Shown here: positions 1 to 38,613 of the stretch, piece by piece
How positions within the stretch are numbered: the stretch's first letter is position 1
Layout: the number at the start of each line of letters is the position of its first letter
DNA from: an uncultured Clostridia bacterium
GTDB lineage: Bacteria; Bacillota; Clostridia; Oscillospirales; Oscillospiraceae
DNA: 38,613 nucleotides
Assembly: GCA_947164825.1 (NCBI GenBank)
Contig: CAMUYE010000010.1
Coordinates: 1 to 38,613, forward strand
Direction: 5' to 3'
Made by a program: the position numbers and the translations under genes
Notes under the pieces: generated by a model
Database searches by the model: none
Seen by the model: the letters and a program-made list of their open reading frames with translations, nothing else
What the model was told of the DNA's origin: nothing

Positions 1-973
1 CCTCGATGTCGCCGGAGATGACCTTGAAGTAGGAGTTCTTGCCGTACTGGTCGGAGACGGTGTTGAAAACAAAGGCCATGGGGCTGCCGGCGGGATCCAG
101 CTTCAGCTCGCCCTCGTTGCCGTCCTCGTCCACGGTGACCATGGGCTTGCCCTCCAGGGGGGAGGGGGCGTACTTGACCATGTTGGCCATGAAATTATTG
201 ACGCCCAGGCCGGAGATGGAGCAGCCGCAGAACACGGGGGTGATGGTACGGGTGGCGATGCCGGTCTTGATGCCCTTGAGCATCTCTTCCTCGGTGAAGG
301 GCTCTTCCATGAAGAACTTCTCCATGAGCTCCTCATCGGTCTCGGCGACCTGCTCGTTGAGCTCCATCATATACTCTTCGATCTTTTCCTCGGCGTCGGC
401 GGGCAGGGCGATCTCCTTGCCGCTGGCGTCGTAAGCCTTCTTCTCCACCAGATCGACCACGCCGACAGCCTGTTCGCCCTGGAGAATGGGGAAGGTGAAG
501 GGAATGACGGAAGCGCCAAAGGTATCCCGCAGGGACTGCAGGGTGCCGAAGAAGTTGGCATGCTCCTCATCGAGCTTGGAGATGTAGAACATGGCGGGCA
601 GCTCGCGGTCAGCCAGGGCCTTCCAGCCCTTCTCGGTGCCCACGGCGATGCCGGACTTGGCGGTCAGAACGATGACGCCGGCGTCCGCCACGCGCAGAGA
701 CTGAACCACCTCACCGGCAAAGTCGAAGTAGCCGGGGTTGTCCAGAACGTTCAGCTTCGTATTGGCGTATTCCACGGGGATCACAGAGGTCTTGATGGAA
801 TACTGTCTCTTCTTCTCCTCGTCGTCGAAATCGGAGACGGTGGTGCCGTCGGCGCGCTTGCCGAGACGGGTGATCACCTTGGTGTTGAAGAGCATGCTCT
901 CACAGAGCGCGGATTTACCGTCGCCGCCGTGACCCAGCAGGGCGATGTTGCGGATATCCTTGGCAGTGTACAT
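1..973 (-). CDS. EF-G-like translational GTPase, N-terminal part (cut by window edge)
   Basis: The visible 324 residues are the GTP-binding end of an elongation factor G-like protein (COG0480 type). The start is the ATG at 973, with AAAGGAG about 10 nt upstream. The G1 loop reads GHGGDGKS near residues 14-21, G3 reads DNPGYFDF, and G4 reads SKLD instead of the usual NKxD. Canonical EF-G has GHIDAGKT at G1, so this is more likely the divergent EF-G paralogue common in Clostridia than the main fusA product. A TetM-type ribosomal protection protein is less likely because its G1 is AHVDAGKT. The family moves or rescues ribosomes using GTP; the exact role of this paralogue is not known to me. It has its own promoter at 1030-1058. 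The C-terminal domains lie outside the window. Confidence 0.85.
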   Translation of the reverse strand, partial: MYTAKDIRNIALLGHGGDGKSALCESMLFNTKVITRLGKRADGTTVSDFDDEEKKRQYSIKTSVIPVEYANTKLNVLDNPGYFDFAGEVVQSLRVADAGVIVLTAKSGIAVGTEKGWKALADRELPAMFYISKLDEEHANFFGTLQSLRDTFGASVIPFTFPILQGEQAVGVVDLVEKKAYDASGKEIALPADAEEKIEEYMMELNEQVAETDEELMEKFFMEEPFTEEEMLKGIKTGIATRTITPVFCGCSISGLGVNNFMANMVKYAPSPLEGKPMVTVDEDGNEGELKLDPAGSPMAFVFNTVSDQYGKNSYFKVISGDIE

Positions 974-1029
974 GTATGGTTTTCTCCTTTCAAGCGGATG
1001 GTTTTCTTTGTTCAGCCACAACTTGTACT

Positions 1030-1058
1030 ATTATATACAAAGACAGCGGAAAAGTCAA
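1030..1058 (-). promoter_or_regulatory. Sigma-A-type promoter of the EF-G-like gene
   Basis: On the minus strand TTGACT (1053-1058) is followed after 17 nt by TATAAT (1030-1035), preceded by TG one base upstream (extended -10). The -35 box lies inside one arm of the palindrome at 1050-1089. Confidence 0.75.
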
Positions 1059-1089
1059 TCGGCAATTCTTGAATTGCCGATTGACTTTT
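1050..1089 (-). terminator. Perfect 19-bp inverted repeat, probable terminator of the 1112-6166 gene
   Basis: Arms 1050-1068 and 1071-1089 are exact reverse complements separated by only two bases. On the minus strand the hairpin lies just after the stop codon at 1112 and ends in CTTTTCC, so a short U run follows the stem. It overlaps the -35 box of the next gene and could also be an operator. Confidence 0.6.
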
Positions 1090-1111
1090 GGGGATTATTT
1101 GGTGTTTTTTC

Positions 1112-4100
1112 TCAAAAATGCCGTACCCACGCGGTGAGCAGAAGGGTCGGAACCAGCCAGGCGGCTGCGTAGAGCAGGAGGTTCAGCGCCGTGGCGGTCT
1201 CATAAGCGGCCATCGCCGCCAAAACGCCCATCAGCACCAGCCCAGTCAATCCGCCCAGCACCGTGAGGATCGCGGCGCCGAGAGTCGCCGAACGGAGCAG
1301 GCGCCCGCCTGCGACAGCCTGGGCAAAGCCCGAGAAGCTGTTCTTTGCCAGGATGGCTCCCTGGGTCCCGGAGCGCTTCAGCTCCGCCTCGGACAGGCGG
1401 ATCCGCTCCTTGGTGGAGGGATAGGCAAACGCGCCGGTGGAGATGCCGAACTTGACCTTGAGGAAGCCCGGCGTGCCGAGGAAGGTCCGCGTGACCAGGA
1501 TGCCCTTGAAGTGCCGGTTTCCGGCGATGGCGGCCAGGCCCCGGCGCAGGTTCTCCGGCGGGTTGTAGCGCACGGCGAACACCGCGGCCAGCTCCCCGTT
1601 GAGCGACATATACACCGCCTGCTTGACCCGGGCGCCCCGGTCCATGTGGACGCCCATGCGGCGCATGAAGTCCAGAGAGCCCATGAGCACCACGTCCTGC
1701 TGGATGCTCGCGCCGATGCCGCCGCTGTCATAGAAGCGGAAGTTGTCCACCGTATAATGGCGGCCGTTGTGGGTGACCAGCAGATCCTCGAAGATCGGAT
1801 CCAGCGCGCTGCCGGAGCTGCGGCAGGCCGCCGCGGCGTAGGCGATCATTCGGTCCGGGTTGCCGTTGTAGACCTTAAAGCCGTTGAGGGTCAGGGATCC
1901 GGCGGGAAAGACGTCGTCGTCTCCAATAAGGATCGAATGCTCGCCGCCGAAAACCTCCGCCCCATGGTAGCCGCAGAGGGCCGCCTGGGCCTCCGCCAGA
2001 CGGCGGGCCAGCAGGCAGAACAGCCGGGGGAAGGCCAGCAGCCCCGTCACCGGGACGATCCCGAGGAAGACCAGCGCGCCGGTCCAGCAGAACTCGCGCT
2101 TCAGCACCAGGCTGATCGCCAGGGTCAGCACAAGGCCGACGGCCGCGGCCACCGGTGTGTAGATCCGCAGCAGGCGATCGGTCAGATCCCGGGTCTCCAG
2201 CTTTTCCATAAAGCGATCCACGTCGGGCTTTGTGCGGATCAGGCCGCGGCTGCCCTTGGTGATGTCCTGGACCTCGCCGACGCCGGTGGAGAGCTGCTCC
2301 GCCCGCAGGACCTTGACCGTGGTGGTCAGCGCCAGGCCCCGGTCGTACTGGCCCCAGAGGGCAACCAGCAGGATCCCGCCGACGACCACTGTGAAGGGCG
2401 GCCGCAGCGTTTTGGCCGCGGAGATGCAGTCAAGGGCGGTGAAAATCGTCGCAAGGCCGATCAGCAGGCCGGGCCGCAGGCCGGCTTCGTCCCGCCAATC
2501 CCGGAAATAGAGCTTCCGGTTCACCAGGACCATCAGGCCCAGCAGGGCCAGCATGATATAGACCGTGGTTCCGCCGGAGAAGATCTCGGGCAGGAAGGTC
2601 CAGCGCTGGGAAAGGTACAGTGTAAAGAACAGGCTGAGCAGAGAGAACAGGCCGGTCAGGATCAGCCTGGATCCGATGGAGTCCAGGGGCTTGGCGTAGA
2701 CCCGGTAGGCCTCGTCCGGATGGAGGATACTCTTCTCCTCAGGAGGGAGGACGTCGATCTCCTGGTGTTCCCGGTGCTTGGGCTGCTTGTCGGCAGCTTC
2801 CGCCCGGATGTCCGCGGAGGGAACGGGTTCCCGTTCGGCTGCCCGCTTTTCTGTCTGGCGGGGGGCTTTGGCCGGAGCGGGAAGGGGCTCCCGTTCGGCT
2901 GCCCGCTTTTCCGTCTGGCGGGGGGCTTTGGCCGGGGCGGGAAGGGGCTCCCGTTCGGCTGCCCGCTTTTCCGTCTGGCGGGGGGCTTTGGCCGGAGCGG
3001 GAAGGGGCTCCCGTTCGGCTGCCCGTTTTTCCGTCTGGCGGGGGGCTTTGGCCGGGGCGGACGCTTGATCCGCGGAAGCCGCTCCCAACGCGGCCCCCAT
3101 CACAGCCCCGCCCAGCGCTTCCGCCTCGGACGCGAGGACTGCGGCGCCTTCCAGACCGGATCCGGTCAGACTTCCGGCGCTGCCTGCGCCTGTTTTCGCG
3201 CCGCGGACAAACGCGCCTCCCCGGGACGACTTCCGGTCCTGCGCCTTGCGCCGCCATCCGAACAGGGAAACTATTTTTTTCTGCTTTCCGGCCGGCGGCT
3301 CCTGCTCGATGTGCTCCGAGCTCCGGGCTCCGGCTTCGGGCTCTTGCTCTGTGGGGCCCACGCTCTGCGCCCAGGCTCCGGGCCGGCGTTCCCCGGGTTC
3401 CGTTCCCGGATCCCCGGCTTCCGTTTTCCCCTCCGTCTCGTCGTCTGACCAGGTCAGGATCAGTCCGGCGGGGTTTTCCGGGGCGGTGGAAATGGTCTGC
3501 GGATTCGTGGCGCCGAAGCTGAGGGTCTGCTCTCGGAGATTCCCCCGCCGGTTCTCGGCGGCGGGTTCCGCTTCGGCGTCGGGCTTTGCCTCCATGGGAA
3601 CCGCAGCCGCCAGGAAATCCTCCAGGGTCAGGGCGTCGCTCCCGACGCGGGGGCTTGGCCGGGAAGAACCGTCGGACTCTGAACGCTCATTCAGATCCAT
3701 GGGGACCGTCTCCGGCTCCTGATCCGGCAGAAGGTTCGTCTCGGGCAGCTCCTCCAGGGGAGGCTTCTCATCAATCGGCGGAAGCGCGGGCCACTCAGGT
3801 TCCTCGGGTTCCTGCGTCTCCGGGACGCCTTCTGGCAGGGAGCCCAGGACTTCCAGCTCCGGTTCGGCAGCCGGGGCAGGCGTCTCCTCCTGGGCCGGCG
3901 CGGGACGCCGGGCGCGGAGGTATTCCTCCCAGGTGGGCAGTTCGCTGTCCTCCGCCTGGCTGCCGAACAGCGCAAGCGGGTCCCAATCGTCGGCAGGCGC
4001 GTTTTCCTCGACCGTCGGCATATCCCCAGACGGGAGATCCGTGCCTGCCTCTGCGTGATCGGAGCGATCTGCTCCGGGCGTCCTCGCAGGTACCGTCTCT

Positions 4101-6166
4101 ATGGCTTCGGGGGCCTCTGCCTCTGGCAGCTGGCCGAGAAGCGTCTCCGCGGCTTCGGGGGCCTCTGTCCCGGGCAGCTGGCCGAGAAGCGTCTCCGCGG
4201 CTTCGGGGGCCTCTGCCTCTGGCAGCTGGCCGAGAAGCGTCTCCGCGGCTTCGGGGGCCTCTGTCTCGGGCAGCTGGCCGAGAAGCGTCTCCGCGGCTTC
4301 GGGGGCCTCTGTCTCGGGCAGATGGTCGATAAAGCTCTCTATGGTGTCGGCGCTGACTGTCTCAGCCGGGCTGTCGGGCTGCGCAGCCGCGGGATCCTCC
4401 GGTTCCGGCGCATCGGTCCGGCGGGTCGGGGCGCCGCCAAACAGACTGCTCAGCCAGCTCCGCTTTTTCCTGCGCCGGGCAGGAGTGGCCGCAGCCTGCG
4501 CCGCTTTCCGGCCGGTTTCCCGCTCGGAACCGAAGAGCTCTTCCAGGCTGGGCAGCGTCCCGGTGGTATTCCGGGAGAGCGGCGTCAGCGGCAAGGGCTC
4601 GTCATCCATCGGCTCGCTGAAAAGCGAAAGCGGATCCCAAAGCTCCGGCACATGGTCCGTCTCGTCGGGCGCTTCTTCAGGCGTTTCCGTCTCGGACTGG
4701 CGTGTGGCCGCCGGACTCGCGGGCTCCGGCGTCGCGCCGGTCAGTTCCGGCTCCGGTTCGGAATGCACTGTATCCTCACTGCCGGGCTCCGGCGTCTTAT
4801 TTTCTGTTTCCTCTCGGTCGGGCTCCGGCGTCGCGCCGGTCGTCTCCGGCTCCGGTACGGAATGCTCCGTTTCCTCGCTGCCGGGCTCCGTTGATTCGCC
4901 GGTCAGCTCCGGCTCCGTGGTCAAGGTTTCCGGTTCCTCGCTGCCGGGCTCCGGCGTCTCGCTGCTGCGGGGCAGGCCGAAGTAATCGAACAGCTCGGGT
5001 ACGCTCAAGGCGTCGAGCTCCCGGCGGGAAGAGACGGAGGCGGGGCTTTGGTTCGGTTCCGCCGGGGCGGCGGAAACCGGCTCCTCCGACTCCCGGGCGG
5101 ACGGGGCCTGAGGCGCTTGATCGGGCTGTTCCCGGGAGGCGTCGGCAGCCGTTTCGTTCCGGGCGTCAAAGTCCGCAAAGATCGGCCGCTCCAGCAGCGC
5201 GTCCACGGCGGCGTAGAGCTGCGCATCCGTCCACGGATCGTCGGGCCCGGCCAGATCCCGGACCGCTTCGGAGCCAGGATCGGGAGTTCCGGGTTTCCCA
5301 TGCGCCGGGATCGCAGAGGCAGCGACGGCGGCAGGGGCGTCGATGGCAGCCGCCTCAGACGGGCGATCATCAAGGAATGACTCTGCGGCATTGACTGCTT
5401 CCCGCGGATCCTGAACCTTTTCGTCCGCAGGAGAAGCGGTGGTCAGCGGCGCGGCGTTGTCGGGCCGGTTGTTCCTGCCGAACAGTCTGCTCAGCCAGCC
5501 GCGCTTCCCGGGGACAGAGCGCTCCGGCGTCACCTGCTCCGATTGCCGGGTCTCCGGCGCAGCGGACAGTTCGGCGTCAGGCGCTTCCGGCGCTTCGGCA
5601 GCCGGTTCAGCGGCCGGTTCGATCGCCGCTTCGACAGCCGGTTCGGCGGGCGGTTCGATCGCCGCTTCGACAGCCTGTTCGATCGCCGCCTCGACAGCCG
5701 ATCCGGCGGCCGGTTCTTCCGTCGCCTCGGCAGCCGGCCCGCCAGTCGATTCCTCCCTCAGAGGCGCTTCGGCGGGCCGGGGGGCGGTACCGCGGGCGGA
5801 GTCCCCCGCTCTGCGGGTCCTGGCGGAGCGCTGCGGGGTGCGGCCGCGGCGGGTCGGGGAATCGTCGGAATGCGGCGGCGCAGTCCGGATCCCCAGCGGG
5901 CCGAACAGCTCTTCCAGAGAGGGATCCTCCTCCTGCGGCGCTTCAAAGGGAGTCGCGCTGAACCCCCGCAGCGAAACGAGGGTCGGATCCCGGTTCGGCG
6001 CAGAGTCCCGCTGCTCCGCCTCTTCGCCGAGCTCCGCACGGAACATGGCGGCCAGGTGGGTGGAAAACTCCTTTGTATCACCCTGCCGTTCGGCATTACG
6101 GGCCGCGGAACGCCCCTCCCGGGAGGTGCGCTGCGCCAGGTTGTCTGATTGCTCGCGCTTATTCAT
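1112..6166 (-). CDS. Giant repeat-rich membrane protein with degenerate P-type ATPase-like C-terminus
   Basis: This 1684-residue protein starts at the ATG at 6166, 11 nt after GGAG; a GTG at 6178 touches the Shine-Dalgarno and is less likely. Residues 1 to about 1150 are low-complexity, acidic and rich in Pro, Glu and Ala, with 16-residue repeats (about 608-688), 20-residue repeats (about 1035-1115) and recurring short motifs such as SLEELFG and WLSxLFG. Residues 1160-1684 have membrane segments and a layout like P1B-type ATPases: two paired-helix blocks, a large soluble part, then two C-terminal helices. Where P-type ATPases have DKTGTLT, this has VFPAGSLTLNG near residue 1415, and the TGD and GDGxND motifs are not recognisable. 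The phosphorylated Asp is therefore absent, so it is probably a non-pumping pseudoenzyme. The P-type relationship is my inference from the pattern; the function is unknown. It lies 67 nt downstream of rlmB. Confidence 0.75.
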   Translation of the reverse strand: MNKREQSDNLAQRTSREGRSAARNAERQGDTKEFSTHLAAMFRAELGEEAEQRDSAPNRDPTLVSLRGFSATPFEAPQEEDPSLEELFGPLGIRTAPPHSDDSPTRRGRTPQRSARTRRAGDSARGTAPRPAEAPLREESTGGPAAEATEEPAAGSAVEAAIEQAVEAAIEPPAEPAVEAAIEPAAEPAAEAPEAPDAELSAAPETRQSEQVTPERSVPGKRGWLSRLFGRNNRPDNAAPLTTASPADEKVQDPREAVNAAESFLDDRPSEAAAIDAPAAVAASAIPAHGKPGTPDPGSEAVRDLAGPDDPWTDAQLYAAVDALLERPIFADFDARNETAADASREQPDQAPQAPSARESEEPVSAAPAEPNQSPASVSSRRELDALSVPELFDYFGLPRSSETPEPGSEEPETLTTEPELTGESTEPGSEETEHSVPEPETTGATPEPDREETENKTPEPGSEDTVHSEPEPELTGATPEPASPAATRQSETETPEEAPDETDHVPELWDPLSLFSEPMDDEPLPLTPLSRNTTGTLPSLEELFGSERETGRKAAQAAATPARRRKKRSWLSSLFGGAPTRRTDAPEPEDPAAAQPDSPAETVSADTIESFIDHLPETEAPEAAETLLGQLPETEAPEAAETLLGQLPEAEAPEAAETLLGQLPGTEAPEAAETLLGQLPEAEAPEAIETVPARTPGADRSDHAEAGTDLPSGDMPTVEENAPADDWDPLALFGSQAEDSELPTWEEYLRARRPAPAQEETPAPAAEPELEVLGSLPEGVPETQEPEEPEWPALPPIDEKPPLEELPETNLLPDQEPETVPMDLNERSESDGSSRPSPRVGSDALTLEDFLAAAVPMEAKPDAEAEPAAENRRGNLREQTLSFGATNPQTISTAPENPAGLILTWSDDETEGKTEAGDPGTEPGERRPGAWAQSVGPTEQEPEAGARSSEHIEQEPPAGKQKKIVSLFGWRRKAQDRKSSRGGAFVRGAKTGAGSAGSLTGSGLEGAAVLASEAEALGGAVMGAALGAASADQASAPAKAPRQTEKRAAEREPLPAPAKAPRQTEKRAAEREPLPAPAKAPRQTEKRAAEREPLPAPAKAPRQTEKRAAEREPVPSADIRAEAADKQPKHREHQEIDVLPPEEKSILHPDEAYRVYAKPLDSIGSRLILTGLFSLLSLFFTLYLSQRWTFLPEIFSGGTTVYIMLALLGLMVLVNRKLYFRDWRDEAGLRPGLLIGLATIFTALDCISAAKTLRPPFTVVVGGILLVALWGQYDRGLALTTTVKVLRAEQLSTGVGEVQDITKGSRGLIRTKPDVDRFMEKLETRDLTDRLLRIYTPVAAAVGLVLTLAISLVLKREFCWTGALVFLGIVPVTGLLAFPRLFCLLARRLAEAQAALCGYHGAEVFGGEHSILIGDDDVFPAGSLTLNGFKVYNGNPDRMIAYAAAACRSSGSALDPIFEDLLVTHNGRHYTVDNFRFYDSGGIGASIQQDVVLMGSLDFMRRMGVHMDRGARVKQAVYMSLNGELAAVFAVRYNPPENLRRGLAAIAGNRHFKGILVTRTFLGTPGFLKVKFGISTGAFAYPSTKERIRLSEAELKRSGTQGAILAKNSFSGFAQAVAGGRLLRSATLGAAILTVLGGLTGLVLMGVLAAMAAYETATALNLLLYAAAWLVPTLLLTAWVRHF
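2821..3060 (-). repeat. 60-bp tandem repeat, four copies, inside the giant membrane protein gene
   Basis: Four contiguous 60-bp units differ at only a few positions. They encode four copies of a 20-residue unit containing APAKAPRQTEKRAAEREPLP, a basic segment in the otherwise acidic linker just before the membrane domain. Confidence 0.95.
4103..4342 (-). repeat. 48-bp tandem repeat, five copies, inside the giant membrane protein gene
   Basis: Units begin at 4103, 4151, 4199, 4247 and 4295; the last is diverged. Each encodes a 16-residue unit such as ETLLGQLPEAEAPEAA. The copies differ mostly by single bases, which points to recent slippage or unequal recombination. Confidence 0.93.
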
Positions 6167-6200
6167 AGTCAAACGCACTCCATACTAAAACTATCGATCA

Positions 6201-6217
6201 GCTCCGGTTTCCGGAGC
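6201..6217. other. Short GC-rich hairpin between rlmB and the giant membrane protein gene
   Basis: GCTCCGG and CCGGAGC form a perfect 7-bp stem with a 3-nt loop. No strong T run follows on the minus strand (only TTTT about 9 nt later), so it is at best a weak terminator or attenuator between the two genes. Confidence 0.45.
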
Positions 6218-6233
6218 GGGAACAGGCCGTGGT

Positions 6234-7085
6234 TCAGCCTCGCTTTGCCTCCCGCTGGCGCAGCGCCTCATAGAGCATAACGGCGGCGGAGGCCGAGGCG
6301 TTCAGGGAGGAGATCTGCCCCTTCATGGGGATGCTTACCAGCACGTCACAGCGCTCCCGGACCAGGCGGCTCATGCCGTCTCCCTCGTTGCCGATGACAA
6401 TGGCCGCGGGGCCGGTCAGATCCGTGCGGTAGAGGACGCTGTCGGCGTCGGCGGCAGTGCCGTAGACCCAGACACCCTTCTCCTGGAGTTCGCGGATGGT
6501 ATTGGGGATATTGGCGACTCTGGCCACCGGAAGGTATTCCAGCGCTCCGGCGGAGCTCTTGGCTACCACGGCGGTCAGGCCCACGCCCCGGCGCTTGGGA
6601 ATGACGATCCCATGGGCGCCGGCGCACTCGGCGGTACGGAGGATCGCGCCCAGGTTATGGGGATCGGTGAGCTCGTCGCAGATCACGATCAGCGGCGCCT
6701 CGCCCCGCTGGGCGGCTCGCTCCAGGATGTCCTCCACGGAAGCGTATTCGTGGGCGGCCACGGCGGCAATGACGCCCTGGTGCGCCCCGGTGGGGCTCAT
6801 CTGATCCAGTTTGCGCCGGTCGGTGGGGACGATCACGGCTCCGGCTTCCTTGGCCAGGGCGGCCAGGCGGGCCAGGGAGCGGTCGGTGCTGCCCTCGGCC
6901 ACATAGAGCTTGTCGATGGTTCTGCCGCTCTTGAGGGCCTCGGTCAGGGCGTTGCGTCCCTCGATCAAGCCCTCGGAGAGCTCCTCGGGCCGCTCGCCGC
7001 GGTTTTCGGTGCTCCGCCGCTCCTTCCAGTCCGGGCTCCGGGCAGGTTTTTTCCGTTCGATTTTTTCGTTTTTCTCGTTTTTCAT
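6234..7085 (-). CDS. rlmB: 23S rRNA (guanosine-2'-O)-methyltransferase RlmB, SpoU/TrmH family
   Basis: This 283-residue protein belongs to the SPOUT methyltransferases that 2'-O-methylate rRNA with S-adenosylmethionine; RlmB modifies G2251 of the 23S P-loop. The N-terminal substrate-binding domain begins near IEGRNALTEAL, about residue 46. The trefoil-knot domain shows the three family motifs: DPHNLGAILRTAE, IVIGNEGDGM and IPMKGQISSLNASAS, the last two building the SAM pocket. The first 35 residues are a charged, Lys/Arg-rich extension. I chose ATG 7085; a GTG at 7100 would add five residues and is not excluded, since no strong Shine-Dalgarno is visible for either. It has its own promoter at 7121-7149. 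TrmH-type tRNA methyltransferase is an alternative, but the N-terminal domain favours RlmB. Confidence 0.9.
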   Translation of the reverse strand: MKNEKNEKIERKKPARSPDWKERRSTENRGERPEELSEGLIEGRNALTEALKSGRTIDKLYVAEGSTDRSLARLAALAKEAGAVIVPTDRRKLDQMSPTGAHQGVIAAVAAHEYASVEDILERAAQRGEAPLIVICDELTDPHNLGAILRTAECAGAHGIVIPKRRGVGLTAVVAKSSAGALEYLPVARVANIPNTIRELQEKGVWVYGTAADADSVLYRTDLTGPAAIVIGNEGDGMSRLVRERCDVLVSIPMKGQISSLNASASAAVMLYEALRQREAKRG

Positions 7086-7120
7086 AGCAGATAGGCACAC
7101 TTTCTCACAATATCTAGTGT

Positions 7121-7149
7121 ATTATACCAGAAAAAAGGCGGAAGTACAA
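7121..7149 (-). promoter_or_regulatory. Promoter of rlmB
   Basis: On the minus strand TGGTATAAT gives an extended -10 (TATAAT at 7121-7126). A weak -35, TTGTAC, lies at 7144-7149 with a 17-nt spacer. It sits just after the terminator of the upstream gene. Confidence 0.65.
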
Positions 7150-7151
7150 GC

Positions 7152-7197
7152 AAAAAAACCGGAAAAAGCCGCAAAAGCGGTTTTTTCCGGTTTTTTT
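7152..7197. terminator. Strong A/T-flanked hairpin, terminator after the YibE/F gene
   Basis: A run of A, then CCGG, A-tract and GCCGC pairs around an AAAA loop with GCGG, T-tract and CCGG ending in seven T. The A and T flanks make it work in both directions. On the minus strand it follows the stop codon at 7233 and separates that gene from rlmB. Confidence 0.88.
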
Positions 7198-7232
7198 GTC
7201 TGCGCGTTTCTTGTTTTCTGTCTGCTCGTTTC

Positions 7233-8447
7233 CTATTTTTGTTTCCCGCCGTAAACCGTCGAGGCGATCAGCGCCGTCAGCGGCACTGCCAGCACCACGC
7301 CGATGGAGCTGGAAAGGGCCGAGATCAGCTCCACGGCAAAGTACGTCGAGGTCAACAGCATGCGCCAGCTCGGGCCCTGGGCCCAGAGGCGGATCACCGT
7401 CACCAGGCTGGTGCCCACAAAGGCCAGGATCAGGGTGTTGGTCATGGTGCCCACCATGTCCCGGCCCACATTCATGCCGGAACGCCAGAGCTCCCGGCGC
7501 TTCATCTCCGGGTTTACCCGCTTGAGCTCCGCCAGCGCGGAGGACAGGCTCATGGCTACGTCCATCACCGCGCCCAGGGAGGCGATCAGAATGCCCGCGG
7601 TCAGGATCCCGTGGATCCGGACCGGATAGTTCCGGGACTGGAGATTGACCAGATCGGCGATTTCGCCGTTGACGTCGTAAAGGCTGAAGCTCGTGACCCG
7701 GCAGAGCCGCTGGGCCAGCGCCCCGAAGGCCGCCGCCAGTCCCACGCCCGCCAGGGTGGCGAGGATGGCGCAGAGGATCTTTTTGGACACGCCGCCCAGG
7801 ATCACGAAGCTCATCACCGTCACGAGGGCGCAGAGCCCCAGAGCCAGCCAGACGGGATCGGCCCCCTTCATCCACATGGGACAGAAGATCCAGATCAGCG
7901 CCACGACCGTCACGGCCAGACCCAGCAGGGAGCGGAGACCGGTCCTGCCGCCCACCAGGACGACCACCAGGATAAAGAGCCCAAGGATCAGCAGCACCGC
8001 CCAGATGCGGTCATACTGGAAGTAGTTCAGCTCCAGCAGCTCGCCGCTCTCCTCGTCCCGGATCTGAAAGACGGTGATCTTGTCTCCGACTGCCAGCTTG
8101 GGGCCGACAAAGTAGCCGACCATAAAATAGAGCTCGTGGGTCTCGCCCGCGAAGTCTCCGGAGCTCAGCCGGATCAGCACCCGCTGGTTTCCCTTCTCCA
8201 CGGCGTCCGGGCTGTAGGGATCCGGCTCCACGGTGTCGTAGGAGACGTTGAGCACTTCCGCCTTCTCCACCGTGTGAAACTCGTCCTGGAGCAGGGAGGG
8301 ATTGTAGATCTTCCCCTCCCGGGCCTTGAAAAACAGAATCATAAACAGGACGCCGCACACCAGCAGGATCAGCAGCGCGGGCAGCCAGCCCGCCGCGCCC
8401 CGCTGCCGGCTCAGGCCGGCGTGCGCTTGTTTTTCGGATTTCTTCAT
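7233..8447 (-). CDS. YibE/F-family integral membrane protein
   Basis: The 404 residues match the YibE/F family (PF07907), whose function is not established. The topology fits: one helix near residues 20-42, an extracytoplasmic domain of about 105 residues, then about seven helices between residues 148 and 397. The conserved stretch around GILTAGILIASLGAVMDVAM and GRDMVGTMTNTLILAF is typical of the family. In some species YibE and YibF are separate proteins; here one chain carries both the soluble domain and the full membrane part. The start is the only good ATG, with a purine-rich GGAAACGGGG upstream. The gene has its own promoter at 8484-8512, divergent from the DUF2207 operon, and ends at a strong terminator, so it is probably transcribed alone. 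Confidence 0.85.
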   Translation of the reverse strand: MKKSEKQAHAGLSRQRGAAGWLPALLILLVCGVLFMILFFKAREGKIYNPSLLQDEFHTVEKAEVLNVSYDTVEPDPYSPDAVEKGNQRVLIRLSSGDFAGETHELYFMVGYFVGPKLAVGDKITVFQIRDEESGELLELNYFQYDRIWAVLLILGLFILVVVLVGGRTGLRSLLGLAVTVVALIWIFCPMWMKGADPVWLALGLCALVTVMSFVILGGVSKKILCAILATLAGVGLAAAFGALAQRLCRVTSFSLYDVNGEIADLVNLQSRNYPVRIHGILTAGILIASLGAVMDVAMSLSSALAELKRVNPEMKRRELWRSGMNVGRDMVGTMTNTLILAFVGTSLVTVIRLWAQGPSWRMLLTSTYFAVELISALSSSIGVVLAVPLTALIASTVYGGKQK

Positions 8448-8483
8448 ACTCCCCGTTTCCTTCCGTTTCTTTTTTCTGTTTGT

Positions 8484-8512
8484 ATCATACTCAAAAGCGG
8501 CGGAAAAGTCAA
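8484..8512 (-). promoter_or_regulatory. Promoter of the YibE/F gene
   Basis: TTGACT (8507-8512), 17 nt, TATGAT (8484-8489) on the minus strand: a near-consensus sigma-A promoter. Confidence 0.8.
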
Positions 8513-8573
8513 CGCCCGAGCTGCGGCGCTTTCGGCCTTCGAGCGGAAAACTGTTCGGTCTCTGCGGTTTTCC

Positions 8574-8602
8574 TTGCTTTTTTTCCGTAACTGTGGTATG
8601 AT
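8574..8602 (+). promoter_or_regulatory. Promoter of the DUF2207-mnmA operon
   Basis: TTGCTT (8574-8579), 17 nt, TATGAT (8597-8602), with TGG just before the -10 (extended -10). It is back to back with the YibE/F promoter, about 60 bp apart. Confidence 0.72.
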
Positions 8603-8648
8603 AAATTGAAAAATAACGGCCTGCGCCGCAAGGAAAGGAGGAGATCCC

Positions 8649-10436
8649 GTGCGGAAGCTGTTTTTCGCAGCGATCAGCCTGCTGTTTTTAATCCTGCTGG
8701 CCACGGCGGTCTCCGCCGACGGCACCGCCGTCACCGCCATGCGGACCGAATGCGACGTGGAGCAGGACGGCGCCTGCACCGTGACGCTCCGCTTTACGGC
8801 GGAATTCGCGCCGGATTCGGAGGGCTTTGCCATCCCGATCTCCCCGGCAGCCCGGGATATTTACTGCTCCGCCCCCTATACGCTTCGCAGCGGCAGCGGC
8901 TGCAAGCTGCTGGTATTGGAGGGAAGCTGGTCGGGGCGGAGCGAGTTTACCGTCTCCTACCGGCTGGCTGAGACGGTCACCGACGACGGCAGCGGCCAAA
9001 CCTTCTCCGTTCAGCTTCTCTACCCCGCCTGGACCTGCTCGATCTCGGGCTACGAGGTCGAGCTGCATCTGCCCGGGAGCTTTGACGCCATGCCCGTCTT
9101 TCTTTCGGGCTATTACGGCGATCTGATCGACAACTACATGGAGATCACCATCCGTGAGGGCACGGTTCGTGCGGTCCTGAACGCCCAGCAAACCCTGCGG
9201 GACCGGGAGGCCATGTCTGTGTCCCTCCGACTGCCCCAGGACTTCTTCGATCTCCGTTTCCTGGCCGGCAAGACGGTGCGGGTGGATCGGCTGCTGTTTC
9301 TGGGTCTGCTGGTTCTGGCAGCAGCCTTCTGGCTGATCTTCCTCCGCAATCTCCCCCTCCTGCCCAAGCGCCAGGCCATGCCCCCCGAGGGCGGCAACGC
9401 GGGCGAGGTCCCCTTCCTGCTCACGCAGCGAGCTCCGGATCTGGCCCTCATGGTCGTTCAATGGGCTTCTCTGGGCTATTTGACCGTCTCCCGCAGCCGC
9501 AAAGGCCGGATCTGGCTGACCCGCCAGATCGACATGGACACGGAACGCAAGCAGGTGGAGGTCGAGATCTTCCGGACCCTCTTCGCCCGGGGCGATCGCT
9601 GTGACCTGCGCAGCGCGGAGTTCCTGAAGGCAAAGCGCCTGGCCGTGGAAAAGCCCCGCCGCTTCTGGCAGGATCGGATCTTCGATCCGAAGGGGGGCGC
9701 TCCCCTGATCCTGCGGCTGCTGGCGCTCTGCGCGGGTCTGGTTTTGTGCCTGGCCTGCTTTGATCTGCTCATTGCCTCCAAGAGCTGGCGCTGGTTCCTC
9801 GTCGTCCCGCTCACGCTCCTGGGCACAGGGGCCTGCTGCGCCGTTCAGCAGCTCGGCGGCTGTTTCCTGCGCCGTCACAGTCTGCGCACCCTGGCTCTGG
9901 CGCTTCTCTCCGCCGTCCTTCTCATTCTCGTGGGAAGAAAGAGCGGTCTGACCGGCCTCATGCTGCTGAATCTGCTGTTCCAGGCGGCGGTGGGTCTGCT
10001 GCTGCGCTGCGGCGGACGCCGGACGAAGGAAGGCGCCGCCCTGGCCGCGGAGCTGCTGGGCTACCGGCGCTGGCTGCTCTCCGCTTCCTCGGAACAGCTG
10101 AAAAGCAATCTGGAAGCCGATCCTCAGTTCTTCTACCGCGTCCTGCCCTTTGCCGACGCCCTGTGCGTGAGCCGCGCCCTGGCCGGCGGCCTGGACCGCA
10201 TCCGGCTTGAGGACTGTGACTGGCTGATCTGGGAGGGCAAGCCCATCCACACGGCCCCCGCTTTCTACGCCCGTTACGTCCGGCTGATGGCCGGTTTGCG
10301 GGGGGAACGCGATCCCAGCGCAAAGCGCCGTCCGGCGCTGCGCGGGCAGCAGCGGCAGGTCTCCACCCGCAGCGTTCCGCAAAATCGCGGGAACAAAAGT
10401 GCTTCCACCCGCGTCAAAGGAGGGAGACGGCCATGA
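8649..10436 (+). CDS. DUF2207-family membrane protein
   Basis: This 595-residue protein starts at a GTG preceded by AAAGGAGG at good spacing. It has a signal peptide (about residues 1-23, ending VSADG), an extracytoplasmic beta-rich domain to about residue 215, a membrane helix near 221-240, a cytoplasmic winged-helix-like stretch (WASLGYLTVSRSRKG), and four more hydrophobic segments between about 350 and 460. Near the C-terminus is the family-typical region from LLGYRRWLL to PQFFYRVLPFADALCVS. This order matches DUF2207 (PF09972) proteins such as YciQ, whose function is unknown. The last 45 residues are basic and probably disordered. Its stop overlaps the mnmA start by 4 nt, so the two are translationally coupled. 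Confidence 0.85.
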   Translation: MRKLFFAAISLLFLILLATAVSADGTAVTAMRTECDVEQDGACTVTLRFTAEFAPDSEGFAIPISPAARDIYCSAPYTLRSGSGCKLLVLEGSWSGRSEFTVSYRLAETVTDDGSGQTFSVQLLYPAWTCSISGYEVELHLPGSFDAMPVFLSGYYGDLIDNYMEITIREGTVRAVLNAQQTLRDREAMSVSLRLPQDFFDLRFLAGKTVRVDRLLFLGLLVLAAAFWLIFLRNLPLLPKRQAMPPEGGNAGEVPFLLTQRAPDLALMVVQWASLGYLTVSRSRKGRIWLTRQIDMDTERKQVEVEIFRTLFARGDRCDLRSAEFLKAKRLAVEKPRRFWQDRIFDPKGGAPLILRLLALCAGLVLCLACFDLLIASKSWRWFLVVPLTLLGTGACCAVQQLGGCFLRRHSLRTLALALLSAVLLILVGRKSGLTGLMLLNLLFQAAVGLLLRCGGRRTKEGAALAAELLGYRRWLLSASSEQLKSNLEADPQFFYRVLPFADALCVSRALAGGLDRIRLEDCDWLIWEGKPIHTAPAFYARYVRLMAGLRGERDPSAKRRPALRGQQRQVSTRSVPQNRGNKSASTRVKGGRRP

Positions 10437-11494
10437 AAGCGTTGATCGCCATGAGCGGCGGCGTGGATTCCTCCGTGGCCGCCTGGCTCATGCTCCGGGC
10501 CGGCTGGGACTGCGTGGGCTGCACCATGAAGCTCTTTCAGAATGAGGACGCGGGGATCCCCCGGGAGCGGAGCTGCTGCTCCCTTGACGACGTGGAGGAC
10601 GCCCGGGCCGTTGCTTACCGGCTGGGCATCCCGTACTACGTGTTCAACTTCACCGACAGCTTTCGCCGGCGGGTGATGGATCGCTTCACCGACGCCTATC
10701 TGGCGGGGCGGACGCCGAACCCCTGCATCGACTGCAACCGCTGGCTCAAATTTGACCGGCTCTGGCAGCGGGCCCGGGAGCTGGGCTGTGACGCCATCGT
10801 CACCGGCCACTATGCCCGGATCGAGGAAGGGAACGGCGTCTGGACCCTGAAAAAAGCCCTGGATCCCGACAAGGACCAGAGTTACGTGCTCTATCATCTC
10901 GACCAGAGCCTGCTGCCCCACGTCCGCTTCCCCCTGGGCGGGCTGACCAAGCAGGAGGTCCGGGCCATTGCCGAGGAGCAGGGCTTCATCAACGCCCACA
11001 AGCCGGACAGCCAGGACATCTGCTTCGTTCCCGACGGGGACTACGCCGGCTTTATCGAGGCGCGGACGGGCCGGCGGCCGGAGCCTGGCGACTTTCTCAG
11101 TCCGGACGGCACCGTGCTGGGCCGCCACCGGGGCATCATCCACTACACCGTGGGCCAGCGCCGGGGCCTGGGCCTTTCGGGCGGCAAGCCGCTCTACGTC
11201 GTCTCTGTGGACGCGGCGGCCAATACCGTGACCGTCGGCCCCAAAGAAGCTCTGTTTCGCCGGACGGCTTACGTGGAGGACTTCCGCTGGAGCGCCGGGT
11301 CGCCGCCGGAAGGGCCCATCCGCTGCGCGGCCAAGATCCGCTATCGGCACAGCGAGCAGCCCTGTCTGCTGACTCCCCTGCTCGGGGGCGGCGCACGGCT
11401 GGACTTCGACGAGCCCCAGCGGGCCATCACACCCGGCCAGTCCGCCGTGGCATACGACGGGGACGCAGTGCTGGGCGGCGGCGAACTCTGTTGA
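10433..11494 (+). CDS. mnmA: tRNA-specific 2-thiouridylase MnmA
   Basis: MnmA adds sulfur to C2 of the wobble uridine (U34) in tRNA for Lys, Glu and Gln, using ATP to adenylate the base and a persulfide sulfur. The 353 residues are full length. The N-terminal PP-loop ATPase motif SGGVDSS is at residues 8-14. The two catalytic cysteines are visible: C98 in TPNPCIDCN and C197 in DSQDICFVPDGDY, close to the C102/C199 pair of the E. coli enzyme. The tRNA-binding GHYARI and the C-terminal beta-barrel (HYTVGQRRGLG) are present. The ATG at 10433 has GGAGGGAG upstream and overlaps the previous stop codon (ATGA). In many Firmicutes mnmA sits with iscS-type genes; here it is in an operon of envelope genes. 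Confidence 0.96.
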   Translation: MKALIAMSGGVDSSVAAWLMLRAGWDCVGCTMKLFQNEDAGIPRERSCCSLDDVEDARAVAYRLGIPYYVFNFTDSFRRRVMDRFTDAYLAGRTPNPCIDCNRWLKFDRLWQRARELGCDAIVTGHYARIEEGNGVWTLKKALDPDKDQSYVLYHLDQSLLPHVRFPLGGLTKQEVRAIAEEQGFINAHKPDSQDICFVPDGDYAGFIEARTGRRPEPGDFLSPDGTVLGRHRGIIHYTVGQRRGLGLSGGKPLYVVSVDAAANTVTVGPKEALFRRTAYVEDFRWSAGSPPEGPIRCAAKIRYRHSEQPCLLTPLLGGGARLDFDEPQRAITPGQSAVAYDGDAVLGGGELC

Positions 11495-11558
11495 CGCTTT
11501 CGCGCCGATCCGGGCGCAATTTCAATCGGTTTTGATCAAACGTGAAGGAGGTATCCGT

Positions 11559-13040
11559 ATGGGTACGTTTAACGGCAGCGCGAAAGGCGGCGCTTTTTCC
11601 ACAGCCTCTCGCTCCAATCGAACACAAAAAGGCGCAGGCCTGCAGATCCTGTTCTCCCTGCTCCTGTTGGCGGATCTGTTTCTGCTCTACACCATCATCA
11701 TGCAGATGACCCATCTGCAAAAGGCCTTCGAGGCCTCCGACACGGTCAATCTGATTCTGCTGATCGTTCTGGCCATCGGCGCGGTGGCCCTGATCTACGC
11801 GGTGATTCGCAGCGGAGCCTGGAAACGGGCCCTCTGCATCCTGCTGATTTGTTCCGTGCTCTATCTGGCGGTCGTCTATTCCGATATCCCGCTGATCAAG
11901 AACGCCCGGGAAACCTGGATCACCACGGCCATGGCCACCATGCGGCATCAGGGTCTCGCCACCTACTACTTCCCGTCCTCTGTCATAGAGAAGCGGACGG
12001 AAGAATTGCGGGAGGCGCTGAATGCCCAGATCGGCGAGATTACGCCGGAGGACGCCTTCACCGTCGAGGCCAGCGATCAGGTCTGGATCACGGGCATGGA
12101 GACCGACACCCGCTGGGCCGCGCCTGCGGAGGTCATCGAAGAGCTGACGCCCGAGCAGCAGGCTTTCTATCTGCTGTTCTATGAGCTGGATATCGACAGC
12201 TGCGAAGCCTGGATCAAAACCCATCCCGACGCCTTGACAGACGGCTACGCGCATCTGCTGATCAACGAGGCGGGTCTGGAGAAGAACGGCACCACCATCC
12301 GCACCAAGCTGGGAGAGAAGGTCCTCGCCGTTGATGCGGACAACCAGATCCTCGTGGTGGAGACAGACTGCGGCGGCGCCCGGGGCGTGCTGGCCATCGC
12401 CAAACAGCCTGCCCGGCTCCATCTCTGTGCCACCGCCAATCTCCCCTACCACGGCGACACCGTGGGAACCATTGCCAGCCGCAACAACGGCGTGCTTGCC
12501 ATGACGGGCTCCAGCTTCATCGACGTGAACGCCGAAGGCGAAGCCGGCAAGGGCAACGGCGGCATGATCGCCGGCTGGGCCATGTGCGGCGGCAAAACCT
12601 ACGGCGAGCACTTCGGCTGGGGCTACAAGCGTCTGGAGCTCCGGGACGACGACTGGTTCTACATCGCAGACGCCCCGGCGGCTGTGGGTAAGGGAACCAC
12701 CGACGCCATGGAATTCCAGCCCGCCATGGTCATCAACGGCGTGAAACAGAACGTGGGCTACTGGACCGACAAGAATCCCCGGGCCTGCATCGGCCAGTCC
12801 AAACGCGGCGAGATCCTGATGCTCGGGGTGGAAGGCCGCGGCGCCGGCGGATCCTGGGGCTGTTCTGTCTCCAATTGCAGCGACGTTCTGCTGACCCACG
12901 ACTGCATCACCGCCCTGAACTGCGACGGCGGCACCACCGCGATCCTGTGGTATCGGGGCGAGCCCATCCTGCGCTGTTCCAACAGCGCCATTCCCCAGGG
13001 CCGCCGCCTGCCCACCGCCTGGGTCTACGTGAGCGAATAA
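11559..13040 (+). CDS. Membrane-anchored phosphodiester glycosidase (NAGPA) domain protein
   Basis: The start is the ATG at 11559, preceded by AAGGAGG; an in-frame TTG at 11532 precedes that site and is rejected. The 493 residues begin with a Ser/Gly-rich cytoplasmic stretch, then three membrane helices (about 28-48, 63-82, 91-108), which should put the rest outside the cell. The C-terminal part, about residues 275-493, resembles the NAGPA family (PF09992), with NGGMIAGWAMCGG, the GVEGRG strand and the signature ALNCDGGTTAILWYRGEP, where the family consensus is NLDGGGSS. NAGPA domains cleave phosphodiester-linked sugars, or act on exopolysaccharide in bacteria. The substrate here is unknown, but wall or capsule polymer is plausible. 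It lies 64 nt after mnmA and 78 nt before the lipoprotein gene. Confidence 0.8.
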   Translation: MGTFNGSAKGGAFSTASRSNRTQKGAGLQILFSLLLLADLFLLYTIIMQMTHLQKAFEASDTVNLILLIVLAIGAVALIYAVIRSGAWKRALCILLICSVLYLAVVYSDIPLIKNARETWITTAMATMRHQGLATYYFPSSVIEKRTEELREALNAQIGEITPEDAFTVEASDQVWITGMETDTRWAAPAEVIEELTPEQQAFYLLFYELDIDSCEAWIKTHPDALTDGYAHLLINEAGLEKNGTTIRTKLGEKVLAVDADNQILVVETDCGGARGVLAIAKQPARLHLCATANLPYHGDTVGTIASRNNGVLAMTGSSFIDVNAEGEAGKGNGGMIAGWAMCGGKTYGEHFGWGYKRLELRDDDWFYIADAPAAVGKGTTDAMEFQPAMVINGVKQNVGYWTDKNPRACIGQSKRGEILMLGVEGRGAGGSWGCSVSNCSDVLLTHDCITALNCDGGTTAILWYRGEPILRCSNSAIPQGRRLPTAWVYVSE

Positions 13041-13118
13041 GGCGGCGGGAAACCGGAATCGGAACGATTTGAGGCATACCGGAGAAACACAACACTGAAC
13101 CATCAGGGAGGTTGCACT

Positions 13119-14606
13119 ATGAAAAAGCTACTTGTCCTTCTTTTGGCCGCGGTTTTGCTGCTGACGGCAGGCTGCGGGGGAACGCCCGTTGAAAGCACAC
13201 ACGGCACCACAGCGGCCCCAGCGCCGGAATCCACCGCGCATCTGCCGGAGACAACGTCGATTCCCACAGACAGCCCGGTTACCACCGAAGCCGCAACAGC
13301 CGAACCCAGCACTGCCGAAGCCGCTACCACCGAGGCGCCGGAGCCCGTGGATCCCTGGTCCCTGCTGGGAGAGCTCAGCTTTGATCAGGGAACTTATACG
13401 GACGACGCGGGCGACAGCTACACCTGGTCCTACGGCCTGCCCTGCGTCCTGGCGGACACCGAAGGCGCCAACGCCATCAACCGGGCCATCAGCGACGGTT
13501 TCGGCAATGACGTCCGCGAATCCATGAACGCCATGGAGCGCGGAGATTCCATCGGCGTGCTTTCCGTGGGATACTACGGCGTTGTCTGGGAAGACGTCCT
13601 GAGCATTGTGCTCCTGAAGCATCTCTACTTTGATTGGACGGATTACGCGGTCTACAATTATGAGGTCTCCACAGGCCGGCAGCTCACCACGCCCCTGCTG
13701 CTGGAAAAAATGGGCATTTCGGAAGACCAATTCCTGGAACGCTGCCGCACGAGCTTCCGCGACCACTTCCTGGAAAACTACAAGAATATTCCGAGAGAAT
13801 ACTATGAGAGCGCCAATTACTACGACATGCTGGCCATGCAGACCACAGACGAATACATCAACCTCGACCTCATGGTCTATCCGGAAAACGACGACCTGGT
13901 AGCCGTCGCCCCCATTATCTCCCTGGCCGGTCCCGCCTTCTTCTACCACCCGCTCCATCTCGGTCTGGGCGGCCCCCTGGCCCTGCTGGGACAGGCCAGC
14001 TTCGAGGAGGGTACTTACACGGACGACAGCGGAAACGTCACAGACTATTACTTCGCCGTCCCCTGCATCCTGGCAGACACCGAGGGAGCCCGGGCCATTA
14101 ACGAGGCCATCGACGCCTTTGCCGGTCAGATCGTCCGGGACGGGAAAGAGACCATGGAGGGCAAGTATTCCCTGATCGACTACGCTGTCCGATACACCGG
14201 CCACGTCTGGAAAGACATCCTCACCGTCGAGATCCATGTGGACAACGACTGGGGCTGCGACTACTACGGCATCTACTGCTATTCCGCCGATACCGGAGCG
14301 TGGCTGAAGACGCCCGACGTGCTTCAGCGAATGGGGATCAGCCAGGAGGAGTTTCTGAACGCTTGCCGCAGGACCTTCCGCCAGACCTTCATCGACATGA
14401 ACAGCCAAATCCCGGAGGAGAACCGGGAACAGTACGGCTACAGCAGCTTCCTGGAGAAAACGGACTCTGACCGCTATGTGAACATGGAGCTCCAGGTGTT
14501 CCCCAACGAGGACGGCGAGCTCATGGTCATCGCCCCCATCGTCTCCATGGCCGGCGCGGACTTCTACTATCACAAGCTGGGTCTCAGCCTCTACGGATAC
14601 GAATGA
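13119..14606 (+). CDS. Secreted lipoprotein with duplicated DUF3298/RsiV-like domain
   Basis: The 495-residue protein has a lipoprotein signal (LLLTAG-C, Cys19), then a Thr/Ala/Pro/Glu-rich linker to about residue 75. Two homologous units follow, about 78-285 and 286-495. Each begins with LLGELSF/LLGQASF, GTYTDD and a PC(V/I)LADTEGA-AIN motif, and each ends with PIxSxAGxxFYYHxL. The internal pattern, including YNYEVSTGRQLTTPLLLEKMGI, resembles DUF4163/DUF3298 modules known from RsiV anti-sigma factors and secreted proteins. That assignment is from pattern only, and no catalytic residues are evident. It is the last gene of the operon, closed by the terminator at 14622-14656, and probably works on the outer face of the membrane together with the preceding glycosidase-like protein. 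Confidence 0.75.
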   Translation: MKKLLVLLLAAVLLLTAGCGGTPVESTHGTTAAPAPESTAHLPETTSIPTDSPVTTEAATAEPSTAEAATTEAPEPVDPWSLLGELSFDQGTYTDDAGDSYTWSYGLPCVLADTEGANAINRAISDGFGNDVRESMNAMERGDSIGVLSVGYYGVVWEDVLSIVLLKHLYFDWTDYAVYNYEVSTGRQLTTPLLLEKMGISEDQFLERCRTSFRDHFLENYKNIPREYYESANYYDMLAMQTTDEYINLDLMVYPENDDLVAVAPIISLAGPAFFYHPLHLGLGGPLALLGQASFEEGTYTDDSGNVTDYYFAVPCILADTEGARAINEAIDAFAGQIVRDGKETMEGKYSLIDYAVRYTGHVWKDILTVEIHVDNDWGCDYYGIYCYSADTGAWLKTPDVLQRMGISQEEFLNACRRTFRQTFIDMNSQIPEENREQYGYSSFLEKTDSDRYVNMELQVFPNEDGELMVIAPIVSMAGADFYYHKLGLSLYGYE

Positions 14607-14621
14607 CAGAATCGAACCATC

Positions 14622-14656
14622 GGCCCGCGGCTTTTGAAAGCCGCGGGCCGGTTTTT
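14622..14656 (+). terminator. Terminator of the DUF2207-mnmA-NAGPA-lipoprotein operon
   Basis: GGCCCGCGGCTTT and AAAGCCGCGGGCC form a long GC-rich stem (14622-14649), followed by GGTTTTTG. It begins 15 nt after the stop codon at 14606. Confidence 0.92.
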
Positions 14657-14703
14657 GTCTGTATGGATTTTATCGGCATTGCGGATCTGTTCCTGCGCGG
14701 CAC

Positions 14704-14732
14704 AGAAAACGGGGCCCTCCGAAGAGGGCCCC
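14704..14732 (-). terminator. Terminator of the large PHP/SLH surface protein gene
   Basis: GGGGCCCTC and GAGGGCCCC (14711-14719, 14724-14732) pair around a four-base loop that reads TTCG on the minus strand, the stable UUCG tetraloop. The stem is followed by GTTTT on that strand. It faces the terminator at 14622-14656. Confidence 0.88.
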
Positions 14733-14742
14733 GTGGGGTGGA

Positions 14743-17700
14743 TTATTCGGCGGGCTGGACGTAGAGCTGGAAGATGTAGTTGGCGTTGTCCTTCCAGCCG
14801 TAGGTGGTGAAGCCGTTGTAGTATTCCAGCGCCTGGTTCTTGTTGCCTTCCTGATAGGCGGCGTTGGTGCTGCGGATGAAGACGGTCTTGGCGTCGGCGT
14901 CCTTGACCTGGAGATACCAGAGGCTGTACTCGTTGGGGTTGTCCTCAAAGCTCATGCTGTTGCCGGTGGCCCCGGTGGTGAGATACTTGCCATTGGCCAT
15001 CTTCAGATAGAAGTTGGTGGTATCGCCCTCGGGGTACTCCACGGTGTAGACCGCCACGCCCGCTGCGGGCTCCAGCATGCCCTCCACGGGCGTCACGGCG
15101 ACCTCGCCAACCTTATTCCCGTTCAGGCTGTCCGCCAGGGCCAGTCCCTTGTTCGGGAAGTAGATGATGACCTGATCGTTGGCGGCCAGCGTCGTAGCGG
15201 CGGCGAAGCCGTCGGTGGGGATGATCTCCAGGCCGTCCAGGGCGGTGCGGAGGGCGTTGAGAGCCTCGGTGACCATGCGCTGATCCTTGTCGGGATTCGC
15301 CATGACGGCCTGGGCAGCGGTCAGAGCCTCGTCCAGAGCGGCCAGGGAGGCCTCGGTGTAGAGGCTGCGGTCGATGGCCTGGGCTTCGGCGATGGCGGCT
15401 TCGAGCTCAGTGGTGTCCAGCTCGGGGGCCCAGATCAGCAGCTCGTCTCTGGAGCGCACGCGCAGACGCTTGATGAAGAGGCTGGGATCGATGTCGTCGC
15501 CGATCTGGCCGTCGGCGCCGCCGCTGGCCTCGTCCACGTCGCGGGAGCCGATGCCCACGCCCTCGATGTTCATGCCCACTTCAATGCCGTCCAAAGCGTG
15601 GGATTCCTTCTGAATGTAGCCGTTGATGAAGAGCATGGCCTGCTCGCCGGAGCCGTCGTCCACATAAATCATATCCACCACGCCGGCGGTCTCATGGATC
15701 TCGGTGATGACGCCGGTGACCTTCATCAGATTGCCGATGTTGTCGTCGCTCATGGCCTCGGCACAGGTGACGGTCTTGGGCTCCACGGGGGTCAGGTCGT
15801 TGGAGATGACCTTGATGGAGCCGTTGTAGTCCGTGGACAGGTTCAGCTCGATCTCGCCGCAGTAGTAGGTCACGCCGCCGTGGGCCCGGACCTTCTCACC
15901 GATGAAGTAGTAGCCGGAGACGGGGAAGGCGTTGATGCCCCGGGTCTCGTCCTGGATGTAGATGCAGTCGAAGAAGGCGGTGTCCTTGTCGTAGTCGGAG
16001 GCGTTGGAGGTGACGATGCCCTCGATGGTGAACTCCTGACCAACCTCGCCCCGGTGGACCTGGGCGATGGGCGTAACCTCGCCGTCAAATTCGCCGTCCT
16101 TGATGAAGTCCAGGATGTTGCAGACCAGCAGGTAGTTCTCGTACTGCTCGTTGGCGGGATCGCCGTACTTCAGGTCGTAGTTGGAGATGAAGGTGGCGCC
16201 GGAGCAGACCAGGTAGCCGCCGCCGGGAAGCTTTTCCGCCGTCGCCAGGGAGAAGCCGCTGCCCATCTCCGCCATGACCATGTCGTTGTCGTAGTCGGGC
16301 ACGTAGGAGGAACCGTCGAAGTTGGCCTTGTAGTTGGCGACCCAGGTGGTGTCGTAGGGGGAGATCAGGGAGACCACGGCCATATCGCCCTTGGGCAGCT
16401 CCATGCCGTTCTTCTCTGTGAAGTTCTTGAGGATCAGAGCGACCTGGGCGCGGGTGGCGGACTCTCTGGGCTGGAGGTAAGCCGTTCCGTTCACGTCCAC
16501 GCCGCTGATCAGGCCCTCGGCCACAGCCCACTGGATGCCGTCCACGGCCCAGCCATGGACCCGGTCGGCGTCGGGATAGGCGGAAATGTCGGCCCGGGCG
16601 CTGACGTCGATGCCGTTGAGCATGGCGAACTTCATGAGGAAGAGGGCCATTTCCTCGCGGGTAACGGGGCTCTTGCGGTCAAAGGTGCCCTCGCCCTTGC
16701 CGGCGGTGATCTCGTTTTCGAAGGCCCAGAGGACGGCCTTGTAGGACCAGTTGCTCTCCTTCACGTCGTTGAAGGGGTTGGTGATGGTGGGCTCGGGGGA
16801 GCCGGAGGCTCTCCAGAGGATCTGGACGAACATTTCCCGGGTCAGCGGGGAGTTGGGCTCGAAGGTGGTGGTGCTGATGCCGCTCATGAGGCCGTAATCC
16901 AGGGCAAAGTCCACGGCGGCGTGATACCACTTGTTCCGGTTGACGTCGGTGAAGCGGAGGCAGGGATCATGGGTGATGCCGGTGCCGTTGTACCACTGGT
17001 AGCGGCCGTTGGAGGAGGGATAGATGCCCTCGGTGAAGAGGTGATCGCCGATCAGCTCCCGGCCGTCGAAGTAGATGCGGTAGGCCTCGTTGGCCTTCTT
17101 GTCGTTGTCCACCACGATGCCGCGGATGAAGCGGGTCTGGGCGCCCACGGCCTCGTTGACCAGGTTGGAGAGGTTGGCAGAGGAATAGTAGTTCTCGTAG
17201 GGAGCGTCCGCGGGATCGTCGGGATCGTAGCGGTCGGACTTGGAGAAGCTCAGGATGGTGCCGCCGTTGGCCGCGTAATCGGCCAGGGCCTCCAGCTCCT
17301 CGGCGGTCCAGACGGCGGGCAGGCCGTCGCCCTTGACTCTGGGTACGGTGATCAGCACCGCCTTGAAGCGGGCCAGGTTCTCCTTGGTCATCTCGCCCTT
17401 GTCGATGTATTTGCAGAGGATGCCCCGCTGGGCGCAGATGTCGATGAAGTTGCCCTCGTTGCCGGCATAGTCGCCGGAGACGTAGAAGTTGTCATGGCCC
17501 TTGTCCAGACCGATGTAGGTCATCATTTCGGGGGGATAGGAGGTCTCGGTGATGGTCTTGGTGTAGACGAGCTCCTTGCCCTTGAAGATCACGTTGAAGG
17601 TGACGGTGATCTCATAGGTCTTGACGGCGGCGGGCTCGGTGGTGGAGGGGGTGAAGGGGATATTGATCTCCTCCGTCTCGCCGGGCTCCACAACGCCCTC

Positions 17701-20700
17701 GAGCCCGGTCATGTCGGTCAGCACCCGCCCCTCGGCCTCGATCTTGCAGCCGTGGAGATAGAGGGGCTCGGTCTCGGAGCCGTTGGTCAGGCTGGCGGTG
17801 ACGGTCTCCTCCTCGCCCTGGGCAGCCACGGCCACGGAGGTCTCCAGGTCGGCGGCCACGGGAACGGCCTCCTTGACCCAGACGGGGGCGGTCACGGCGA
17901 TGTCGCCGTCAGCCTCCACGATCCGGACGTAGTAGTAGCCGTCGGTGTTGGGGATGGTCAGCGCGTCTTCGTAGGCGTTGGCGTTGACTTCGACCTTCTT
18001 CAGGGTCTTGCCGCCCTCGCCGATGATCTCCACGGTGGCGATCTTGTCGGTGCGGTCGGGATCCTCCACGTTCACCTTGACGGTGACGGTCTCGGGCTGA
18101 TCGTCCTCCTCGAAGGGAGCAATGTCGCCCAGCTTGAAGGTCTGCTCGGCAGCTTCCAGCTCGTAGGAGATCCGGAGGTTCTGGTCCTCGGTGGAGTAGA
18201 CCCGGCGGGCGTCCAGAGCCCGGTAGAGGCCAATCTCGGAGAAGTCGTCGGTCAGGATGACGTCGCGGCAGGTGTTGGAGTCGCCCCAGTTGCCCTTGTG
18301 GTTATCCTGGTTGTTGGTGGGGGCCACGTGCCAGCCCATGGACAGGCAGAGGTCGTACTCGCTGTAGGAGGGGAAGTAGGCGGAGCCGCCCACCTTGCCC
18401 TCGCCGTTGCCCACCTCGATAAGGTTCAGCACGTCGTCGCGCTTGGCGGAATAGCCGGCGTAGTTGTCAAAGTTGCCGAAGGTCTTGCCGGGGTGGTTGA
18501 ACTGGGAGATGACGGGAACGGGATTGCCTTCCTCGTCGAAGGGGATGTTCTTGGTGGCGTTGACGCCGGTGACCTCCGCGCCGTTCCGGGTGGTCTTGGC
18601 CTCGGTGCCGTCGATGGCCAGACCCTTTTCGGCGTTGACCATCATATCGTTGTAGAGGTGCATGCCGGCGTAGCCGGTCTTGTTGTTGAGGTCCTTGTTG
18701 TTTCTGGAGACCACGCCGTAGGTGTTGAAGGTGTTGGTGTGGCCGGGGCCGCCGGACCAGGTCATCTCGTAGCCGTAGACGCAGAGGAAGTCGTCGTAGC
18801 GCTCGTTATACTCCTTGGCGGTGGCGCGGGCCTCCTCCCACTTGGTGGTGGTACCGGCGGCGTTTTTCAGCAGGGAGCTCAGGTCGTAGTAGCTGGAGGT
18901 GGTGGCGGTGGAGGTGGTATCGAAGTAGTTGGAGTGGTCGGTGATAATGATGAAGTCCAGATCGGCCACGCCCTGGGCGTGCTCATAGGCGTCCTCCAGG
19001 GTGCCGACGCCGTCGGAGTATTCGGCGGTGTGGGCGTGGATCTGACCGAAGTACAGGGTCTCGCCGCCCTCGCCGATGAAGAAGTTCCAGCTCTTGGTGA
19101 CGGATTTTCCGTCGGCCCGGGTGATGGTGACGGAGACGCTGTGCTTGCCGTCCTCCATGTCCGCCGCGGGCGTGTAGGAATACTTGTCGCCGGAAACCGT
19201 GCCGGTGGCGGTCTCGCCGTCCAGCAGCATGGAGAAGCTGGGGTTGGTTTTGACGTTGGCGAAGGTGACGCCGATCTCGGGCCGCTTCTCCTCGCCGGTG
19301 GCGGAGTTGGCGGCGGGGAAGGTCGTCAGGATCAGGGGCTCGTCCCGGATATCCACGGTAACCACGGCGTCGTAGCTCTTGCCCAGCGCGTCGGTGACGG
19401 CGACCTTGACCGTCAGCTTCCTTCCGCCCTCCAGGGCAGCCATGGGGACGGTGAAGCTGCCCTTGCGGACCTCCAGGCTGTGCTCGGCGGTGACGAAGCT
19501 GCCGCTGTCCACCTTGTAGGAGGCGGTGACGGTCGTGGGCTCGCTGACGTCGCGGATCTCAAACTCCACCGGGCAGTCGGAGCCGATGGCGGGATCGGGA
19601 GTCTTGAGCTCCACCTCGGGGTTCACCACGTAGCCGGTGCCGTCCCTGTCCTCCATGGGGTAGAAGTTCATGGCGAAGAGCTCCACGCTCTCGGCCTTAA
19701 AGGTCCAGCCGCTGAACACGTCGTTGAAGAACTCGATGCTGCAGTAGTAGTTGCCGTATTTCGCGGCCTTGTTCTTGATCTCGTAGCCGCCGGTGCGCTC
19801 CACCAGCGTCCACTGGGCGTAGCCCTGCTTCTCTGCGTCGGCGGGCCAATCGATCATCAGCAGGGTCTCGTCGTTGTTGACCTTGCCGTTTTCGTCCACG
19901 GTGTTCTCGGGCATGGCCAGATACTTGCCGTTGTTCTCAAAGGAGAAGACCGGATTGGCCTCGGTGCCGCTGACGTGGACTGTGAAGATCATGCCGCCGT
20001 CGGCAATGTCCTCATAGGCCAGGGTGCCGTCCTCGGCCAGGGTCGCGGAGGCGGCCAGCAGAGCGGGTGCGGAGACGTCCTCGCCGGTGGGCTGGCCCAT
20101 GACGGCCCTGGCGTTGTGGTTGTAGACCACGTAAGTGCCGCCGTCCTCGGGCAGGCCGCCGGCCACAAAGGGCTCGCCGACCCGTCCGTCCTCGTCGGCG
20201 GAGGTGGCATAGAATTTGAACTGGTAGAGACTGGCGGAGGAGGCCTTATAGCTCCAGGGCTTGATGGCCCCTTTGTAGACCTCCAGATAGACCGGGCCGC
20301 CGTTGTACTGGAAGCCGACGTTCTTGATGTTGTAGTACCCGGCCGCTCCGGCCTGGTCGGTCACGAAGGTCCATTTTGCGTAGCCGTTCTCACCGATCTC
20401 GTCTGTGAGGATCAGCTCCTCGCTGTCGTTCAGGGCAAGATACTGGCCGCCAAGCTGCAGGATATAGTCCGAACCGGTCTTGACGAACTTGACGACAGCG
20501 GTCCCGTTGGGCAGACTCGGAATGCTGACGCCGTCCGAGGAGACTGTCGCGGTCTTGGCCGGCGCGCTGCCTCCGTTTACGTCCGCGCCGACGAGATAGC
20601 CGTCGACATTGTAGATGACGCCGTAGGCGCCGTCTTCGGGCAGGCCGTTGATCAGAGTCGCGGTCTCGCCTTCCTCGGTGGCAAAGCTCAGCACCGGGAA

Positions 20701-20763
20701 CACGGACAGGACCATGACCAGGGCCAGCAGCAGCGCCAGCGCCTTTGAGAAGTGCTTTTTCAT
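14743..20763 (-). CDS. Giant secreted PHP-type metallohydrolase with SLH repeats (CehA/McbA-like)
   Basis: The 2006-residue protein starts at ATG 20763 with AAAAGGAGG at ideal spacing. It has a signal peptide (residues 1 to about 29, ending LSFA). Two related beta-rich modules (about 15-390) precede Ig-like regions. A PHP domain spans about 570-860, with HAH (about 576-578), ITDHSN, NHPGKTF and DNHKGNW as probable metal ligands and RVYSTEDQN at its end. After Ig-like linkers comes a GATase/DUF4350-like fold (about 1081-1265), then three SLH repeats (about 1266-1454, for example FTDVNRNKWYHAAVDFA). OB-like modules (about 1564-1774), a FIVAR-like helical repeat (about 1781-1851) and a C-terminal module similar to the N-terminal ones follow. 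PHP domains of this group are metal-dependent phosphoesterases; the substrate is unknown. SLH repeats would attach it to wall polymers. Confidence 0.85.
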   Translation of the reverse strand: MKKHFSKALALLLALVMVLSVFPVLSFATEEGETATLINGLPEDGAYGVIYNVDGYLVGADVNGGSAPAKTATVSSDGVSIPSLPNGTAVVKFVKTGSDYILQLGGQYLALNDSEELILTDEIGENGYAKWTFVTDQAGAAGYYNIKNVGFQYNGGPVYLEVYKGAIKPWSYKASSASLYQFKFYATSADEDGRVGEPFVAGGLPEDGGTYVVYNHNARAVMGQPTGEDVSAPALLAASATLAEDGTLAYEDIADGGMIFTVHVSGTEANPVFSFENNGKYLAMPENTVDENGKVNNDETLLMIDWPADAEKQGYAQWTLVERTGGYEIKNKAAKYGNYYCSIEFFNDVFSGWTFKAESVELFAMNFYPMEDRDGTGYVVNPEVELKTPDPAIGSDCPVEFEIRDVSEPTTVTASYKVDSGSFVTAEHSLEVRKGSFTVPMAALEGGRKLTVKVAVTDALGKSYDAVVTVDIRDEPLILTTFPAANSATGEEKRPEIGVTFANVKTNPSFSMLLDGETATGTVSGDKYSYTPAADMEDGKHSVSVTITRADGKSVTKSWNFFIGEGGETLYFGQIHAHTAEYSDGVGTLEDAYEHAQGVADLDFIIITDHSNYFDTTSTATTSSYYDLSSLLKNAAGTTTKWEEARATAKEYNERYDDFLCVYGYEMTWSGGPGHTNTFNTYGVVSRNNKDLNNKTGYAGMHLYNDMMVNAEKGLAIDGTEAKTTRNGAEVTGVNATKNIPFDEEGNPVPVISQFNHPGKTFGNFDNYAGYSAKRDDVLNLIEVGNGEGKVGGSAYFPSYSEYDLCLSMGWHVAPTNNQDNHKGNWGDSNTCRDVILTDDFSEIGLYRALDARRVYSTEDQNLRISYELEAAEQTFKLGDIAPFEEDDQPETVTVKVNVEDPDRTDKIATVEIIGEGGKTLKKVEVNANAYEDALTIPNTDGYYYVRIVEADGDIAVTAPVWVKEAVPVAADLETSVAVAAQGEEETVTASLTNGSETEPLYLHGCKIEAEGRVLTDMTGLEGVVEPGETEEINIPFTPSTTEPAAVKTYEITVTFNVIFKGKELVYTKTITETSYPPEMMTYIGLDKGHDNFYVSGDYAGNEGNFIDICAQRGILCKYIDKGEMTKENLARFKAVLITVPRVKGDGLPAVWTAEELEALADYAANGGTILSFSKSDRYDPDDPADAPYENYYSSANLSNLVNEAVGAQTRFIRGIVVDNDKKANEAYRIYFDGRELIGDHLFTEGIYPSSNGRYQWYNGTGITHDPCLRFTDVNRNKWYHAAVDFALDYGLMSGISTTTFEPNSPLTREMFVQILWRASGSPEPTITNPFNDVKESNWSYKAVLWAFENEITAGKGEGTFDRKSPVTREEMALFLMKFAMLNGIDVSARADISAYPDADRVHGWAVDGIQWAVAEGLISGVDVNGTAYLQPRESATRAQVALILKNFTEKNGMELPKGDMAVVSLISPYDTTWVANYKANFDGSSYVPDYDNDMVMAEMGSGFSLATAEKLPGGGYLVCSGATFISNYDLKYGDPANEQYENYLLVCNILDFIKDGEFDGEVTPIAQVHRGEVGQEFTIEGIVTSNASDYDKDTAFFDCIYIQDETRGINAFPVSGYYFIGEKVRAHGGVTYYCGEIELNLSTDYNGSIKVISNDLTPVEPKTVTCAEAMSDDNIGNLMKVTGVITEIHETAGVVDMIYVDDGSGEQAMLFINGYIQKESHALDGIEVGMNIEGVGIGSRDVDEASGGADGQIGDDIDPSLFIKRLRVRSRDELLIWAPELDTTELEAAIAEAQAIDRSLYTEASLAALDEALTAAQAVMANPDKDQRMVTEALNALRTALDGLEIIPTDGFAAATTLAANDQVIIYFPNKGLALADSLNGNKVGEVAVTPVEGMLEPAAGVAVYTVEYPEGDTTNFYLKMANGKYLTTGATGNSMSFEDNPNEYSLWYLQVKDADAKTVFIRSTNAAYQEGNKNQALEYYNGFTTYGWKDNANYIFQLYVQPAE

Positions 20764-20841
20764 TGCGTTTCCTCCTTTTGATTTATACAGACAGACCGCG
20801 CCGCCCGGAAGAGGCGCGGCACTCCCCATAATGACACTTGT

Positions 20842-20870
20842 ATCATATCACAGTTTTCCGCGGATTTCCA
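20842..20870 (-). promoter_or_regulatory. Promoter of the PHP/SLH surface protein gene
   Basis: TGGAAA (20865-20870), 17 nt, TATGAT (20842-20847) with an upstream TG (extended -10) on the minus strand. The leader of about 70 nt contains a 7-bp GC stem (20796-20802 with 20813-20819) before the ribosome binding site. Confidence 0.65.
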
Positions 20871-20914
20871 TAGGAAAATGTTTTTTCTTTGTGGATTTTG
20901 AATGGACGGCGTAG

Positions 20915-20920
20915 TATAAT
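20915..20920 (+). promoter_or_regulatory. Probable -10 box for the RlmA-like methyltransferase gene
   Basis: TATAAT on the plus strand; TGGATT at 20892-20897 with 17-nt spacing is a poor -35. Transcription from here would carry the whole palindromic element (20930-21052) in the 5' leader. Confidence 0.45.
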
Positions 20921-20929
20921 AGAAACGCA

Positions 20930-21052
20930 AATCGGGATTTGTCGGGATGTTGCGAAAACGCCCGTAGGGGCCGATGCCCACATCGGCCCGTTCCCGTATC
21001 GGTGTGAGGGCCGATGTGGGCATCGGCCCCTACGGAGCGACAAATCCGAATT
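20930..21052. repeat. Nested palindromic repeat element, copy 1
   Basis: The inner arms are 26-bp perfect inverted repeats (20964-20989 and 21008-21033) around an 18-nt loop. Outer imperfect arms of about 15 bp lie at 20930-20944 and 21038-21052. A near-identical copy is at 23452-23573. It contains no open frame and looks like a REP/MITE-type mobile or structural repeat. Confidence 0.9.
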
Positions 21053-21082
21053 TGGCGATTTCGGGCTGACAGGAGGACCCGT

Positions 21083-21913
21083 ATGAACTGTGACGTATTG
21101 CGCTGCCCCGTCTGCGGCGGGGCGCTGGCGCAGGCGGACCGCTCCCTGCGCTGCGGGGCGGGGCACTGCTTTGACCTGGCGAAGGAGGGCTACGTGAACC
21201 TGCTGACGGGCTCCCGGCCCGGAGACGCCACCGGCGACAGCAAGGAGGCTGCCCGCTTCCGCCGGGACTTTCTCAACAAAGGCTACTACGCGCCCCTGCG
21301 GGACGCCCTGACCGCCCGCTTTGCCGGGCGGAGCGGACGGCTGCTGGATCTCTGCTGCGGGGAGGGATACTATACCGCGGCCCTGGGGAGCCTGCCGGGG
21401 CTGGAAGTCTGGGGCTTCGACCTGGCCCGGGAAATGGTGCGGCTGGCGGCAAAGCGGAACACCGCGCTGACCCTCTTCGTGGCGAACCTGGCCCGGATCC
21501 CGGTGGAAAACGGCGCCTTTGACTGGGCCACGCTCCTTTTCGCCCCCTTCCAGGAGAAAGAGCTGCTTCGGGTGCTGAAGCCCGGCGGCCGACTGACTCT
21601 GGTGATCCCCGGGCGGCGGCATCTCTACGGCCTGAAACAGGCGGTTTACGACAAGCCCTATGAAAACGACGAGGCCCTGCCTCCCACGGAGCGGCTGCGG
21701 CTGCTGGGCACGGAGAAGCTCTCCGCCCGGATCACCCTCCAAAGCCGGGAGGATATCCGGGCTGTCTTCCGCATGACGCCCTATTACTACCGCACGAGCC
21801 CCGCCGACCGGGCCAAATTGGAGCGCTTCGGGACCCTCGATACGGAAATCGAGTTTCTCTTTGCGGAATATGAAGCCCCCGCCGACAAGGAAGCTCAGAC
21901 CGTGATTTTCTGA
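21083..21913 (+). CDS. RlmA-like 23S rRNA guanine-N1 methyltransferase
   Basis: The 276-residue protein starts at ATG 21083 after AGGAGG. A zinc-binding N-terminus has C8, C11, C24 and H28 (CPVCGG, CGAGH), followed by FDLAKEGYVNLL, the hallmark of the RlmA family. The SAM-binding motif I is LLDLCCGEGYYT, followed by WGFDLAREMVRLAAKR and VLKPGGRLTLVIP. RlmA enzymes methylate N1 of G745 or G748 in 23S rRNA hairpin 35; Gram-positive RlmA(II) affects tylosin sensitivity. Which base is modified here cannot be read from sequence. An in-frame upstream extension starting within the palindromic repeat lacks a ribosome binding site and is rejected. The gene stands alone between a divergent surface protein and a small gene with its own promoter. 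Confidence 0.88.
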   Translation: MNCDVLRCPVCGGALAQADRSLRCGAGHCFDLAKEGYVNLLTGSRPGDATGDSKEAARFRRDFLNKGYYAPLRDALTARFAGRSGRLLDLCCGEGYYTAALGSLPGLEVWGFDLAREMVRLAAKRNTALTLFVANLARIPVENGAFDWATLLFAPFQEKELLRVLKPGGRLTLVIPGRRHLYGLKQAVYDKPYENDEALPPTERLRLLGTEKLSARITLQSREDIRAVFRMTPYYYRTSPADRAKLERFGTLDTEIEFLFAEYEAPADKEAQTVIF

Positions 21914-21932
21914 AATTTAACAATATATTTAC

Positions 21933-21961
21933 TTGCATCCGGGCAGACTATATGCTATACT
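21933..21961 (+). promoter_or_regulatory. Promoter of the small cysteine-cluster membrane protein gene
   Basis: TTGCAT (21933-21938), 17 nt, TATACT (21956-21961). It lies between the methyltransferase stop codon and the next gene, so the small gene can be transcribed alone. Confidence 0.68.
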
Positions 21962-22002
21962 TGGGTATAGGATAGGAAATAATAACAATAGGAGGGATTA
22001 CC

Positions 22003-22338
22003 ATGACTAAGACCGTGAAAATCGTTCTGGCCGTCGTCGGCGCTCTCGTTGTGATCTGTGGCGTTCTGCTGCTCCTCAAGAAGAAGTTCGGCGGCAACTG
22101 CAAGATTTGCGGCAAGAAGTCCTGCAAGTGCGGCGATACCGACACGGTTGAGGACTTCGTCGAGGAGGCCGCCGCGGCTCTCGAGGAGAAGGCCGAGGAC
22201 GCCAAGGACACGCTCGCCGAGACCAAGGAGAAGGCTCAGGACTTCGTTGAGGAGAAGCTTGATGCCGCCAAGGAAAAGGCCGAAGCCATCGTCGAAGAGT
22301 TCAAGGACTACGCCGACGTGGATCTGTCCAACAACTGA
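22003..22338 (+). CDS. Small membrane protein with Cys cluster and helical tail (YtxH-like layout)
   Basis: The 111-residue protein starts at ATG 22003 after AGGAGGG. One membrane helix spans residues 5-25, followed at once by KKKFGG and a compact cysteine cluster, CKICGKKSCKC, suited to binding a metal ion. Residues 49-110 are an acidic/lysine-rich amphipathic helix (EEKAEDAKDTLAETKEKAQ), probably a coiled coil. The single helix plus charged heptad-like tail resembles YtxH-type stress proteins, but the cysteine cluster is unusual for them. I do not recognise a named family. It has its own promoter and a strong terminator, so it is a single-gene unit. Codon use favours AAG, GAG and GCC strongly, suggesting high expression. 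Confidence 0.8.
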   Translation: MTKTVKIVLAVVGALVVICGVLLLLKKKFGGNCKICGKKSCKCGDTDTVEDFVEEAAAALEEKAEDAKDTLAETKEKAQDFVEEKLDAAKEKAEAIVEEFKDYADVDLSNN

Positions 22339-22349
22339 TTTACGCAGCG

Positions 22350-22382
22350 AAAAACCGCTTCCCGGTTCGGGAAGCGGTTTTT
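22350..22382. terminator. Bidirectional terminator between the small membrane protein and the TraB lipoprotein
   Basis: AAAAACCGCTTCCC and GGGAAGCGGTTTTT form a perfect 14-bp stem with a 5-nt loop. A runs on one side and T runs on the other allow it to stop transcription from both convergent genes. Confidence 0.93.
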
Positions 22383-22422
22383 CGTTTTCTATGCGGCAGC
22401 AGATCGGCAAAAATCCGGGAGA

Positions 22423-23424
22423 TCAGTAGGCGATCTGCTCCACGGTATAACCTCCGGCGCGAAGCAGCTCCACCAGGCCGCCTTCATCGACCAGATGGGC
22501 CGCGCCTACCGCAAAGAAGACCTTGTCTCCGGCCTCCAGCCACGCGACCGCCTTGTCGCGCATGCCCAGGTTGCGCCGGGCCAGCATTTGATCGTAGTAG
22601 TCCTCCAGCAGGGCGGCCTGCTCCTCGGTCAGATCGTCGCTTCCGCCGGATTCCTCGTTCAGAACGCCCACGATCCGGTCATAATCGCCGCTGAGCCAGG
22701 CCCCGTAGAGCGCATCGACGTCGGCGCCGTAAGTGTCCAGCCCGTTCAGCGTGCTGTCGATCAGCAGCAGATTCAGCTCGTCGGAAAAGCTCGCCAGCAG
22801 CGCGTACTGGAATTCGGCGCTCTCCACGTCCCGTACTTCGATCTTTTTTTCGTAACAGTAACGGATCAGAGAGCGGTCCATGCTGATCCCCATGTCGTAG
22901 TCCGTCCGCGTGAGGATGGCGGCCTGCGCCACGAGTTGGGACCACATGGCCAGATTATAAGAGTCCGTCAGCATGGAGGACAACCCCGCCTCCCGAAGCA
23001 GGGCGGCGGCCTTTTCATAGGTCTCGGCCGGCATGTGATCGGAGATCTTCGTCCCGTCGCGCAAAAGGAAATTGCCCATCGCGCGCAGCTGGGCTCCATA
23101 GTCCTTCTCGTAGGCCACGACGTCGAACTCCACAGCCAAGGCGTCGCAGCCGTTCAAAACAGGTTTAAGCTTTTCCAGCGCCGTGTCGATCCGCTGATCT
23201 CCGACGTGGATGGTCCCGAAGAGCCAGCCCTCCTGCCCCTCCGGCCCCGTGATGTGAAAGAGCATGGGGTGGACCTCGTCGTCCGTCTCCGGCGCCGCGG
23301 GAGCGGCGCCCGTCGGGGTCGTGCCGGCAGGCTCTGACGGCTTCGGCTGCGTCCCGGGCTGAACGCAGCCGGAGAGCGCGGTCAGGAGCAGGGCAAGGAT
23401 CAGAGACAAAGCAAGTTTTTTCAT
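22423..23424 (-). CDS. TraB/GumN-family lipoprotein
   Basis: The start is the ATG at 23424, with GGAGG 3-4 nt upstream; a longer frame reaching into the palindromic repeat is not credible. The 333-residue protein has a lipoprotein signal (TALSG-C, Cys20) and a Pro/Thr/Ala-rich linker to about residue 45. Its TraB/GumN domain (PF01963) carries the two family motifs: LFGTIHVGD near the start and AVGAAHLVDEGGLVELL near the end, the latter with GGYTVEQI. The family shares a fold with Tiki-type metalloproteases, which use the GxxH histidines to bind metal; activity in bacteria is little studied. It should act on the outer face of the membrane. It follows the zinc finger gene in the same direction, with repeat copy 2 between them. 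Confidence 0.88.
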   Translation of the reverse strand: MKKLALSLILALLLTALSGCVQPGTQPKPSEPAGTTPTGAAPAAPETDDEVHPMLFHITGPEGQEGWLFGTIHVGDQRIDTALEKLKPVLNGCDALAVEFDVVAYEKDYGAQLRAMGNFLLRDGTKISDHMPAETYEKAAALLREAGLSSMLTDSYNLAMWSQLVAQAAILTRTDYDMGISMDRSLIRYCYEKKIEVRDVESAEFQYALLASFSDELNLLLIDSTLNGLDTYGADVDALYGAWLSGDYDRIVGVLNEESGGSDDLTEEQAALLEDYYDQMLARRNLGMRDKAVAWLEAGDKVFFAVGAAHLVDEGGLVELLRAGGYTVEQIAY

Positions 23425-23451
23425 ATTGCCTCCATAATGACCGTGTGGGGA

Positions 23452-23573
23452 AATCGGGATTTGCCGGGATGTTGCGAAAACGCCCGTAGGGGCCGATGCC
23501 CACATCGGCCCGTTCCCGTATCGGTGTGAGGGCCGATGTGGGCATCGGCCCCTACGGATCGACAAATCCGAAT
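23452..23573. repeat. Nested palindromic repeat element, copy 2
   Basis: The inner 26-bp arms (23486-23511, 23530-23555) and the 18-nt loop are identical to those of copy 1 at 20930-21052. The outer arms are 23452-23466 and 23560-23573. Only a few bases differ between copies. It fills most of the 162-bp gap between the zinc finger gene and the TraB lipoprotein gene. Confidence 0.9.
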
Positions 23574-23586
23574 CGTCCGCCGGCTG

Positions 23587-24357
23587 CTACGGACGGGGCT
23601 GCCCGCAGCCGACGCAAATCTCCCGATCTGCACGGTTCTGATTTCCGCAGACGGGACACAGCCAGGAACCGGCGCGGCTGCCCCGGGGCCGTCCGCAGTT
23701 GGAGCAGACCGTTCGGCCCTCCCGGTTTTGGCGGCCGCAGTAGCCGCAGGTCCAGGTATTTTCCGTGCGGGCGCTGCCGCAGAGCTTGCAGGCGGTATCC
23801 CGCTCGTCGTTGGCAATGCCACAGACGGGGCAGCTCCAGCTCGCAGAGCGGACAAATCGCCTGCGCTGACAGGCGGTGCAGCGGGTCTCGGTTTCGGGAT
23901 TCTCCTGGCCGCAGCCCTCACAGATCCAAGTCAGCAGAGGCCGGTCCTTGGGCGCGCCGCAACTGAGGCAGAAGGCCTCAGCCTCCGGATTTTCTGTCTT
24001 GCAGAAGGGACAGCGCCAGGTGGGGATCCGGGCCTGATCGCGCAGAGCGCCGCAGACGGAGCAGCGGGTCTCGTCGGTGTTTTCGCTGCCGCAGGACGGG
24101 CAGACCCAAGAGCGCAGCAGAGGCACCGGGGGCTCGTTCTCAGGCAGGCGCTCCGTGGGGCGGAGGCTCAGAAGCAGCAGAAAGAGTCCGAAAACAGCCA
24201 GCACCAGGGCCGCCCAGAAGGCGGATTCCACCAGCTCGGCGAAGTCGGACATCGCTCTGGCCTTCTCCCCCAGGAACCACTCCGTCTGACGCACGAGAAA
24301 CAGCACCGCCGTCAGGACGACGCCGGAGATCAGGCAGGACAGACCGACTTTCCGCAT
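23587..24357 (-). CDS. Membrane-anchored protein with six RanBP2-type zinc fingers
   Basis: The start is the ATG at 24357, preceded by AAAGGAGG; the longer frame upstream runs through tandem repeats and is rejected. The 256-residue protein has two membrane helices (about 5-22 and 46-66), leaving the C-terminus in the cytoplasm if the N-terminus is inside. Residues from about 85 on are six consecutive zinc fingers, each W-x-C-x2-C-x3-N-...-C-x2-C. Five have exactly six residues between Asn and the third Cys, which is the RanBP2 consensus; the first has five. RanBP2 fingers bind RNA or ubiquitin in eukaryotes, and similar ribbons occur singly in bacteria. The last two carry Arg after the Asn (CGRQNR, CGNQNR), like RNA-binding examples. 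The function here is unknown. Confidence 0.82.
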   Translation of the reverse strand: MRKVGLSCLISGVVLTAVLFLVRQTEWFLGEKARAMSDFAELVESAFWAALVLAVFGLFLLLLSLRPTERLPENEPPVPLLRSWVCPSCGSENTDETRCSVCGALRDQARIPTWRCPFCKTENPEAEAFCLSCGAPKDRPLLTWICEGCGQENPETETRCTACQRRRFVRSASWSCPVCGIANDERDTACKLCGSARTENTWTCGYCGRQNREGRTVCSNCGRPRGSRAGSWLCPVCGNQNRADREICVGCGQPRP

Positions 24358-24381
24358 GGGGGACCTCCTTTTTTCTGAAAT

Positions 24382-24449
24382 GCAAAATGCAAGATGCAAA
24401 ATGCAAAATGATTGCAGCGTTTCCACTGATTTTACATTTTGCATTTTGC
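24382..24449. repeat. Heptanucleotide repeats GCAAAAT, inverted pair
   Basis: Four tandem 7-mers (24382-24409, GCAAAAT with one variant) face two reverse-complement units ATTTTGC (24436-24449). They can fold into a stem in the gap between the GH13 gene and the zinc finger gene. Confidence 0.85.
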
Positions 24450-24457
24450 TTTTTGAA

Positions 24458-26299
24458 CTATAACTCAAAGCACCCGCAGCCGCCGGGGTTCACGGTAAAG
24501 CCTTCCCCGTCCTGGAACGCCTCCCGGGCCAGCAGGCTCCGGCGGGCGGCGACGCGGAGAGGCGTCTTGCCGCGGTTGACGCAGCACAGGACAGTCTGCT
24601 CCGCCGTCTGACGGAGGAAGACGATCTGCCCCTCCCCTGCCGCGGTGACCCGGACCGTGCCGCTCCGCAGGGCGGGGGTCTCGTTCTTCAGACGGCCCAG
24701 GCCCCGGAAAAGTTCCAGGAAGCGCGGGTCCTCCCCGCCCCAGGGATAGCAGCCCCGGTTGAAGGGATCCTTGCAGCCCTCCATGCCGGCCTCGTCGCCG
24801 TAGTAGACACAGGGGCAGCCGGGGAGGGTATACTGCAGGAAGGCCGCCGCGCGAAGCCGCTCGAAGGCCTGCTCCCGCTGCTCAGGGTTGAGCTTGACCC
24901 GGGCCAGATATTCCCGGTCGCCCTGAAAGTCTCCCACGAGCGCCGTCAGGATCCGGGGCGTATCGTGGGTGCTCAGGGAATTCATCAGCGCCTGTAGCAC
25001 CTGGGGCGGATAGTTCTCGGCAATGGTCATAACGGCTTCGCCCAGGGCCGCGCCGTCGTCGGCGCCCTTGACGTAGTTGAGAATGGCCGTGCGCCAGGGG
25101 TAGTTCATGACGCTGTCCAGCTCGCCGTCGGTGAAGTAGCGGCGGCGGACGGAATAGGCGGACTTGTTGGAGGCGTCCTCCCAGACCTCGCCCAGCAGCA
25201 GGGCGTCGGGCTTGAGCTGGCGCAGCCGCTGCTTGAAGCGGAGGATAAAGGCGTCGGGAAGCTCGTCGGCCACGTCCAGCCGGAAGCCGTCGGCTCCCAG
25301 TGCCAGCCAGTGGGCAATCACGGAGTCCTCATCCCGGATGATGTAGTCCAGATAGCTCTCCGAGAGCTCGTTGACGTTGGGCAGGGTCCGGAAACCCCAC
25401 CAGCTGTCATACTCGTCAGGCCAGCGCCGGAAGCTGTACCAGGTGTAATAGGGCGAGTCCTTGCCCCGGGAGACGGCGCCGTTTCCAAAGATCCCCTCCC
25501 GGTCAAAATAGACGGAATTGGCGCCGGTGTGGGAATAGACCCCGTCCAGGATCAGCTTCATGCCCCGGCGATGGACCGCGTCGCAGAGGGAACGAAAGTC
25601 TTCCTCGGTCCCCAGCATGGGATCGGGACGCTTATAATCCGCGGTGTCGTAGCGGTGATTGGAGAAAGCCATGGAGATGGGATTGAGATAGACGATCCCC
25701 ACGCCCAGCTCGGCCAGCCGGTCCAGGCGGCTTTCAATGCCCCGGAAGTTGCCGCCGAAGAAATCGTTGCAGAGGATCTCCCCCGCCGCCGGGTCGGGCC
25801 GGTATTCCGGCTGGCCGCCCCAGTCCTCCCGGAGCACGTAGGGTTCCAGCTTCCCGCTCAGATCACAGCTCCCGGCCCGGGCGAAGCGGTCCGGGAAGAT
25901 CTGGTACATGACCCGGCCCTGAAACGCGGCGGGCACGGTGAAATCCGCGGGGATGGCGCTGAGCTGCCAGCGGTCTCCGGCCTCCATGTTGGTCCCCCTC
26001 CCCTGCTTGAACAGGCGGAAGGGCCCGGTCTTGGCGGTCACGCGGAACCAGTAGAAATACAGGCCCCGGGCGTCCAGGGAGAATTCGCATTTGAAAACGT
26101 CGTAGGCCTCTTCGCTCCCGGCCCATACGAAGGGAAACTCCAGGGCGGCGTCGGCCTCCTCCCGTTCCAGCACCAGCTGGACGAAACGGGCTTCCACGTC
26201 CTTAGGGATTTTCATGTGAAGGGTGCAGACCTGGTCCACAGTCAAAGGACCGAAGGGCACCTTGTATTCGGGGCTTCGGCTATCGTAAAGGATACGCAT
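24458..26299 (-). CDS. GH13 neopullulanase/cyclomaltodextrinase-like alpha-glucan hydrolase
   Basis: The start is the ATG at 26299 after AGGAG at 7-nt spacing. The 613-residue protein has an N-terminal CBM34-like beta domain (about 1-125), then a GH13 TIM barrel beginning near MYQIFPDRFARAG. The conserved regions are visible: DGVYSHTG (region I), GFRLDVADE with nucleophile D342, LLGEVWED with acid/base E371, and STHDTPR with D446. Also present are YLNPISMAFSNHRYDTADY and the late PCVYYGDEAGMEG. This set fits neopullulanase, cyclomaltodextrinase or maltogenic amylase (GH13_20-type), cleaving alpha-1,4 and some alpha-1,6 bonds of cyclodextrins, pullulan or maltodextrins. No signal peptide is present, so it acts in the cytoplasm. 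It lies downstream of glgP in the same direction; together they would degrade maltodextrin or glycogen. Confidence 0.9.
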   Translation of the reverse strand: MRILYDSRSPEYKVPFGPLTVDQVCTLHMKIPKDVEARFVQLVLEREEADAALEFPFVWAGSEEAYDVFKCEFSLDARGLYFYWFRVTAKTGPFRLFKQGRGTNMEAGDRWQLSAIPADFTVPAAFQGRVMYQIFPDRFARAGSCDLSGKLEPYVLREDWGGQPEYRPDPAAGEILCNDFFGGNFRGIESRLDRLAELGVGIVYLNPISMAFSNHRYDTADYKRPDPMLGTEEDFRSLCDAVHRRGMKLILDGVYSHTGANSVYFDREGIFGNGAVSRGKDSPYYTWYSFRRWPDEYDSWWGFRTLPNVNELSESYLDYIIRDEDSVIAHWLALGADGFRLDVADELPDAFILRFKQRLRQLKPDALLLGEVWEDASNKSAYSVRRRYFTDGELDSVMNYPWRTAILNYVKGADDGAALGEAVMTIAENYPPQVLQALMNSLSTHDTPRILTALVGDFQGDREYLARVKLNPEQREQAFERLRAAAFLQYTLPGCPCVYYGDEAGMEGCKDPFNRGCYPWGGEDPRFLELFRGLGRLKNETPALRSGTVRVTAAGEGQIVFLRQTAEQTVLCCVNRGKTPLRVAARRSLLAREAFQDGEGFTVNPGGCGCFEL

Positions 26300-26317
26300 A
26301 AGCACTCCTTGGAGAAT

Positions 26318-26345
26318 GCAAAATGCAAGCTGCAAAATGCAAAAT
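26318..26345. repeat. Heptanucleotide repeat GCAAAAT, four units
   Basis: The units at 26318, 26325 (variant GCAAGCT), 26332 and 26339 match the array at 24382-24409, including GATTG just after the last unit. It lies just upstream of the GH13 gene start. Confidence 0.85.
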
Positions 26346-26357
26346 GATTGGCAAAGA

Positions 26358-26460
26358 AATGAAAATGAAGAACGAAGAATGAAGATGATTGAATTTATTT
26401 TTCATATGGCAATATGAAAAATACCTCAATTATTCATTTTTCATTCTTCATTCTTCATTG
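26358..26460. repeat. Inverted heptanucleotide arrays (GAAGAAT / CTTCATT) around a central palindrome
   Basis: A purine-rich array (26361-26386, GAAGAAT-like units) faces four NTTCATT units (26432-26459). Between them a perfect 10-bp stem, TTTTTCATAT with ATATGAAAAA (26398-26421), closes on GGCA. The whole could fold into one long hairpin in the glgP-GH13 intergenic gap. Confidence 0.82.
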
Positions 26461-26489
26461 AACATCTGGGATCAGAGATCCCAGATGTT
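26461..26489. other. Perfect 13-bp hairpin overlapping the glgP stop codon
   Basis: AACATCTGGGATC and GATCCCAGATGTT flank a 3-nt loop. The TGA of glgP (26472-26474) falls at the tip of the hairpin. No T run follows on the minus strand, so it is not a classic terminator; it could slow ribosomes or protect the 3' end. Confidence 0.75.
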
Positions 26490-28868
26490 CTTGGCGTACT
26501 CCGTGACGGAGCGGTCGGCGGAGAAGATGCCGGACTTGGCGATGTTCACCAGACTCATGCGGTTGAAGCGGCCGCAGTCGGCGTAAGCCTTGTCCACATC
26601 GCGCTGGGCCCGGGCATAGTCGTTGAAGTCGGCCAGAGTCATATAGGCGTCAGCCACGCCGAAGCGGTTGGTGGTCAGGCTGGCGACAATGTCGTCGAAG
26701 CGCTGGCCCAGGACGCCGGAGGTGAGCATGTTCAGGACCCGCTGGAGCTCGGGGGTGATGAAGGCCCTGGGGTCGTAGCCCTTCTTCCAGAGCGCTTCCA
26801 CCTCGTCGGCCTTCATGCCGAAGAGGAACATGTTCTCGTCGCCCACCTGCTGGTGGATCTCCACGTTGGCGCCGTCCAGGGTGCCGATGGTCACGGCGCC
26901 GTTGATCATGAACTTCATGTTGCCGGTGCCGGAGGCTTCCTTGCCCGCGATGGAGATCTGCTCGGAGATCTCGGCGGCGGGAATGATGATCTCAGCCAGG
27001 GAGACCTTGTAGTCCTCAATGAAGACCACCTTCAGCTTATCCCGGACGTCGGGATCGCTGTTGACCAGGTTGGACACCGCCACGATCAGGGAGATGATCT
27101 GCTTGGCGCGGATATAGCCTGCGCTGGCCTTGGCGCCGAAGATATAGGTCTTGGGCTGCCAGGGCGCGTTGGGATTGTCCTTGATCTGGTTGTAGCGGTA
27201 GAGGATGTGCAGGACATTGAGCATCTGCCGCTTGTACTCGTGCAGACGCTTGACCTGCACGTCGAAGAGGGAGCTCGGATCCACGTTGACGCCGTTGGCA
27301 CCGGCAATATACTTGGCCAGCCGGGCCTTGTTGTCGTACTTGATCTTGGCAAGCCGGTCCAGGACAGTCTTGTCCTCTGCATAGCGCATCAGATCCTCCA
27401 GGCAGTTGGCGTCGTGGAGGAAGCCGTCGCCGATCAGCTCCCGCAGAAGGGCGGTGAGCTCCGGATTGGACTGGCACAGCCAGCGGCGGTAGGCGATGCC
27501 GTTGGTCACGTTCAGGAAGCGGTCCGGCGTATACTGGTAGTAGTCGTGGAAGATGGTATTCTTGAGGATCTCGGTGTGCAGGGCGGAAACGCCGTTGATC
27601 TTGTGGCAGCAGGCCAGGCAAAGGTTGTGCATCCGCACCTCGCCGCCGGCGATGACGGCCATCCAGTTGAGCTTGCCCTCGTCGTTGCCGTAGAAGGCCC
27701 GCAGCTTCTCCATGAGGCGGCGGTTGATCTCGGCGGTGATGGAGTAGATTCGGGGCATCTGCTCCTGATAGAGCTCCACGCTCCAGCGCTCCAGCGCCTC
27801 GCTCATAACGGTGTGGTTGGTGTAGCTGAGGGTCCGGGTGGCGATGCTCCAGGCCTCGTCCCACTCGAAGTCGTACTCGTCCATCAGAAGCCGCATGAGC
27901 TCTGGGACGCAGAGGGCGGGATGGGTGTCGTTGATGTGGATGGCCACCTTGTCGGGCAGGCTGCGCAGGCTGCCGTAGCGCTTGACGTGGTTGCGCAGGA
28001 TGGTCTGCAGGGAGGCGGAGACCAGCAGGTACTGCTGCTTCAGCCGCAGACGCTTGCCCTGGATGTGGTCGTCGGCGGGATAGAGCACCTTGGAAAGGGT
28101 CTCGGCCATGGTGTTCTGCTCCAGGGCGCGCACGTAGTCGCCCCGGGAGAAGGCCGCCATATCAAAGCTCTGGGGGAGCTTGGCGGACCAGAGCACCAGC
28201 TTGTTCACCGCGTCGGTGTGGTAGCCGGAGATATAGAGGTTGTAGGGCACGGCCATGACGGTGGAATACCCGTGCTGGGCCACCTTGAACTTGCCGTTGT
28301 CATACCACTCCCGGACCTCGCCGCCGAAGCGGACTTCCACGGCGTCGTCCTCCTTGGGAACCAGCCAGACGTCGCCCATCTGGAGCCAGTTGTCGGGCAG
28401 CTCCATCTGCCAGCCGTCCACGATCTGCTGTTTGAAGATGCCGAACTCGTAGCGGATGGAATAGCCGGTGGCGGGATAGCCCAGGCCGGTAAGGGAATCC
28501 AGATAGCAGGCGGCCAGGCGGCCCAGACCGCCGTTGCCCAGACCCGCGTCGGGATCCAGGGCGTAGAGATCCTTGATGTTGATGTTCAGATCCTTCAAAG
28601 CCTCGGTGAAGACCTCCTCCATGCCGAGGTTGAAGAGATTGTTTCGCAGGGAGGTGCCGACCAGGAACTCCATGGACATATAGAATACCTGCTTGCGGTT
28701 TTTCTCCTGGTAGCCGCGCTTGAAGGCGCGGCGGCGATCATACATGCCGTTGCGGACCACGGTGCACAGGGCCTTATAGGCCTGCTTGTCGGTGGCCTCA
28801 GTCATGTTGCAGCCAAACAGGCGCATACACGCTTTGTTCAATAATTCGATTGCTTCGGTTTTTGTCAT
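26472..28868 (-). CDS. glgP: Glycogen/maltodextrin phosphorylase
   Basis: The enzyme removes glucose units from alpha-1,4-glucans with phosphate to give glucose-1-phosphate, using pyridoxal phosphate. The 798 residues are full length for the GT35 family. The PLP lysine lies in EASGTGNMKFMINGA at about residue 652, followed by TLDGANVEI. Other conserved parts are FLVGTSLRNNLFNLG, GLGNGGLGRLAACYLDS, INDTHPAL and RLHEYKRQMLN. I chose ATG 28868, 9 nt after GGAGGA, over a GTG at 28877 that abuts the Shine-Dalgarno. Whether glycogen or maltodextrin is preferred cannot be read from sequence. It begins 46 nt after jag without a visible promoter or terminator, so read-through from the rpmH-jag block is possible. 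Confidence 0.95.
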   Translation of the reverse strand: MTKTEAIELLNKACMRLFGCNMTEATDKQAYKALCTVVRNGMYDRRRAFKRGYQEKNRKQVFYMSMEFLVGTSLRNNLFNLGMEEVFTEALKDLNINIKDLYALDPDAGLGNGGLGRLAACYLDSLTGLGYPATGYSIRYEFGIFKQQIVDGWQMELPDNWLQMGDVWLVPKEDDAVEVRFGGEVREWYDNGKFKVAQHGYSTVMAVPYNLYISGYHTDAVNKLVLWSAKLPQSFDMAAFSRGDYVRALEQNTMAETLSKVLYPADDHIQGKRLRLKQQYLLVSASLQTILRNHVKRYGSLRSLPDKVAIHINDTHPALCVPELMRLLMDEYDFEWDEAWSIATRTLSYTNHTVMSEALERWSVELYQEQMPRIYSITAEINRRLMEKLRAFYGNDEGKLNWMAVIAGGEVRMHNLCLACCHKINGVSALHTEILKNTIFHDYYQYTPDRFLNVTNGIAYRRWLCQSNPELTALLRELIGDGFLHDANCLEDLMRYAEDKTVLDRLAKIKYDNKARLAKYIAGANGVNVDPSSLFDVQVKRLHEYKRQMLNVLHILYRYNQIKDNPNAPWQPKTYIFGAKASAGYIRAKQIISLIVAVSNLVNSDPDVRDKLKVVFIEDYKVSLAEIIIPAAEISEQISIAGKEASGTGNMKFMINGAVTIGTLDGANVEIHQQVGDENMFLFGMKADEVEALWKKGYDPRAFITPELQRVLNMLTSGVLGQRFDDIVASLTTNRFGVADAYMTLADFNDYARAQRDVDKAYADCGRFNRMSLVNIAKSGIFSADRSVTEYAKNIWDL

Positions 28869-28914
28869 AGAAGACACTCCTCCGATTCAGGATTTATGGT
28901 TCTCTGATCTTGCT

Positions 28915-29838
28915 TCAGTTCTTCTCGCCCTTCTCGTAGGCCACAACAACCCGGCGGTTGGGCTCCGTGCCGGTGGAATAGGTGGTGACGTTGGGGACGT
29001 CCTGGAGCGTGGCGTGGATCACGTGGCGCTCATAGGCGTTCATGGGCTCGAGTGTCATGTTCTTGCGGTACTTGACGACCTTGGCGGCCATCTTCCGGGC
29101 CAGGTGGCGCAGAGACTCCTCCCGCTTGCCCCGGTAGTTCTCAGCGTCCACAGTGACGCGGGTGCGCTTGGACGCGTCGTGGTTGAGGGCATAGTTGGCA
29201 AGGTGCTGGATGGCGTCCAGGGTCTCGCCGCGGCGGCCGATCAGGGCGCCCAGGTCCTCGCCCACCAGCTCAACGCCGATGGTGTCACCGTCCTTGCGGA
29301 AGGCGTGGGGAACCGCATTGGAATCCATGCGTTCCAGCAGACCCTTGAGGAAGTTCTCGACCTTCTCCTCCTGGGAGCCCGGCTCTACGGGAGCGTATTC
29401 CCTGGGCTCCGCCTTCGGCGCGGCCTTGGGTGCCTCCTTGCGGGGGGCCTGCTTTTTGGGCTGCTCGTTTTTTGCGGGCTTTTCGCTGCGGACGGGCTTC
29501 TCCGTCCGGGGCGCGTCCTTTTTGGGGGGCTCCGCCGCCGGCGCGGCGGGCAGAACGGGGGGCTTGGGCATCTCCAGAGGCTTATCCAGCTTGGGCGCCT
29601 GCTTCTTGGGCTTGCGGGAAGCGGCGGAGAGGGCGGGAGCGGGCTCGGCCGGCTTGGGGTCGGGAACCTCGTAGGTCACCTTGACCTTCGCGGGGCTGGC
29701 GCCGATGCCAAGAAAGCCGGAGCGGGCGTTCTCCAGAACCTCCACGGATACCGCGTCACGGTCCAGACTCAGCTCGGTAAGAGCCGCCCGGATCGCCAGG
29801 TCGATGCTCTTGCCGGTGGTAACGATATATTTCTCCAT
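28915..29838 (-). CDS. jag: Jag/KhpB RNA-binding protein (SpoIIIJ-associated)
   Basis: The 307-residue protein has the three Jag parts in order. The N-terminal Jag-N domain is about residues 1-55, ending SGFLGIGASPAKVKV. A long Pro/Lys/Glu/Ala-rich linker (about 58-155) follows, then a KH domain with IGRRGETLDAIQ and an R3H domain near the C-terminus with MNAYERHVIHATLQ. Jag/KhpB partners KhpA and binds RNA; in pneumococcus it affects cell division and elongation, and in Bacillus it is encoded with SpoIIIJ (YidC). The linker of about 100 residues is longer than in most homologues I know. Its start codon lies two bases after the yidC stop, so the pair is co-expressed. Confidence 0.94.
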   Translation of the reverse strand: MEKYIVTTGKSIDLAIRAALTELSLDRDAVSVEVLENARSGFLGIGASPAKVKVTYEVPDPKPAEPAPALSAASRKPKKQAPKLDKPLEMPKPPVLPAAPAAEPPKKDAPRTEKPVRSEKPAKNEQPKKQAPRKEAPKAAPKAEPREYAPVEPGSQEEKVENFLKGLLERMDSNAVPHAFRKDGDTIGVELVGEDLGALIGRRGETLDAIQHLANYALNHDASKRTRVTVDAENYRGKREESLRHLARKMAAKVVKYRKNMTLEPMNAYERHVIHATLQDVPNVTTYSTGTEPNRRVVVAYEKGEKN

Positions 29839-29840
29839 AC

Positions 29841-31376
29841 TTACTCCTTGTTATTCTTGTACCGGTTGGGATCGTAGTTTCTGCCGCGCCGGAAGGGGCG
29901 GTCGCCGTCGAGCCTGGGTTCGCCGGACTCCTCTACGCCGTCCTCGGCAGCCTTGGCCGCGGCGTAGGCAGCCTCCTTGGCGGCCTGCTCGTTCTTCTCG
30001 CGCTGCTGCATCTTCTTCTTGCTGGCGCTGCCCACCATGCCGTCGGGATTCTCGGCCCGGCGCTGGGCGCGGACCCGCTCCTTTTCGGCCTCGATGGCGG
30101 CCTGCTCGGCGGCCTTTGCCTGCTTGACGGCGTCCTCGGCGTCATAGACCTTCTTATAGTGCTTGGTCAGGAAGACGTCCTGCAGCATGCCAAGCACGCC
30201 CTGGAGGAACCAGTACAGAGACAGGCCGGCAGGGGCGACAAAGCCGATGTAGACCGAGAACAGGGGCATCATCAGCATCATGGTCATGTTGTTCTGGTTG
30301 GCCTTCTTGGCCATGTCGGCGTCCTGCTCGCCCTTGTCGTTGACGATGACCTTGTTGTTCATCTTCTGGCCGATCCACATGGAGAGCATGCTGACGCCGC
30401 CGGAGAACAGAGGCAGAATAAACTGGCCGATGGAGCTCCACAGGCTACCCGCGACAGCCACGGACTCGGCGGTCCAGAACTTCAGATGCGGGACCGTTGC
30501 CAGCTCGACGCCCAGGAAGCGGGTGTTCATGGAAATGACGTCGGCGGGAAGCTTCAGGGCTGTCAGCTGTTCCTTTACCGCGTCGATGTGGGGCAGCGCC
30601 TCCATCTGCCAGTAGAAGCCCGTGATGTTGAGACTGGCCAGCGCGCTCCCCGCCGGGGCGGTCTGCTTGGCCGTGTAGAAAATGTTCTGGATCTCACCGA
30701 CGGTTTTCGCGTCGACGTGTCCGTGGAACATGAGCCAGGTGATGGGCTCGCGGATGATATAGTACAGGGGGATCAGGAGCAGCATCGGCAGCAGCGACCA
30801 GAGGCAGCCGGCACAGCCGCCGGCGCCTTCCTCTTTATAGAGCTGGTTGACGGCCTGCTGGTAGCCCTGTTTGTCGTCGCCGAATTTCTCCTCCAGGGCC
30901 TTGACCTGGGGCGTCAGGCGGGACATTTTCATCGTGCTCTTCTTGCTCATGGCGGAAGTGGGGAAGAGCAGCAGCTTGACGATGATGGCGAACAGGATCA
31001 GCGCCCAGCCGTAGCTGTTGGTCAGATCGTAGAGCCAGCGCAGCAGATAGGAAAACGGCAGCTTGATATAGTCGAAAACGCCCAACTTTGCTTCGGTCGG
31101 GTATTTTTCCTGATTGCTGAGATCGATCTTCTGGATGACGTAGGTTTTCGACCCGTCATCTTTCGTTACGTAGTACGATCTCTCGCCCGTTTTCTCGTCC
31201 GTCTCTGTCTGTACGCTTTTGTCGTCCTCGATCTGGACGGTTTCGCCGGTCTGCGTGTCCACCCAGACGGTGGGAACGCTGGCCGTGCCGGTGCAGCCAG
31301 TCAGCGTCAGCAGCCCGAACACAAGCAGGGCCAGCAGCGCCAGGCTGACAAGGCGGGAAAAGTTTCGTTTTTTCAT
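29841..31376 (-). CDS. yidC: Membrane protein insertase YidC/OxaA (lipoprotein type)
   Basis: YidC inserts and folds membrane proteins, alone or with SecYEG. The start is the ATG at 31376, 8 nt after GGAGAA. The 511-residue protein has a lipoprotein signal (LTLTG-C, Cys28), as in Gram-positive SpoIIIJ, then a short external domain. The first core helix is GWALILFAIIVKLLLFP, where the conserved groove Arg is replaced by Lys. The coiled cytoplasmic loop contains MSRLTPQVKALEEKFGDD. The later helices include GGCAGCLWSLLPMLLLIPLYY and GLSLYWFLQGVLGMLQ. A periplasm-facing insert of about 100 residues between core helices and a charged, Ala/Lys/Glu-rich C-terminal tail of about 100 residues are long for the family. 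It lies between yidD and jag. Confidence 0.95.
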   Translation of the reverse strand: MKKRNFSRLVSLALLALLVFGLLTLTGCTGTASVPTVWVDTQTGETVQIEDDKSVQTETDEKTGERSYYVTKDDGSKTYVIQKIDLSNQEKYPTEAKLGVFDYIKLPFSYLLRWLYDLTNSYGWALILFAIIVKLLLFPTSAMSKKSTMKMSRLTPQVKALEEKFGDDKQGYQQAVNQLYKEEGAGGCAGCLWSLLPMLLLIPLYYIIREPITWLMFHGHVDAKTVGEIQNIFYTAKQTAPAGSALASLNITGFYWQMEALPHIDAVKEQLTALKLPADVISMNTRFLGVELATVPHLKFWTAESVAVAGSLWSSIGQFILPLFSGGVSMLSMWIGQKMNNKVIVNDKGEQDADMAKKANQNNMTMMLMMPLFSVYIGFVAPAGLSLYWFLQGVLGMLQDVFLTKHYKKVYDAEDAVKQAKAAEQAAIEAEKERVRAQRRAENPDGMVGSASKKKMQQREKNEQAAKEAAYAAAKAAEDGVEESGEPRLDGDRPFRRGRNYDPNRYKNNKE

Positions 31377-31457
31377 TGTGTGTTCTCCAATACACAAATG
31401 GATTTGCCGGAATGATCCGGCTTCGGACAGATTTCTCGCTTTTGCGTGTTTGGCCCT

Positions 31458-31670
31458 TCAGGGCACAGGATCAAAGTAGTCTCGTTTGGAAAACGGATGG
31501 CAGCGGCAAAGTCGCCGGGCGGCCAGGGAGCCGCCCTTGAGAGCTCCGTACTTGCCAATGGCCTGGACCGCGTATTCGCTGCAGGTGGGCTCGAAGCGGC
31601 AGCGGCGGGGAAAGGCCGGGGAAATATGGCGCTGGTAGAAGCGGATCAGGGTCAGAAAGAATGTTTTCAT
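31458..31670 (-). CDS. yidD: Membrane protein insertion efficiency factor YidD
   Basis: The 70-residue protein matches YidD (PF01809). It shows [11 protein letters not shown], the cysteine-bearing [15 protein letters not shown], and [14 protein letters not shown] near the C-terminus. YidD sits at the inner face of the membrane by an amphipathic N-terminal helix and helps YidC-dependent insertion. Its ATG overlaps the rnpA stop by 4 nt, giving translational coupling, and it precedes yidC by 81 nt as in most bacteria. Confidence 0.95.
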
Positions 31671-32017
31671 GCTCTTTCCTCCTCCTTCAGCAGGCGCAGC
31701 TTTTTACACTGGTGCAGAAAGCTCCGCTGCATCTCGCCGAAATCCCCGTCGATGGAGGCAGTGCGGGCGACGATCACAATGTCGTATCCCCGCTTCAGGC
31801 GGCCCTCGTTCAGGCGGTAGGTCTCCCGGATCCGGCGGCGGGCCCGGTTGCGGTCCACTGCCCGGCCCAGCTTGACGCCCGTTGTGATGCCCAGACGGTT
31901 TTGATCGGTCCCGTTGCGTCTGGCGTAGACAACGACAAAACTGCCAACGGCGCTTTCACCCTTGGCATAGAGCCTGCGGAACACGTGGTTCAGCTTCAAG
32001 GACTCCGTAAAGATCAC
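31667..32017 (-). CDS. rnpA: Ribonuclease P protein component
   Basis: RnpA binds the RNase P RNA and helps it cut the 5' leader from precursor tRNA. The 116 residues match the family. The basic RNR-type motif [13 protein letters not shown] is present, with FRRLYAKG near the start and [12 protein letters not shown] before the C-terminal helix. The start is a GTG at 32017, preceded by AGGAGG at 7-8 nt. It follows rpmH after 193 nt that contain a heptanucleotide repeat and GC-rich inverted segments, a gap larger than the usual tight rpmH-rnpA spacing. Confidence 0.95.
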
Positions 32018-32030
32018 CGGATAGCCTCCT

Positions 32031-32051
32031 GTTGCCTGTTGCCTGTTGCCT
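32031..32051. repeat. Heptanucleotide repeat GTTGCCT, three units, in the rpmH-rnpA gap
   Basis: Three exact tandem 7-mers are followed by CGTCGG. The same unit and the same trailing CGTCGG occur at 38428-38499. It lies just upstream of the rnpA ribosome binding site. Confidence 0.85.
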
Positions 32052-32210
32052 CGTCGGTCTCCGCCTTCTGCGGAGCGGGTCGCTCACCCTCCGGGTAAGA
32101 GCGGCCCCTGCGGAGGGGGATAAGAGTTTCGGGGCGAACAGACCTGAATCCGTTCACCCCGAATCTTCAAAGGCAATTCAACGGACTGCCTGGACCGTTT
32201 TCCAATTTGC

Positions 32211-32345
32211 TCAGGCGGAAATGACAGCTCTGCCTTTGGCGCGGCGGCGGGCAAGAACCTTCCGGCCGTTGGCGGTAGCCATTCTCTTTCTGAAGCCATG
32301 GACTTTGGATCTGTGACGCTTTCTGGGCTGATAGGTACGCAGCAT
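32211..32345 (-). CDS. rpmH: Large ribosomal subunit protein bL34
   Basis: A 44-residue frame on the minus strand starts [18 protein letters not shown] and ends [10 protein letters not shown], the standard length and sequence of L34. The ATG at 32345 has AGGAGGTG about 9 nt upstream. L34 is an Arg/Lys-rich protein that stabilises 23S rRNA. It heads the rpmH-rnpA-yidD-yidC-jag block and has a near-consensus promoter at 32453-32482. Confidence 0.97.
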
Positions 32346-32452
32346 GTGGTTACACCTCCTATGGTAGAATATGCTCAACAGCTGTGTGACTAATGATTTA
32401 GTACCAGCCGCAGCGAGTGGATTTTGGAGCCTTTTTGGCTCATACGGCGTAT

Positions 32453-32482
32453 ATTATAGCCGCATTGGGGGGTAAATGTCAA
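32453..32482 (-). promoter_or_regulatory. Strong promoter of rpmH
   Basis: TTGACA (32477-32482), 18 nt, TATAAT (32453-32458) on the minus strand: both boxes are consensus. The -35 begins 11 bp past the stop codon of the YfhO gene. The leader of about 100 nt has a small GAGCC/GGCTC stem near its 5' end (about 32427-32441). Confidence 0.9.
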
Positions 32483-32492
32483 GTATTTTCTT

Positions 32493-35400
32493 TTATTCCT
32501 CGTCGTCTTCCTGATAACCGGACTCCTCCAGCAGCTTTTCCAGCTTTTCCAGGTAGGTCAGGGACTCAAAACTGCCGGGTTCTTTGTCGTCGGGAGGAAG
32601 CTTGCTGGGATCGAAGACCCCCGTGGTGGACAGCAGCTCCCGGCGCCGGGCGGCGCTTTCGTCAGACTCCTGCGGGCCCGGACCGGAATCCTCCGCGGCA
32701 GCTTCCGGCTCCGCTTCGAACCGGTCCTCGCGGCTGTCTTCGTAACTGTCGGTTTCATCTGCCGGCTGCCCGACGTCCGCCGCCTCGGGCGGGAGACTGC
32801 TCAGCCCTCCGGTAAAGTCATCCTCCTCCGCCTCGTTCCAGGGCTGGGTCAGATCCAGCGGCGGCATGGAAGCGGTGGAAGCGGACAGCACGGGTTCGGC
32901 GCCGCGGGGCGGCATGGGCTCGGCGGCGGGGGGCGCGTCGGCGGGAGGCTCGTCCTCACTGCGGCGCGGGTCGGCCAGGGTCACCGGCACCTTGACGATC
33001 GGCGGATTGGTGAAACGTCCCAGCAGAGCCAGGATCAGGAACACCAGGAAAATCGCCAGACAGACGATGCTGATCTTCAGACCTAGGGCAAAGCCCGGCG
33101 TCTCATAGTTCAGGGCGATGGCGTGCAGGCCGGGCTCCAGATGGACGGCGATCATGGCGTCGCCCAGGGCAGTGATGCGGGCCGGTTCTCCATCCACGGT
33201 CAGTGTCCAGCCGTCGTCGTTGGGAATGGAGAGATAGAGCAGGCCCGGCTCTTCCGCGTGAACGGCTCCCTCGACCCGGGTATCGGTGACAAGGGTGGGA
33301 ATCATGGAGCGCTCGGAGAGCTTGGCGTAGGCTTCGTCAAAGAGCTCCGTGTTGAAGATCGTGGCGCCGTAGGTAACGGTGGCAGTCTTCCCGCTCTTGG
33401 CGCGGTAGCGAAGGCTGATCTCGTCTCCGGCGGAAAAGCTGCCCATGCAGCGGTTATAGCCGTAGTTGTCGGACCAGGTATACTGCCTCTCACCGTTGAG
33501 ATAGTAGATTACATCCTGGGTGGCGGCGCCTTTGGTATAAATGCAGAGCATTCCATCCTTGGGCATGACGTAGACGAGCTCCACATAGTTTTGCTCGCTG
33601 CACTCGCCCTTGACCTGGAAGCTGGCAGAGGTCTTGCCTTTGAGCTCGGCTGTGCCCACCGCCTGCACCCGCTCGGCGGACAGGCTCTCAAAGAGAGGCC
33701 CCTCAAAACCGGTCATTTCCCGGAACAGGCGGTTGAGCCTTTCAAAAGGCGCGCCGGCGTTCTGGCTGGAATCGTATTCCAGCGCGTCGTCATTGACCAG
33801 GAAGCCCATGGAGAGATAGGCTTTGTTTTCGAGCAGGCGCACTTTGCCCTGGGCGTCCACCTCCCGGAAGTACAGGGGATTCACGTTCCGGTCGTTCCGG
33901 TCGATGATATACTTGATGCCCAGCAGCAGATTCGTGAAGGGATCCGTCTCCTGGTAGCCGTAGCGGTTGGCCGCCACGGAAGCAGCCAGGCCAAGGCTCT
34001 GCAAGAAGGCGGAGACCCGGCTGTTGGCCGCGGAGGAGAAGACGGAGACGCCGTTGTAGCCCAGCAGGGTGCCGTCGTTGAGGGTCTGCTTCATGGCGAC
34101 TTCCGCTCTCCAGAGATCCACATTCTCCTCTTCCAGCCAGTGAATCGTCTCTACCATGGCGGCGGAATCCACTTTCTCATAGGGATAGTAGCCGGAACTG
34201 GTGAAGCCGATCTTCTTGACGCCCAGGATGGTACAGCCCAGGGATTCTCCCAACATGCAGACACACAAGCCCAGGACGAAAAGCTCCTTGCGAACAACGC
34301 GGAAGCTGTAGAGCAGCAGGATCGCCAGGGCGAACAGCGCCACAGCCGTGGAAGCCATCGCTACCCGGCGCGGGGCGCAGCTGATCACACAGTAGAGCAG
34401 GATGGTCACGGGAACGATTATCGCCGCGGCCCGCCACCGGGACAGGTGTTCCAACTGGGTATAGGCCCGGAAGGCCATGAAGATCACCGTGAAGGACCAG
34501 AGGAAGCTGAAGCGGTAGGGCAGCATATTGGGAAAATGCATCCCGTGCCAGAGATAGTCCAGAATGCGGAACAGGAAGCTGTTGGCAAACAGCAGGAGCA
34601 GGAGCACCGTGAAAATGCGCTCCCGCCGGGGGATGCGCTTGCATAAGAGATAGACCGCGGCCATGATGATCGTCAAAAAGCCGCAGAAGATATTGGGCAG
34701 ACCCTCCATCGTAGTCGGTTCTGTCAGGGTACCGGTGTTGGAGAGAATCGCCCGGATGCCCCGCAGGGGGGTCTTGAAGCAGTCCAGAAAACTGCCCACA
34801 TAGCCCAGCCGCAGGGTCAGCAGGGCCTCGTGGGCTCCGGCCCAGGAGGAACGGAAGGTCGAGCTGTCGGAGAAGGTGGGGGCCTCCTTGCCAAAGAAGT
34901 CGAAGAGCTCCGTTATCTCGCCGCGGTTGACCAGGTCGATTCCCTCCTGATAGGTCAGCTGGTCGTCCTCGACGATATTCATCGTGTAGGTGACGGGGGT
35001 CTTGTTGACGGCGGAGGAGGTGGACTGCAGGCCCAGATAGGCCGGGATCGTCAGAGCCGCCGTCATGCCGACGGCCACCAGGCTGAACAGCGCGATGCGC
35101 CAGAGCCGGGTCCACAGGCCGGCCAAGTCATCCCAGTTGACCACGTGCCAGCCGATGAAGATCAGCACGACCCAGATGCAGATGAACAGGCCGATATAGT
35201 AGCTGCACCAGACCGACAGCGCCAGGCTCAGGGTGTAGAGCACATAACGCCGATCCCGCAGGAGGCTGAAGGTCCCCAGGGTCACCAGGGGCAGCAGGGC
35301 CACGGTATCCAGCCAGATGGCATTCCAGTAATAGCCCATCAGGAAGGCGCAGAAGGCGTAGGCCGTGGAGAAAACAGCCACCGCGAACTCCTCCCGGCCA

Positions 35401-35843
35401 AAGGTCTTCTTCAGGAAATACGCACAGAACAGACCGGCAAAGCCCAGACGGCAGAGCACCGTCAGGTTGTACCAGAGCATCACAAGGCTGTCCGGCAGGA
35501 GCACCGCCGGAAGATTCAGCGGGCTTGCCAGATAGTAGGCGAACAGGGACAGGTAGTTTGTCCCCATGCCGGTGGTCCAGGAGTGGAACAGAGACTCCCC
35601 GTTCTGGATCCTGGATCGCAGGTCCAGGAAGAAGGGGTAGTACTGATGCCACTGATCATGGGCCAGGATCATCCGGCTGCCGAAGGGGGCGACCCCGCAC
35701 ACAGCCCAGATGAAGCCCATGATCAGCACGGGCAGAAGGAAGGCTGTCAGATAGAGCCAGCGCGGCTTGCGCGGCTTCGACAGGAAGCCGCCGGCGCTGT
35801 TGAGCCCCCGCAGGGTCCTGCGGGCCAGGTTGTGGAAGGTCAT
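32493..35843 (-). CDS. YfhO-family integral membrane protein (GT-C glycosyltransferase-like)
   Basis: The 1116-residue protein starts at ATG 35843, six bases after GAGGTG. It matches YfhO (PF09586): a first helix near residue 30, an external loop with HDQWHQYYPFFLDLR, then about a dozen helices to residue 540, a large extracytoplasmic domain (about 545-920) and a final helix (about 926-950). In B. subtilis, YfhO acts with CsbB and GtcA to add GlcNAc to lipoteichoic acid, so sugar transfer to an envelope polymer is the likely role; the substrate here is unknown. The last 160 or so residues form an acidic, Pro/Glu/Ser-rich tail ending in an amphipathic helix, LTYLEKLEKLLEESGY. It has its own promoter at 35906-35934 and no clear terminator. 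Confidence 0.88.
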   Translation of the reverse strand: MTFHNLARRTLRGLNSAGGFLSKPRKPRWLYLTAFLLPVLIMGFIWAVCGVAPFGSRMILAHDQWHQYYPFFLDLRSRIQNGESLFHSWTTGMGTNYLSLFAYYLASPLNLPAVLLPDSLVMLWYNLTVLCRLGFAGLFCAYFLKKTFGREEFAVAVFSTAYAFCAFLMGYYWNAIWLDTVALLPLVTLGTFSLLRDRRYVLYTLSLALSVWCSYYIGLFICIWVVLIFIGWHVVNWDDLAGLWTRLWRIALFSLVAVGMTAALTIPAYLGLQSTSSAVNKTPVTYTMNIVEDDQLTYQEGIDLVNRGEITELFDFFGKEAPTFSDSSTFRSSWAGAHEALLTLRLGYVGSFLDCFKTPLRGIRAILSNTGTLTEPTTMEGLPNIFCGFLTIIMAAVYLLCKRIPRRERIFTVLLLLLFANSFLFRILDYLWHGMHFPNMLPYRFSFLWSFTVIFMAFRAYTQLEHLSRWRAAAIIVPVTILLYCVISCAPRRVAMASTAVALFALAILLLYSFRVVRKELFVLGLCVCMLGESLGCTILGVKKIGFTSSGYYPYEKVDSAAMVETIHWLEEENVDLWRAEVAMKQTLNDGTLLGYNGVSVFSSAANSRVSAFLQSLGLAASVAANRYGYQETDPFTNLLLGIKYIIDRNDRNVNPLYFREVDAQGKVRLLENKAYLSMGFLVNDDALEYDSSQNAGAPFERLNRLFREMTGFEGPLFESLSAERVQAVGTAELKGKTSASFQVKGECSEQNYVELVYVMPKDGMLCIYTKGAATQDVIYYLNGERQYTWSDNYGYNRCMGSFSAGDEISLRYRAKSGKTATVTYGATIFNTELFDEAYAKLSERSMIPTLVTDTRVEGAVHAEEPGLLYLSIPNDDGWTLTVDGEPARITALGDAMIAVHLEPGLHAIALNYETPGFALGLKISIVCLAIFLVFLILALLGRFTNPPIVKVPVTLADPRRSEDEPPADAPPAAEPMPPRGAEPVLSASTASMPPLDLTQPWNEAEEDDFTGGLSSLPPEAADVGQPADETDSYEDSREDRFEAEPEAAAEDSGPGPQESDESAARRRELLSTTGVFDPSKLPPDDKEPGSFESLTYLEKLEKLLEESGYQEDDEE

Positions 35844-35905
35844 ATGGTTCACCTCGTGGAGGTCAGTAGTTGGTTCTGTCGAAATGCCATCAGGGAATTT
35901 TAGTT

Positions 35906-35934
35906 ATTATATCACATTTGAAAGCAAGTTTCAA
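35906..35934 (-). promoter_or_regulatory. Promoter of the YfhO-family gene
   Basis: TTGAAA (35929-35934), 17 nt, TATAAT (35906-35911) with TGA directly before the -10 (extended -10) on the minus strand. Confidence 0.82.
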
Positions 35935-35956
35935 CAGGGGAAAACCGCGTTTCTTA

Positions 35957-36004
35957 TTTGATATTATGTTAACTTAGATGTTTGATATTATGTTGACTTA
36001 GATG
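35957..36004. repeat. 24-bp tandem direct repeat, two copies
   Basis: Units 35957-35980 and 35981-36004 differ at one base. They are AT-rich in a GC-rich region and lie between the tex stop codon and the YfhO promoter. Function is not evident; a binding site for a regulator is possible. Confidence 0.9.
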
Positions 36005-36026
36005 AAAACGAGAGCTGTCCCCGATT

Positions 36027-38189
<2,163 letters not shown>

Positions 38190-38223
38190 TTTGATGTTTC
38201 CCTGCTTTCTGTGTTTTTTCAGT

Positions 38224-38252
38224 ATTATAGCAGATAAACGGTTCGCAGACAA
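38224..38252 (-). promoter_or_regulatory. Promoter of tex
   Basis: TTGTCT (38247-38252), 17 nt, TATAAT (38224-38229) on the minus strand, about 35 bp before the start codon. Confidence 0.75.
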
Positions 38253-38266
38253 GCCCCGAACGGGGA

Positions 38267-38311
38267 AAAAGCGCTCCGATTCCTGCGCGAGGCAGGAATC
38301 GGGGCGCTTTT
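38267..38311 (-). terminator. Terminator hairpin upstream of tex
   Basis: Arms of 20 nt (38267-38286 and 38292-38311) pair with one mismatch around a 5-nt loop, with A-rich and T-rich ends. On the minus strand the stem ends in CTTTTTCCCC. It insulates tex from transcription entering from beyond the window edge. Confidence 0.85.
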
Positions 38312-38395
38312 GGGGGACGATTTTTCGTCTGTCAAGGTTGTATGCCCCGGGTGGGGACTTGGCGGGCAGATCGCCCGCGCTGCAATGGGTTGTTT

Positions 38396-38412
38396 GGCGC
38401 ACACTGTGCGCC
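38396..38412. repeat. 17-nt palindrome, copy 1
   Basis: GGCGCACA and TGTGCGCC flank a single C; the same 17 bases and the following GCT recur at 38515-38531. Confidence 0.8.
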
Positions 38413-38427
38413 GCTGCGGGCGGGTCT

Positions 38428-38493
38428 GTTGCCTGTTGCCTGTTGCCTCGCATCCCCCGTCCCCTGATGCCTGATGCCTATTGCCTGATGCCT
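38428..38493. repeat. Heptanucleotide repeats GTTGCCT and GATGCCT, seven units
   Basis: Three GTTGCCT units (38428-38448) are followed, after a C-rich spacer, by GATGCCT, GATGCCT, ATTGCCT and GATGCCT (38466-38493), then CGTCGG. Same type as 32031-32051. Confidence 0.88.
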
Positions 38494-38514
38494 CGTCGGA
38501 GCGGGGCAGCGCGT

Positions 38515-38531
38515 GGCGCACACTGTGCGCC
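38515..38531. repeat. 17-nt palindrome, copy 2
   Basis: Identical to 38396-38412. The two copies bracket the heptanucleotide repeat array, so the unit palindrome-heptads-palindrome may be one element. Confidence 0.8.
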
Positions 38532-38560
38532 GCTACAGTTGCGGGTCGGCAGCTTGCATA

Positions 38561-38613
38561 TCAGCTTGATTGCTGGGTCGCTTTATAGGCGGCGGCGGAG
38601 TCGCCGTAGGTCA
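38561..38613 (-). CDS. Possible C-terminal tail of a gene beyond the window edge
   Basis: One minus-strand frame gives TYGDSAAAYKATQQSS and a TGA stop at 38561-38563. The amino acid make-up looks protein-like, but 16 residues are too few to identify a family. The terminator at 38267-38311 could serve it. Confidence 0.25.
   Translation of the reverse strand, partial: TYGDSAAAYKATQQSS

Follow-up and report, generated by a model that had tools for sequence, protein, structure and literature searches.

Catalytically dead enzymes are known for many folds. Among P-type ATPases, the nearest analogue of the protein family described here is human TMEM94 (ERMA), which has A-, P- and N-like domains and is reported to lack TGES and to show no detected ATPase activity (PMC12134183). 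Another paper contradicts this and calls TMEM94 an active Mg2+ ATPase (PMC13322241). TMEM94 is unlike the family in being eukaryotic, having ten helices, possessing an A-like domain and keeping its own D417. A P-type part is also tied to another role in Plasmodium guanylyl cyclase alpha, which carries an appended P4-ATPase domain (PMC7858053); this protein differs in its P4 class, its cyclase fusion and its eukaryotic origin. In the open-access literature, the scope of our search, we found no bacterial P-type ATPase described as nearly order-wide, single-copy and non-catalytic.

Here we report that a gene in a 38,613-nucleotide stretch of an uncultured Clostridia bacterium (contig CAMUYE010000010.1; hereafter the window) almost certainly belongs to a lineage of P1B-type (heavy-metal) P-type ATPases without pump chemistry, a "dead pump". 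With the P1B-type ATPases CopA, ATP7B, HMA4 and ZntA, this pseudo-P1B family shares an eight-helix membrane part, an N-domain fold, the order of the N and P insertions and a partial P-domain fold. In contrast to them, it lacks the aligned phosphorylated aspartate (8 of 149 members excepted), KTGT, TGE, SxHP, CPC and, within the P domain, the segment bearing GDGxND; its A domain is nearly gone.

The whole open reading frame, as given in the ORF list, encodes 1688 residues (1112..6178, minus strand), and all peptides quoted in the original prediction lie within it. An ATG at 6166, four codons inside the frame and preceded by GGAG, looks like a better start than the listed one. Same-genus members with uncut frames have open frames of 1171–1806 aa. 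Profile searches, profile alignment and structure prediction delimit a C-terminal pseudo-P1B ATPase domain of 541 aa (1115..2737, minus strand), whose residue numbering is used below; the preceding N-terminal tail, 1147 aa in the listed frame (2738..6178, minus strand), has a high content of Ala, Glu and Pro together with tandem repeats. Just upstream lies rlmB (6234..7100, minus strand; TIGR00186 above cut-off and locus comparison), and downstream an EF-G-like GTPase gene truncated by the contig end (2..1021, minus strand; PF00009). Two promoter-like sites are present on the minus strand, one at 8484–8512 (10/12 matches) ahead of a YibE/F gene and one at 1030–1058 (11/12 matches) between the pseudo-P1B and EF-G-like genes, suggesting a single putative transcript yibE/F–rlmB–pseudo-P1B gene. 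Elsewhere, the window encodes a 2028-aa protein (14743–20829, minus strand) that contains three S-layer homology stretches and gives further weak matches, FIVAR among them, and a phosphodiester glycosidase (NAGPA, PF09992) with helices at its N-terminus (11532–13040, plus strand). Searching the window protein against Pfam and NCBIfam gave no match to the domain; since these curated libraries miss it, the domain is probably annotated as hypothetical in many genomes.

A phmmer search of the PDB with the single window sequence found nothing useful. With a profile of relatives, 17 of the 19 sequences listed at E ≤ 10 were P1B pumps; six pumps fell below an E of 0.001, the strongest at 9.1e-12. A maximum-likelihood tree (96 sequences, 467 columns) placed the family together with support of 0.991 and separate from the P1B pumps, although the long branches call for caution. 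The structure model agrees with the profile matches, with predicted P1B-like N and P domains, the latter fold only partial, and a membrane part whose eight long helices are arranged as in P1B pumps (MA, MB, M1–M6), interrupted by two cytosolic insertions. The P-type ATPase origin proposed originally is thus upheld: the two outcomes named beforehand as fatal to it, a model without P-, A- or N-like folds or profile searches without a P-type hit, did not occur.

For the structural comparison, matches were taken from the best 1000 chains of Foldseek and compared a second time, and the P1B helix names were assigned by comparison with them; the long matches to P1B ATPases have 11–16% identity. In the model, MA (7–44) and MB (57–82, broken at 73) occupy 2492..2719, M1 (89–107) and M2 (116–145) 2303..2473, M3 (185–211) and M4 (216–249) 1991..2185, the last pair placed also by profile alignment, and M5 (468–508) and M6 (517–540) 1118..1336, all on the minus strand. 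The P1B membrane arrangement foreseen in the original prediction therefore stands, with eight long helices instead of the six it counted. An actuator-like loop had also been proposed; a remnant does sit at that place, but it consists of just one two-strand hairpin (151–169; 2231..2287, minus strand) without TGE, leaving almost no A domain. The N-domain-like fold (281–392; 1562..1897, minus strand) is defined by structural match and member alignment; residues 280–392 superpose on the CopA N domain (2voy) with an rmsd of 2.0 over 109 residues at 20% identity. Two glycines in it, Gly340 and Gly353, are present in 149/149 members; they presumably correspond to glycines that line the nucleotide site in P1B pumps, so weak nucleotide binding may be possible.

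M4 is still broken where pumps carry CPC (228–229), the window sequence there being VPV. Retention of all eight helices and of this break at the pump's ion site would suit passive transport, as a channel or facilitator. We consider this reading very unlikely, because the metal-binding CPC is gone and a CPx-like string occurs in only 12/149 members at any place in the last 650 residues, against 30/31 P1B controls.

To survey the catalytic motifs, we gathered 160 members, kept 149 after dropping those identical over the last 500 residues, and counted motif strings at any place in the last 650 residues. DKTG was found in 0/149 members and in all 31 control P1B pumps, which had been chosen for having DKTGT. 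Likewise, GDGxND was found in 0/149 members versus 31/31 controls, the corresponding segment being missing ahead of M5, and SxHP in 0/149 versus 30/31. GDG (8/149 versus 31/31), TGD (11/149 versus 30/31) and TGE[SP] (1/149, in L014, versus 30/31) were rare, the last two counted wherever the string fell. Consistent with the original prediction, DKTGT, TGD and GDGxND are all missing from the window's ORF. An active pump was rejected, as catalytic motifs are missing across the members.

The prediction had also read the former DKTGT site as VFPAGS. Profile and multiple alignment instead place G-D-D-D-V-F-P opposite D-K-T-G-T-L-T, and with the structure model they put Gly272 (1922..1924, minus strand), directly after the predicted strand 267–271, at the position of the phosphorylated aspartate. 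Among the 149 members this residue is T in 57, S in 27, K in 17, G in 15, R in 10, D in 8, E in 6 and N in 3, with others in the remainder. The eight with Asp lack KTGT and all belong to the 20 distant members. Taken together, the motif counts and residue tally indicate that the whole DKTG site has been lost in every member examined, with a bare Asp lingering in some early-diverging ones. On sequence and model evidence, the family would qualify as a pseudo-P-type ATPase: a P-type fold without catalytic residues, encoded by a conserved gene.

Immediately after Gly272, member alignment reveals a conserved D-x-D-[LIV]-F-P (273–278; 1904..1921, minus strand), with D273 kept in 140/149 and D275 in 138/149 members. 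We considered whether its first Asp is the retained phosphorylated residue and rejected this: both alignments put that Asp one residue later, the predicted strand ends before Gly272, and the eight distant members already carry D at 272. An R-D-F-N motif is conserved as well and, like D-x-D-[LIV]-F-P, is weaker in distant families. D418 is kept in 131/149 members; in the window protein it is Thr, within TRTFL (416–420; 1478..1492, minus strand), which aligns near TGD. These residues could represent an undescribed activity. If the two motifs had come to form a novel site for catalysis or ligand binding, for example with HAD-like phosphatase chemistry or metal binding, the persistence of the three aspartates would be explained. 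Such a site nevertheless appears unlikely, given that GDGxND is absent throughout, D273 and D275 drop to 12/20 and 9/20 in distant families, and D418 is lost in 17/18 members of the window's own genus. HAD phosphatases are recognized by a motif I Asp ending strand 1 and an acidic motif IV; here Gly272 takes the place of the Asp and the motif IV segment is missing.

The domain was detected at E ≤ 0.001 in 46/59 related genomes. With a 76-row profile, 171/197 genomes of the order matched at E ≤ 1e-20, covering 103/116 genera, and only one of the 197 (G388) had two matches, on two contigs. Members also occur in the culturable relatives Sporobacter termitidis (L140) and Papillibacter cinnamivorans (L135). 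We followed 20 of the 26 genomes without a match and recovered the rlmB locus in 16; the ORF right behind rlmB matched the family in 13 of these (E of 1.4e-6 or better) and at 9e-4 in one, with no match in two. At E ≤ 1e-10, 72 of 291 genomes of the class matched. Twelve of these belong to the order, with E values no higher than 1.9e-29; the remaining 60 lie outside it, reach 1.1e-15 at best and, by the look of their frames, probably represent ordinary P-type ATPases. In 76/80 close loci and 20/20 distant ones, rlmB lies just upstream on the same strand, and the contig end truncates the four close loci that remain; the EF-G-like gene follows in 72/80 close loci but in just 3/20 distant ones. 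Thus, the family is a near-universal, single-copy gene of its order that adjoins rlmB. It is under purifying selection, with dN/dS (NG86, domain) of 0.076–0.256 in sequence pairs from the same genus (n = 7). In this region, high GC content yields lengthy open frames by chance on either strand, which speaks for a decaying pseudogene or mechanical ORF without function; this explanation is refuted by the low dN/dS of these seven pairs (0.08–0.26) and by presence in 171/197 genomes.

Although the engine parts are gone, most members of the order retain one copy next to an unchanging neighbour gene, most likely because the fold has taken on a role other than pumping. Dead relatives of enzymes often regulate live ones, so the protein might regulate a genuine P1B pump in the same cell as its subunit, paired through membrane helices. 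A complete P1B pump is indeed encoded elsewhere in the genome (G000:C2, TIGR01525, 544.9 bits), and one scores above cut-off in 38/39 relatives. We regard this role as improbable, because the gene adjoins rlmB and, in close relatives, the EF-G-like gene, with no pump gene beside it, and to our knowledge P1B pumps do not generally need such a partner.

The tail offers another clue. In the window's genus it is much lengthened by tandem repeats (4 × 60 nt, 4.7 × 48 nt and others), with periods of 60, 48, 63 and 36 nt. In close relatives it is unconserved apart from a motif near its start, e.g. YSLESILAEYK, at a median position of 16. This motif scored at least 8 bits in 67/80 close members, 41 of the 80 having trained the model, versus 0/80 shuffled tails; 5/20 distant members reached the same score. 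Applied to the window's own tail, the motif model found nothing above zero bits. Pattern matching gave three degenerate copies there, SLEELF (5903..5920), a second SLEELF (4532..4549) and TLEDFL (3611..3628), all on the minus strand, compared with a mean of 0.004 in 1000 shuffles for a pattern picked after looking. Members of family f10 are tail-less (frames of 541–554 aa; L183, G352:C14, 545 aa), indicating that some members can do without it.

When 120 family genomes were searched, 77 contained the motif at E ≤ 0.01. From the matches in frames resembling other proteins, 20 were chosen for inspection. LspA accounted for 17, with the motif at most three residues from the C-terminus; two more were pseudo-P1B members cut by contig ends, and in the last (L300) LspA is at the locus with masked bases between. 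In some genera, the C-terminus of LspA (signal peptidase II) is extended by a long disordered stretch that finishes with the tail motif (L298, L302–L317; L200, L211). Among LspA genes sampled irrespective of the motif, 5/57 carry it, and a search for strict co-occurrence of the motif in LspA and the pseudo-P1B protein came up empty. Its sharing by the two tails in some relatives suggests one partner for both.

Another motif match led to a 629-aa protein with FNKTGT (genome G354; L222:7535-9424, G354:C9). Its relatives (L226–L254; E ≤ 1e-50) occur in 29/34 genomes of genus g215 and 0/65 others searched. Like the pseudo-P1B family, this second dead family has a P1B fold by sequence, a replaced phosphorylated Asp (Asn 24, Ser 4, Asp 1; n = 29) and no GDGxND (0/29). 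It differs in retaining KTGT-like, SxHP, TGD (29/29) and DK motifs and in clustering with genuine P1B pumps in the tree, a placement that makes its loss look independent. The tail motif is visible by eye in 18/29.

We favour, with somewhat better than even confidence, a membrane-anchored scaffold or receptor as the role of the pseudo-P1B protein. Transport would have been lost, the helices would serve as a membrane anchor, the disordered cytosolic tail may expose motifs on which a soluble partner docks, and the stripped-down N/P head may act as a binding or ligand-sensing module. Counting against a scaffold or receptor are the possible activity of D-x-D and R-D-F-N, the tail-less f10 members, the motif's low frequency in distant members and in LspA, and the sub-zero score of the window's tail. 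Tentatively, and with more doubt than conviction, Oscillospirales-type bacteria may possess a membrane docking system, with a retired copper-pump fold as the main receptor and a SLEDILAEF-like motif, found also at the LspA end and in the second, separately retired P1B pump, recruiting one cytosolic hub. If the dead-pump assignment is true, the family would allow the abilities of a P-type fold in the absence of phosphorylation to be tested in nature, and the common tail motif would give a direct handle on the partner of the pseudo-P1B protein.
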